Shown: positions 1 through 45,231 of the stretch, piece after piece
How positions within the stretch are numbered: the stretch's first letter is position 1
Layout: every line of letters starts with the position of its first letter
Virus record (IMG/VR): IMGVR_UViG_3300024289_000048
Span: 1 to 45,231 of that record
DNA from: a virus
Reading direction: 5' to 3' (one strand)
DNA: 45,231 nt
Program-made: the position numbers and the translations under genes
The notes under the pieces: generated by a model
What the model saw: only the letters and a program-made list of their open reading frames with translations
Told to the model about the DNA's origin: nothing
Databases searched by the model: none

Positions 1-3000
1 ATATCACCCACACTAACCGCAAGTATCCGCGCTGAATCACGAAGCGCAGTTTTGTACTTTTCGGATCCTGGTATATAACCGTGTGCCATGATTGCTTTCT
101 TCATGTGATCAAACTGAAGAAGTAGAACCATGTCATGAACGATGGCGTTGTAACGCTCGAACATTCCCTGGCCTGGAATGTGTTGCGTCCAACGTCCTTT
201 AAGGAACCATTCGTCGTTCGTTCCTAGTTCGTCAATGTCCATAAGCGTTGTCTTACAGTCATCGATAGTAGCGTTAGGATTAACGCGGCGTAGGTTATAC
301 AACTCAAGATCAAGAGCATCCTGTAGGCGCTCATCGATTGTGAACATAGTTAAAGGAAGCTGAGCTTCGCGTGCTTCCTCGTATACATCCATTGCACGCA
401 GTTCGTTGCCGATCTTGTGGAACACTTCGCGTCCAAACTTGCGAGTGCCATACGTCTTTCCATTGAACTCAAGTTGCATGTTAGGCGCGAAGAATCCACG
501 GAAGCCGGCGATCAAAGCCTTCATACCAACAGCTGGGTTCGTCAGGAGAATAAGTCCAGCCTGCAATGTTGTAAATGCAAAGTCAGCTGAAAGCACAAGG
601 CGGGTAATGTCATTGAACTGGTCAACAATGTTGCCCAGTACTTGATACTTTTCAGGCTTCTTGACTGGGTTAAATTTCTCTGGCATCGAAGGTCCGCGCA
701 TGTCAGAGTAGTCAACACGAATTGGCATAGGCGCCGGAGTCGCATCGTATGCCATGTCATCCGTAGAATCGACGCGCTCGTACATGACGGTCAATGGCTC
801 AGCAGTTCGTGTTACCTTGACCGATGTATCTTTCTTGGTCCATGACGCAACATTAAGTGCTGCATGAGAGTTACGTGGCACAGCGATGTTTTGCAAAGCG
901 TTGTCACCGCCAACACTGTGTTTCACATTAAGGAATACAATACCGTCGCGGTTCTTATGCTTAGCTAGTAACTTACTAACGGTACCAGCATCCATACCGC
1001 CACCGTTTAGATCAATGACCTGTGGGTTGTCCATACGGACATACTTCATCTTCTTGTTCTGGCCAGTTAGCCTATCAACACCAGATGGAAGTATGTATCC
1101 TTGAGCGGAACGCAACCAGATCGACGTTGGTGTGTCAGGTACAAAGCCTATCGTAACCAATGGTTTTCCAGTGCGTGGACGCAGAGCCGCTTCCTTGTAC
1201 GCGGTCGCATCTTTCAGTACTGTTCGCGCAACATCAAACTTTGTCTGCTTCATATCAAGCTTTAATGCCATTTGAACTGAAGCGTTTTTAGTATTGCCGT
1301 CTGCTGCAAAATCTACGATTCGCTTGATTGTTTTAGGCGTTTTCTCACCACGATAGAAGTCATCAAGTGCAATCGACAATGAATCCATATCGTCGTCAGT
1401 TACGACTGCTGATGACGCCATGTCCTCCATAATGGCCAACGCATCCTGGCCGGCCATATAGCGACGAATACTACTCAGGTATGCGGGTGGAACATCTCCT
1501 ATGGTCACATCAGGCCGGATATCCGCATTGGCTACCGATTCCACAAGTGGATGACCACCAGACCATTGCTTAAACTCTGGCGATTCGGTACGTGCATAAT
1601 GAGCAGCAGCTTGATTAGGCGACATACCCATGACCTTGGTCATCAAGCGGAATGCGTGAGATGAGTTGCCACGGTAATCACGAACAGCAGTTACCTTGCC
1701 ATTGTTACCAATCGTTATGCGGTCAGCCTTTGCTAGATCAACCATGCCACGCTTGGTCTGCGCCAATATATCTGGCTGCTGAATGAAAGTATCGGTTGCA
1801 GCAGCGTCATCGAATGTGTCAACACTGTCGAACATGAATTGGGACATTGGTATTACGGTATTTACATTTTCTTCACCTCCCCATTCCATTAAATGAGCTG
1901 CTGTCAGCACATACCTATTAATAGGCATTTTTGTATCTCGAAGAACGAGACCGGCGTTAACGGATAGTGCCTTTACCGTATTACTGACTGGTAACGGAAC
2001 TATAGTTCCGTCTTCTTTACGAAGCTTAGCATCACCATTACGACTTACGATAACCGTACCTTTTGGTACGTCGCTGCTACCTTTAACACGTTGATATGTA
2101 AATGAGTCGCCCTCCATACCTCTAGGTGCATAGGCAAAATCGCTACCTCGACCTTCTTTTGTGTTAAGCGTCCAAATGTTTGCAACAGCCTTATTGGCTT
2201 CGATACCAGATGCAACTAATCGTTGCATGTATGCACGGTGAACCTTGTTGTAGTCTCCATTAGGGACAAGTTGCGCGCTGAGAGTAACGGCCATTTTACC
2301 GATAGTTGTATGTAAGGAGAGTGCTGACGCAACTTCACCTACTGTAACAAGATTACGAAGATAACCTATAGATGCTTGATGAGCTGAAGTGTAATCACCA
2401 AATTCAGACAACTCGCGGAATGTCTGAAGCATATCTTTAATAGGTTCTCTAAATTTTTCAACACGCCGCTTATTATCTCCAAGTCCTTCAAGGAAATCGG
2501 TTATGTGTTTGTCCGTTAAAGATCCGTTGTAAAGAGCAACAAGTTGATCGCGAGTTACATCTGTACTCCTAACGTTGAATGCATTGTCATTAGCATATTC
2601 GGGAACAGAGTTAAACACCTCTGGATCTTTAATCATATTAAGGAGAGTTTCTCTAACTGTTCCATCCGTTTTAACCACCGATGACATATTAGACAGGAAC
2701 TTGTGAACAACAGGATGATTTATTCCGTTACGCAAATATTGGCTATTGTGTAAGAATGACGCAAGCTGTACTAGACCAGAGAACCCCTCATTGCGATACA
2801 TACGGCGAATAACTGTTATCGGTTGTACGCCTTCAAGCATCTCTGGTGTAACGTCGCGAACGAGTCCATCAATACTTGTTCGCATGATGTACGCCAAGTT
2901 TTCGACATTAGCCGTACTTAGCAGTGGGTCGTAAACACGGGTTGATGCAGATGGTTGTGCAATGCGCATTTTGAGGACACTGTCAAACATCTCACCATTT

Positions 3001-6000
3001 ACATCTGCATATTGCGTTGCAAAGTTGGTGTATGCATCTTTTGTTTCCTGGCTACGAATAATGCGTCCTAACGTATGGACGTTGATACCAGGACCAAAGC
3101 TCGGATGCTTTTCAATGATCTGTCGCCGGAAGTCAACACCAATACCAATAGGAGCAGTGTTTGATCCTGAAATAGAGAATATCTGTTGACTAGGATCGAT
3201 AAGACCAAAGTCTTTAAGTCTTGGAGGGTTTGAGAAAACAAACACGTTTTCGCGTGGGATACCCAATGACTTAGCAAGGTCAGAATACGCCTCAATCGTA
3301 GCATCGGACATATTGATGTCTTTGATTAGGAATATCGGGAAATCGTAATCACGCTTAGTTAATGGTTTATCCGACTCGTACGTGTTGTATGCTATTCGAC
3401 CGCGAGGCATCCATACGTCACCGGTGTCATCGTCACCAGTTCCATCTTCATCGTCTCCAGTGCCGTCTTCGTCACCGGTGTCGTCACCTGTACCGTCTCC
3501 GAAGTCATCTCCGGATCCGTCACCGTCTCCACCATCGTCAGGCCCACCTGTACCCGATTCATCAGCGGTACCATCGCCAGGCTCGGTGAAGCCCTCAAAC
3601 ATCTGTGGCTCGACAGCCTCAAGCCACTTCATGTTTTCGTCGTAGTAAGAACCGATGAACGAACTCAATGTATCCATCAAGTTAGCGTTCATACCATTGG
3701 TTAATCCACCGTATTCGATAACACTACTTATCGGAATCTCAAAGACGGAACGACCATCTGTAACGCTTACAAAACCAACGCGTGTACGGCTTTCAGGGTA
3801 GCGATCAAACTCTGCCTGATCTACTGTCGTAGCCTTCTTAGCAGTAACCCATCGCTTACTTCCGTTATGATTGATGTATAGGCCAGTTCCAGCGTAAATC
3901 TTTGCACCAGTGTATGGCGCACGCCATCGCACTGTGTAAGTACCATCAGGACCGCGCCGAATTGGTCTCTTACTCGCAATTGTTTGTATGACGCTATTCA
4001 GGTAACGACGAGTACCCTGATAAACCGTGTTGAGCGCCTGCGCTGGTTGTACCTGCTTTCGTACTCTAGTCCCATCACTTTGCAGTACCTCTTCGACTCG
4101 TCGTGGCGCCATACCGTTTTGGATATCAGCAACCATCATTGCCACTAATTGTTCTTCAATATGTGTAGGTAAGTTATCTATATCAGTAACTTCATTGATA
4201 CCTGCACGGCTTAGCTGGTTCACTAACTTGCGACGTGACGCAGAATCCATACCACGGATAAGCGCATGTACGACTTCATGGATACCAGTCAACTGATCAC
4301 GGGCAGCCAAACCAACGATGACATTCGATGACATACCAGTTTGTTTTGCACGCTTGAATATGAATCCGGTTGCTTCACCATCAAGTTTGGTGACATCATT
4401 GATAAAAGCAAACGATGCGAGTCGTTCTTTGTAGAACACGCGCATATAAGCAGCAACACTTTTGAGTACATCAGGATCCGTGTTAAACATTTCCCGATAA
4501 ACTTTTTCGTCAAGAAGGTTGCCTTCATCATCTCTGACTTCGACAACTGCTTCCCCTGGCCGACCAGATGTCATTAACGCAGCATGTGTATCTAACGCTA
4601 CACGTCCGCTTCCTTCGACTTGACGCATCGCCCAGGCTCTCGCAAAGTTATCGACTATACCTGTAAAGAAATAGGCACCATCGTTACTGAAATTGAATTG
4701 TTCAACCAATACAGTCTGTAACTGTCTGCGGTTCGCTACTTGGGTTGCGTCAGCTTCGACTACATCTCCACCGATGTCAAGTAGTACCTTCTCAATGACA
4801 CGATTATTAACCACGTCAGATGGAGCTTCGTCTATATTCGGCCGCTCTCGAATACGGCGGCGCGACCTTCCACGGGATCTACCGGCGTCCTCTGCATCAG
4901 CACGCGCAGCCTCAAGTTCACGTTTAAGTCTTTCAAGTTCGGCCCGTGCCGCTTGGATTTCAGCCAGGTAAGCTTCTTCTCGTTGCTTAGCCTCGTCCAT
5001 AGCCTTGTTCAACTTGTCTGTAAGTTCGGCTAAAGCAGCATCACTAATTTGTGTCGCCAACTGCAAGTTGGATGATCGTTCGTTCGCGTCAGTGATAGCC
5101 TTTGTCAGAGCCTCGATAAGGTCCTGCATCGATGTAAGATCAGTGCTTGTCTGTGGACGCCCATTCTCTATTATGCGTTGTAGACTTGCGATAGCCGCCT
5201 CGTATTGTGCCTTCTGGTCTAACAGTTCCCTGCGGAGATCGTCAGCGACTCTACGGGCTTCCTCACTGCTTGCCGCTGCCGCAGCAGCAGCTGCCTGCCC
5301 AAGTTCTGTACGAATCTTAGCCAGCTCTTCACGTAGAAGCGCCTGTTGTTCAGATGCACGACCTTGCTCCTCAGCTAACTTTTTCGTTAGTTCTTCGATG
5401 GCAAGTCTAGCTGCTTCCAGTTCTGCTGTCTTTGCTGCCTTTAATCGGTCAACCTCAATCTGCTGTCGTCGAAGTTCGCGGTTGGCTTCTTCTTGGATGC
5501 GACGTGCTTCCAATTGTTTATCGAGCATCTCACGTCGGAATTGGCGATCACGCTCACGTTCAGCCTCGCGCTTTGCTTCAGCCTCTTCACGCTCGCGTTT
5601 ACGAGCCTCTGCCTTATCGGCAAGTTCAGCTGCTCGGCGTGCCTTCTCTGCATCCTCTGCGGTGGCATCTGCAAGATGAGCTGTTACTACAAATGTTCGG
5701 TCACGAACAGCCTGGCCCGTAGCATATGCAACAGAGTACTGAATTGCTTTATTGACTGCTTCGCGACGATCTAGTGTTGACGCAGGTGTGTATACAGCAT
5801 CTGGTGTACCAGTTGCGTCAGGACTAGACATAGAGTTATAGAGATTGAAACTTCCGTCCGGATTACCTCGAAGCGCATACGTCGTACGATAGTCTCCAGT
5901 AACCTCACCTTTAGGGTTGAATTCTTGCAGGCGCAGTTGCAGAGAGACAGTACCGTTTTCGTTACGATCTATTGTTCCGTATACGTGCTTGTATCTGGTT

Positions 6001-8933
6001 CGGACGTTGAATGTTCGGGCTGAACTAAATTCTGTCGTAGCCTCAGTATCTGCGACGTCAGTATCAACTGACTCACGCATCGGTAGTTCATCTCTACCAA
6101 GGATTTCTGGATCACCTTCAACAGCGTCTTCATCCGCAGTTTCACCTTCTACGCCAGTAGTATCCTCAATAATCGGTGTTTCAACTTCGGCTTCTGGTTC
6201 AGCAGTGCCGAGTTCCGGGAACATATCAGTGAAGTCTTCTGTTTCCAACAGATTACGCAAAGCACTATTGACACGGCCCTTGGTTGCAGATGTTAGTTCA
6301 ATGACATCAACATCTTCAGTAGCACGCGATTCTACTGGCGTCATTTCTGGTGTTTCTGCTGTACCTTCGCCAACTTCAGCAGATGTACGCGCAGATACTG
6401 ATCCGACGCGGCCGTCACCGTCCACGTCTTCACCAATCATAGTTTCAGCTTCAGCTGGAGTAATGGGATTACCCAACTGGTCTGCGACAACCATATTGTT
6501 TTGAACAACAAAGGCAGCTTTACGTGGTTGATCAACTAGGCGGACTTTGTAACCACGGGGTGTTAGTTCTGTAATGATAGCGGTTTGCTGGCCAAACTCA
6601 GCGGTCATGACGTCTACAACATCGGCACGCTTGAACCTGCCATCTGCTGGCTCAAATCCCATAGCCTCTTCGACGTCGGCAGCAATCTCGGAACGAGCGG
6701 CTTCGATCGCCAGGTCTCTAGCCTTCTTATCGGTAATAGCCCGTGCATTATCGAACAGGTAACTCTTAGCGGACCGAGCGCGTGATACGGCTCTATTCTG
6801 TTCTGGTGTTAGTTCTACTACGTCAGCGGTGTTCGTATCTGGGTCATAGAACTTCCATTGCATGCGACCGACACGCTCTTGTGGTGCTAGTTCACCAAGA
6901 TATGTTGGGAAGTATTCGTCACGTATGTTTCCAAGGACTTCTGGTTTTGCACCAGATGTATCCTCAATGTTGATTTGACCTTCGTTTACACGGATGTGTG
7001 TGCCGTCTGGCAAACCAACGATATACATACCCTGACGTGGGTCACCAACTGCTTTGATTACGCGACCAGGAATTGGTTCCATACCTTCTTCAAGGTAGAT
7101 ATTCTGCTTGTAAACGTATCGGTCGGCGTTATCAAAGTTATCCGGATTGAACTGCGATGGTCTTTCGTTTGGCGCAACACCTTGAGCAGCCATCGTATCG
7201 ACCAGCTTTTCGGCAATCTTCTTGTTAGAGATTGCGCTAACCGGGACAACCATGATCTTACTGCGGCCATCAGGTGTTACATCACGCACAACTACGCCGG
7301 CGTCTCTCGAGATACCAATTACGTTTCGCGTTACACCAGATCGCCTATCACTGTAGGCAATGACTGGCTGTCGTTGGAACAGTGCAGTAATCGTCTGCAA
7401 TTGTTCTGCTGCGTATTGTGAGCGACGGCCTTCCAAAGGTAACGCCATATCTTCAAAGATAGTCGCTTTGCGATTCTTACGATCGAAGACAGCATACTCA
7501 GCACCAGCAAGTATCGGTCTACCTGCGGCGTCCACACCAGGGCTATATCGACCACCAAGGTTCAGGCGCTGTAGTCCCTCATCACCGTAAGGCGTGATTT
7601 CTGACTCTATTGGACGAGCTGGTCTACCTAATTCACGGGACTGTCGAAGCTCTGTAAGCTTATTCAATGCATAGGCAGGATCTGTAATCTTATTCGCAAA
7701 TTCAAACGACGCCTTGCCAAGTGGAGTTTCGCCACCAAGCAATGCACCAATCGCGCCATTGAATAGAATCTCCTGCGGAGACAAACCAAAGCCACCCTTA
7801 GCTTTTGCCGCTTCACTCTGCTGGTACGATTCGAACATACCTTGCGCGGCTTCGATGGAGCGGTCACCAATGTCGCTGACAGTTGCTTGTACCTGTGTAT
7901 TCTTTAGTGCTTTGGTCACACCACGACGGGATATCTGACGTGCGGCCTCACGGATACCGACGCCAGGGATTTTTAGGCTAGGCGCAAAGAATGTAAGGTC
8001 TCCGGCAAGTGAACCAGCTTGTGACATCAGTGGGTAATCTGCTGCTAATTGACCTCGATAGTCTTCCTTTGCTTTAAGAGCAGCTGACCCTAACATTAGA
8101 CCAAAAGCTTTGTCATTGATAGCAGAGTTAATGTCTGTACCAATCGTGCCGCCGCCAGCAGCTCCAAGTAAACCAGCCATAAGGTACGCGGCACCCTTGT
8201 ATTTCTTAGGTGCTAACGCAGCTGCTAATCCACCGGCTCCACGGAAGCCCAGTGTGCCTCCAAAGATGGTTCCTGGCATAGATGCTATGCGTTCTTGGTA
8301 AGGTGTACCAAACGCTTCGCCAGCCGCGATGAGAGGGTTGTTACTTTGTTGGTAGGCCAGACTTGGGTCACCACTTTGTCTTCCTTCAACAAAAGCCTGA
8401 ATGGGTTTGTAAATACCAGAGATCACGCCAACGCCTGCGTCTGGAAGTTGCTGGAAGCCCGTCTGTAAATCCCGGAATGTATATGGCTGTTCATTCCATC
8501 GCTGCACGTCGTCGCGCGTATACTTTAACTTATCAAGATAAGCTTCTTCGTCCTCGCGAGTCTTCTGTATCTGTTGTCCAAAGTCTTCTTTGGCAGACTG
8601 CCTTAGTCCATAGATAGCTTCTGGTGATAGGTCTGGACGATACTCGTTATCAGGCGTAAAGTACTGTCGCTTATCTTGGTCATTGACAAGTTCAATAGCA
8701 CGACTTGCTTTGAACTTAGCTAATGTAACTTTGTCCTCGCGTGAAACTAAGCCTTCCTTGAACAGCCTGTCTACATTGCGGGTAAATGATTTGGAAAATA
8801 AAACGTCATCGTATTGACTACCGTTAGCAATATACTCTCGCGCACCTGCTTTAGTAGTTAAGTCCGGGGAATCCCGCAGAGCCTTAATAGTCGGAGCAAT
8901 TGATTGATATTGTCTAAGTTGACGTTCATTCAT
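1..8933 (-). CDS. Giant polyvalent virion-type protein (3' end outside window)
   Basis: This reading frame stays open from an ATG at 8933 to the window edge (about 2,977 codons), so its C-terminus is missing. A glycine-rich hydrophobic stretch (about residues 218-275) could insert in a membrane. Glu/Pro/Thr-rich sequence follows (about 850-945), then a long charged Ala/Glu/Arg/Lys coiled coil (about 1080-1360). Near 1552-1556 is HEVVH, followed about 40 residues later by an IEEQLVA segment, the pattern of zincin metallopeptidases in phage polyvalent proteins. An Asp/Gly repeat linker lies at about 1788-1842. Around 2662 the stretch RDGIVFLNV resembles the end of ADP-ribosyltransferase-like polyvalent domains. 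The last 200 visible residues resemble the large polyvalent-protein-associated helical region. Such proteins are typically carried in the capsid and ejected with DNA. It lies last in the visible late operon, after two internal virion-type proteins. The domain calls are by eye; the open frame is certain. Confidence 0.85.
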   Translation of the reverse strand, partial: MNERQLRQYQSIAPTIKALRDSPDLTTKAGAREYIANGSQYDDVLFSKSFTRNVDRLFKEGLVSREDKVTLAKFKASRAIELVNDQDKRQYFTPDNEYRPDLSPEAIYGLRQSAKEDFGQQIQKTREDEEAYLDKLKYTRDDVQRWNEQPYTFRDLQTGFQQLPDAGVGVISGIYKPIQAFVEGRQSGDPSLAYQQSNNPLIAAGEAFGTPYQERIASMPGTIFGGTLGFRGAGGLAAALAPKKYKGAAYLMAGLLGAAGGGTIGTDINSAINDKAFGLMLGSAALKAKEDYRGQLAADYPLMSQAGSLAGDLTFFAPSLKIPGVGIREAARQISRRGVTKALKNTQVQATVSDIGDRSIEAAQGMFESYQQSEAAKAKGGFGLSPQEILFNGAIGALLGGETPLGKASFEFANKITDPAYALNKLTELRQSRELGRPARPIESEITPYGDEGLQRLNLGGRYSPGVDAAGRPILAGAEYAVFDRKNRKATIFEDMALPLEGRRSQYAAEQLQTITALFQRQPVIAYSDRRSGVTRNVIGISRDAGVVVRDVTPDGRSKIMVVPVSAISNKKIAEKLVDTMAAQGVAPNERPSQFNPDNFDNADRYVYKQNIYLEEGMEPIPGRVIKAVGDPRQGMYIVGLPDGTHIRVNEGQINIEDTSGAKPEVLGNIRDEYFPTYLGELAPQERVGRMQWKFYDPDTNTADVVELTPEQNRAVSRARSAKSYLFDNARAITDKKARDLAIEAARSEIAADVEEAMGFEPADGRFKRADVVDVMTAEFGQQTAIITELTPRGYKVRLVDQPRKAAFVVQNNMVVADQLGNPITPAEAETMIGEDVDGDGRVGSVSARTSAEVGEGTAETPEMTPVESRATEDVDVIELTSATKGRVNSALRNLLETEDFTDMFPELGTAEPEAEVETPIIEDTTGVEGETADEDAVEGDPEILGRDELPMRESVDTDVADTEATTEFSSARTFNVRTRYKHVYGTIDRNENGTVSLQLRLQEFNPKGEVTGDYRTTYALRGNPDGSFNLYNSMSSPDATGTPDAVYTPASTLDRREAVNKAIQYSVAYATGQAVRDRTFVVTAHLADATAEDAEKARRAAELADKAEARKREREEAEAKREAERERDRQFRREMLDKQLEARRIQEEANRELRRQQIEVDRLKAAKTAELEAARLAIEELTKKLAEEQGRASEQQALLREELAKIRTELGQAAAAAAAASSEEARRVADDLRRELLDQKAQYEAAIASLQRIIENGRPQTSTDLTSMQDLIEALTKAITDANERSSNLQLATQISDAALAELTDKLNKAMDEAKQREEAYLAEIQAARAELERLKRELEAARADAEDAGRSRGRSRRRIRERPNIDEAPSDVVNNRVIEKVLLDIGGDVVEADATQVANRRQLQTVLVEQFNFSNDGAYFFTGIVDNFARAWAMRQVEGSGRVALDTHAALMTSGRPGEAVVEVRDDEGNLLDEKVYREMFNTDPDVLKSVAAYMRVFYKERLASFAFINDVTKLDGEATGFIFKRAKQTGMSSNVIVGLAARDQLTGIHEVVHALIRGMDSASRRKLVNQLSRAGINEVTDIDNLPTHIEEQLVAMMVADIQNGMAPRRVEEVLQSDGTRVRKQVQPAQALNTVYQGTRRYLNSVIQTIASKRPIRRGPDGTYTVRWRAPYTGAKIYAGTGLYINHNGSKRWVTAKKATTVDQAEFDRYPESRTRVGFVSVTDGRSVFEIPISSVIEYGGLTNGMNANLMDTLSSFIGSYYDENMKWLEAVEPQMFEGFTEPGDGTADESGTGGPDDGGDGDGSGDDFGDGTGDDTGDEDGTGDDEDGTGDDDTGDVWMPRGRIAYNTYESDKPLTKRDYDFPIFLIKDINMSDATIEAYSDLAKSLGIPRENVFVFSNPPRLKDFGLIDPSQQIFSISGSNTAPIGIGVDFRRQIIEKHPSFGPGINVHTLGRIIRSQETKDAYTNFATQYADVNGEMFDSVLKMRIAQPSASTRVYDPLLSTANVENLAYIMRTSIDGLVRDVTPEMLEGVQPITVIRRMYRNEGFSGLVQLASFLHNSQYLRNGINHPVVHKFLSNMSSVVKTDGTVRETLLNMIKDPEVFNSVPEYANDNAFNVRSTDVTRDQLVALYNGSLTDKHITDFLEGLGDNKRRVEKFREPIKDMLQTFRELSEFGDYTSAHQASIGYLRNLVTVGEVASALSLHTTIGKMAVTLSAQLVPNGDYNKVHRAYMQRLVASGIEANKAVANIWTLNTKEGRGSDFAYAPRGMEGDSFTYQRVKGSSDVPKGTVIVSRNGDAKLRKEDGTIVPLPVSNTVKALSVNAGLVLRDTKMPINRYVLTAAHLMEWGGEENVNTVIPMSQFMFDSVDTFDDAAATDTFIQQPDILAQTKRGMVDLAKADRITIGNNGKVTAVRDYRGNSSHAFRLMTKVMGMSPNQAAAHYARTESPEFKQWSGGHPLVESVANADIRPDVTIGDVPPAYLSSIRRYMAGQDALAIMEDMASSAVVTDDDMDSLSIALDDFYRGEKTPKTIKRIVDFAADGNTKNASVQMALKLDMKQTKFDVARTVLKDATAYKEAALRPRTGKPLVTIGFVPDTPTSIWLRSAQGYILPSGVDRLTGQNKKMKYVRMDNPQVIDLNGGGMDAGTVSKLLAKHKNRDGIVFLNVKHSVGGDNALQNIAVPRNSHAALNVASWTKKDTSVKVTRTAEPLTVMYERVDSTDDMAYDATPAPMPIRVDYSDMRGPSMPEKFNPVKKPEKYQVLGNIVDQFNDITRLVLSADFAFTTLQAGLILLTNPAVGMKALIAGFRGFFAPNMQLEFNGKTYGTRKFGREVFHKIGNELRAMDVYEEAREAQLPLTMFTIDERLQDALDLELYNLRRVNPNATIDDCKTTLMDIDELGTNDEWFLKGRWTQHIPGQGMFERYNAIVHDMVLLLQFDHMKKAIMAHGYIPGSEKYKTALRDSARILAVSVGD

Positions 8934-8967
8934 ACCTGCATTGTACTGTAGAGTACTTTGCAGGTAT
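8931..8967 (-). promoter_or_regulatory. Promoter-like site with an inverted repeat before the giant gene
   Basis: The 32-base inverted repeat 8934-8965 has arms ACCTGCA and GTACT against AGTAC and TGCAGGT, with mispaired TT in the middle of the stem and a GTAG loop. On the left strand TACAAT (8945-8940) ends six bases before the giant gene ATG, so a leaderless transcript is possible. The GCAGGT arm also resembles the recurring half-site. It may instead be a regulatory stem-loop at the operon internal junction. Confidence 0.5.
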
Positions 8968-8975
8968 GGCTTGCA

Positions 8976-10790
8976 TTACAGGTCTTTAAACTTTGGTGTA
9001 CCTACAGGCTTCACTGGTTTAGTAGGTTTAGGTCTCGGTCCACCTGTAGGTTTTGTCGGTTTAGGCTGACCACCGCCGCCAGTGATCTTCACTGGTTTGA
9101 CATCAGGTCCAACACGTCCGGTGAACCCGGGCATGAATCCACCGCCACCACCGAAGGCACCCGCCGAATCTGGTTGTCGCCCCTGTCCAAAGTTACCACT
9201 ACGTATGATGTCTTGGATGTAAGGTAAAGCATCTGGACTCAATCCTGGCTGAGTACCAAGGAACTGAGCAACTGGTAGCGGCGCAGATGAACCAAAGTTC
9301 ATACTTGTGTAAGGCGTATTAATTATCTTGTTTGCGGCGGCTAACGCAGCTATTGCTTGTGGATTACCCGGATCCCAGGATAGACGCTCTTTGGCTTTCT
9401 CCGCAGATGCTATAGCATTTGCCACATTGACCATTGCGACCTGTGGGTTTCCAGTAGTTTCTTTAACCCATCGATCGACCTGATTGTAAAGCTCGCCAAC
9501 GTCCTCGGATACTTTAAGTATTCTTGCGGCTTCTTCTTTATTGCCGGCTTTCATTGCAGCCGCATACGCACCAGCATTATTACTTTGTGTCAAACGCAAG
9601 TTACCAAGAGTCTGTTGTGCTTGTTGCACAATAGATGCCTGGTTCATATCCTGACGCTCGCTGAACTCACGTTCTTTTAAATCCTGACCAACGTTAAAAC
9701 GACGCATGCGACCAGCTTCAGCATTGGCAGCAATTTGTGCAGACAGATTACGGACAGCAATAGCTGCTTGCTTCAATTGCATCTCAACTGGTTTGAACGC
9801 GTTAGATAACTTAAGGCCAACTATCTTCTGTTCCAACAATGCGAGTCTTGGTGTAAGCGTCGATTTCAAATCAACAGCACGCTGCCTTGAAAGGTCAGTA
9901 GCGGCTCGCTGCTGGTCAATCTTTGCACGCGTCTGTTCACGCATGCCGTACGTAGCTGTCAGAGGAATCTGCCCCTGTTGTGCTTCTCGCTCACCGAACG
10001 CAACAACATCCTTTGGAACTTGTGTAGTTGGCTTACGGAAGCGCGAATCAGGAACGCCACGCATGTTGTACGCAGCCACACCAAGGTCACGTTGGTCTTG
10101 TGGCAAAGCATCCACGTTAGGTGGGCCATACAAACCAACCATTCCCTGCTGTGCTGGGTTTAGTGTTTTACGCTCAAATGTCTCGAAACGTCCGGTCTGC
10201 GGGTTGAACTCAGCACCCGATGTCATACCCATGACGCCAGGGAATTCCTTTGCTGCCTTGTCGAGAGGCATGAGACCCTCGATAGCACCACGACCTTGCC
10301 CTTGATCGACTACTGCACCGGGTACGTTCCCAATTGTGTATTGACCAGCAATCTGCTCACCAGGCATAGGAACCATTCCGGCAATCTGCTCCGCCTTTAG
10401 ACCATATGGTCTTGATTCAGGGTCATACCCTAGAGCTTGCTGTAATGAATTACGCAAAGCCGCAACGTTAGTCTTGATACTGTCTTCGTCAAGACCTTCC
10501 CACTCTTTGCGGTATTTGTTGATTTCACCAAGCGCGCTACTCAGTGCGTTCTGATTAAGGCTTGCGTATCTGTAATCACGATCGGCAGCAGCATCTTCAC
10601 GCTTAAGCCTATTCTCATTAAGCATAGCCTGAAGTTTTGCGGCTTCAATGGCGTTGCGGGAGCGATCAGACTTAATGCGTTGCATATTGGTCATCGTAGA
10701 GATGCGCTCGCGACGACCTTGATTTATAGCGTTTAGGTAACCGCTACCAATGCCTTTAAAAACACTTGCTAGTCCTGATGATACTGCCAT
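8976..10790 (-). CDS. Putative internal virion protein, coiled coil with Pro/Lys tail
   Basis: A 604-aa protein whose name is not recognised. A short N-terminal segment rich in Gly and small residues leads into a helical, charged region (about residues 25-110). Several further Ala/Gln-rich helices follow, including one around 300-420 with many Arg, Gln and Ala. The last 60 residues are disordered-looking, with poly-Gly and repeated PKPTKP-type segments. Position and composition match the internal or ejection proteins of podoviruses, which sit inside the capsid and form the conduit for genome entry. It lies between a Gly/Ala/Met-rich protein and the giant polyvalent gene. Only four bases separate it from the upstream gene, and 42 bases holding a large inverted repeat separate it from the downstream gene. 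The role is inferred from gene order. Confidence 0.7.
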   Translation of the reverse strand: MAVSSGLASVFKGIGSGYLNAINQGRRERISTMTNMQRIKSDRSRNAIEAAKLQAMLNENRLKREDAAADRDYRYASLNQNALSSALGEINKYRKEWEGLDEDSIKTNVAALRNSLQQALGYDPESRPYGLKAEQIAGMVPMPGEQIAGQYTIGNVPGAVVDQGQGRGAIEGLMPLDKAAKEFPGVMGMTSGAEFNPQTGRFETFERKTLNPAQQGMVGLYGPPNVDALPQDQRDLGVAAYNMRGVPDSRFRKPTTQVPKDVVAFGEREAQQGQIPLTATYGMREQTRAKIDQQRAATDLSRQRAVDLKSTLTPRLALLEQKIVGLKLSNAFKPVEMQLKQAAIAVRNLSAQIAANAEAGRMRRFNVGQDLKEREFSERQDMNQASIVQQAQQTLGNLRLTQSNNAGAYAAAMKAGNKEEAARILKVSEDVGELYNQVDRWVKETTGNPQVAMVNVANAIASAEKAKERLSWDPGNPQAIAALAAANKIINTPYTSMNFGSSAPLPVAQFLGTQPGLSPDALPYIQDIIRSGNFGQGRQPDSAGAFGGGGGFMPGFTGRVGPDVKPVKITGGGGQPKPTKPTGGPRPKPTKPVKPVGTPKFKDL

Positions 10791-10794
10791 GTCA

Positions 10795-12108
10795 TTACAA
10801 CCTTATCTGCTCAATAGAACCAATACCACGATTAGCATCAATAGGTGGAAGGAAACCACCAGCCAATGGCATTTGTCCTAGTGATGGCCTACGACGACTA
10901 AATTGAGGCATAGATACTCCAGGTTCCTGACCGAAACCAATGCCATTAAGATCTATTGGATGGGTACGAATAGGAGCCATTCCAGGATCAGCACCGGTTA
11001 CACCGTAACCTCTTGCCGGAATATTAAACGGTGGAAGAATCTGGTCTATAGGAACTGGTGGGTTAAACCCGTCACCCATAGGTTCAATGTCATCGGCCGA
11101 TTTATCACCGTACATATCCATGAAACGGTTCATGTCACGGCGGCTTTGTTCCATACCCATTGCCGTACCGGCTAGGTTTGCAATGCCACCCATTGCCATG
11201 GCCTCACGATCACGGTTAGCCTGGCTAATAGCCTGATTCTGTCGTTGCTCAGCAGAGTTCATGTTGTACAAGTTTTGGTCCACATTGAACATGCCTTGCC
11301 GACCAGTGTTTACATAGCGGTCGCCGCGATTGATCTGATTACCAATCGCACCTTGTAGTTGACCAATGAGTTGAGGTTGCATCGCAAGGTTACGCCCGGC
11401 GAGGTCGTAAGCACCTTGCGCCATACCACTGACGGCAGCTTGGTTGATACCACCATAGCCAGACAATGCCTGTCCGCCACCAATCATTCCGCCTGTCGCA
11501 CGCATACGTGATTCGGCAGCGCGGCGTGCGGCTTCGGTGCCTGCGGCAGCACCTGCCATCTGCGTCGTACCGTAACTAGAACTAAGGCCACGATTCGAAA
11601 GGTCTTGTAGACGCCCGATGGTTTCTTCCATCATCGGGTTATAACGGTCAAGCATTGACTGACCAGTGCCGATGTCGGCACCGTATGCGCCACGCATATT
11701 TGCTATATTGGCTTTTGCCTCACCCATCGCTATCTGTTCTGGGCTAGGTCCACGATTGCCGCCACCAAACAATGTCCTACCTAGAGATGATATTCCTTTG
11801 GATAGGAATGGCAAAGCGGCCATGCCAAGCTGTACTGCATTAACTCCAGGAATAGCCATCCCAAGAGCCTTCATTCCAGCTCCGCCTAATGCTTGGCGTA
11901 GAGCGTATTGTCCAAGCTGACCTGTCCCGCCAAAGTTATTTCCAAACGCTTGATTTAAAAGATACTGTGGACCAATCTGCCTAGCAGTACTACCGAGCAT
12001 GCCAAGTAGACCGTTAGGTTGCCCCATTGCCGCCTGTCCTGCACGTATACGTCGGGCTAAGTCTGGAAACTGTTGCTCAACTGTGCTATCTGGTCCATTT
12101 GTACTCAT
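10795..12108 (-). CDS. Putative internal virion protein, Gly/Ala/Met-rich
   Basis: A 437-aa protein. An in-frame extension exists upstream, but the ATG at 12108 shares one base with the stop of the preceding gene (TAATG), the junction used throughout this operon, so it is preferred. The N-terminal half has hydrophobic glycine-rich stretches (about residues 30-115), as in proteins that insert into membranes during DNA ejection. The middle contains Ala/Arg helices, and residues 230-330 are Gln/Asn/Met-rich. No enzymatic motif is visible. Together with the next gene and the giant protein it makes a three-gene block at the end of the structural operon, where podoviruses usually place internal core or ejection proteins. 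The assignment rests on position and composition only. Confidence 0.65.
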   Translation of the reverse strand: MSTNGPDSTVEQQFPDLARRIRAGQAAMGQPNGLLGMLGSTARQIGPQYLLNQAFGNNFGGTGQLGQYALRQALGGAGMKALGMAIPGVNAVQLGMAALPFLSKGISSLGRTLFGGGNRGPSPEQIAMGEAKANIANMRGAYGADIGTGQSMLDRYNPMMEETIGRLQDLSNRGLSSSYGTTQMAGAAAGTEAARRAAESRMRATGGMIGGGQALSGYGGINQAAVSGMAQGAYDLAGRNLAMQPQLIGQLQGAIGNQINRGDRYVNTGRQGMFNVDQNLYNMNSAEQRQNQAISQANRDREAMAMGGIANLAGTAMGMEQSRRDMNRFMDMYGDKSADDIEPMGDGFNPPVPIDQILPPFNIPARGYGVTGADPGMAPIRTHPIDLNGIGFGQEPGVSMPQFSRRRPSLGQMPLAGGFLPPIDANRGIGSIEQIRL

Positions 12109-12497
12109 TACGCCACCTTCAACCAACCACTGGTTGTCCCTATAGTTACTCCGATAAACATTACTGTTGCGTACCTCGTTGCGAGACTACTGAAACCTGC
12201 TGGCGCAAAGACACTTTCTCCAGAAATAGGAGTAAAAGTCACGGCGTTAGCCGAAGTATCTGTCTTCACCACAACTAGCAGTTTACCGCCAGCAGCCCTA
12301 CCGGAAGGTAACGTAAGCACTACGGCGCCACTTGTAGCGTCAACCGCAACTAAGCTGTTGTAATCAACCAAAGTCTTGCTTGCTGTTACATTCAGTTGCC
12401 TAGATAACGTAAAGCTGTAGTTCTCAGGGGCAACACCTACGGTCAATGTTGTGCTTGCCGTATCTCCAGATGAACCACCTACTAGTACTGAACTCAT
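12108..12497 (-). CDS. Small structural protein, beta-rich
   Basis: A 129-aa protein dominated by Ser, Thr, Val and Gly in alternating beta-strand patterns. The segment around residues 45-75 (VDATSGAVVLTLPSG) resembles the short beta-roll or fibre-like modules common in phage tail accessory proteins. It has no signal peptide, membrane segment or catalytic motif. It overlaps the nozzle gene upstream by four bases (ATGA) and the internal virion gene downstream by one base (TAATG), so it is almost certainly translated as part of the late operon. It is probably a minor tail or fibre component, but its exact role is unknown. Confidence 0.6.
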   Translation of the reverse strand: MSSVLVGGSSGDTASTTLTVGVAPENYSFTLSRQLNVTASKTLVDYNSLVAVDATSGAVVLTLPSGRAAGGKLLVVVKTDTSANAVTFTPISGESVFAPAGFSSLATRYATVMFIGVTIGTTSGWLKVA

Positions 12498-15400
12498 ACT
12501 CTTGGAATCCTCGCATCTGAAGAATGCACATGGGTGGCATATATTACTCCGGGCGTGCGGCCGGATCCGGAAAGACTAATTTGCACACATTGTGAAAATA
12601 CATCGCGATACACATCACGCAAAGCGATTGTCTTGTTTTGCCCCCCAGTAAATGTGAAAGAACTAGGTGTAGCGGCTGGACTAAAGATGCCATCAGATGA
12701 CACTGATTGAATGTTGTAGTTCACTGTGTGGTCAACCAGATGTACAAAAGCACCATCATTTGAAAAGCCAGGATTTGCAACCTCAGCTCCACCCACAGTT
12801 GTCGATATCCTAAACTTATTCTTAGTCAAACCCGTGGCAAGCACGTAGTAGTTAGTGCCAGTGGTTACGACGCCTGACGTTCGCGTGAAACGTATGAGGT
12901 CGCCGGCCTGGAGATCTTGCGTGGCGAAGAAGTCGTTGCCAGTAGAAGGTTGCGTGTACTTAAACGACTTAGCCTTTGACTCATAATGGACATTAACCTG
13001 ACTTACCCTGTTGAGGTTATAGTAAGCAATACCCTCGCTGTATGTCTGCCCGTACTGCCTTGTAGTCAATGTCCAGTTAATAGGTGTAGGATTGGATGTC
13101 GGATACAGAATGCGATCAGCAGTGCCAACTAGTTTGTATATCTGGCCAAACTCTGTGCCTATATACATTGTCGAGGTATCTTCACCGCCGGTCAAAGCAG
13201 CCGCAGCGGTAAAACCTGTGGTCGTAGACGTAAGCTCCGGAGCTAACCATCGAGTCCAACCGCCTGTTCTAAGATCGTAAACGTATGCCGCAGAGTTCAG
13301 TGTGTCATATGTGGTCGGTGCAAACACAAATAATCGCATATCGTGTGCAAAGAACGCAATGTTCTTGAAAGGCGCCGCGGCGAGGTCGGCACTATTCATA
13401 CTACTGTTCATACTGAGAAGCTTTCGCAATTGAATACTCTTGTTCTCAGGAACACCATTATTGAACTCTAGAACACCTTGCGGTGACATCCACATAAGAC
13501 GTCCGAATAGACTTATCGTGCCGCGCGGTGATACGCATCCAACAGATGGTTCTCGAAGCATTGACTGAATAGTAAAGTTTGTTGGATCAAAGCCAAGTAC
13601 AGGTAGTACAGAATTTTCCCTTAGTACTAGAAGGACTGCGCTTGTAGTATTGTTGACGAACATCCCGTCACCTGCATAACTGAGCAGGGCTGTAATCTTT
13701 TCGTTGTCATACTTACTACTGACAGTGAACGACGTACCCTTCGTAAAGATATTAGGATCGGATTGATCAGGGACTAACGTCGTGTATACAGGCGCCTCAT
13801 TGATACCGTTAAGCATCCACGTCGCATACACGGTGTTATCCTTGGCTAGGAACAATCGACGTGAATGTTCTGTTATTGCAGTACAACCAATTGGGACGAT
13901 GTCACGACCACTCTCAAATGGGTACCCGGGTTCATAAGGGCCAGCCTCATAAAGGATGTCAGCATCCGGGACTCGATCTATAAACTTGATACGTTTAAAG
14001 GCAGACCCTGCAGTAACCGACGTGTATTCGGCACGCCAGTTTTTACCAATAGTAGCCGAGACTGCATCAGATGGTATTACTGCAATAAGCCGCAGGCGTC
14101 CATCCGGAAATACACCCTGGCCTCTACGATAGATACATATCCAGCTGTACTCAAGACCAGAATAGGCGCAAGTATGCTGGACCCATATAGGAAACGGCGC
14201 ACTGGTTACAGACTTTATCGGGAATGTAAGTGTTGTTGGTACATAGGCAGTCACAGCAACGGTACGCGTAGTCCCAGTAGTGTCAACGTAGACCACAGAA
14301 CCAGTTGCAGAGGAGACTACACGTTTCTGGTCAAGTGCTGGAACAGTGTTTGTAAAGTCCTGACCAACAGGGGTAGCTGCAACAATTTCAGTGGTGTCAT
14401 ATCTCAGATCAAGGTTATTGTTGTTACTGTCTGCTGGATTCAGTATTAACTCAGCCATACTCATAGCTGCGGTAGTCGTGACACTCTTACTTGGCAGACT
14501 TGGAAGTGATTCAACACCCTGAGCGTAAACTTCGTTTTCAATGTAGTACGGTGGGCGTTCTACGCCACCCTCAGTCTTCCATCGAGTGAATACGTATTCG
14601 TACGTCACGTCAGGCGTCAATCCACCATCAGTTGTAAGTTGTCCTATGGACATCAAGACTGTGTCATGCGTTGTATCAAAGTCTTGCTCAAGTCTGACGT
14701 AAACAGATGCAACGTTGTTTCGGTTGGCCTGGGATATACCAAAGATATTCCAAGACATGTATCCATACTTAGGATCGTAAATGCCGTACCCTGTCCAGTT
14801 GATCGTACTAGATCCGGTATTCTTGATGCCTAGTGACATGTAAGGCGGGTTTGCTCTATATGCTTCTGGAAACTCCACTTGCAGGCTGACGGTGTCGCGA
14901 TTACTTAGATCCGTAACAGCCAGGTTACTTATACGAACAGCAACACCTTTGACGTAACCTGCTCGTAGAGGAGCCAGCGATGTAGTCTGCTGGCGGGTGC
15001 GAATTTGTACTAACCCAGATGCGTTAGTTACTTCTGAGTTAGGCGCTAAATTACTGAGAATTGGATGCAATGCAATATTGTCTACTAGGATTCCACGACT
15101 ATCTCCAGTCGTAGATTGTGCTGCATTAGCGGTCTGAAGCTTAATACGTATTTGAGTCAACGTCCCACGGAATGCACGGAAGTCTATGAATAGACTGATC
15201 TCTTTCCAGTCGGTGACGCTCTGTGCAACAGTAGGCTGGACAATTTGTGTAAACACACATCCGACAATAGGGTTACCACCAGAATCTAATCCTGTGACTG
15301 TTACAAATACGCCATGGTTACGACGACTATCCAGTGAGTCGTTGTTGTACATCAAGCAACGCAAGCTGTACATTCCAATCTTATACGTAGTGCCGTCGTA

Positions 15401-16276
15401 CGTATACGTCGGCGCTGTCATTGTCTTTTGAATCCAGTCGCCGCCAGCGTCAAGCAGTAATGCCTTATTACCAGTCTGGGAGGCGTAGTTAGATATCTTT
15501 TCTGCCCCACTCAATGCCGCATCAATAAGTGTGTACTGTTTTACGGTAGCCAGGCCGGCTCCACTATTCTGCCAAACTGTAGCATTAGGCACAGCATTAT
15601 CGGTGTCGGATTCAAACGTGTAACCTTCCGACGTAGCGGTAGCCGTAATCATCTCGTATGAAGCAGCTAACGAACTGAAAGCCATGCCAAAGGTTGTCGC
15701 AGCTGAATCGTTATCGATGTCAGATGCGCCTGTTATTCCTTTAGCCTCATATGTCTTTACGTTGGCAACAGGCTGTATATGATCTTTACCATTGATCATA
15801 GGTGCCTTAGGCATGAACACTTGTGTAACATTGGTGCCGTTGTACTTCCATATAGTCCCACCACTAGCACCAGGAATTCCGTATATGTACTTACCGTGCT
15901 GGACCATTCGTGAGTCTTGTGGGTATCCGTTAACTACAGTCAATGGTGTCAAAGCTGTAGCCCCATCAGACCACTCACTGATCGATGTAGTTGGAACAGT
16001 AGGGTCACCGCTAATAACCAGTATTTTTGATGCTACATTGGACGACTGTCTGTATTGCAGCATGTTGTGAATAGGATCACTTGGGCTAGTCAATTGCGCG
16101 TGCATACCAGGCCTGGTCGTCAAAGCACCACCATCGTTCCATAGGTTGTCTGCTACCTGTACATAACCATCCTGCAACCTATTTGGCGTCGTGTTAGTAT
16201 CGATGCCAATAAACTGACGATCGCCAAACGTATATGTTTGACGCACAGCTTGTGCGTTACGTGTTGTATCTGCCAT
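12494..16276 (-). CDS. Tail nozzle / tail tubular protein B-like
   Basis: A 1,260-aa protein. Near the N-terminus (about residues 15-57) it has an aromatic start, a DNLWNDGGALTTRPGM segment, and then beta-propeller-like strands. This is the usual opening of T7 gp12-type or podoviral stabilisation/nozzle proteins. The C-terminal half has the matching signature: a phrase about responses before the tail platform (SPRGTISLFGRLMWMSPQGV, about 930-950), a VYDLRTGGWTRW strand pair, and a final beta domain. At 1,260 aa it is longer than typical nozzle proteins (about 750-800 aa). The extra length appears to be an insertion of Thr/Ser-rich beta domains in the first half. It closes the tail after the adaptors and anchors spikes. 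The family call is by pattern recognition; the coding call is certain. Confidence 0.72.
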   Translation of the reverse strand: MADTTRNAQAVRQTYTFGDRQFIGIDTNTTPNRLQDGYVQVADNLWNDGGALTTRPGMHAQLTSPSDPIHNMLQYRQSSNVASKILVISGDPTVPTTSISEWSDGATALTPLTVVNGYPQDSRMVQHGKYIYGIPGASGGTIWKYNGTNVTQVFMPKAPMINGKDHIQPVANVKTYEAKGITGASDIDNDSAATTFGMAFSSLAASYEMITATATSEGYTFESDTDNAVPNATVWQNSGAGLATVKQYTLIDAALSGAEKISNYASQTGNKALLLDAGGDWIQKTMTAPTYTYDGTTYKIGMYSLRCLMYNNDSLDSRRNHGVFVTVTGLDSGGNPIVGCVFTQIVQPTVAQSVTDWKEISLFIDFRAFRGTLTQIRIKLQTANAAQSTTGDSRGILVDNIALHPILSNLAPNSEVTNASGLVQIRTRQQTTSLAPLRAGYVKGVAVRISNLAVTDLSNRDTVSLQVEFPEAYRANPPYMSLGIKNTGSSTINWTGYGIYDPKYGYMSWNIFGISQANRNNVASVYVRLEQDFDTTHDTVLMSIGQLTTDGGLTPDVTYEYVFTRWKTEGGVERPPYYIENEVYAQGVESLPSLPSKSVTTTAAMSMAELILNPADSNNNNLDLRYDTTEIVAATPVGQDFTNTVPALDQKRVVSSATGSVVYVDTTGTTRTVAVTAYVPTTLTFPIKSVTSAPFPIWVQHTCAYSGLEYSWICIYRRGQGVFPDGRLRLIAVIPSDAVSATIGKNWRAEYTSVTAGSAFKRIKFIDRVPDADILYEAGPYEPGYPFESGRDIVPIGCTAITEHSRRLFLAKDNTVYATWMLNGINEAPVYTTLVPDQSDPNIFTKGTSFTVSSKYDNEKITALLSYAGDGMFVNNTTSAVLLVLRENSVLPVLGFDPTNFTIQSMLREPSVGCVSPRGTISLFGRLMWMSPQGVLEFNNGVPENKSIQLRKLLSMNSSMNSADLAAAPFKNIAFFAHDMRLFVFAPTTYDTLNSAAYVYDLRTGGWTRWLAPELTSTTTGFTAAAALTGGEDTSTMYIGTEFGQIYKLVGTADRILYPTSNPTPINWTLTTRQYGQTYSEGIAYYNLNRVSQVNVHYESKAKSFKYTQPSTGNDFFATQDLQAGDLIRFTRTSGVVTTGTNYYVLATGLTKNKFRISTTVGGAEVANPGFSNDGAFVHLVDHTVNYNIQSVSSDGIFSPAATPSSFTFTGGQNKTIALRDVYRDVFSQCVQISLSGSGRTPGVIYATHVHSSDARIPRV

Positions 16277-17913
16277 TAGTCACAAGGTCCTCGGTTCCAT
16301 TGTATTGCACTAGGTGGTTCCTGTTTGTACACGGGCAATGGCAGCTGATTGTTGGTGTAGTTACATGAAACGTTATTTGCTACCGTATATACGTTTACTG
16401 GTTGATTATTACCAAGTATGTGTAATCTAAACACTGGCAGCGTATAAGGTAATACATAAAGACCTCTAGTTAAATTACCGTCCGGTAGCCAGTTATCGAC
16501 GAGTGTTCCATTACTTGTAAACAAGTATGCTAATGTCTGTGGTTGCTTGAATGCAGATGATAGTGTGCCAAGTTTAGAGAAAGCATTGACGATAGTCTGT
16601 TCAACATTGTATGTCGGTACAACACATGTGTTGACTGTCCAATTACAGGTATTAGCATCAAACGGTATAGCCAGGTCATATATTCGATATACAGGAATAG
16701 TAAACGGGAATGGGTACGCTTGTTGGCTTACGCCATATCCATTTTGTATCCAACCACATATAGTCTCATCAATGATCTGCCAAGGAGGACAAGTGCAAAG
16801 TTCTATGCCTCCGGACGTTGCATTGGCATTGATAGTGGCAATACCAGTAATGCTTGACGCACTAGACAAAACACATTGCCCAGTACTAGTAATAGACGCT
16901 ACGCCGGTTATGCTTGAGGTGACTTGTTTCTCACAAGTACCCACGACAACTATAGATCCAACACCTGTAATTGATGAGCTTACTTGTACTTCTTTTGTAA
17001 ACGTACCAGTAACGGATGCTGTGCCTACAAGGCTTGATGAACCACGTTTTTCAGTGACACCATCCGCCGATATGGAAGCAACGCCAGTAACATTCGCTGC
17101 ACCGTTTACAACACCACCAATGACGGCATTTGCTGTAACTGTTGCTATACCACTAATACTAGCCGTGGCTCGTTTTTCAACAACGCCTACGGATGTTATC
17201 GATGCAACACCAGATACATTGGCTGTAGCCGTTACAATGCCGGAGATTATTGCATCTGCATTGACTGTTGCAACGCCTGATATTGATGACGTGGCTCGTT
17301 TTTCAACTAGACCAGCGGATGTTATTGAAGCAACACCACTTAGTGAACCGGTTCCGAGTTTCTCAACAACACCCGCACTAGCAACGGTTGCGATACCGGT
17401 AAGTGAACTACTCCCTAGTTTTTCAACAACACCTGTCGATGTTATTGATCCAATGCCTGTAAGAGAACTGCTTCCTAGTTTCTCAACAATACCCGCGCTG
17501 GCAACTGTTGCAACACCATTGATACTTGCTGTCGCATTGACAACTCCAACAATGGATCCATTGGCTGTAACGGTTGCAATACCAGATAGTGACGATGTTG
17601 CTAGTTTTTCAACAACACCTGCACTAGTGATGGAAGCAATACCACTTAGTGAACTGCTGCCTCGTTTTTCAACGATAGCGGACGATGTAATGGTGGCAAC
17701 ACCAGTAAGTGATGATGCGCCTAACTTATCTACTTGACCGGCTGATACTACTGTTGCAACACCAGAAGGATTAGATGTTGCTCGTTTTTCTACTAGACCT
17801 GCTGACGTAACAGCAGCCAGTGCAACAAGTGACGCACTGGCTGATATGACCCCGGCGGTACTACCTTTACCAAAGGCCCATTTACCCCACCAGGAAATAT
17901 AACCGTCAGCCAT
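16276..17913 (-). CDS. Tail protein with about sixteen 20-aa beta repeats and a Cys-containing C-terminal domain
   Basis: A 545-aa protein. From about residue 20 to 365 it consists of about sixteen repeats of 20-22 residues with consensus SAGVVEKLGSSSLTGIATVT. Each unit gives a short strand, a VEK turn and a second strand ending in G(V/I)(A/G)(T/S)(I/V). A few units replace VEK with a hydrophobic IVGVVNAT-type version. Repeats of this LxGxGxL kind occur in elongated phage tail and fibre proteins. The final 180 residues are different: aromatic and Pro-rich with several Cys (CTCPPW, CNW, CVVP), and they look like a globular receptor-binding tip. It starts at a TAATG junction with the preceding gene and its stop overlaps the nozzle start the same way. 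A fibre or spacer role is inferred. Confidence 0.62.
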   Translation of the reverse strand: MADGYISWWGKWAFGKGSTAGVISASASLVALAAVTSAGLVEKRATSNPSGVATVVSAGQVDKLGASSLTGVATITSSAIVEKRGSSSLSGIASITSAGVVEKLATSSLSGIATVTANGSIVGVVNATASINGVATVASAGIVEKLGSSSLTGIGSITSTGVVEKLGSSSLTGIATVASAGVVEKLGTGSLSGVASITSAGLVEKRATSSISGVATVNADAIISGIVTATANVSGVASITSVGVVEKRATASISGIATVTANAVIGGVVNGAANVTGVASISADGVTEKRGSSSLVGTASVTGTFTKEVQVSSSITGVGSIVVVGTCEKQVTSSITGVASITSTGQCVLSSASSITGIATINANATSGGIELCTCPPWQIIDETICGWIQNGYGVSQQAYPFPFTIPVYRIYDLAIPFDANTCNWTVNTCVVPTYNVEQTIVNAFSKLGTLSSAFKQPQTLAYLFTSNGTLVDNWLPDGNLTRGLYVLPYTLPVFRLHILGNNQPVNVYTVANNVSCNYTNNQLPLPVYKQEPPSAIQWNRGPCD

Positions 17914-18335
17914 TAGGTCACACTAATAGTTAGGTTGCTTGCTAAAAATTTAAATACGTCACCAGATGCAACAACTCTCGGAGTCGTTAATGCTCCACCG
18001 AATAAAAAGTTACCAGCACTTACAGCATTCCATATACCAACGTGTGTAACTCCGGGAGACGAAGCACTCCATGTGACAGTACCTGACGCAGGAAAAACAA
18101 TTTCGTTAGTATTGGTTGCACTTGCTGTGCCACCAGTAGTTTTAGTCCAACCTGCTGACGTAACAGGAATACGAGCGTAGTTACCACCAGTGACTTCATT
18201 TGCACCTGTATCTGCTGGGTCTGCGGTATGCAGTGATACCCATACAGTTCCTGTAGTAGGCAGTGTAGCAAACGTGGCGCCTGAAAACGCCCATCCAATA
18301 ATCTGGTCTTCCAAGTAGTTTGAGAATGCTGACAT
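17913..18335 (-). CDS. Conserved phage structural protein of the SNYLEDxxL type
   Basis: A 140-aa protein beginning MSAFSNYLEDQIIGWAF. It continues with a VWVSLHTADPADTGANEV stretch, a YARIPV segment, a GTVTHVGIW-like strand and a C-terminal ALTTPRVVASGDVF. This pattern recurs in short tail-associated proteins of many actinobacteriophages and environmental phages, annotated variously as tail fibre or minor tail proteins. The start is well supported by an AGGAGG Shine-Dalgarno sequence a few bases upstream of the ATG. It sits among fibre genes and probably forms a small beta-rich piece of the tail tip. The biochemical role is not known. Confidence 0.62.
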   Translation of the reverse strand: MSAFSNYLEDQIIGWAFSGATFATLPTTGTVWVSLHTADPADTGANEVTGGNYARIPVTSAGWTKTTGGTASATNTNEIVFPASGTVTWSASSPGVTHVGIWNAVSAGNFLFGGALTTPRVVASGDVFKFLASNLTISVT

Positions 18336-18343
18336 AATTCCTC

Positions 18344-19363
18344 CTATGTAGGATCTATACTTATTATAGGGTTAGCCGATGGATCAGAACCGACAGTAGC
18401 AGTCCAAGCAGCCGCTGTGTCATCTTCCTGATAAACAGTCAATGTCCCCGACGCAATGACTGATTTGTTACGAATAGCTCTCATGGCTGAAAGCACGTCA
18501 CGTCCAGTTACTTTAGTGGCAGTAAATGCACCAGTTGACGAAGTACCATTTGCTAATCCACCTTGCGTAAGAGCAAGTTGGAATGTGGTAGATGAAAGGT
18601 TAGTCGATACAACCCAATAAACAGTTCCTATTACAAAGTTATTTGGAGCAGTGCCTACGAATGTAACTCTGTCATCGACCACTAATGTGTTAGATGCTTG
18701 AAATACGTTAGCCACAATAGACGTGATTGCAATATTGTTAACTGCACCGGCTGAAGCCAAACTGCGAGTTAGTAATCCATCTGCAATTTTGTCTATTGCT
18801 GATGTTGCAAATTCTGCGGCTGTAAACGCATCAGTAGCAATTGAAGCCGCAGTAATTCCACCAGTTGCTATCGATCCTACGGAACCAGTAACATTACCAG
18901 TAATATTGCCTGTGACGTTAAACGTCTGTGTACCAGACAGTGAGTAGCCAGTCTTGTCGTTGTTAGTCGCAACAATGACTTGTCCAGTTGCACTCGCGTC
19001 TAGTGTACGACCAGCTGTGGTTGGATATAAATAGGCTTGATCACGCATTGTAAAACGTCCAACACATGACCCTACAACGCTAACAGAATCAACTGTTCCA
19101 GTTGTAATAACGCATTCGTACGATGAACCGTCAACGTAAAATGCACCAGTGGTGGCTATAGAAACAAAGTTAAGTCCTGTAACGCCATCGTAGTTCGTAG
19201 TCAATGTAACACCCGCAGTGTCTTGTGTAAGGTTATTGTCCTTATATACAGACACAACGGGCGTTCCTGCTAAAAGAAACGGCGCACCAGTTGATGGTCT
19301 ATATGTCGTAAACATAAAAGTAATTGTGTCATTCTTACTGAAGTCACCAATATATTTACTCAT
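18344..19363 (-). CDS. Tail-tip/fibre protein, paralogue of the gene at 20705
   Basis: A 339-aa Ser/Thr/Val/Gly-rich protein. The N-terminal 110 residues read as an immunoglobulin-like beta sandwich similar to baseplate upper-protein adaptor domains. A central region carries short GNITGNVTGSV-type repeats. The C-terminal 90 residues contain ADGLLTRSL, then AMRAIRNKSVIASGTLTV and EDDTAAAWTA, ending DPT. The same C-terminal pattern occurs in the protein at 20705-21697, so the two share a duplicated domain. The start overlaps the spike gene stop by four bases. A structural role in the tail or receptor-binding complex is inferred from context. Confidence 0.6.
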   Translation of the reverse strand: MSKYIGDFSKNDTITFMFTTYRPSTGAPFLLAGTPVVSVYKDNNLTQDTAGVTLTTNYDGVTGLNFVSIATTGAFYVDGSSYECVITTGTVDSVSVVGSCVGRFTMRDQAYLYPTTAGRTLDASATGQVIVATNNDKTGYSLSGTQTFNVTGNITGNVTGSVGSIATGGITAASIATDAFTAAEFATSAIDKIADGLLTRSLASAGAVNNIAITSIVANVFQASNTLVVDDRVTFVGTAPNNFVIGTVYWVVSTNLSSTTFQLALTQGGLANGTSSTGAFTATKVTGRDVLSAMRAIRNKSVIASGTLTVYQEDDTAAAWTATVGSDPSANPIISIDPT

Positions 19364-20484
19364 CGCACGTACCCCGCTAACGGATTAGCTGCTAGTCCAC
19401 CAGATGTGTATAGTGTAGTCTGTTCAGATGCACCAATGGCTGGTGGGGATGGACGAGTAGTCCCATGCACGTCATCGGTTGGCATACCTGTAGCAGTACC
19501 ATCACCGTTTATGATGTTAGTAACGTATGGCATATACCAAGGCGTACGAGGATCAATATCAAAAAGAAATGATCTACCCATATCTATACTTAGGTTGCCA
19601 ACTAGATTCGTGTTAGCTCCATTGGTTGCTATGTTAGAAGTAGGTGTAGAACACATTGTAAACCTATTAAAGTTTTCAGATACCTGCCCAGATGTTCCAG
19701 CCGCTATACCAGTCTGACATTGATAGAACAAAGTGTTTGTTACTACAACTCCTGCTGGGCCAGTTCCGTAAGCGTTAGCTGCCACTTGAATACCTGTTGC
19801 CGAGCGTATAGTACAGTTTTTCACTGTAACAGCAGACGCGACACGACCACTATTTGCAGACGAAAAAAATATTCCACGATTTAATGTAGACGTTATTACA
19901 CAGTTTTCAATATTAAGGTTTAAGTTCCAATCAGAACCGCCACCTAAGTTTGGCACAATCAATATTGCATCCGACAAACCACTTATTATGCATCGTCTAA
20001 TATTGCATCCCAACGCAACACTTGCGCCAGATGACATTGCTATTGTGCCTTGATTTTGATTTATAAGAACGCAATCTTCAATGTCTATATTGATTGACCC
20101 GTTAGGCACATCAATACACCTGGAAACACTTTCCATTCTAATTCCACGAATGGTTATATTGTCTCTCCCATTTAGGTTCAACAGGGTTGTACCAGTACCT
20201 GACGCGTCATCAGTGGTGAGAAAACCAGACAATCTAACTTCACCAGCCGTACCAAATATAGCACCGTTGTAATCGCCAATGACAAAAGCGCGTGTAGTCG
20301 GAGATGTGTTTAGTGCTGTTACTGTTTCGCGATATACACCAGGTTCAACGTACACCGTGTCACCACTTGTAAATCCAGATGCTGAAAACGCTTTAGTAAA
20401 CGTAGCCCAGGCAGTGGTAGTACTAGTCCCAGCAGCTGCATCGCTTCCTCCGTTTGCCGGAGTCCTTACGTAGTACGTAGCCAT
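19360..20484 (-). CDS. Right-handed beta-helix tailspike
   Basis: A 374-aa protein. It opens with YYVRTPANGGSDAAAGTS, then SGDTVYVEPGVYRETV, and a ladder of ITIRGIRMES, INIDIEDCVLI, IRRCIISG, LNIENCVIT and VTVKNCTIRS segments. These are the stacked coils of a pectate-lyase-like parallel beta-helix. The end (DDVHGTTRPSPPAIGASE) is the usual closing loop of this fold in secreted and phage beta-helix proteins. Such spikes bind, and often cleave, surface polysaccharide of the host. No catalytic residues can be assigned by eye. It is flanked by the two paralogous tail proteins and joined to both neighbours by overlapping codons, which fits a receptor-binding module. Confidence 0.75.
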   Translation of the reverse strand: MATYYVRTPANGGSDAAAGTSTTTAWATFTKAFSASGFTSGDTVYVEPGVYRETVTALNTSPTTRAFVIGDYNGAIFGTAGEVRLSGFLTTDDASGTGTTLLNLNGRDNITIRGIRMESVSRCIDVPNGSINIDIEDCVLINQNQGTIAMSSGASVALGCNIRRCIISGLSDAILIVPNLGGGSDWNLNLNIENCVITSTLNRGIFFSSANSGRVASAVTVKNCTIRSATGIQVAANAYGTGPAGVVVTNTLFYQCQTGIAAGTSGQVSENFNRFTMCSTPTSNIATNGANTNLVGNLSIDMGRSFLFDIDPRTPWYMPYVTNIINGDGTATGMPTDDVHGTTRPSPPAIGASEQTTLYTSGGLAANPLAGYVR

Positions 20485-20705
20485 TACGGAGTTACTTCAT
20501 CCTTGATGTACGTAATGAACATACCAAGAATGTCAAGCTGGAAGTCTTCAGATTGACTGTTCCACCAACTATTGATATCAGTGCCATCTGGCCCAAAGTC
20601 AGCAACTTTGTTGCCTTCTGTGTCATACACGTCTGCTTTTATAATCCAGTTAGGCACGGGTTGTGTCACGCGAATGTACTCTACGTTTTTAAGTACAGTA
20701 GTCAT
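20484..20705 (-). CDS. Small tail-region protein of unknown function
   Basis: A 73-aa protein. It has an N-terminal beta pattern (VEYIRVTQPVPNWIIKADVYDTEGNKVADFG) and an acidic, Trp-containing C-terminal helix that ends in IKDEVTP. No membrane segment or known motif is visible. It is real by context: the start shares one base with the stop of the upstream gene (TGATG) and its own stop shares one base with the spike start (TAATG). It may be a chaperone or small accessory component of the receptor-binding complex, but nothing in the sequence proves this. Confidence 0.55.
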   Translation of the reverse strand: MTTVLKNVEYIRVTQPVPNWIIKADVYDTEGNKVADFGPDGTDINSWWNSQSEDFQLDILGMFITYIKDEVTP

Positions 20706-21697
20706 CAGGTTGGATCCACCGTTACGTTAGCCGTGTTCGATAGCGAGGCAGTCCATGCTGTTGTAGCATCGTCTTCTTTGGTGACAGTCATCACGCCAGA
20801 CGCTACAGATACCTTATTACGCATTGCACGTAATGCTGATCGAACTGTGCGTTCGTTTAGCGTATCTGTACCATTACCAGTACTGTCTAAGTTACGATTT
20901 AATACGGCATCTGCAACCTGAACTGCGGTTGGTGCTGACAGGCCAGTTTGGATTTCAGTAACAAAGGATGAGTCCGTAGCAGCTGCTGTCAACACGTCTG
21001 GCTGAAATTGGTGAATATCGGCTGCCGCATGATTAGACCCAGTGACTTGTATTTTGAAATTCGTATTAGAAGACAACAACGGGTAACCACCAAATGTGTC
21101 AAATGTTATAAACCTGGCGTTACTAGCCGTGGCGTCATTGCCTAATCTCATAGTGATAGCATTATTAGCAATTGTAGTAGCAGTAATAGCACCTGTTCCA
21201 AATGCGGCATTAGTAATTGATCCTGCTGTAAAACCACCTACCGTTACGTTTCCAGATACTGTAACTGGACCAGTAAGTGTACGTGTGGTTGCTGCCCAAA
21301 TTTGCGATGCTGTAGGATCCAAAGAAGCAGTCAACTGCCTGTCAGAGTGACTCCAAACCTGTGCAGCAGTAGCACCGCTAGGTTGCATCCAGTCATAGTT
21401 TAAGACTTCAGCCATCAACACTACAGGACGGATATTAGTATCACTGACCGTAACCGTAAGTATTCCAAGGTCACTAAGGTATGTTTGAGGGATTTCGTAA
21501 TACCAATGACCAACACTAATGTGGGTTAAAGTTGCTGGAGTCAAAGGCTGTGAGCCAAATGCAACGCCATTACGAAATAAATTGACTGTTGCTCCTGAGA
21601 GAGAAGTTACAGGTGTATACCCATCAGTAGGAGAAGCCAAGAACATATAGATACGTCTATACGTTGCCGTTGTTTCATTTTGCTTGAACTTCTGCAT
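20705..21697 (-). CDS. Tail-tip/fibre protein, paralogue of the gene at 18344
   Basis: A 330-aa protein. The first 110 residues form an immunoglobulin-like beta domain (TATYRRIYMFLASP through VVLMAEVLNYDW). A DRQLTASLDPTASQIW segment follows, then a Gly/Thr-rich GNVTVGGFTAGSITNAAFGTG repeat region. The C-terminus reads ADAVLNRNLDSTGNG, LRAMRNKVSVASGVMTV, EDDATTAWTA, ending DPT. This matches the C-terminus of the protein at 18344-19363 closely enough to call the two paralogous. The start shares one base with the stop of the upstream gene (TAATG). It is probably a structural part of the tail fibre or spike base. Confidence 0.6.
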   Translation of the reverse strand: MQKFKQNETTATYRRIYMFLASPTDGYTPVTSLSGATVNLFRNGVAFGSQPLTPATLTHISVGHWYYEIPQTYLSDLGILTVTVSDTNIRPVVLMAEVLNYDWMQPSGATAAQVWSHSDRQLTASLDPTASQIWAATTRTLTGPVTVSGNVTVGGFTAGSITNAAFGTGAITATTIANNAITMRLGNDATASNARFITFDTFGGYPLLSSNTNFKIQVTGSNHAAADIHQFQPDVLTAAATDSSFVTEIQTGLSAPTAVQVADAVLNRNLDSTGNGTDTLNERTVRSALRAMRNKVSVASGVMTVTKEDDATTAWTASLSNTANVTVDPT

Positions 21698-22800
21698 TAG
21701 TTAATACCTGCGTTTATTGTATACCGAGGGGCTGCCGTTAATGTGCTTGGAGGTGTTGGTCCAGTCGCTGGACTAAAACCATCGATATCCAGGTTCATCA
21801 CATACCTGAAAGTCCCGGACTCCGTCCACGTATTTGCAGTAATATCTGCCTCTACTCCAAACGTCGGAATGTCGGATAGGCAGTTTGCATCCTGCGCACG
21901 ATTGAATGTAAGTTTAGGGATGTTAAAGGCATCCCCACTATTCTGTATTCCAACAACATATTTTACGCCTGTAGTTAAAAGCTGTGGCGTGGTAAATGGG
22001 AAATACGTATGACCATTAGTTGTATAAGTAGCATTTACAAATGAGGGAGCAGCCCCATCTCCTATAACTCTACTAGTTATTAAAGTTGGTGGGTATGAGG
22101 TTGCGTTATATAACCTCAAAGAAGCTGTTACAAAGTTTGGGTTTGCGCCTATAGGTGCAAGTATCCCTTGCAATGTACAAGTACCACCCATTGAGGTAGG
22201 AACCGTAAACGCTACTCCAGCCAACGTGTTAGTACTAAATGAACCAATATTGACAATACTTTGACTTTGCACAGGATACCCATATGTTTTTGTTGATGAG
22301 GCAACTCCGAATCTAAAGGGTCCTATGTCTTGAGTCCACGTTCTTGCAAATGGCTGTGCAGACATCAGCGTGTAGTCACGTTTATTTTGATCCTGCGTTG
22401 ACACCAAGCTAAGTCCACCACTCCACGTCCCATACGTTTCAAGACCTATGGCAACTGTATTACCCCTAGTAATATTTTGTGGTGTAGTAAGATTCCACCA
22501 TATAAATGTCGGCGTACTGATGCCTGGTGTAATACTGACTGGATTCGGATCAGTGTAAGTTTTAGTGGTCAGAGGGTTTGCTGGCAATGACTGTCCTTTG
22601 ACATATTGCCACATAGCAATCCGGACGGGTGGAGTGCCAGACGAACTAGATACGCACATACCTAGTTGTGTAATAGTCATATCTTCTTCTGCTGTAAACA
22701 CGTTGACTATGTATTGACTAGCAGCAGTGAATGTCCATTGAGAATAACCGAAGGCTGGAACAAAGCCAGTGCCATATCTGCTGACTGTGTTGATAATCAC
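21697..22800 (-). CDS. Putative receptor-binding or fibre protein, beta-sandwich
   Basis: A protein of about 367 aa made of two similar beta-rich halves of Thr/Ser/Pro-rich strands with many aromatic residues. Both halves carry phrases about intact strands such as VRIAMWQYVKG and VTASLRLYNATS in equivalent positions, which suggests a tandem jelly-roll duplication. The start is uncertain. A TTG at 22815 gives five more residues, while a GTG at 22800 overlaps the TGA of the upstream gene in the four-base GTGA junction used elsewhere in this operon, so GTG is preferred. There is no catalytic motif. It lies right after the lysis-region genes and before the fibre genes, and is likely to be surface exposed on the virion. 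Confidence 0.55.
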   Translation of the reverse strand: MIINTVSRYGTGFVPAFGYSQWTFTAASQYIVNVFTAEEDMTITQLGMCVSSSSGTPPVRIAMWQYVKGQSLPANPLTTKTYTDPNPVSITPGISTPTFIWWNLTTPQNITRGNTVAIGLETYGTWSGGLSLVSTQDQNKRDYTLMSAQPFARTWTQDIGPFRFGVASSTKTYGYPVQSQSIVNIGSFSTNTLAGVAFTVPTSMGGTCTLQGILAPIGANPNFVTASLRLYNATSYPPTLITSRVIGDGAAPSFVNATYTTNGHTYFPFTTPQLLTTGVKYVVGIQNSGDAFNIPKLTFNRAQDANCLSDIPTFGVEADITANTWTESGTFRYVMNLDIDGFSPATGPTPPSTLTAAPRYTINAGIN

Positions 22801-23057
22801 GATGCGACCACCCAAATATTGTCTGGGTCGCTGATTGATAGAGACGCGGTTTTACCATCAACTCTTTGTTCTGAATAGTCCAGCAACAAAAGCGTTCTCA
22901 GTAATAGTTTTATTTGTGGCGTTAAGTCGGTGCAATAATCTAAAAAAGCTTGGTCGTTCTCAAACACCAATGACTCAGATTCATTCCACCAGATAATTAA
23001 CCTACCATCCGGCATTTGATCAGCTCGATATATATGTGCAGAATCTTGATACGTCAT
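22797..23057 (-). CDS. Small conserved-looking protein of unknown function
   Basis: An 86-aa protein with a mixed beta/alpha pattern. It starts with a strand pair (AHIYRADQMPDGRLIIWWNES), followed by a helical middle rich in Leu (IKLLLRTLLLLDY) and a strand-like end (NIWVVAS). The Leu-rich stretch is too short and too charged at the edges to be a clear membrane span. The start shares one base with the stop of the upstream holin-like gene (TAATG). It lies between lysis and tail genes and could belong to either. No family was recognised. Confidence 0.5.
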   Translation of the reverse strand: MTYQDSAHIYRADQMPDGRLIIWWNESESLVFENDQAFLDYCTDLTPQIKLLLRTLLLLDYSEQRVDGKTASLSISDPDNIWVVAS

Positions 23058-23335
23058 TACACTTCAATCTTTTTAATTAACTTTTCAGCTATGGCATTTA
23101 CTAATTGAACAGATCTAAGACCTAAAATTCCAACTGCAAATGCAACTCCTACAACTTGATCTGGCGTATTCCAGCCTACTTGCTTAGCAATAATTGGAGT
23201 TAAATAAACTGCTGAGAAGGTGCCAGCAATAACACCAGATAGACCATGCCAAAAGTTTCTGACTTTGGTTTTATCCCACCAGTCTGTACCAGCAACAGCT
23301 CCAACTGCACCTGCAATAAGTTGCTCTTTATCCAT
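23057..23335 (-). CDS. Holin-like small membrane protein
   Basis: A 92-aa protein. The ATG at 23335 is preferred over an upstream GTG at 23356 because a GAGGG ribosome-binding site lies about six bases before it. Three hydrophobic segments are visible: a short Gly/Ala segment (about residues 5-17), WHGLSGVIAGTFSAVYLTPIIA (about 29-50) and VVGVAFAVGILGLRSV (about 60-76). They are followed by a Lys-rich tail (EKLIKKIEV). Small size, several membrane segments and a basic C-terminus fit a phage holin, which opens the inner membrane for the endolysin. It overlaps the second holin-like gene by eight bases. The CHAP endolysin is encoded 15 kb away (38373), so lysis genes are split. Confidence 0.55.
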   Translation of the reverse strand: MDKEQLIAGAVGAVAGTDWWDKTKVRNFWHGLSGVIAGTFSAVYLTPIIAKQVGWNTPDQVVGVAFAVGILGLRSVQLVNAIAEKLIKKIEV

Positions 23336-23624
23336 CGATGTCCCTCGTCGTTTCACTGACTTTTCTCACCTCCGGTACGTTTATTGAAAACACTGGAAGG
23401 CTGCTATCTTGTCGCATAAAGAAGGCAATCAACGCAGTTGTCATTGCGGGTATACCAGCACGAAGGCCTTCAATGCCAGAAATTAATAGAGCGCGAGTCA
23501 CCGTGCCAAAAGATGCTGTATCAGCAATGTGTTGTGCTTTCCAGGCGGCGTCGAATTCTGGTGCAGCTGATGCAACAAATGCACCAAGCCCGATTAGAAT
23601 CATACGACCCCAAGCTACATTCAT
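23328..23624 (-). CDS. Holin-like or membrane structural small protein
   Basis: A 98-aa protein with two hydrophobic helices, WGRMILIGLGAFVASAA (about residues 5-21) and LRAGIPAMTTALIAFFM (about 53-69), followed by a polar C-terminal tail. Two membrane segments joined by a short charged loop, and its position next to another holin-like gene, suggest a holin/antiholin pair. The start overlaps the stop of the adaptor-like gene in an ATGA junction. A purely structural membrane role cannot be excluded, and no named family is certain. Confidence 0.5.
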   Translation of the reverse strand: MNVAWGRMILIGLGAFVASAAPEFDAAWKAQHIADTASFGTVTRALLISGIEGLRAGIPAMTTALIAFFMRQDSSLPVFSINVPEVRKVSETTRDIDG

Positions 23625-24367
23625 TTCGGCATCACCGGAGGTATCGCAAAAGGTCCACCTGGCGTTCTTAGTCCAGAGTCAAGCTGAGCATACAACGTCA
23701 TGCGAATATTATTGTACATAGCATTAAGAAAGCTACGTTCAGCTATGGTTGGATCATCAACATTCTTCATCACTATCCGATTGGCGGCATAGGCAGCGAG
23801 TGCTTGTCGCAAGATGTCGTCTGGTAGAAATGAGAATGACTTTAAGTTATCTGTTCCAGCTATCCCACTAAGCGCAGTGTCCGGCATTCCATATCCGTAG
23901 ACAGTTATAGTTAATGATGCGCTGCAATAGGGATACAAACTGATTGCGTAGTTGTCATGTCGATACCAATGCGTAACGGAAGTTGTTGTCGCTGTAATAT
24001 TGGCGGCGTAACCTAGATCATGCGCGCGAATACTGGACTCACTAGCATGAGTCAACCTCGTACCAGCAAGATATACATCGGACGGAAACCATAATTGACC
24101 ACTTGCAGGAAGAGTAATACTTAAATCAGATAGTTGTTTTGTGCGAATATTGGCACCATATGCAATTGTTCCACTAGCGGGGATAGCGACGCACGATCGG
24201 CAAAGTTCTGCTACACCCTCCATGATGAACTTGTTAATATTCGAATCACTATCATCACCGGATGCTACTGTGCCAAGTCCCGTAGATAAAGCGCCAACAG
24301 TACTGTTCGTGGCCTCATTTAGGAGCTTATAGACCTCCTTACGGATAGTCTGAATGGTTTGCGCCAT
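23621..24367 (-). CDS. Head-tail adaptor-like protein
   Basis: A 248-aa protein. A helical N-terminus (QTIRKEVYKLLNEA) is followed by a region with FIMEGVAELCRSC, beta strands, and a YPYCSASLTITVYGYGMP strand pair. It ends with a helical part where LPDDILRQALAAYAANRIVMKN is clear. This helix-beta-helix plan, with a strand like xLTITVYGYGxP followed by LP...hhxxAxxxxA, recurs in podoviral adaptor/connector proteins that sit below the portal. It is joined to the next adaptor-like gene by a TAATG overlap and follows the capsid genes, the usual place for connector genes. Confidence 0.6.
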   Translation of the reverse strand: MAQTIQTIRKEVYKLLNEATNSTVGALSTGLGTVASGDDSDSNINKFIMEGVAELCRSCVAIPASGTIAYGANIRTKQLSDLSITLPASGQLWFPSDVYLAGTRLTHASESSIRAHDLGYAANITATTTSVTHWYRHDNYAISLYPYCSASLTITVYGYGMPDTALSGIAGTDNLKSFSFLPDDILRQALAAYAANRIVMKNVDDPTIAERSFLNAMYNNIRMTLYAQLDSGLRTPGGPFAIPPVMPK

Positions 24368-25014
24368 TATGGTGTCCTTCGCGCGTACGTGGCGGCGTAT
24401 GACTCTACAAGACCAAGCCGCTCATTATATTGTGCGTTGTAGATAGTGAAGCCGCCTTCATTACCAATCATGGCAGCTTTATTGGCCAACATCCCGTATA
24501 CGACACAGTCGTGCGCTACATCAGGCAACGGGCATTCATCATTGTCTGTAGGATTCTGTGCGACGCCGGCAGTTGAGTAAACCCAGTAATCGCCAGGCAC
24601 GGCATATCCCTCTACTAGTAATCCTTGAGTTACAGCAGCCGTAGGAATCGGATAGACACCTATGCGATTCATTCCATAGATAACTGCGTACTCAGGATAC
24701 GAAGCGGTTGGGTCGCTTCTAAATTGGTCAACCTTTTGATCAAACGCATCAAACAATCGCATGCGTCGATATTCGCCAAGGTTGTTTTTGGCCTGTATGT
24801 TACGAATTTTGTATAGGTCTGGCGCACAATACTCTTTAGTATTTGCCACCAGATCGAGATACCGACGGCCAAAATAGCAGTCGGTAGCTCGAGCGATCTG
24901 ATTGGTCGTCTCAATAATGAGCAGGTCGAGACCAAACGGATCTTGGTCCGGATCCGAACCAAAGTAGTGCCGACCAAGTAGTCGGAACCGCCGTTTGATC
25001 TCTCCCCTAGTCAT
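24367..25014 (-). CDS. Head-tail adaptor (connector) protein
   Basis: A 215-aa protein. It starts with a basic helix (MTRGEIKRRFRLLGRHYFG), followed by LLIIETTNQIARATDCYFGRRYLDL and a beta region. It contains YAVIYGMNRIGVYPIPTAA, then LLVEGYAVPGDY and a C-terminal helix pair beginning LPDVAHDCVVYGMLANKAAM. This combination (helix, a GIYPIP strand, a GYAxP strand, then LPDxxH...A) is the pattern of gp4/gp11-like and SU10-type adaptor proteins. These join the portal to the tail nozzle. It lies between the small head protein and the second adaptor, with TAATG junctions on both sides. Confidence 0.68.
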   Translation of the reverse strand: MTRGEIKRRFRLLGRHYFGSDPDQDPFGLDLLIIETTNQIARATDCYFGRRYLDLVANTKEYCAPDLYKIRNIQAKNNLGEYRRMRLFDAFDQKVDQFRSDPTASYPEYAVIYGMNRIGVYPIPTAAVTQGLLVEGYAVPGDYWVYSTAGVAQNPTDNDECPLPDVAHDCVVYGMLANKAAMIGNEGGFTIYNAQYNERLGLVESYAATYARRTP

Positions 25015-25535
25015 TACGAGTAGGCCCCATCCTTACCGGAGACGATAGCCGCGGTAGATGTATAGGTAACGTTTGGAGTTGTTCCACCATTGAAGATTGG
25101 TGTAGCGGTTACACGCAAACGGTTGTAGTTGTCCTGGACGTTATTGCTTGCATCAACAAAAGACTGAGGTACGACTACAGGAAGGAATGCCGTAACGCCG
25201 CCATCAGCAACACCGGATGCAACTGTCATTTTTAGTCCATCTGGAAGCTGTGCAAACGTACCAGTTGTTGCGGCTCCTAGCACCTGGCCTGGCGTAGAGC
25301 TAACAGTGAAGAAGTTAGTTCCATCATCAGATGCTTCTACACTAAAGATCCATGCAATACCAGTAGGAGTGCCGACTGTAGCTGTTGCATTCACGGTGAA
25401 ACGAACAACCAACTCACGACGATGTCCCTGAATAAATGGGTCAATAGTCAGTGTGTTTGACGTTTGCTTCGTACCACCTGTTGCGGTAGCTCCTCCAGTA
25501 AATGCAGGAAATACAAGTAATCCATCTCTTGCCAT
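25014..25535 (-). CDS. Small head or head-associated structural protein
   Basis: A 173-aa beta-rich protein dominated by Thr, Val and Gly, with strands such as RRELVVRFTVNATATV and IAWIFSVEASDDGTNFF, and a C-terminal RLRVTATPIFNGG region. The SxDxTNF phrase resembles the galactose-binding-like beta sandwich of decoration proteins and head fibres. It has a good ribosome-binding site (AAGGAG) and lies immediately after the capsid gene. Capsid decoration is the likely role, but nothing decisive is visible. Confidence 0.55.
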   Translation of the reverse strand: MARDGLLVFPAFTGGATATGGTKQTSNTLTIDPFIQGHRRELVVRFTVNATATVGTPTGIAWIFSVEASDDGTNFFTVSSTPGQVLGAATTGTFAQLPDGLKMTVASGVADGGVTAFLPVVVPQSFVDASNNVQDNYNRLRVTATPIFNGGTTPNVTYTSTAAIVSGKDGAYS

Positions 25536-25545
25536 AATTTACTCC

Positions 25546-26568
25546 TTAAGCAATCTTGATGTTGAATACACGACCGATTGCGCGAGTATGTGGTACCCAC
25601 AAACCAACGCCCCAATCGAAGACGATATTGTGCAGGACACCGTTTTCTTTCGACAAACCAAGGTATGTCGGTTTAAACGGACCTGGCTGCCAACCTGTGC
25701 AGTAGCCATCACCGTAGCGGACTGCGAACAAAGACTGGAATCCACCTGCACCCGGTACACCTGCCGCGGTCTCAGATCCAAGGATATGAGTTACACCGTC
25801 GGAACGACGTCCAACGGAGCGAATCTTAGCACCCTTGTACATCTCAACAGGTCGGTCAAAGGAGTCCTTAGTGACATCAAATCCAGCACCGATACCCATG
25901 GTACGGATACCGAATTCGATAGCACGCTTCAGAGCTTCTGAGACGTAGATTACAACACCATCACCATCAGGTGCGTTCATGTTGTCGAGAAGAGCCTGGA
26001 GACGCTCCATAAAGCGGTTTGTACCAGCTGTCGTCGTCAAGTCAGCGCCAGAGGCACCGTTACCGTTGATAGACATTTCGCCGGGGATGTCAAACTGCTC
26101 TGGGTTGGTAAGGCGGTAACGAAGACCAGGGAAGCAGTCAACGTCGTTGCCAGCGGCAGTGGACGTTGGGTCATTGTCTATGAATTTCTGGTTGAAATCA
26201 TAAGCGAGAGCTTCCATAAAATAGTTGATCTGCATCTGAACAGGATCAACGATGTTGTTTGGCTGATCAAGCAGCACATGGTCAACCTGAATCTTGTTAC
26301 GAATCAGGTACATGCTTTCTTCGTACTGCTTTGGCTTACCCTTACTAACAACAGGTTCTTCGTTTACCGTAGCCCAGTTAATGGTTGGAAAAGCGTTAGC
26401 CTGGTTGATCATACGTGTGCCAACCTGGCGGAGAGAAGGGTTGGTGACAAGCGGGATGTCTTTCAATGCATTCCATGTCTGGTGCAGAGATTTTGTGATC
26501 TCTTTTACCAATGGGTCATTCGAGATAATCGCTTGATCGGCAAGTGTCAATGCATTTGCGTCTGGCAT
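25546..26568 (-). CDS. Major capsid protein
   Basis: A 340-aa protein with features of a tailed-phage major capsid protein. It has a long N-terminal arm, a spine-like helix (VQMQINYFMEALAYDFNQKFID, about residues 108-129), and a FPGLRYRLTNPEQFDI loop region. The peripheral-domain sequence FMERLQALLDNMNAPDGDGVVIYVSEALKRAIE follows, then C-terminal strands (SLFAVRYGDGYCTGWQP, FDWGVGLWVPHTRAIGRVFNIK). Size and order (portal, scaffold, capsid, adaptors) match podoviruses. The ribosome-binding site is GAGG, seven to eight bases before the ATG. About 420 copies would form the head in a T=7 shell, if it follows the P22 or T7 type (inference). It should be the most abundant late product. Confidence 0.87.
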   Translation of the reverse strand: MPDANALTLADQAIISNDPLVKEITKSLHQTWNALKDIPLVTNPSLRQVGTRMINQANAFPTINWATVNEEPVVSKGKPKQYEESMYLIRNKIQVDHVLLDQPNNIVDPVQMQINYFMEALAYDFNQKFIDNDPTSTAAGNDVDCFPGLRYRLTNPEQFDIPGEMSINGNGASGADLTTTAGTNRFMERLQALLDNMNAPDGDGVVIYVSEALKRAIEFGIRTMGIGAGFDVTKDSFDRPVEMYKGAKIRSVGRRSDGVTHILGSETAAGVPGAGGFQSLFAVRYGDGYCTGWQPGPFKPTYLGLSKENGVLHNIVFDWGVGLWVPHTRAIGRVFNIKIA

Positions 26569-26580
26569 TTCTTAATCCTC

Positions 26581-27465
26581 TTATAACGAATTTCGTCCTC
26601 GGTTGATACCAAGAAGATCAGACCATCCAGCACGTCTCTGTTGACCATTATTTACGGGAGCCATACGAGGCGAACCGCTTTGGCCAATAGGTTGTGGAGC
26701 GCGACGGCCCTGACTTACTTTTGCAGCAACCTCAGGTACGAGTGAAGAAACGATTGTGCGAACCTGTTCATGTACTGCCTCTACTGCTTGATATGGGTCA
26801 TATCCAGCAGCAATGAGGTTGTCAACAAGCGCAGGTGCGCGCGCAGCCAACGGGAACTGTTCCAATGCAACATCTCTCTGTTGCATCATCATGTAGTTGT
26901 TGACTTCTTCCATCTGTCGTTCATACTGCATCTTGGAAAGCTGAGCTTCCATTTGCATCTGCGCAACATTTGGATCTAACCCTTGTTGGTCAACGAGGCC
27001 TTGGTAATACTGCCGGAGCTGTGCTTCCTCGGCTTTTGCTGCCTGTTCCGCTTGCGCGGCAAGCACTGCCTCAGCGTCTCCGTACCCCTGGCTTTCAAGC
27101 TGTTCAATAACTGAACTCCACTTGCTAAGCTTTGACTCAACATCTTGAAGCTGCCGTGCCTTCTCATTTACCTCACGAAACCTTTCGTAGGGTACAGCGC
27201 CCGGCTGCTCATCGGGTTCTTGTGGTGTTACGGTGCGATTAATACCTAAGACTTCATCAAGGATGTCGTCGTAGTTGTTATCCTCGTAGCCACCATCGTA
27301 ATCTTGACTCGCAGCCTGACCATCATGCTCGCTTGTCGCCCATTGCGAGTTATCTCCGGGAGCGGCGTTCTCCTGGATAAAGTCCCGAACCGCGTTCATC
27401 ATTCCTGACTCGCCCGTCGCCGCTGCTGGTGAGTCAGCGGTACGTGTCACCATCTCTTCAGGCAT
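26581..27465 (-). CDS. Scaffolding protein
   Basis: A 294-aa, acidic and Gln-rich protein. The N-terminal 110 residues are disordered and Asp/Glu/Asn/Tyr-rich (DYDGGYEDNNYDDILDEV). The middle (about 125-230) is a long coiled coil containing ARQLQDVESKLSKWSSVIEQLE and a Met/Gln-rich stretch (MQMEAQLSKMQYERQMEEV). The tail is basic and Gly/Arg-rich (GRRAPQ, QQRRAGWSD, GINRGRNSL), suitable for binding the capsid protein. These properties and the position between portal and capsid genes are classic for podoviral scaffolds, which template procapsid assembly and then leave. Confidence 0.82.
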   Translation of the reverse strand: MPEEMVTRTADSPAAATGESGMMNAVRDFIQENAAPGDNSQWATSEHDGQAASQDYDGGYEDNNYDDILDEVLGINRTVTPQEPDEQPGAVPYERFREVNEKARQLQDVESKLSKWSSVIEQLESQGYGDAEAVLAAQAEQAAKAEEAQLRQYYQGLVDQQGLDPNVAQMQMEAQLSKMQYERQMEEVNNYMMMQQRDVALEQFPLAARAPALVDNLIAAGYDPYQAVEAVHEQVRTIVSSLVPEVAAKVSQGRRAPQPIGQSGSPRMAPVNNGQQRRAGWSDLLGINRGRNSL

Positions 27466-27491
27466 ATATCAGTTACTCCTATCTTAGCACA

Positions 27492-29708
27492 TCAACTTTT
27501 TTGTTTTGGTACACGGGTACCCTGTTGCTGCGCTTCCCCTGCTCCTTTACCGGAGATTAGGTCCCTACTAACATCAGTGATGGCCTTAGCCGCATAGTTG
27601 TTAGTGTCGATCTTGGCTTGCTCTTGCATCTTCTGTACATCGAGCTGAGCCTTCGCTTGATCCTGTTGCATTTGCAATTGAGCCTTCATCTGCTCTGCCT
27701 CAGGATTGAATTTCTGTTGAGCGGCCATTTGAGCCTGTTGCATCTGCATCATCTGCTCCTGCATTGCCTGCTGTTTTTGAGCCTGGAATGCGAGATTCTG
27801 TAGGATGTCAGATGTTTCCGGCAGTTGTAGCATACGTACAACCATGGCGTTTGTCTCTGGGTCGTTTGGATCTCCGAATAGACCCATCTGCCGAAGCATA
27901 ACGACCTTCTGTAGTTTCTGGTCATCCGACTCGCGTTGCGAAGAACCAGGAATGTACACAACACGATACTGACCACCAGAACGGATTGAATCGTACGTGA
28001 TGATCCCCTGTTGGATTTCATTGCGTGGGTTGATGTTGTCATCCACAGAACCGATGAACGGCGCGACAGCGAACTGCTCTACTAGTGCGATCTCCCACTC
28101 TTTGATAGTGGCGATACTGCGTTCGATATCAGCTCGAATATAACTGTGCTGAGTGTTATCTGCACGCTGTAGCAACTTCACCGCTTCAGCAGGTGTTCCG
28201 GCCTGGGCCTGACCCTGACTAACATCATGAAGACCAGCAATGTCCATCATGTCCTTTTCAAAAGACTGAAGCATTGGGAAGATCTCATTGGAAATGCCAG
28301 GCGCTCGTTGGATTACAGGAGGCTGAGAACCGCGGTTATAGTAAACCTTACGGTAGATACGAGCCTTATCATCGATGTCATCACTTGACTGTTGGAAGGC
28401 ATCGGCGCCAATGTTAGCTCCGCGCTCTACCATGATGTAGTCTTTGTTCTGCTCGAACTGTTCGATCATGCGGCTATAAACACGGTTGTATCCAAGCTGC
28501 AATGGGCAAAGGTCGAACGCCAGGCTATGACCATACGGCGTGCCTGATCGTGGCTGCCAGCGCAGAGGGATAAACGGAAACTTATCCTTCTTGTTGTATG
28601 GCCAATCGCCGGCGTACAACAACGCAGTGTTTGTACTTACGATGTAACGCCCATTAGGGTAAACCGCAGTGGGCTTTTCCCAGTATTCGTAGACAATAGC
28701 ACTTGCCTTCTTAATGTCTACGTTATTAAGTCTTGCAGTAGACGGCTGTACCCATCCAGTTCCACTTGCATTAGCGCCTTCAAGGTAAGCATCCACATAA
28801 CCAGCGTTCTGACCAGTGACTGCGTCAGGCTCGACAAGCTTACCAGCATCACCGTAGTTGTCAACGAACCACGAAAGCGGTTTGATTGATGCATGAATTA
28901 TGTAACGAACATCCTCGTCACGTTGGGCTTTTGGATCAAGAAATACATTGAAACATGGGACGATTTCTTCATCCACATCACCAAGCGGTAGTTCTTTGTA
29001 ACCGGTAATCTCACCGCTGTCCAAGTCTCGCATTGGAATTACAACCGGCGACTTAGCATTCCAACTGACCTTGACAAAGCTGGTACCAGTGATACACGCC
29101 CAACGGACGCGCTCTTTTGTCTGGGTTTCGCGTGAGAACTTACGTGTGTAATGGCCTGCGATAAAGTTTGCTTCATCGGCTGCTTGTTGATCCTTAGGAT
29201 TGTAAGACAATGGAACAGCGCGACAGTCTGGCGCGACCTGTGTCAGTTTTCCTACTACACCGTCAATCAATGGCCGAATCTTATTGACCGTCATGTAACG
29301 ATGAGGTGGATCTCTGTCGCTCTGAAGTGTAACCAGGTTACGTGTTTGACTGTTGATGCGAAACCACTGACGGCCTTCGAAGAATGCCAAAGCCTGCGCC
29401 CATTCGATTTCCATCTCCTGGCGCGCGCGATACGCTTCATCAAACTGATTACGTACGTACCCGGTGACTTTCTTGGCTTCTTCGGGTTGTTCCTTTGGAT
29501 CAACTGACCATTGGTTTGGCTCGATGTCGATACCAAGGATGTCTTCATCTTCTACATCCGTAGACTTTACTTCAAAGCTACCACGCATACCTGTCGCCTC
29601 TGGGCGTTGCAGGGCAGCCATCTGTGGCGGCTTGCGTAACTTAGCTGTGATATTAGCCAACATCTGTGGGAACAGACTGTTGGGTATCTTTGGCTGCTTT
29701 GGTTCCAT
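27492..29708 (-). CDS. Portal protein, P22-like
   Basis: A 738-aa protein. An N-terminal region contains FDEAYRARQEMEIEWAQALAFFEGRQWF and RYMTVNKIRPLIDGVVGKLTQ, the usual opening of P22-type portals. RWACITGTSFVKVSWN and CFNVFLDPKAQRDEDVRYI make up the wing and stem. FPFIPLRWQPRSGTPYGHSLAFDLCPLQLGYNRVYS is a portal hallmark, followed by SQGQAQAGTPAEAVKLLQRADN. The last 110 residues are Gln/Met-rich and helical (QAQMAAQQKF... onward), like the C-terminal barrel of P22 gp1. The portal is the dodecameric entry channel for DNA and docks the terminase. Its start overlaps the stop of the upstream small gene (TGATG). Length (about 725 aa for P22) matches. Confidence 0.9.
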   Translation of the reverse strand: MEPKQPKIPNSLFPQMLANITAKLRKPPQMAALQRPEATGMRGSFEVKSTDVEDEDILGIDIEPNQWSVDPKEQPEEAKKVTGYVRNQFDEAYRARQEMEIEWAQALAFFEGRQWFRINSQTRNLVTLQSDRDPPHRYMTVNKIRPLIDGVVGKLTQVAPDCRAVPLSYNPKDQQAADEANFIAGHYTRKFSRETQTKERVRWACITGTSFVKVSWNAKSPVVIPMRDLDSGEITGYKELPLGDVDEEIVPCFNVFLDPKAQRDEDVRYIIHASIKPLSWFVDNYGDAGKLVEPDAVTGQNAGYVDAYLEGANASGTGWVQPSTARLNNVDIKKASAIVYEYWEKPTAVYPNGRYIVSTNTALLYAGDWPYNKKDKFPFIPLRWQPRSGTPYGHSLAFDLCPLQLGYNRVYSRMIEQFEQNKDYIMVERGANIGADAFQQSSDDIDDKARIYRKVYYNRGSQPPVIQRAPGISNEIFPMLQSFEKDMMDIAGLHDVSQGQAQAGTPAEAVKLLQRADNTQHSYIRADIERSIATIKEWEIALVEQFAVAPFIGSVDDNINPRNEIQQGIITYDSIRSGGQYRVVYIPGSSQRESDDQKLQKVVMLRQMGLFGDPNDPETNAMVVRMLQLPETSDILQNLAFQAQKQQAMQEQMMQMQQAQMAAQQKFNPEAEQMKAQLQMQQDQAKAQLDVQKMQEQAKIDTNNYAAKAITDVSRDLISGKGAGEAQQQGTRVPKQKS

Positions 29709-29851
29709 CAGATGTAGTGATCCTTAGTGCGCTGGTATTCAACATGAACTTCTTGGCGCTTACGAATTGTATTCAACTCACGCCAAGTAAGTCCAGTAAA
29801 AATAGCCGTAATTAACATCAATATACTTTGGATGATATCAAACAGCGTCAT
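29708..29851 (-). CDS. Small membrane protein between terminase and portal
   Basis: A 47-aa gene, easily missed by length cut-offs. Residues 3-22 (LFDIIQSILMLITAIFTGLT) are one hydrophobic helix. The rest is a charged amphipathic tail rich in Arg, Lys, Glu and His (WRELNTIRKRQEVHVEYQR). Its ATG overlaps the terminase stop by three bases in an ATGA junction (29848-29851) and its TGA overlaps the portal ATG (TGATG), so it has the same coupling as its neighbours and is very likely translated. No family was recognised. A role in the host membrane, for example an early lysis or docking factor, is only a guess. Confidence 0.6.
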   Translation of the reverse strand: MTLFDIIQSILMLITAIFTGLTWRELNTIRKRQEVHVEYQRTKDHYI

Positions 29852-31569
29852 ATGTACTGGTCCTCGTTATTGTCTTGCATCCACACTGGCTTCCACGGAG
29901 TCTTTCCCTGAGTCTCCGGACATGTCACTGGGTATTCACGCCACATAACACCGTAACGACATGAGTCTAGTGCGTGGTCAGATTTGGTACCACTGTCGAG
30001 GTCTTCTGGATCTTTCGGGTCCGCCATAGCAGCAGTTAATTCACGTATCAAATTAGGGCATGCTCTACGTACAATTCTAAACCTGGGTTGATGCTGGCCA
30101 TCCTTGACGCGCACGGATGCTAACCATTCCTTAAGTCGCCGCCAACCAGCTTTACGATCTTTAACCGCAGCAACAGCTGGAAGTCCACGTCGCCACCAAA
30201 CCTCAACAGGATATTCACCGATACGTTGTTCGTGATTCTTCGGAGGGAATGTGTTTGCCCAGTCAAAAGCAATAGCCTCGAGTTTTGTCAGCCAAGGCCC
30301 ATCGGGTTTGTCTTTATTGACAGGGGCTGCATACCCGCGTTCTTTCAGTAACTGAAGCGTATCTTCTGCTTGTTTAGAACTGACACGGCCGGCTTCGTAT
30401 ATCTCACCGATTACGTAAATGTCTTCATTCTCATCCGACGCGTACAATAGCGTTGCTGCCGGCGCCCCAGTACCAAAGTCATGTGATGCCCAAACACGCC
30501 ACCATGGTTGCACTTGAACATGATCGATTACATGCCACGGTTTCCCAGTCGTATCGTACTCTTGGAACTCAGGGAAGAACCGACCACCGACGCCGACTTC
30601 ATGTTGACACTCACGTAGGAATGAGATGATGCCATAGTCGTCGATCTCTCTTTGGCACACTTCAATACTTTTGTGAGACCAAGTATTTGTGCCACCAGTA
30701 ATCCGGTATCCGGTTCGACCATCCTCGCGCTCGAAAGGTTCGTAGGTAAGTCCTTTGATCGCAGGCACAATAGGTGACTGCACGCGATATTGAAGCATGT
30801 CTAGTTCACCAGACAACACCTGTGCCATAACACTATTGGCATGGATTTTGTTCTGCACAAATACGATTGCGCAGTCCGTACTTTTAGCTGGCAAGATAGT
30901 CTGAGTTATCGTAGCAATCTTCTTATCGACACGATTAACAGAGTCATCAAGTTCATCAATGTCGTCAAGAATGATGAAATCAGGACGCAGGTGATCGAGC
31001 TTGACACCGCGAGCGCCAGTATCCAACCCAAACGCCAACACGTTAAATCCGTTAGCGGTCCGAAGTTTCGAAGCGTTCCATCCCTTTGAAAAACCATATT
31101 TATTAAGCGCCCTTTCAATCCCACAACGCTCCATTGTGTGTCCAATATCCGATACGTGACGGTCGGCAGCCTCCTGTGTAGAACAGACGTACAAGAGAAA
31201 TCGTCTGGTGCCTTTTACTGCGATGCGAGCAGCAATATGCTCCATGGTGGTGGACTTACCACCACCACGAAACCAGCACTCGATCAATGCTGGCGGAGCG
31301 ACCCCAGGCTCTATTGACTCAGCCCATTCCCACGCGCGCTTGTGATGCTCACCAAGTGACGACGACATAGCATGCGGTGCATATGTTCTCAACCATGTGT
31401 TGTAATCCAATTTAGATCCATCTATTGCGAATGCTCGCCCACTGTCGTAATCACCAGTCTTAATGACATCAGATATCTGCGCGTCTAACGCTTCCAGTAG
31501 TGCTACTGATAGCGGTTTATCACTGCGCGTAAATTGCTTAAACTCCTTAGGTACTTTCTGGTATGCCAT
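29848..31569 (-). CDS. terL: Terminase large subunit
   Basis: A 573-aa packaging motor. The ATPase domain has a Walker A-like RGGGKST (residues 101-107) and a Walker B FIILDDID (about 198-205). The motor couples ATP hydrolysis to DNA translocation into the procapsid. The C-terminal nuclease domain shows WASHDFGTGAPAATLLYA, AIAFDWAN and a DHALDSCRYG motif (Asp and His residues), as expected for RNase H-fold terminase nucleases that cut the concatemer. The length is normal. It overlaps the putative small terminase by 23 bases and the 47-aa gene by four. Cleavage specificity (cos, pac or direct repeats) cannot be told. Confidence 0.9.
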   Translation of the reverse strand: MAYQKVPKEFKQFTRSDKPLSVALLEALDAQISDVIKTGDYDSGRAFAIDGSKLDYNTWLRTYAPHAMSSSLGEHHKRAWEWAESIEPGVAPPALIECWFRGGGKSTTMEHIAARIAVKGTRRFLLYVCSTQEAADRHVSDIGHTMERCGIERALNKYGFSKGWNASKLRTANGFNVLAFGLDTGARGVKLDHLRPDFIILDDIDELDDSVNRVDKKIATITQTILPAKSTDCAIVFVQNKIHANSVMAQVLSGELDMLQYRVQSPIVPAIKGLTYEPFEREDGRTGYRITGGTNTWSHKSIEVCQREIDDYGIISFLRECQHEVGVGGRFFPEFQEYDTTGKPWHVIDHVQVQPWWRVWASHDFGTGAPAATLLYASDENEDIYVIGEIYEAGRVSSKQAEDTLQLLKERGYAAPVNKDKPDGPWLTKLEAIAFDWANTFPPKNHEQRIGEYPVEVWWRRGLPAVAAVKDRKAGWRRLKEWLASVRVKDGQHQPRFRIVRRACPNLIRELTAAMADPKDPEDLDSGTKSDHALDSCRYGVMWREYPVTCPETQGKTPWKPVWMQDNNEDQYI

Positions 31570-32338
31570 TTGTTTCTACTACTTCCGCTTCCTGTACATC
31601 GTCATCGCTAGATGTATACATTCGTATGAGCTTACCGACGCCACTACGTATTGCAATGAGTGTCTCCTGATCTCGTATCGTCTGCTTCATAAGCTCTACG
31701 ATCTGCATAACAAGCATAAGTGCTTGGTCTGCTTCAATTGTATACGCTCTCGTCTGCATCATTCGTTGCTCTGCTTCGACAAGTTCCGCCCGACGTTCAA
31801 TTAGATCCAATACGTCTTTACTAGCATCGTACTCGTTCATGCGTTCGTTCAGAAGATCGCCTATCTGTTCGAATGCATCAATGAAGTCAGGAGAACCAAG
31901 CTTTGATTTAGCCAGATGATATGCAGACTCAATCTTTCTATATTGCTCTAATCCAACGCCTTCAGCTGCGGCCTCTGCCCTGACGTCAACTAGTGCAGTT
32001 ACGTAAGCAGTATCATCACGTAAACTAAACAAGTCTGGGTCGTCACGATAGTTATCAACTTTCGCTAGTAGTTCTGTGCCGACGCGCTTAAACCTACTGC
32101 GCTCTTTCTGAAATAAGTGTTGTAGGTACTGTGGTTTTTCTGATTTCTTAAGATGTGTTGATCCATGATGCGCGCAATACTCTTTACCTTTTAAGGCTGG
32201 GTTTTTGCATTGTCGGTTTACGTCACCATCACGAATGATAGCGCTGCAACACTTTGCGTAACCGCTACCAGATCTCCTGTATAAGCCGTCATCTTTCTCG
32301 ATGAAAAATGGATCGTCAACACCTTTTGAGTCGAACAT
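31547..32338 (-). CDS. Zinc-motif protein, putative terminase small subunit
   Basis: A 263-aa protein from the ATG at 32338. A longer start at 32392 would run through the promoter region, so the shorter form is preferred. Near the N-terminus it has a Cys/His cluster, CCSAII followed by RQCKNPALKGKEYCAHHGS (about residues 30-60). This is the short zinc-binding HGG-type motif found in phage proteins encoded next to terminases. The remainder is helical and charged, with a coiled-coil-like C-terminal half. It overlaps TerL by 23 bases. Small terminases bind the packaging site and present DNA to TerL; location and helical content support that role here. The ATG sits 7 nt after a -10-like TATACT, so the transcript may be leaderless. 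Confidence 0.65.
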   Translation of the reverse strand: MFDSKGVDDPFFIEKDDGLYRRSGSGYAKCCSAIIRDGDVNRQCKNPALKGKEYCAHHGSTHLKKSEKPQYLQHLFQKERSRFKRVGTELLAKVDNYRDDPDLFSLRDDTAYVTALVDVRAEAAAEGVGLEQYRKIESAYHLAKSKLGSPDFIDAFEQIGDLLNERMNEYDASKDVLDLIERRAELVEAEQRMMQTRAYTIEADQALMLVMQIVELMKQTIRDQETLIAIRSGVGKLIRMYTSSDDDVQEAEVVETNGIPEST

Positions 32339-32362
32339 ACTTGCAAGTATACTGGACCGATG
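32336..32362. promoter_or_regulatory. Bidirectional leaderless promoter with a perfect palindrome
   Basis: A 14-base perfect palindrome (ATACTTGCAAGTAT, 32337-32350) overlaps AGTATACT (32346-32353), which reads the same on both strands. On the right strand TATACT (32348-32353) ends six bases before the DUF3310-like ATG. On the left strand TATACT (32351-32346) ends seven bases before the putative small terminase ATG. Both are -10-like boxes placed as in leaderless transcripts, so one element may drive both genes. Confidence 0.6.
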
Positions 32363-32617
32363 AGTAAAACAGCACCAGACCACTATCGGCAAACATCTAT
32401 CGACACATGTACAGTTGCAGACGCGTGGGACCTTAGTCGATGGCTAACGATGTCACTCAAGTACATTCAGCGAGCCGGCAAGAAAAGCCAAGAGTCTAAG
32501 ATGGATGACATACGAAAAGCAGTGTGGTATCTCGTATACGACGTTACAAAAGACCACACTGCTGCTGATGAAGTTTTAAAGGTTTTTCTTGAGCGCTCTA
32601 ACAACTCTCTTAAATGA
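32360..32617 (+). CDS. DUF3310-like small protein
   Basis: An 85-aa protein encoded on the strand opposite to the surrounding late genes. It contains DHYRQTSIDTCTVADAWDL, then LTMSLKYIQRAGKKSQESKMDDIRKAVWYL. This closely follows the HY...h.h...w.l....GnAlKYi.RaG.K.....DL.KA.wYl pattern of DUF3310 proteins, common in phages, sometimes fused to nucleotide-metabolism enzymes, and of uncertain function. A TATACT box ends six bases before the ATG, so its mRNA could be leaderless and share a promoter region with the divergent small terminase. Its 3' end overlaps the end of the convergent gene at 32576 by 42 bases. Confidence 0.78.
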   Translation: MSKTAPDHYRQTSIDTCTVADAWDLSRWLTMSLKYIQRAGKKSQESKMDDIRKAVWYLVYDVTKDHTAADEVLKVFLERSNNSLK

Positions 32618-33607
32618 GTTAGGTTTACCTGTTGATGCAGCAGCTTTACCGTAAACAGCGTTGCGTGCTGCGTTAAGACCACCAGGCGTTTGCGCGAATC
32701 GATTAGGAATACGCTGAGTCAAAGTGTTACCTCTGCCTCTAGCTGCTGACATAGCCATCAAGTCACGTACGCTGTCAAGCTGACTATACGAAGGCGCCAT
32801 TTGTGGCATACCCGTGTATCGGTCTGCACCTAACTGCATCCCACGTTCTTCATCGGTACGCTGAGATTTTAGTAACGGCATCGTAATCCTTGGTTGATCA
32901 AGTTCATCAGGATTACTTAATACACGCTTCCAATCTTGAAGTTTGCCAGCATTGAAGTTAGGCTTCTTTTCAATAAAAGCCTCATTCATAAAAGATTTGA
33001 TATCCATAGATGGATCATTATAAATAGCTTGGTAAATCGTGTTTAAGGTATCCCTATCTACAACTCCATCACCAATACGCAGTTTTTTCATTGGCTGCAT
33101 TATGTTGTGGAGTTTTTCAAATTCTGGGTCCCACTGTTGACCACGTTGTTGGTATTCCTTTTGCCATTTACTTAAAGGCTCAATGATACCGAACATCATT
33201 TGTTCATATTCACGACTGAAGCCAGCAGGGCGTGGATTAAGTATTTCACCTGCGACTATCTGTGCTACTGGACCAATGCGACCAAGTTGGTTACCTGCCA
33301 ATTTAGCGGTATCACCAACGACCTTACCTGCGTTTCGAACTGTCTGAACAAGACCGCGTGATCGAGCCATCTTTGGCAAAATATCGGCGGCAGTCTTTGC
33401 ATACTTACCGCCAGTTATTCCGCGCAGTAATGCCTTACCACCCTCAATACCACCTTGCGTAAGTGCGGCACCAAGACCAGCACCAAACATACCCGGGTTC
33501 GTACCTTGAAGAAAACCTTTTACATCGTCGCGTGCATCTTCGTAGGCTCCCTGAGCAATTTGCCCAGGGATACCTAGAAGATCACTAAGTACGTTACCTT
33601 GAGGCAC
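32576..33607 (-). CDS. Structural/packaging-region protein of unknown function
   Basis: A 343-aa protein with no named family recognised. The first 100 residues are Gly/Ala-rich with amphipathic helices (LSDLLGIPGQIAQGAYEDA, FGAGLGAALTQGGIEGGKALLRGI), similar in flavour to membrane-active internal proteins. The middle is helical, containing FSREYEQMMFGIIEPLSKWQKEYQQRGQQWD. The C-terminus is basic (KRVVRALKKNL), as in DNA-binding or capsid-interior proteins. It lies immediately upstream, in the transcription sense, of the terminase genes, after two paralogous Arg-rich proteins. Its start overlaps the stop of the preceding gene by 14 bases. Confidence 0.6.
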   Translation of the reverse strand: MPQGNVLSDLLGIPGQIAQGAYEDARDDVKGFLQGTNPGMFGAGLGAALTQGGIEGGKALLRGITGGKYAKTAADILPKMARSRGLVQTVRNAGKVVGDTAKLAGNQLGRIGPVAQIVAGEILNPRPAGFSREYEQMMFGIIEPLSKWQKEYQQRGQQWDPEFEKLHNIMQPMKKLRIGDGVVDRDTLNTIYQAIYNDPSMDIKSFMNEAFIEKKPNFNAGKLQDWKRVLSNPDELDQPRITMPLLKSQRTDEERGMQLGADRYTGMPQMAPSYSQLDSVRDLMAMSAARGRGNTLTQRIPNRFAQTPGGLNAARNAVYGKAAASTGKPNSFKRVVRALKKNL

Positions 33608-34532
33608 TAGCCTTCTCCCTCATCTGCTGTAGCGTTGTGCCTTTAGCATACTTGCCACGATAAGCTTCAAGGAGAGCGCCACGTTTGTTTGGATTCTCGG
33701 CATCAAATTCTTCGGTTACTCCACTTGTCTTGTAACCCTTCAGCGATTCCTGGTTGCCGATTTCATTATCGAAACGCTTCATAAGTCGCATTCCAGTTTC
33801 ATTGTCAACACCATCACGTTGAAGCATAGCAGCAAGATGTTTGCGACCCGTAGCTACACCTTTTTGTACAGTAGCGTCGAAAGCCTCACCAAGATAAGAC
33901 TTCGCATCACGTACTGCACGCTGATTACGTTTCATCGTGTCAGTCAATGAAGACTGGCCACCACGATACCCTCCACCACCCTGTCCACCCACAGCGGACG
34001 ATGGTGCAGATCCACCAGCAATAATGCCACCAGTATCAGCACCACGGAAACTTGGTGCGTTTACGCCTGGACGCTTGATGTCTTCGTATGGCGGACGGAT
34101 GACCTTTTCCGGTGCATCTTTCTTACCCTTGACATATCCACCAAGGAAACCGAGTCCTCCACCTACAGCAAGAGCAGATGGAACACCAATGATTGCAGCA
34201 CGGCGTAGTTTCTTGTTACCAACCTTAAGCTTGCCTGCAAGTTTAAGTACTTTAGCCGCACGACCTTTATTTGTTTCTGCAATTCGCATTGCTGAATCGC
34301 GAGCTAATTCGGCGGCTTTTCGTGCAGTACGTTCAGCACGACGGCCAGCACCTAAAGCAAGACCACGTCTACGTGTCACATCACGCGCTGCTCGAGCGGC
34401 ATCACGTTCACCACCTATACGTACAGCATTGGCAAGTTGTGCTGCGGCACCACGTTCTGCGGTTCTACGTAATGCTCCTTGTCTCCGTGCAGCTGCTGTC
34501 CCTACTATACGGGCAATGCTTTCCAAATCCAT
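33594..34532 (-). CDS. Arg/Ala-rich protein with the shared YxGEAFDA C-terminal domain
   Basis: A 312-aa protein. Residues 1-115 are extremely Arg/Ala-rich and basic (for example RRQGALRRTAERGAAAQLAN). A hydrophobic Gly-rich helix (about 112-135, AIIGVPSALAVGGGLGFLGGYV) follows, then a Gly/Ser/Pro linker. The last 95 residues (SYLGEAFDATVQKGVATGRK through LLEAYRGKYAKGTTLQQM) form a compact domain also present in the next gene upstream (34535-35371). The basic N-terminus could bind DNA inside the capsid, and the central helix may enter a membrane. No described family was recognised. The stop overlaps the next gene by 14 bases. Confidence 0.6.
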   Translation of the reverse strand: MDLESIARIVGTAAARRQGALRRTAERGAAAQLANAVRIGGERDAARAARDVTRRRGLALGAGRRAERTARKAAELARDSAMRIAETNKGRAAKVLKLAGKLKVGNKKLRRAAIIGVPSALAVGGGLGFLGGYVKGKKDAPEKVIRPPYEDIKRPGVNAPSFRGADTGGIIAGGSAPSSAVGGQGGGGYRGGQSSLTDTMKRNQRAVRDAKSYLGEAFDATVQKGVATGRKHLAAMLQRDGVDNETGMRLMKRFDNEIGNQESLKGYKTSGVTEEFDAENPNKRGALLEAYRGKYAKGTTLQQMREKASASR

Positions 34533-34534
34533 GA

Positions 34535-35371
34535 TTATTTACCTCGGGCCAAATCTGTAATTTCAGCTGCGGTAGCACCTTTACGATATCCACCATACTT
34601 ACCACGATAGGCATCAAGCAATTTCTTTGCTTCGCCGCCCTTTTCATACCCAGCAACAAGACCATCCTTCTTAGACGTAAGTGATTCGTCGTTAGCAAAT
34701 TTCTCTTGGAAACGACCAAGAATTTCCTGTTGCTTCTTATCTGATACGTTATCCTTCGCAAGCTGAGACTTAAGGTATTCTCGTCCTTTACCTACGCCGC
34801 GTCGTAGTGATGCATCAAAAGCTTCACCCATGTAGTCGCGATCGCCTCGAACAACTTTAGCACTTGTCTTCATGTCCTCTTTCATTGACGACAAAGCAGA
34901 CCCATCGGTCTTTACTTTCTCTGCCGCCTTTGGAGGAGAACTTGCTTTGATTGAGTTTAACTTCTTGTAATCGCGAAGTGTCTGGCCCATCTGTGTCAGG
35001 CCGACAGCAAACTTAGTAGCCTTATCGTACTTTGGCGCACTAGATACTTGTGCAGGCGCAGGTTTAGGTGCAGTTGATTTACGATTACCACCTGTGTTTC
35101 GTGGGTCGTTGCGGTTTGCATCCTGCGCTTCACGATTCTGGCGCGCACGCAATCGTTGCGTCTCAGCGTCATCTTGCGCTGAAGCCGATACGCGTGTAGA
35201 CCTACCACCTGTGCCACCAATATTACGCGGATCGTTTTCATTCTTTATAATGTTGCGATTGCGTACTTCTCTAGCCTCAAGATTACGATAGTACTGACGA
35301 CTACCTTCTTCAGAGACAGGTCTTAGGCGTAATGTCGTTATAGGTACACCAATCGGTGCGCGCCCAGGCAT
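34535..35371 (-). CDS. Basic protein with the shared YxGEAFDA C-terminal domain
   Basis: A 278-aa protein. The N-terminal 165 residues are charged, Arg/Asn/Asp-rich and contain two NDPRNxGGxxxxT repeats (NDPRNIGGTGGRST, NDPRNTGGNRKST). The last 100 residues (DYMGEAFDASLRRGVGKGRE through LLDAYRGKYGGYRKGATAAEI) match the C-terminal domain of the neighbour at 33594-34532. Both keep the motifs Y-x-GEAFDA, GV-x2-GR, ESL and L(L)xAYRGKY. This looks like a tandem gene duplication with diverged N-termini. Function is unknown; the gene lies in the packaging and head region. Confidence 0.6.
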   Translation of the reverse strand: MPGRAPIGVPITTLRLRPVSEEGSRQYYRNLEAREVRNRNIIKNENDPRNIGGTGGRSTRVSASAQDDAETQRLRARQNREAQDANRNDPRNTGGNRKSTAPKPAPAQVSSAPKYDKATKFAVGLTQMGQTLRDYKKLNSIKASSPPKAAEKVKTDGSALSSMKEDMKTSAKVVRGDRDYMGEAFDASLRRGVGKGREYLKSQLAKDNVSDKKQQEILGRFQEKFANDESLTSKKDGLVAGYEKGGEAKKLLDAYRGKYGGYRKGATAAEITDLARGK

Positions 35372-35374
35372 AAC

Positions 35375-35464
35375 CTAGCACTTGCCCTTCTTGCATCCTG
35401 CACACTTACATCCAGCAGGATGTGGTTTCTTGATACCCATGATCTGTGACATAGTCTTCTTCAT
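35375..35464 (-). CDS. 29-aa Cys-rich microprotein
   Basis: A very short gene with MKKTMSQIMG at the start and a C-terminal GCKCAGCKKGKC cluster (four Cys, CxCx2Cx4C, with several Lys), suited to binding a zinc ion. The ATG at 35464 overlaps the stop of the 79-aa gene in a four-base ATGA junction, and three bases separate its stop from the ATG of the next gene. Function is unknown, but the tight junctions and a meaningful motif argue it is a real product and not chance. Confidence 0.5.
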   Translation of the reverse strand: MKKTMSQIMGIKKPHPAGCKCAGCKKGKC

Positions 35465-35700
35465 TTTCTTGCCCTTCCTTCGTGACCGCGACCAACAATG
35501 ATTTTCCCATCCCTCTCATGTTCCTTACGCTCCATTTGCAGGAGTTCGGACATGGTAGGTTTCCGTTTAAGTTGATGCTCCTTTTGTTCCATAGACAACA
35601 TCTCTGACTTAGTAGGATTCCTCTTAAGCCCATGTTCCCTACGTTCCAATCCTGGCAGGTCTTGTAAATACAGGTTCCTGTGAAACAAATGTTTGTTCAT
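35461..35700 (-). CDS. Short protein with KEHxLKRxPT repeats
   Basis: A 79-aa charged protein. From about residue 19 it repeats an 18-19-residue unit: LERREHGLKRNPTKSEML, then SMEQKEHQLKRKPTMSELL, then QMERKEHERDG (partial). The repeat is visible both in protein and in DNA, which suggests internal duplication. The remainder is basic. It starts in a TAATG junction with the DUF6321-type gene upstream and its stop overlaps the Cys-rich microprotein. No family was recognised; an RNA- or DNA-binding or capsid-linked role is possible. Confidence 0.55.
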   Translation of the reverse strand: MNKHLFHRNLYLQDLPGLERREHGLKRNPTKSEMLSMEQKEHQLKRKPTMSELLQMERKEHERDGKIIVGRGHEGRARK

Positions 35701-35948
35701 TAACAGTTCCAGGCCCTAAGCGATTTATTAATCCTGCTATTCGGATCGTTTGCAGTCTTAGACGAAGTCAACTTAGCCTTCATTCCAGACATGCGTGCGC
35801 AAAACGATTTGCGTCTTGCAGCATCTTTGGGTGTCTTCGGCTTCGGTGCTGGCGGTTTTAGATTGGCACCAGTTGTACGCTTGAAGTACGCGCGGCCAGC
35901 CGCATTTAGTCCACCTTTAGGGTTCTGCAATTTCTTAGTGACGCCCAT
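35700..35948 (-). CDS. DUF6321-like small protein
   Basis: An 82-aa basic protein from the ATG at 35948 (a start eight codons further upstream is possible). Its sequence (NPKGGLNAAGRAYFKRTTGANLKPPAPKP, then RRKSFCARMSGMKAKLTS, then SRINKSLRAWNC) follows the G-L-x-A-A-G-R-x-Y pattern with a C-terminal SLRAW end seen in DUF6321 proteins of phages. These are of unknown function, and a link to virion or DNA binding is only a suggestion. A TACAAT box ends six bases before the ATG, so this gene may be read from a leaderless mRNA that opens the late operon. It diverges from the dUTPase gene across a 63-base promoter region. Confidence 0.7.
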   Translation of the reverse strand: MGVTKKLQNPKGGLNAAGRAYFKRTTGANLKPPAPKPKTPKDAARRKSFCARMSGMKAKLTSSKTANDPNSRINKSLRAWNC

Positions 35949-36011
35949 AGGTTGATTGTACGTCAAACACATGTTCTATAAACACGCGCAAGTAAGCAGG
36001 TATAATGTACT
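35949..36011. promoter_or_regulatory. Divergent promoter region of the late operon and the dUTPase operon
   Basis: A 63-base region. On the right strand TATAAT (36001-36006) lies five bases before the dUTPase ATG. On the left strand TACAAT (35960-35955) lies six bases before the DUF6321-like ATG. Two tandem half-sites, GCAAGTA (35988-35994) and GCAGGTAT (35996-36003), overlap the rightward box, so occupancy could affect expression. This is the likely switch between early-type and late genes. Confidence 0.6.
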
Positions 36012-36470
36012 ATGGATGAAACAATTAAGGTCACATTTTGGCCTATGGATAACATGCAACCAACGCTGCCAACTAAAGCGACTAATGGTGCTGCTGCGTA
36101 CGATCTTTATGCATGTGTAGAAAAACCAGTGCCGATTCAACCAGGGAAACGTGTGTTGATCGAAACTGGTTGGAAGTTAAAGATGCCTGTGACGATGGCT
36201 GCTTATGTCATGCCACGTAGCGGATTAGCATGGAAAAACGGCGTAACTGTGCTGAACGCACCAGGTTTAATTGATAGTGATTACCGTGGTTCCATCAAAG
36301 TGTTATTAATCAATCATGGCGACGAACCATTCTTCGTATTGCCAAACATGCGCATAGCGCAGCTGATGTTTGTTCCCTCTGCAAATACCGAATTGGTAGT
36401 GATCGAAACAGGATCTCTATTTGATGATACGCAACGTGGCGCCGGCGGGTTTGGGAGTACTGGTGTATGA
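36012..36470 (+). CDS. dut: dUTP diphosphatase (dUTPase)
   Basis: A 152-aa trimeric-type dUTPase. It hydrolyses dUTP to dUMP and pyrophosphate, keeping uracil out of DNA and supplying dUMP for thymidylate synthesis. All five motifs are visible: GAAAYDLYA (about 26-34), PRSGLAWKNGV (68-78), NAPGLIDSDYRG (82-93), RIAQLMF (114-120) and the C-terminal RGAGGFGSTG arm (142-151). Length is typical. It begins five bases after a TATAAT, so its mRNA is predicted to be leaderless. Its stop overlaps the ThyX ATG in an ATGA junction, which fits a dUMP-to-dTMP supply pair. Confidence 0.95.
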   Translation: MDETIKVTFWPMDNMQPTLPTKATNGAAAYDLYACVEKPVPIQPGKRVLIETGWKLKMPVTMAAYVMPRSGLAWKNGVTVLNAPGLIDSDYRGSIKVLLINHGDEPFFVLPNMRIAQLMFVPSANTELVVIETGSLFDDTQRGAGGFGSTGV

Positions 36471-37087
36471 GGCAGCGAGCGCGATTAATTTGGATTACTG
36501 AAAATGCAGAGAAGCACATTGCTTACTGCGCGCGCGTGAGTAACCCAAAGAACCAGGAAAACGACGAGTTTGGCAAATTGCTAAAGTATTGTAAAAAGCA
36601 TGGTCACTGGTCAGTATTTGAGATGGCTAGTGCATGCTTTGAACTTAAAACCACAGTAGCAATTGCTCAGCAGTTAGTACGACACAAGAGTTTTTCTTTT
36701 CAAGTGTTCTCTCAACGTTACAGCCCTGTGTCAGAGAAACCTGATCCTATTCGATTACGCCTAAAACATCCGACCAACCGTCAATCATCCATTGATGTAA
36801 GTGATACTGGCATTCTGCATGAACTCGAGGCCCTAGCTGATGAGTCTGTAGCTCTTGCCTATGATACGTACGACAAGATGATTGCAGGCGGTGTGGCACC
36901 AGAAACAGCACGTAACGTATTGCCTATGTGTACACCTACTACACTGTATATGGTTGGCACGTTGCGTAGCTGGATCCATTACCTCGAGACTCGCCTTGCT
37001 GAAGGGACACAGGGCGAACATCAAGAACTGGCTAAACTTATTCACGCAGTTCTACGGAATCGATGTCCCACGATATGGAGTGAATAA
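36467..37087 (+). CDS. thyX: Flavin-dependent thymidylate synthase ThyX
   Basis: A 206-aa ThyX that methylates dUMP to dTMP using FAD and methylene-tetrahydrofolate. The ThyX signature region is present: RHKSFSFQVFSQRYSPVSE at about 72-90, close to the canonical RHRx7S but with Lys for the second Arg. It also has ETARNVLPMCTPTTLYMVGTLRSWIHYLETR (about 145-175), typical of the C-terminal ligand-binding region. The length is slightly short but complete. It overlaps dUTPase by four bases, and the HTH gene starts a base after its stop. ThyX is common in actinobacteria and their phages, which is weak evidence for host type. Confidence 0.93.
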   Translation: MRQRARLIWITENAEKHIAYCARVSNPKNQENDEFGKLLKYCKKHGHWSVFEMASACFELKTTVAIAQQLVRHKSFSFQVFSQRYSPVSEKPDPIRLRLKHPTNRQSSIDVSDTGILHELEALADESVALAYDTYDKMIAGGVAPETARNVLPMCTPTTLYMVGTLRSWIHYLETRLAEGTQGEHQELAKLIHAVLRNRCPTIWSE

Positions 37088-37088
37088 C

Positions 37089-37352
37089 ATGGAAGAGCAG
37101 GAAGTACCAGAAGTCAAAGACGTGGCGACTGCCAACAATGAGTTGCAGTATCCATTGTCGGAACGCGAACTCGAAGTCCTCGAGATGCTGCCACGTAACC
37201 GCACAGCTAAGATGATGGGCGTCGCTATGGGAATCAGTCACCGTACGGTGCAGTTCCATATGGACAACCTATATTGGAAGCTCGGTGTGTCTGGCCTCAA
37301 CGCCAAGGATAGAGCCATAAAGAAAGGCCGATCGCTCGGCCTAATCAAATAA
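37089..37352 (+). CDS. LuxR-family (GerE-type) HTH protein
   Basis: An 87-aa protein. It contains YPLSERELEVLEMLPRNRTAKMMGVAMGISHRTVQFHMDNLYWKLGV, the GerE/LuxR tetra-helical DNA-binding fold (LSxRExEVL...A..h..S..TVx.Hh..h..KL), followed by a short basic tail. There is no receiver or autoinducer domain, so it is a stand-alone HTH protein, probably a transcriptional regulator of phage genes. The ATG at 37089 begins one base after the ThyX stop. A longer frame that reads back into thyX is not plausible. A strong terminator follows directly. Confidence 0.85.
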   Translation: MEEQEVPEVKDVATANNELQYPLSERELEVLEMLPRNRTAKMMGVAMGISHRTVQFHMDNLYWKLGVSGLNAKDRAIKKGRSLGLIK

Positions 37353-37354
37353 GT

Positions 37355-37383
37355 AAAGGGGAGTTTCCACTCCCCTTTTTTTT
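37355..37383. terminator. Bidirectional rho-independent terminator
   Basis: A 10-bp stem (AAAGGGGAGT/ACTCCCCTTT, 37355-37364 and 37369-37378) with a TTCC loop and a run of eight T on the + strand, and A residues on the opposite side. It ends the dUTPase-ThyX-HTH operon from the left and the convergent small-gene unit from the right. Confidence 0.9.
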
Positions 37384-37681
37384 AGTCCGTGAGGTCTCTA
37401 AACCTTTGGACGATGATTGGTTGATACGGGCCTACAAAGGCTCCGGATATGTTGAACTCGATGTATTCAGCAGCATCTTCGGCTGTGCATTCCTCGTCAA
37501 TCATTGACTGCACCATTAAAGTGTAGTCATAAACAGCAACGGTCCGGCGCGTATTATCGCGCCAGACGTCTGCTATACCAATCAAGCAATCCTCGAATCC
37601 ATCAATGTAAAGAGCTTCTTCATCAGCATACTCTTGTACTAGTTCGATTACTGGATTAGGCGAATGGGTCTTCGATGTCAT
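37382..37681 (-). CDS. Phage protein of unknown function, FNxxGAxVGxxxP type
   Basis: A 99-aa protein, acidic and helical. It begins MTSKTHSPNPVIEL, passes through EALYIDGFEDCLIGIADVW, then a TVAVYDYTLMVQSMIDEECTAEDAAEYIEFNISGAFVG end. The YDxxxxxxxMxxxxxxxEDAxExxEFNxxGAxVG pattern recurs in small phage proteins of unknown function. The ATG at 37681 has a GGAGG ribosome-binding site five bases upstream and is preferred over a TTG one codon earlier. It overlaps the 3' end of SSB by 26 bases and ends next to the shared terminator. Confidence 0.6.
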   Translation of the reverse strand: MTSKTHSPNPVIELVQEYADEEALYIDGFEDCLIGIADVWRDNTRRTVAVYDYTLMVQSMIDEECTAEDAAEYIEFNISGAFVGPYQPIIVQRFRDLTD

Positions 37682-38039
37682 CAAAACCTCCAGGTTGGGG
37701 TCGATTCAACGGTTGCGCTGGCGCGTCACCAGCAGTCTTGTTGCTATCCAGTGGGTACAACTGATCGCACACTACTTCAAACCCACGGCGCTTAGAACCA
37801 TCCTCGGCTTGCCATTCGCGTGTGCGAATCTTGCCGATGACGCCAATCTTACGACCTTTAGCAAGGTACTTAGACGCAAAGTCAGCAGTCGATTGAAATG
37901 CCGTAAGGTCGATGAAGTCGGATGGTTGATCCTTGCCACGATCAACAGCCAGGCGCATCTTAGCAATGCCCTTGCCGTCACTCATGGTCTTGTATTCGAC
38001 GTCTGCGACCAAGCGGCCGGCTAGTACTACATTATTCAT
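37656..38039 (-). CDS. ssb: Single-stranded DNA-binding protein
   Basis: A 127-aa SSB with the OB-fold order of bacterial-type proteins: MNNVVLAGRLVADVEYK, then AKMRLAVDRG, FIDLTAFQSTADFASKYLAKGRKIGVIGKI and REWQAEDGSKRRGFEVVCDQL. A flexible Pro/Gln linker leads to the acidic C-terminal tip DDIEDPFA, which recruits replication partners. It coats single strands during replication and recombination. Its start overlaps the stop of the small gene at 38036 by four bases (ATGA). Confidence 0.92.
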   Translation of the reverse strand: MNNVVLAGRLVADVEYKTMSDGKGIAKMRLAVDRGKDQPSDFIDLTAFQSTADFASKYLAKGRKIGVIGKIRTREWQAEDGSKRRGFEVVCDQLYPLDSNKTAGDAPAQPLNRPQPGGFDDIEDPFA

Positions 38040-38305
38040 TCTTCACCATCCAAAACAGACTTACTGATTACAGCAGAAAATGAGCTAATAACGTCATCTG
38101 CCAATTCAAGCAGGACGCGATTTGGGATCTTATAACTAGTGGTCAAACCAAGCAGCAGATTCCATGCCTTTACTGGACTGAGTTGTGTTGCGCATGTGAT
38201 TCCGTCAGTGCCGACGTACTCTACATCGTATTCTGCCAGGCCATTGCGGTGGCTTAGGCGGATAGTGACGTCACTATCGCGCCCGGTCTTACAAATCGTG
38301 ATCAT
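38036..38305 (-). CDS. Small protein of unknown function, first gene of the SSB operon
   Basis: An 89-aa protein with an N-terminal beta pattern (MITICKTGRDSDVTIRLSH), then AEYDVEYVGTDGITCATQLSPVKAWNLLLGLTTSYKIP, and a helical C-terminus (LADDVISSFSAVISK). No named family was recognised. A ribosome-binding AAAGGA lies before the ATG, and a promoter-like region with a TATCAT box and a GCAAGTAT half-site (38363-38370) is upstream. As first gene of the unit it is probably regulated together with ssb. Confidence 0.55.
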   Translation of the reverse strand: MITICKTGRDSDVTIRLSHRNGLAEYDVEYVGTDGITCATQLSPVKAWNLLLGLTTSYKIPNRVLLELADDVISSFSAVISKSVLDGEE

Positions 38306-38372
38306 TTGGTATCCTTTAACAGTAAAGTGTAATCACCTTACGTCAACATGATACCACGCCCAGCAAGTATTA
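38306..38372 (-). promoter_or_regulatory. Promoter of the SSB operon
   Basis: On the left strand TGG-TATCAT (38356-38348) is an extended -10-like box, with the half-site GCAAGTAT (38363-38370) nine bases upstream of it in this direction. A ribosome-binding AAAGGA precedes the ATG at 38305. Confidence 0.45.
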
Positions 38373-38909
38373 CTAGAAGTTTACGCGTAAGATCCCGCCA
38401 AACTGTCCAAGCTCGTTCCATTCACGCATTTTGCGGTAAACGCCATCTCCGTCACGGTTGACTTCTGTAACATCTGATGGTTCTGGGCCAGTGTTACCCT
38501 CAATCGTCCATACACCGTTCTCGAATGACTGCGTCACAATACCGATGTGTGCAATGCGACATTTGGTGCGACTGTAGAACAATGCTAGGTCACCTCTGCG
38601 CGCCGGCGTGTGGTCCAAGGCAAGCTGCGCTCTTGGTATCCAAAGATCGTTTGCTTTTGCATAACGCTCCCAGTCCGGTGTAAATCCAGATCGTGGGAAC
38701 CCAGAGACGTAAGTTGTGTTTAATTCTGTGGCAGCAATCTTCATGCACGCGCGAACAAAAGCTGCGCAGTATGGTGATCCTGGAGTCAGGGCAGGCACAG
38801 CCATCTTTTGAAACATCTCTACCTCGTCGCCGCGGTTTTCACCTTCTTCTCGGACGTGTAGATATCTCTTTGCTACTTCAACTGTTTTCAGAGCTATTTG
38901 CCGACTCAT
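38373..38909 (-). CDS. CHAP-type endolysin (cysteine amidase/peptidase)
   Basis: A 178-aa putative endolysin. The catalytic Cys lies in GSPYCAAFVRACM (Cys48), followed by a PDWERYAKANDLWIPRAQLAL stretch. The catalytic His is in ARRGDLALFYSRTKCRIAHIGIV (His121), and VWTIEGNTGPEPSD supplies the third polar residue (Glu137 or Asn139). This order is that of CHAP/NlpC-P60-like amidases that cut cell-wall peptides at the end of infection. There is no signal peptide, so it should need a holin; the holin-like genes sit at 23057-23624. The start overlaps the upstream DUF2829-like gene by 32 bases. Confidence 0.78.
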   Translation of the reverse strand: MSRQIALKTVEVAKRYLHVREEGENRGDEVEMFQKMAVPALTPGSPYCAAFVRACMKIAATELNTTYVSGFPRSGFTPDWERYAKANDLWIPRAQLALDHTPARRGDLALFYSRTKCRIAHIGIVTQSFENGVWTIEGNTGPEPSDVTEVNRDGDGVYRKMREWNELGQFGGILRVNF

Positions 38910-39225
38910 TGATATCCTCTTGTGTAAAGATTTCTGGCCAGACTTGCCAATCCGTCGCCGTTAAGTCATCAAGTGAGATTATCCAATCCCACGATTCAAA
39001 CAATGGTAAGTCCGGCGCACCCGGGCTAATAGAGATAATGTTTTCCTCAGGAACTCCACGAATACATATCCCCTGATTCAACTCCAACTCAAAATCCTCA
39101 TCAGACACAAATAATCCGCTATGCAGGTTGTTGCCGTTGAATATGGAGTAAAGATAGCCATCATCCGACATCCTGTGACAAAACCTGCCAGCAATTAAGT
39201 ATGGCCGGATCTCTTCAAAGGTCAT
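38878..39225 (-). CDS. DUF2829/Tad2-like protein
   Basis: A 115-aa protein from the ATG at 39225, which overlaps the stop of the upstream gene in an ATGA junction. It reads MTFEEIRPYLIAGRFCHR at the start and WDWIISLDDLTATDWQVWPE near the end. This gives the MTFxEx...G and (S/T)xxDLxAxDW frame of the DUF2829 family. The DUF2829 protein Tad2 sequesters the gcADPR signal of the Thoeris defence system. A Ser-rich tail follows. It lacks the usual RxxW at the N-terminal end, so it may be a divergent member. It sits between a small unknown gene and the endolysin. The family call is moderate. Confidence 0.55.
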   Translation of the reverse strand: MTFEEIRPYLIAGRFCHRMSDDGYLYSIFNGNNLHSGLFVSDEDFELELNQGICIRGVPEENIISISPGAPDLPLFESWDWIISLDDLTATDWQVWPEIFTQEDINESANSSENS

Positions 39226-39392
39226 GGGGTGCGTTTGCGAAGCTCCTTGCCGCATGCTGCAAACAATTGTTTGAGTTGTGTCGTAGACATTAGTTCGACT
39301 TCGCGATCCAGATCCAAACCTAGCATGTATACCGACAGTGAAGTGACTTCTCGATCTACCAGTTTCAATTTCTTCCGTAACCATTCACGCAA
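39222..39392 (-). CDS. Short protein of unknown function
   Basis: A 56-aa protein from the ATG at 39392, supported by an excellent AGGAGG ribosome-binding site eight bases upstream. It is basic and helical (MLREWLRKKLKLVDREV, ending TTQLKQLFAACGKELRKRTP). No family was recognised. It is the first gene of a three-gene leftward unit with the DUF2829-like protein and endolysin. The 270-base intergenic region upstream holds a 6-bp inverted repeat (ACCGGGTAACCCGGT, 39478-39492). Confidence 0.55.
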   Translation of the reverse strand: MREWLRKKLKLVDREVTSLSVYMLGLDLDREVELMSTTQLKQLFAACGKELRKRTP

Positions 39393-39629
39393 CATTATCC
39401 ACCTCCTACTGGCCATTCTACAACAAACAGGGACCACGTATACCTACGCAGTCCCTGCCATTTGTGTTGTTGTTGATACCGGGTAACCCGGTTTCCAATA
39501 AGCTCACTCAGTTACGATGTGGCAATTGATTGTACCTATGAGTGCGATAATATATGCGTCGAAACGCGATGAAAACTTAAAAGTCCACCCATCATGCCAA
39601 AACCTATGACAATTGAGTCGAGCGAATCT
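39393..39629. promoter_or_regulatory. Intergenic control region upstream of the endolysin unit
   Basis: This region holds CAGGGAC/GTCCCTG arms (about 39428-39457), the dyad ACCGGGTAACCCGGT (39478-39492) and a ribosome-binding site for the 56-aa gene. A + strand 30-codon frame from 39517 is followed by the hairpin at 39630, but it is too short to call. A small rightward RNA is possible. Confidence 0.4.
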
Positions 39630-39656
39630 AAAGCCCCTTCACAGAGGGGCTTTTCT
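39630..39656. terminator. Terminator-like hairpin at the end of the SNase unit
   Basis: An 8-bp stem (AAAGCCCC/GGGGCTTT, 39630-39637 and 39646-39653). The T-rich flank is better on the + strand (TTTTCTAATT) than on the left strand (TTTAGATT), so direction is uncertain. It could serve the leftward SNase unit or an unseen rightward transcript. Confidence 0.6.
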
Positions 39657-39658
39657 AA

Positions 39659-40006
39659 TTAGCGTTTACCGCCTTCGTAATCAACACCGTGACCCGCTAG
39701 TTTGAGCGCGTCGGCAAGGCTCTGACCATCAGAAACAACTGTTCCTAGAATACGTCCGTACTTGTCTTCGCGGTGGTTTTTCACGCTGATTACAACGTCT
39801 GACTTCTTGCTAGTGACCCAATTCCACGTAAACTGCTTGGCTGTTACTCCAGCCTCAGTATCCTTCTCAGGGCAGTTAATATGCTCAAGGCGAATCTTCT
39901 TACCCGCAAGTATTACGCCGAAGCCCAGGTCAAGATCAGCCTTAAGCGTGTCGCCATCTACAACAGATATATTCTTCAATGAGTATTGATATAGAGTTGA
40001 TTTCAT
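39659..40006 (-). CDS. SNase-type thermonuclease
   Basis: A 115-aa nuclease of the staphylococcal nuclease fold. The pattern VVDGDT (Asp17, Asp19), KIRLEHINCPE (Arg39), TEAG with a Glu near position 51, HREDKYGRILGTV (Arg85) and DGQSLADALKLAG matches the Ca2+-dependent active site residues (Asp21/Asp40, Arg35, Glu43, Arg87 in the reference enzyme). It cleaves DNA or RNA non-specifically. It has no signal peptide, so it probably acts inside the cell, perhaps on host DNA. It overlaps the DUF5872 gene by four bases (ATGA). Confidence 0.83.
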   Translation of the reverse strand: MKSTLYQYSLKNISVVDGDTLKADLDLGFGVILAGKKIRLEHINCPEKDTEAGVTAKQFTWNWVTSKKSDVVISVKNHREDKYGRILGTVVSDGQSLADALKLAGHGVDYEGGKR

Positions 40007-40389
40007 CGGTGCCTTGCCGCCTTACGTGCAATGGATTTTGGCTGTGCTACGAACTGTTTGCCTGCGCGATTACCGGCAGCTTTAGCTCGGTTAGTAGCAG
40101 CTACTTCACCTTTAGACAATGAACCCCACGCCTTGTCTGGTAGGTAGCGTTTCTTTCCTTCACTAGGCGTTCCATCGGATGTGCGCCACTTCTGATCAGT
40201 CCATTTTGCTAAACTGTTGTCAGCCTTCTTTGGACCTACGTAGCCGCCACCAGACTTCTTGTATTGCTGTGTAGCAAGCTGCGCTTTGCGAGCAGACCAC
40301 TCACCAGGATCGCCACCCTTTGTACCAGCTTTAACACTTGCGACGATACGTTTCCACTTAGCGGGATCACGCTTTACAGCACTAGACAT
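40003..40389 (-). CDS. DUF5872-like protein
   Basis: A 128-aa strongly basic protein. It matches a well-marked family: KWKRIVASVKAGTKGGDPGEWSARKAQLATQQYKKSGGGY, NSLAKWTDQKWRTSDGTPS, KKRYLPDKAW and GKQFVAQPKSIARKAARHR follow the DUF5872 pattern position by position. The function is unknown; size and charge suggest DNA or RNA binding. The ATG lies five bases after a TATACT box with an upstream TGC (extended -10 type), so the mRNA is probably leaderless. It is co-transcribed with the SNase gene. Confidence 0.75.
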   Translation of the reverse strand: MSSAVKRDPAKWKRIVASVKAGTKGGDPGEWSARKAQLATQQYKKSGGGYVGPKKADNSLAKWTDQKWRTSDGTPSEGKKRYLPDKAWGSLSKGEVAATNRAKAAGNRAGKQFVAQPKSIARKAARHR

Positions 40390-40403
40390 GTCTCAGTATA
40401 GCA
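40390..40403 (-). promoter_or_regulatory. Leaderless promoter of the DUF5872-SNase unit
   Basis: On the left strand TGC-TATACT (the TATACT is 40400-40395) is an extended -10 box that ends five bases before the ATG at 40389. No other ribosome-binding site is seen, which fits a leaderless mRNA. Confidence 0.5.
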
Positions 40404-40418
40404 AAAGCCATAAACAGC

Positions 40419-40447
40419 AAAAAGACCAGCATGGCGGACTGGTCTTT
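40419..40447 (-). terminator. Rho-independent terminator after the HTH/Tad2-like operon
   Basis: A 9-bp stem (AAAGACCAG/CTGGTCTTT, 40421-40429 and 40439-40447) with a 9-base loop. The left strand continues with five T (positions 423-419), a typical terminator for the 40499-42350 operon before the next promoter. Confidence 0.85.
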
Positions 40448-40498
40448 CTGTTTGCAGAGTTTGTGTGTGTCGGGACTGACCGGGTTTCTGGCCTTTCC

Positions 40499-40675
40499 TT
40501 ATTGATCTTTCGATCGATCAGATTCTACCATCTTGTTGACATCAACAATATGGTCGTACACGTCCTTGCGCATAAACATAACTGCGTCCCCTTTAATAAG
40601 TGATGCGTCTTTTAACTTATTAGTAAAGGGTTTAGCAAAGGCAACTAGCCTAGTTCGTTTCTGGCCATTTTTCAT
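40499..40675 (-). CDS. 58-aa protein, easily overlooked
   Basis: A 58-aa basic protein that overlaps the upstream gene by 26 bases. It starts MKNGQKRTRLVAFAKPF, then KLKDASLIKGDAVMFMRKDVYDHIVDVNKMVES, and ends RSKDQ. A purine-rich AAGGGA lies nine bases upstream of the ATG as a plausible ribosome-binding site, and a good terminator (40419-40447) follows 50 bases beyond its stop. This placement at the end of the operon supports its reality. No family was recognised. Confidence 0.5.
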   Translation of the reverse strand: MKNGQKRTRLVAFAKPFTNKLKDASLIKGDAVMFMRKDVYDHIVDVNKMVESDRSKDQ

Positions 40676-40943
40676 TAGTGCTATCCCTTGTTAATACTGT
40701 TCGCTTTGCAGTGTTAAGTTTGTGACGATGCAGTGCGATGTGTACTGCCTCGATCATCTCATCAAACATGGGGTTGTTTATTTTCCCAGATACAACAACT
40801 TCACCATTGTCTTCCATTACAAACTTAACAAACGGCTCATCTGGATTAGCGTTAAAGTAAGTGACCAGCATACCAGCAGCTTCGTGTAGATCAGGATCGA
40901 TGTCCTCGTCAGTTTTGCACACAGGCACAATTTTAAAATTCAT
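40650..40943 (-). CDS. Small acidic protein of unknown function
   Basis: A 97-aa protein with strand-helix patterns (MNFKIVPVCKTDEDI, VKFVMEDNGEVVVSGKI, MFDEMIEAVHIALHRHK). No motif or family was recognised. The start overlaps the stop of the upstream DUF2829-like gene in an ATGA junction. Its C-terminal codons overlap the 58-aa gene. It probably belongs to the same regulatory/anti-defence operon. Confidence 0.5.
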   Translation of the reverse strand: MNFKIVPVCKTDEDIDPDLHEAAGMLVTYFNANPDEPFVKFVMEDNGEVVVSGKINNPMFDEMIEAVHIALHRHKLNTAKRTVLTRDSTNEKWPETN

Positions 40944-41128
40944 TCCATTACCTCCCAGTCATCATGTAATAGGTCATCTATTGTTGGCTTACCATGCAGT
41001 TTCTCGTCTTTGTAGCGACATATGATGACCCTCGAATCTACAACTATTGCGTACGTTCCTGGCAGCCATCTAGCCTGGCGCACGCGCTTGCCGTCACGTA
41101 ATGCCTGTAGGGCTTCAATACCTGTCAT
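40940..41128 (-). CDS. DUF2829/Tad2-like short protein
   Basis: A 62-aa protein, a compact version of the family: TGIEALQALRDGKRVRQARWLPGTYAIVV opens it and PTIDDLLHDDWEVME closes it. The ALxxLxxGxxVxxxxW start and (T/S)xxDLLxxDWEV end are the two hallmarks of DUF2829. The Thoeris inhibitor Tad2 belongs to this family. It overlaps the HTH-fused neighbour by 14 bases. The family call is good; whether it sequesters a nucleotide signal is unknown. Confidence 0.65.
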   Translation of the reverse strand: MTGIEALQALRDGKRVRQARWLPGTYAIVVDSRVIICRYKDEKLHGKPTIDDLLHDDWEVME

Positions 41129-41522
41129 TCACAGCCTCCCAAGCAAGTACAACCCAGTCCTTTGCCAATAAGTCTTCCAGGCTAAGATCCAGCGTATATG
41201 TGATGCATTCCATTATTCCTTCTGGACAACTGTAAGCTCGGACAAACCATCTGTTTTCAATGTCGTAGTAGTACCAACACTGCCAACATTTACGTGTAAA
41301 CGGCAATCCAGTCTTGATCAACTCCATGCAACTATCTAAGGAAGAACGCTTGAGCTTAACCTCACCGTTACGCATAGCTGACTGGATCCTATATATGTGT
41401 GTTGTACTGACACTCCATTTACGAGCAACCGTTTTAACGTTTACGCCAGCCGTAAGCTCATCCTGAATCCCTTTAATGTCTTTCTCGCTTAACTTCCTAC
41501 GGTTATCGGTACTAGTGGCCAT
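41115..41522 (-). CDS. HTH fused to a DUF2829/Tad2-like domain
   Basis: A 135-aa protein from the ATG at 41522, which has a GAGGAA ribosome-binding site six bases upstream and is preferred over a GTG five codons earlier. Residues 9-55 (RRKLSEKDIKGIQDEL, then NVKTVARKWSVSTTHIYRIQ) form a resolvase-like helix-turn-helix. Residues 61-135 (SLDSCMELIKTGLPFTRKCW, then LDLSLEDLLAKDWVV) show the start and end signatures of DUF2829. This would couple a DNA-binding domain to a Tad2-like domain. It lies next to a stand-alone Tad2-like gene and an XRE-type regulator. A regulatory or sensing role is possible. Confidence 0.6.
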   Translation of the reverse strand: MATSTDNRRKLSEKDIKGIQDELTAGVNVKTVARKWSVSTTHIYRIQSAMRNGEVKLKRSSLDSCMELIKTGLPFTRKCWQCWYYYDIENRWFVRAYSCPEGIMECITYTLDLSLEDLLAKDWVVLAWEAVNDRY

Positions 41523-41841
41523 AGTATTCCTCGTCACCGCGAAGCTTAATTACAAAAGCCTTGTAGGCTTCCATAATCGTTTCATGATCGCCATCGAACT
41601 CATCAATCAGATACTTGGGGAACCGACCAACATAGAAACACAGGATCCAGTCATCGACTAGCAAAGCTTCCGCCAGATCGTCGATGTAAGGCTCATAGCT
41701 GCGGCGCCCATGCTCGATACAGTTCATCATCTGTGGAGAAATGGATCCGTCGCCATCCAGGCGACGAACCCTACGCGCGAGCGCACGCTGTGACATGCCA
41801 AGGGCCTCACGGCGCTGCTTGATGTACTCATGCCCCTTCAT
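41512..41841 (-). CDS. XRE-family HTH regulator
   Basis: A 109-aa protein. Residues 4-55 are a lambda-repressor-type HTH (IKQRREALGMSQRALARRVRRL, then ISPQMMNCIEHGRRSYEP), with the usual SQxxLAxxV and I...E.GRR positions. The remainder (VDDWILCFYVGRFPKYLIDE, then ETIMEAYKAFVIKLRG) resembles the C-terminal half of small XRE regulators in phages and mobile elements. It is a candidate binder of the recurring GCARGTA half-sites, though this is only an idea. It overlaps the neighbouring genes by 11-14 bases. Confidence 0.75.
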   Translation of the reverse strand: MKGHEYIKQRREALGMSQRALARRVRRLDGDGSISPQMMNCIEHGRRSYEPYIDDLAEALLVDDWILCFYVGRFPKYLIDEFDGDHETIMEAYKAFVIKLRGDEEYYGH

Positions 41842-42088
41842 CTTTTACCTCCACTCCCCAGATAGGCGATTTGCCCATCGGGTGCCATTTACCAAGGACC
41901 CAGCAAGGATCGCAAAACGTATCAGCCTCAATCTCAATCGTCTCAAGCAAATGCTCAGACGGACCGTTATGCATAACAAACATCAACTGTAATTCCGAAT
42001 ACCGCAGGTATTCATCATCATTCCAACAATCGAGGCGTGCAGGGTACCCATGCATAATCCACTCCAACGCCTTACTGATCGTTACCAT
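41828..42088 (-). CDS. Small protein with a DUF2829-like start
   Basis: An 86-aa protein. MVTISKALEWIMHGYPARLDCWNDDEYLRYS looks like the ALxxxxxGxxxxRxxW opening of DUF2829. The C-terminal half (CDPCWVLGKWHPMGKSPIWG) lacks the DLLAxDW ending, so it is a partial or unrelated match. Two Cys and several Trp in the C-terminal half suggest a compact fold. It is probably translated with its neighbours, since its ends overlap both. Confidence 0.45.
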   Translation of the reverse strand: MVTISKALEWIMHGYPARLDCWNDDEYLRYSELQLMFVMHNGPSEHLLETIEIEADTFCDPCWVLGKWHPMGKSPIWGVEVKDEGA

Positions 42089-42350
42089 TGCGTACCTTTA
42101 TCCCTAGCTTATGAAGCAAACCAACCTTCTCCTCTGGCCGAAATTCAGAGTAATCACCAAGCGCTTCAAGCGCATCGATAGCTTTGTGGATAGCCCACGT
42201 AACGTCACGCGTGTCCTTCAAGAACGACGCCGACTCATACAAATCATCTACAACAATGTCCCTGCGCAGCTTCTCGTACGCGCTCTGGCACGCAAGCATA
42301 GACGCCAACACACTACGATACTGCGACCACGCAGCTTCTCTCTTATTCAT
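42072..42350 (-). CDS. Helical protein of unknown function, first gene of the operon
   Basis: A 92-aa helical protein (REAAWSQYRSVLASMLACQSAYEKLRRDIV, then VTWAIHKAIDALEALGDYSEF). No family was recognised. It starts the leftward operon that runs to the 58-aa gene. It is preceded by a GGAGG ribosome-binding site and, 18 bases upstream of the ATG, a TATACT box with TGG directly in front (extended -10). The GCAAGTAT half-site overlaps that box. This makes it a likely regulated promoter. Confidence 0.5.
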   Translation of the reverse strand: MNKREAAWSQYRSVLASMLACQSAYEKLRRDIVVDDLYESASFLKDTRDVTWAIHKAIDALEALGDYSEFRPEEKVGLLHKLGIKVRNGNDQ

Positions 42351-42377
42351 AACAAACCTCCACCCGCAAGTATACCA
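42351..42377 (-). promoter_or_regulatory. Promoter of the HTH/Tad2-like operon
   Basis: On the left strand TGG-TATACT (42377-42369) is an extended -10 box, followed by a GGAGG ribosome-binding site and the ATG 18 bases downstream. A GCAAGTAT half-site on the + strand (42366-42373) overlaps the box, so a repressor could block it. Confidence 0.5.
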
Positions 42378-42391
42378 TGCAATCGCGCATA

Positions 42392-42943
42392 CTACGCGAC
42401 TTCATTACCCCATACGTCCCAGCCAGGGTACGGTCTACGCGCGAACAACTCGATCTTACGCATGCCCGGATACAACTGATCTATACGCTCATGCACAGCA
42501 TCAGGCTTCCTGCTATGCTCCATTCGCGGCGCCATAACTACCTGTCTGACGCTCTCGTCAGACAGCTTCAAAGGCCTACCAGACTTGCAAGGGCTACCAA
42601 CCAACACAAGCTCCGTCGTAGGCTTTACAACGCTAGGACGGACGCCCTGCGCGCCCACAGGCGTACCATCCTGCTTCGTCTTCACCCACACAAAGCCAAC
42701 CCCCCTATACGCTAAGCCCCAGCCTCGCAATAAGTCCAGCGCAGCGTCCAGACGCGGACCAGTAGCCCACATAAACACCACGCTGCGCGAATGCAACAGC
42801 TGCTGGACAGGCAACGCCAACAGATCAGCGTCGCTCATCGTTGGGTAGAACTTCGCGGCGGCGCCCCACTTATCCTGGCTACCGCTATACGACCACGGGG
42901 GGTCACACAACACTACGTCATACTGAACGGAAGGGAAATCCAT
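42392..42943 (-). CDS. MT-A70-type DNA adenine N6-methyltransferase
   Basis: A 183-aa methyltransferase. The catalytic DPPW tetrapeptide lies at DVVLCDPPWSYSGSQD near the start, then SRSVVFMWATGP, LLRGWGLAYRGVGFVWVKTKQDGT, STTELVLVGSPCKSG-like PTTELVLVGSP, and HSRKPDAVHERIDQLYPG, the usual MT-A70 order. It transfers a methyl group to adenine N6, perhaps to hide phage DNA from restriction or to regulate genes. The ATG at 42943 has GAGG just upstream and is preferred over a GTG two codons earlier. A TGT-TATAAC promoter-like box lies at 42958-42966. Confidence 0.88.
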   Translation of the reverse strand: MDFPSVQYDVVLCDPPWSYSGSQDKWGAAAKFYPTMSDADLLALPVQQLLHSRSVVFMWATGPRLDAALDLLRGWGLAYRGVGFVWVKTKQDGTPVGAQGVRPSVVKPTTELVLVGSPCKSGRPLKLSDESVRQVVMAPRMEHSRKPDAVHERIDQLYPGMRKIELFARRPYPGWDVWGNEVA

Positions 42944-42966
42944 ATACACCTCGGTACGTTATAACA
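42944..42966 (-). promoter_or_regulatory. Promoter-like box of the MT-A70 gene
   Basis: On the left strand TGT-TATAAC (42966-42958) resembles an extended -10 box, 14 bases before the ATG at 42943, with GAGG between them. No -35 element is clear. Confidence 0.4.
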
Positions 42967-43087
42967 TGGCTTCTACGGCGGGAGAAAGTCAATTTTGAGG
43001 AGATGTTCCGTAGGCGTGGGGATCGTAAGAAAAAAATAATAAGGGGGCGGGGGCTTGCCATACCCCCCTGCCACACACGGTGTGTGA

Positions 43088-43103
43088 GGGAGGGAGGGGA
43101 GGG
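43088..43103 (+). other. Potential G-quadruplex
   Basis: GGGAGGGAGGGGAGGG has four G-runs separated by single A residues. This is the most stable class of quadruplex sequence in DNA or RNA. It lies in the non-coding block upstream of the cassette. Confidence 0.6.
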
Positions 43104-43131
43104 AAGGCACGGCGTCGCGTGCGTAGGGCGG

Positions 43132-43323
43132 CCCGCGGTAGCGGGCTGCTTCTCTTGGAGGGGGAGGCTTCCCCCGAACGGAAGCCATGCGGACGCATGG
43201 CCGCAGCTCCGCGCGGATGCGCGGGGCTGTAGCTCGCGCGGTAGCGCGATCTATTCCCAGCCGCGGATGCGGCTTGTTTGCGTTCCTGTTCAAAAGGCGG
43301 CGGCAGCCGACTTGCGAACAGGA
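43132..43323. repeat. First array of GGNN-tetraloop mini-hairpins
   Basis: Six or more small hairpins in about 190 bases, most with the octamer GCGGNNGC at the apex. Examples: CCCGC-GGTA-GCGGG (43132-43145), a 7-bp stem with loop GGAC (43184-43201), CCGCGC-GGAT-GCGCGG (43209-43224), TCGCGC-GGTA-GCGCGA (43234-43249), AGCCGC-GGAT-GCGGCT (43259-43274) and CGGC-GGCA-GCCG (43298-43309), the last enclosed by TCCTGTTC/GAACAGGA. Another hairpin, GGGGGA-GGCT-TCCCCC, lies at 43160-43175. Stems differ while the loops keep GGNN, so they look like members of one palindromic family. Confidence 0.75.
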
Positions 43324-43336
43324 GCATCCATCCCCC

Positions 43337-43394
43337 CAGCAAGTATGCGATACTGTCCCTGTTGGTGGTTGGAACACTCTGAAAGGAAACTAGT
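43337..43394 (+). promoter_or_regulatory. Promoter of the rightward cassette
   Basis: CCCAGCAAGTATGCGA is followed by TACT, giving a TGC-GATACT extended -10 box (43346-43354) overlapping the GCAAGTAT half-site (43339-43346). GAAAGGAAA (43381-43389) is the ribosome-binding site for the ATG at 43395. Confidence 0.5.
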
Positions 43395-43775
43395 ATGGAA
43401 AAAGATAGAATGTTTGCTATTTGCCGTGCGGCGAATACCTACTTCAAGAATATCGGTCACATCGACTGGGCGACAGACCGACAGTGCAAGTCATGGAATG
43501 TGGACTATTGGCGCATAACGCAGTCCGACAATGATTTTGCTGAGCCTACCGCGTACGTTGTCGAATTCGACCTTGCAGTCTTCACCGATTGTGAAGGCGT
43601 AGAAAGTACTTGTGAAGGTACTTGCGACATGGGCGAAAGTGAACAATTCCGCATCCATGTAGAATCCGGTCACGACGCGGAATGTTTGATGAAATACGCG
43701 CTGGCCGACCCAGACTGCTGGATTATGTCCATCAGGTCGGAACCTGATAGCGTGCGAAAGTGGACGACTAGATAG
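43395..43775 (+). CDS. Acidic small protein of unknown function
   Basis: A 126-aa acidic protein. It contains MFAICRAANTYFKNIGHIDWATDRQCKSWNVDYWRITQS, a Cys-containing central stretch (TDCEGVESTCEGTCDMGES), and a WIMSIRSEP end. A GAAAGGAAA ribosome-binding site precedes the ATG and a TGC-GATACT promoter-like box lies at 43346-43354 with the GCAAGTAT half-site overlapping. It is the first gene of the rightward cassette between the GC-rich blocks and its coding is clear by codon pattern. No family was recognised. Confidence 0.6.
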   Translation: MEKDRMFAICRAANTYFKNIGHIDWATDRQCKSWNVDYWRITQSDNDFAEPTAYVVEFDLAVFTDCEGVESTCEGTCDMGESEQFRIHVESGHDAECLMKYALADPDCWIMSIRSEPDSVRKWTTR

Positions 43776-43784
43776 TTTAGACTG

Positions 43785-43806
43785 CCTGCCCGGGCAACCG
43801 GGCAGG
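43785..43806 (+). terminator. GNRA-capped hairpin after the first cassette gene
   Basis: A 9-bp stem (CCTGCCCGG and CCGGGCAGG) capped by GCAA, lying between the first and second cassette genes. Only TTT follows, so it may stabilise or process mRNA as much as terminate. Its core CCCGG-GCAA-CCGGG recurs twice downstream. Confidence 0.55.
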
Positions 43807-43827
43807 TTTGAAGGAAAGGAAAGTAGA

Positions 43828-44115
43828 ATGAAACTCAAAACAATTGCAGGATTAGACGGGTACGAATTTGCTGGTGCTATCAGCAAGGCGACAGATAACG
43901 CGGAAATTGCCGAAGCGGCATATCAGCGTGCTAGAAATGCCAAACATAACGCCAATTATCAAATTGAATGTCCGACAGTCTTTATCAGCGAAGCGGCCGC
44001 GGATTGGGATACTGTAATTTCATTGTCTGATATTCGCGCATTGGTAGCAAGCGTTGAAATTATCGCCGCAGAAAACGGTATCTTGCTGCCGCAGAATTGG
44101 CAGGTAATCTATTGA
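43828..44115 (+). CDS. Small Ala-rich protein of unknown function
   Basis: A 95-aa Ala/Ile/Asn-rich protein: KTIAGLDGYEFAGAISKATDNAEIAEAAYQRARNAKHNANYQIEC, then WDTVISLSDIRALVASVEIIAAENGI. A purine-rich GGAAAGGAAAG ribosome-binding site precedes the ATG. It is translated after the first gene of the rightward cassette and its TGA overlaps the start of a 34-aa membrane peptide. No family was recognised. Confidence 0.55.
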   Translation: MKLKTIAGLDGYEFAGAISKATDNAEIAEAAYQRARNAKHNANYQIECPTVFISEAAADWDTVISLSDIRALVASVEIIAAENGILLPQNWQVIY

Positions 44116-44219
44116 TGCGGCGGAATAGCCCGGGCAACCGGGCTAGACTTCGCGAGTTTATAGGTTTTGTTCTAATATTCGCGCTCGTAGTATTGGCCAG
44201 TGGCCTAAATAACAATTGA
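44115..44219 (+). CDS. 34-aa membrane peptide
   Basis: A 34-aa product that starts in a TGATG junction with the preceding gene. It has a basic N-terminus (MRRNSPGNRARLREF) followed by one hydrophobic segment (IGFVLIFALVVLASGLNN). It is the size and form of small phage membrane peptides, some of which act as toxins or inhibitors. A CCCGG-GCAA-CCGGG hairpin (44126-44145) falls within its N-terminal codons, which makes a regulatory overlap plausible. The junction is strong evidence; the length is small. Confidence 0.45.
   Translation: MRRNSPGNRARLREFIGFVLIFALVVLASGLNNN
44126..44145 (+). repeat. Second CCCGG-GCAA-CCGGG hairpin, inside the 34-aa gene
   Basis: An 8-bp stem (TAGCCCGG and CCGGGCTA) capped by GCAA, near-identical in core to the hairpins at 43785 and 44228. 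It lies within the first codons of the 34-aa membrane peptide, so it may affect its translation. Confidence 0.6.
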
Positions 44220-44227
44220 AACTTTAC

Positions 44228-44251
44228 AGCCCGGGCGACCGGGCTTTTTTT
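44228..44251 (+). terminator. Rho-independent terminator of the rightward cassette
   Basis: A 7-bp stem (AGCCCGG/CCGGGCT) capped by GCGA and followed by seven T (44245-44251). It closes the three-gene cassette. Confidence 0.85.
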
Positions 44252-44259
44252 CCGGCCGG

Positions 44260-44296
44260 CCATTGAAGCCCAGCAGGTATGCGAGGGCTTCAATGG
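44260..44296. repeat. Perfect 12-bp inverted repeat with a regulatory-looking loop
   Basis: Arms CCATTGAAGCCC (44260-44271) and GGGCTTCAATGG (44285-44296) enclose AGCAGGTATGCGA. The loop is almost identical to the promoter element at 43337-43350 (CCCAGCARGTATGCGA). It could be a protein target or part of a hairpin RNA. Confidence 0.65.
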
Positions 44297-45231
44297 TGAG
44301 AGTAAAAGACAGTGTCACAAAGTGACGGCCTGATTATTTGTAGATAATAGAATCAATATTAGACTCCACAAAAATAGTAATAGTAACCACGCGCTCCACT
44401 ATATAGATCCATATACACATACACACATCGTTCTCTCAACCCTTTCAGTGGCGCGTAGCGCTGCGGATGCAGCGGTACGCAGGTCGCGTCCTTCCTCCCA
44501 GCTTTCTTCTACACAGGGCGTAGGTGGCGCGTGTGCGTCGCGGTAGCGTCCACATGCAGTGGGCGGTTGTGCTTTGCGAAGCGTAGGCGGTGCCTGGGAT
44601 CAGGTATAGCCGTAGCGCAGCAGCTTCTCAATTCCCTCGCCGGGCAGTCGCCGGGCAACACATACACGCAGGTAAGCGGGTGCCTCGCCGGGCCGCGCGG
44701 GGCGCCGCGGTAGCGGCGTCCTGCGGCTGCGCGGAGCGCTGCGGATGCAGCGGTCTGCACCCCGCGGTAGCGGGGTTAGCACATAGCTGCGCGGATGCGC
44801 GGGTATGTATTCGGGGGCCTCACAATTTGCTGTCGCTGTGCTATCCCCCTTGATGCGTTACACAAAGCGTGGAGTAGGGAAAAGGATCGCGAAGCGCACA
44901 TACTTCTTCTCGGCAGCAGTGCGCCCACGCTCGCCTACCTGATTGCGTACTGTTCGTAGTGGGGGCAGATCGTATAGACACAAGCCTAAGCGTGGAAGCA
45001 CGTCAGCTGCCGGGAAAAATTTTTTGGCCTTTCTGGGGGGAGTCTGGCCAGTTGTCGTACTGCACTAGGTCGCGCGCAATTGTGGAGGGCGCGCGCTTGG
45101 GCTGGCCGTTGGGGTTGTTCGGGCTGTCGATCGTGTCGCGCTAGGTGGTGCGGGTATGTGGCAATTTCGCTGTTGGCTACGTTCGCGCAACCTTGTTGCA
45201 TTCTTTCGCGAAGCTCCGCGCGTTTTACACT
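44297..45231. other. Non-coding right end with AT-rich then GC-rich parts
   Basis: After the 12-bp inverted repeat a short AT-rich stretch (44340-44420) follows with TATA-like steps and a small GTCAC-AAA-GTGAC hairpin, then the second GC-rich hairpin array and a GC-rich tail to the window end. No gene is supported; open frames are short, overlapping and low in sense. The region could hold regulatory or replication signals or non-coding RNA. Confidence 0.6.
44453..44802. repeat. Second array of GGNN-tetraloop mini-hairpins
   Basis: Further members of the same family: CGCTGC-GGAT-GCAGCG occurs twice (44459-44474 and 44737-44752) within an identical 20-base repeat (44457-44476 and 44735-44754). 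The first copy is extended by GCGTA/TACGC outer arms. Also present are CGCCGC-GGTA-GCGGCG (44703-44718), ACCCCGC-GGTA-GCGGGGT (44759-44776) and GCGC-GGAT-GCGC (44789-44800). Shared 14-15-base words link this array to the first (43132 with 44761, 43211 with 44789). Confidence 0.75.

Follow-up and report, generated by a model that had tools for sequence, protein, structure and literature searches.

Tad2-like proteins and an HTH-Tad2 fusion in a putative anti-defence operon of an uncultivated virus

Results

A minus-strand operon with Tad2-like genes

The window analysed here is the whole 45,231-nt stretch of DNA of the virus IMGVR_UViG_3300024289_000048, which carries three, perhaps four, small Tad2-like (DUF2829, PF11195) genes on its minus strand. 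Tad2 acts as a sponge for the alarm signals of bacterial immunity. Two of the genes encode stand-alone proteins of 62 aa (40940..41128) and 86 aa (41828..42088). A third, overlapping the 62-aa gene, encodes an HTH-Tad2 fusion (41115..41522) with the HTH at residues ~8–54 and the Tad2-like domain at ~60–130; this 140-aa frame probably starts at the ATG at 41522, which gives 135 aa. The HTH fusion of this copy had been missed in the first-pass annotation.

The first gene of the operon encodes an MT-A70 methyltransferase (42392..42943, minus strand; PF05063, 103.7 bits), and the same operon contains, also on the minus strand, the genes for a 92-aa protein without a Pfam match over the cut-off (42072..42350) and for an Xre-like HTH protein of 109 aa, flanked by the 86-aa gene and the fusion gene (41512..41841). 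The latter matches HTH_31 with 24.1 bits (cut-off 27) and the phrog_3 repressor with an E-value of 2.4e-5, and is a second DNA-binding candidate. After the 62-aa gene comes the gene of a 97-aa protein (40650..40943, minus strand), and related genes follow Tad2-like genes in the relatives L029 and L084. The nine proteins submitted to PADLOC matched models of methyltransferases and, weakly, a single HTH model, and nothing else.

The operon is headed by a leader element (42970..43012, minus strand) that ends 26 bases before the ATG at 42943, holds an 18-bp imperfect inverted repeat (42970–42987) and is conserved in six diverged relatives. We found the element in 15 viral contigs, 3 of which show no Tad2-like genes; it did not turn up on the stretches from L060, L063 or L065, which do have the fusion. 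The idea that it is a private operator of HTH-Tad2 was therefore not upheld. A promoter scan gave 4 candidates, as against a mean of 5.8 in shuffled sequences.

The possible fourth member, of 115 aa (38878..39225, minus strand), lies outside the main operon and overlaps the endolysin gene. Its annotated start at 39384 is probably wrong and the true start the ATG at 39225, because this ATG overlaps the stop of a 57-aa frame (39222–39395) and the L022 and L023 homologues start there.

Membership of the Tad2-like family

The four frames were scored with a profile built from 10 stand-alone relatives from elsewhere, leaving out the rows of the window and of the fusions. This independent profile gave 56.4 bits for the 62-aa protein, 31.7 bits for the 86-aa protein, 24.5 bits for the 140-aa frame and 11.2 bits for the 38878 frame, the Tad2 of SPO1 itself reaching 23.2 bits. 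The top score among 3,200 shuffled sequences was 8.6 bits, which rules out chance similarity for the first three proteins. With Pfam, whose gathering cut-off for PF11195 is 25 bits, only the 62-aa protein passes (27.9 bits); the fusion (13.6 bits) and the 115-aa protein (14.5 bits) fall below it, and the 86-aa protein has no Pfam match. The fusion domain and the 86-aa protein are thus assigned as Tad2-like homologues through the profile of relatives, at the level of sequence, and not as members at the Pfam cut-off. Three of the four frames are well supported and one weakly. The DUF2829 assignment made in the first-pass annotation consequently stands for 40940 and for the C-terminus of 41115, while for 38878 it is suggestive only; the frame at 41828, which had been credited with a similar start only, is instead homologous along most of its length (residues 3–71).

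The 115-aa protein is a Tad2-like candidate only. Its PF11195 match covers 18 C-terminal residues and the hhalign match 22 residues (probability 48.5%); the motifs stand in the correct order in the independent profile. Its AF2 model (mean pLDDT 42.9) is too poor for fold comparison, and no relatives were found other than three near-identical proteins and two at ~80% identity.

Searching the PDB with a second profile (A2; 16 domains, 3 of these from the window), we obtained the solved Tad2 proteins and AcrIIA7 (21.9–33.6 bits), plus one unrelated match (E 0.64). Most solved Tad2 chains have 88–104 residues, and the window proteins are shorter (62 aa, 86 aa and a fused domain of ~70 aa), so it should not be taken for granted that their ligand pockets are conserved.

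The fusion and its recurrence

The fusion carries an HTH at its N-terminus and, at its C-terminus, a domain that belongs by sequence to an anti-defence family. HTH_7, HTH_23 and PF11195 were each matched at E ≤ 0.1 in all eight aligned fusions of the window type (the window plus 7 homologues), the best PF11195 match among them having an E-value of 3.4e-4. In the AF2 model the pLDDT is 79–93 in the HTH blocks and 31–58 in the Tad2 part; the model is too poor for a comparison of Tad2 folds. Its VIA list contains no Tad2 chain, which does not exclude the fold.

Uncultivated phages commonly carry HTH-Tad2 fusions. A single scan (RW), whose loci were picked for the fusion alone, yielded 72 loci with the fusion in 70 (19 distinct at 85% identity). 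Two or more Tad2-like genes were present at 70 of the 72 loci, a further one being found on the same stretch, as it was in 18 of the 19 representatives. HTH_23 was matched in 18 of these 19 representatives and PF11195 in 13. Some relatives have up to 5–6 diverged Tad2-like genes in one stretch. Among isolate phages, tblastn with the fusions gave no match, and the DNA of positions 38000–43000 matched only Methylophilales phage MEP402 and Roseobacter phage CRP-9, in one stretch each. To look for a host, one genome per species was scanned with peptide patterns; no relative of the fusion and none of the terminase was detected.

Fusion and separation of the HTH and the Tad2-like domain are repeated events. 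In the tree, the fused domains fall into three supported (starred) sets, each also with unfused members, and five fusion/separation changes are counted, of which at least three are forced by starred branches. Members of three Tad2-like clades are fused to an HTH, and different HTH modules are involved. One HTH module occurs together with Tad2-like domains of two types and with a DUF7249-like domain. The RW-type HTH was not detected as the same module (1.4 and -0.4 bits). For the HTH that stands alone in the relative G001, 10.3 bits were obtained, the best shuffle reaching 8.3, and identity with the module is not claimed; the value for G002 (7.5 bits) lies under this maximum.

The three window domains lie in three different starred sets and are diverged paralogues for this reason, which rules out a recent tandem duplication. 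The 62-aa protein belongs to the MTGIEAL clade, unfused in all 26 tree rows. The 86-aa protein is in one starred set (99/82) with the HTH-fused domains of L076 and L084, and shares its C-terminal extension with L042 and L045.

Discussion

We tentatively favour, at somewhat less than an even chance, the view that the minus-strand operon below 43012 is an anti-defence module built on one fold. The 62-aa and 86-aa proteins, and perhaps the 115-aa protein encoded elsewhere, would be sponge-like inhibitors that act by binding immune signals or proteins of the host. As regulator would serve the 135-aa protein: its HTH may bind operator DNA, most likely at the operon head, while its Tad2-like domain may allow it to assemble, either by itself or together with the stand-alone paralogues. 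The operon would thus control its own output as does AcrIIA15, a self-repressing HTH-anti-CRISPR fusion with the HTH at residues 1–56 and an inverted repeat upstream of its operon (PMC10901769). In the window fusion the HTH is likewise N-terminal and about as long, the C-terminal domain is related by sequence to an anti-defence fold, and an inverted repeat precedes the operon. This C-terminal domain is unrelated to that of AcrIIA15, and 3 of the 15 contigs that have the repeat show no Tad2-like genes. We infer the anti-defence role from the solved relatives, Tad2 proteins and AcrIIA7; DNA binding, oligomers and ligands are likewise predicted properties of the window proteins. In favour of the operon model count the A2 matches to solved Tad2 proteins and AcrIIA7, the detection of HTH and Tad2-like domain together in the fusions, the further Tad2-like gene at most RW loci, the repeated fusion and separation, the AcrIIA15 precedent and the conserved inverted repeat. 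Against the operon model stand the low AF2 confidence in the Tad2 part, the missing Tad2 chain in the VIA list, the leader element not being tied to Tad2-like genes, the joining of the same HTH module to a DUF7249-like domain, and the second HTH protein (41512–41841), which could be the operon's regulator.

It is rather unlikely, in our judgement, that the Tad2-like domain is an assembly scaffold only, HTH-Tad2 and its paralogues being ordinary early regulatory or accessory phage proteins without anti-defence activity. The short length of the proteins, from which pocket loops may be missing, would suit this explanation, as would the HTH swapped onto a DUF7249-like domain and the weak match of PHROG family 643 ('transcriptional regulator') to the 62-aa and 140-aa frames at their C-terminal ends. 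However, every solved relative retrieved with the profile bears the name of an anti-defence protein, and 5–6 diverged Tad2-like genes per stretch would fit an arms race better. According to the first-pass annotation, every copy would be an independent sponge for a different signal. This agrees with the placement of the three domains in different starred sets and with the varied ligands of known Tad2 proteins, gcADPR or His-ADPR (PMC13299392) and cyclic dinucleotides (PMC12043709), but it makes the HTH incidental, which is hard to maintain since the HTH is fused to three Tad2-like clades with different HTH modules; we consider it improbable. That the proteins inhibit Cas9 like AcrIIA7 seems highly improbable. 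AcrIIA7 contains DUF2829, a domain found in 23 proteins around its homologues (PMC6739104), and is retrieved by profile A2 (9kzr, 30.8 bits), yet the window proteins, although of the same domain family, are no nearer to it than to the Tad2 sponges (21.9–33.6 bits).

By a functional Tad2 sponge we mean a protein that forms a homotetramer and traps gcADPR, His-ADPR or cyclic dinucleotides. By profile, the window proteins belong to the same domain family as the sponges SPO1 gp34.65, ModTad2, SptTad2 and HgmTad2, with nearly invariant G, W and DW positions; they differ in being shorter, diverged, several per phage and in one case HTH-fused.

As the fusion hints, the fold with which phages disarm bacteria may also have been turned by them into gene switches. 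It is conceivable, if quite improbable, that HTH-Tad2 is a one-component sensor of immune signals, made several times from a counter-defence fold: an alarm nucleotide produced during infection and bound by the Tad2-like domain would move or release the HTH and turn up the sponge operon only after host immunity fires. In the Tad2 work considered, the protein is treated as a single sponge; in the uncultivated phages studied here the domain comes in sets of several copies, and DNA-binding modules are repeatedly found fused to it. It can therefore be tested whether anti-defence genes are regulated by sensing host immune signals, and many diverged Tad2-like proteins are supplied for ligand screens. 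In the table rows available for phage SpaA1, the proteins are of 80–88 aa and an HTH fusion is unmentioned (PMC3398947); like the window, SpaA1 has several DUF2829 genes, located in three places, two of them in tandem (PMC3398947).

A helix-turn-helix domain fused to a Tad2-like domain

The 140-aa frame at 41115-41522 (minus strand) encodes a fusion, HTH-Tad2, of a helix-turn-helix (HTH) domain (residues ~8-54) and a Tad2-like domain (~60-130). The fusion and all seven homologues aligned with it (40-59% identical) matched HTH_7, HTH_23 and PF11195, the family recorded as Tad2-like, formerly DUF2829, at E ≤ 0.1. The AF2 model has block pLDDT values of 79-93 at residues 11-50 and of 31-58 in the blocks from residue 61 on, these low-confidence blocks following the order helix, three strands, helix. 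VIA structure comparison of this model returned mostly HTH DNA-binding proteins in its top rows, with Z ≤ 4.2.

The Tad2-like candidates of the window were evaluated with an independent profile, built from 10 stand-alone relatives on other contigs, window and fusion rows being left out. It gave 56.4 bits for the 62-aa protein (40940-41128, minus strand), 31.7 for the 86-aa protein (41828-42088, minus strand), 24.5 for the 140-aa frame, 23.2 for SPO1 Tad2 and 11.2 for the frame at 38878; the best of 3,200 shuffled sequences reached 8.6. The first-pass annotation had assigned 40940, the C-terminus of 41115 and 38878 to DUF2829, which holds for the first two and makes the third a candidate; it had granted the 86-aa protein a similar start only, an underestimate given its score. 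The DUF2829 profile search that it proposed brings the 62-aa protein alone of all window frames above the Pfam cut-off (27.9 bits), and PF11195 finds two places in the whole record at E ≤ 10. The 38878 frame probably starts at ATG 39225: this codon overlaps the end of the 57-aa frame before it, and the homologues of the 38878 frame begin there too. It is a possible Tad2-like member, with the Tad2-like start and end motifs in the correct order, an hhalign value of 48.5% over 22 residues and an AF2 pLDDT of 42.9. The 57-aa frame (39222-39395, minus strand) ends in LKxLFxxxGKELRKR, a motif also seen in small frames close to the Tad2-like operons of the viral stretches L006, L007, L022, L084 and L087.

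A profile of 16 Tad2-like domains, three of them from the window (A2), was searched against the PDB. It matched 8kbi, 8v3e, 9eib, AcrIIA7 (9kzr), SPO1 gp34.65 (8wje, 8sme) and SptTad2 (8wjd), with scores from 33.6 down to 21.9 bits; an unrelated match (E 0.64) came eighth and last. The entry 8kbi, deposited under the title 'Inhibitor of Type II CRISPR-Cas system', is presumably HgmTad2. Since the matches include both Tad2 sponges and AcrIIA7, the family spans signal sponges and an anti-CRISPR. The 62-aa sequence alone had four PDB matches, all Tad2 (E 0.02-0.14). An excerpt of a review (PMC12043709) describes known Tad2 as tetrameric, its pockets lying where protomers meet; cyclic dinucleotides are bound through a segment inserted between strands 2 and 5. 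The 62-aa protein would offer little room for such an insertion.

Occurrence among viruses

With the window-type fusion as query, 12 viral loci were recovered, near copies of the window accounting for three; a second type (RW) recovered 72, the ceiling being 80 loci per scan. With a Tad2-like domain beginning after residue 45 as the criterion, the fusion is present in 70 of the 72 RW-scan loci, and in 81 of 83 when the window and ten others are added; because the loci were picked by fusion queries, this tally is a case count and not a frequency. The 70 RW-scan fusions collapse at 85% identity to 19 representatives, on which HTH presence was checked: at E ≤ 0.1, HTH_23 is found in 18 and PF11195 in 13. 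Tad2-like company was not a selection criterion, and at least two Tad2-like genes occur in 70/72 RW-scan loci, 80/83 overall and 18/19 non-redundant representatives, on stretches of 4-10 kb (window: 45 kb). Most fusions (58 of 81) directly adjoin another Tad2-like gene, or 60 under a looser rule that also lets in the window. Across 21 records, A2 matched 1 to 7 places per record (three in the window), some places in G007 and G009 being fragments of one gene.

Among 50,697 isolate phage records, tblastn gave no match at E ≤ 0.01 to the window-type, RW-type (two forms) or 86-aa-type fusions, none at 0.01 to the 62-aa protein, and none at 1 to the 86-aa protein. As a rough baseline, SPO1 Tad2 found 393 places in 388 isolate records, a comparison that is not like for like because a single query overlooks diverged copies. 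No description of an HTH-Tad2 fusion was found in the titles and abstract openings listed on Tad2, DUF2829 and PF11195, drawn mostly from outside subscription journals and bioRxiv. Already known, from excerpts of the respective papers, are phage SpaA1 with several DUF2829 genes (PMC3398947) and DUF2829 proteins near AcrIIA7 homologues (PMC6739104).

Exchange of domains

In a tree built from 57 domains (44 stand-alone and 13 fused; 69 columns), 20 of 54 inner branches are starred for support and 22 are open, the bootstrap not being settled. Fused and stand-alone states require five changes, at least three of them forced by starred branches. Because a single gain followed by two losses could account for these three, the tree does not fix how many times fusion arose independently. 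Each of the three starred sets with fused domains also has stand-alone rows: the window-fusion set (support 100/100; 8 fused, 1 alone), the RW set (98/91; 3 fused, 2 alone) and the 86-aa set (99/82; 2 fused, 3 alone). In L076 the window arrangement is reversed, the Tad2-like type fused in the window standing alone and the 86-aa type carrying the HTH.

One HTH module (39.9-52.1 bits; maximum of 2,200 shuffles, 8.3) has three kinds of partner: the window-fusion type, the 86-aa type and, in L094, a DUF7249-like domain. HTH and Tad2-like domains are therefore mixed and matched, and the window-type module is not exclusive to Tad2. The L094 gene (1492-2001, record G028) has the DUF7249-like domain in place of the Tad2-like one, at 23.4 bits, under the cut-off of 27. 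The HTH-module profile did not identify the RW-type HTH as this module. Separately, a 182-aa protein (L009:4689-5237) has a typical Tad2-like C-terminal half. The counterparts of its N-terminal half are genes of their own in L012 (4449-4763) and L015 (5906-6232), with Tad2-like scores of 10-11 bits, which makes the protein a possible two-domain member.

A leader element and a possible regulatory role

At the operon head, 42970-43012 (minus strand) holds C(A/G)GAnn(A/G)TC followed, after a spacing of 14-15 bases, by an 18-bp imperfect inverted repeat. This element also heads the operon in six diverged relatives whose first genes differ, and is the leader of this operon type. The variable inner position of the repeat pairs in L007 (A-T), L061 and L062 (C-G), and is unpaired in the window, L029, L006 and L067. 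A pattern scan of viral contigs found the leader in 15, one exact copy each, with Tad2-like genes in 12 and the fusion in 11. In one leader contig, G001, HTH and Tad2-like genes are separate; no Tad2-like gene was seen in G024, G027 and G028, the last combining the leader with the window-type HTH on the DUF7249-like domain. The leader was not found in the scanned stretches of L060, L063 and L065, which do have the fusion.

We hypothesize that HTH-Tad2 binds the leader element. AcrIIA15, as described in an excerpt of PMC10901769, has an N-terminal HTH (1-56) that forms dimers and attaches to inverted repeats preceding the AcrIIA15 gene, and its C-terminal domain blocks Cas9. By analogy, HTH-Tad2 would control an operon encoding putative inhibitors of the Tad2-like family, and ligand may bind to HTH-Tad2 as well; it could be a ligand-responsive regulator built on a Tad2-like domain.

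The virus record

On its minus strand the IMG/VR virus record of 45,231 bases encodes a portal protein, a terminase large subunit and a major head protein, with dUTPase and ThyX on the plus strand; no tRNA was found in the window. A minus-strand open frame of 2,977 aa (3-8933) fills the left 9 kb and continues past the left end of the record. A terminator-like hairpin (40418-40450, minus strand; 13 pairs and a T run) lies after a 58-aa frame that trails the Tad2-like operon. A 128-aa gene (40003-40389, minus strand) matches phrog_14910 and phrog_17747 and overlaps the only part of 38000-43000 that resembles isolate marine phages (MEP402, CRP-9) at the nucleotide level.
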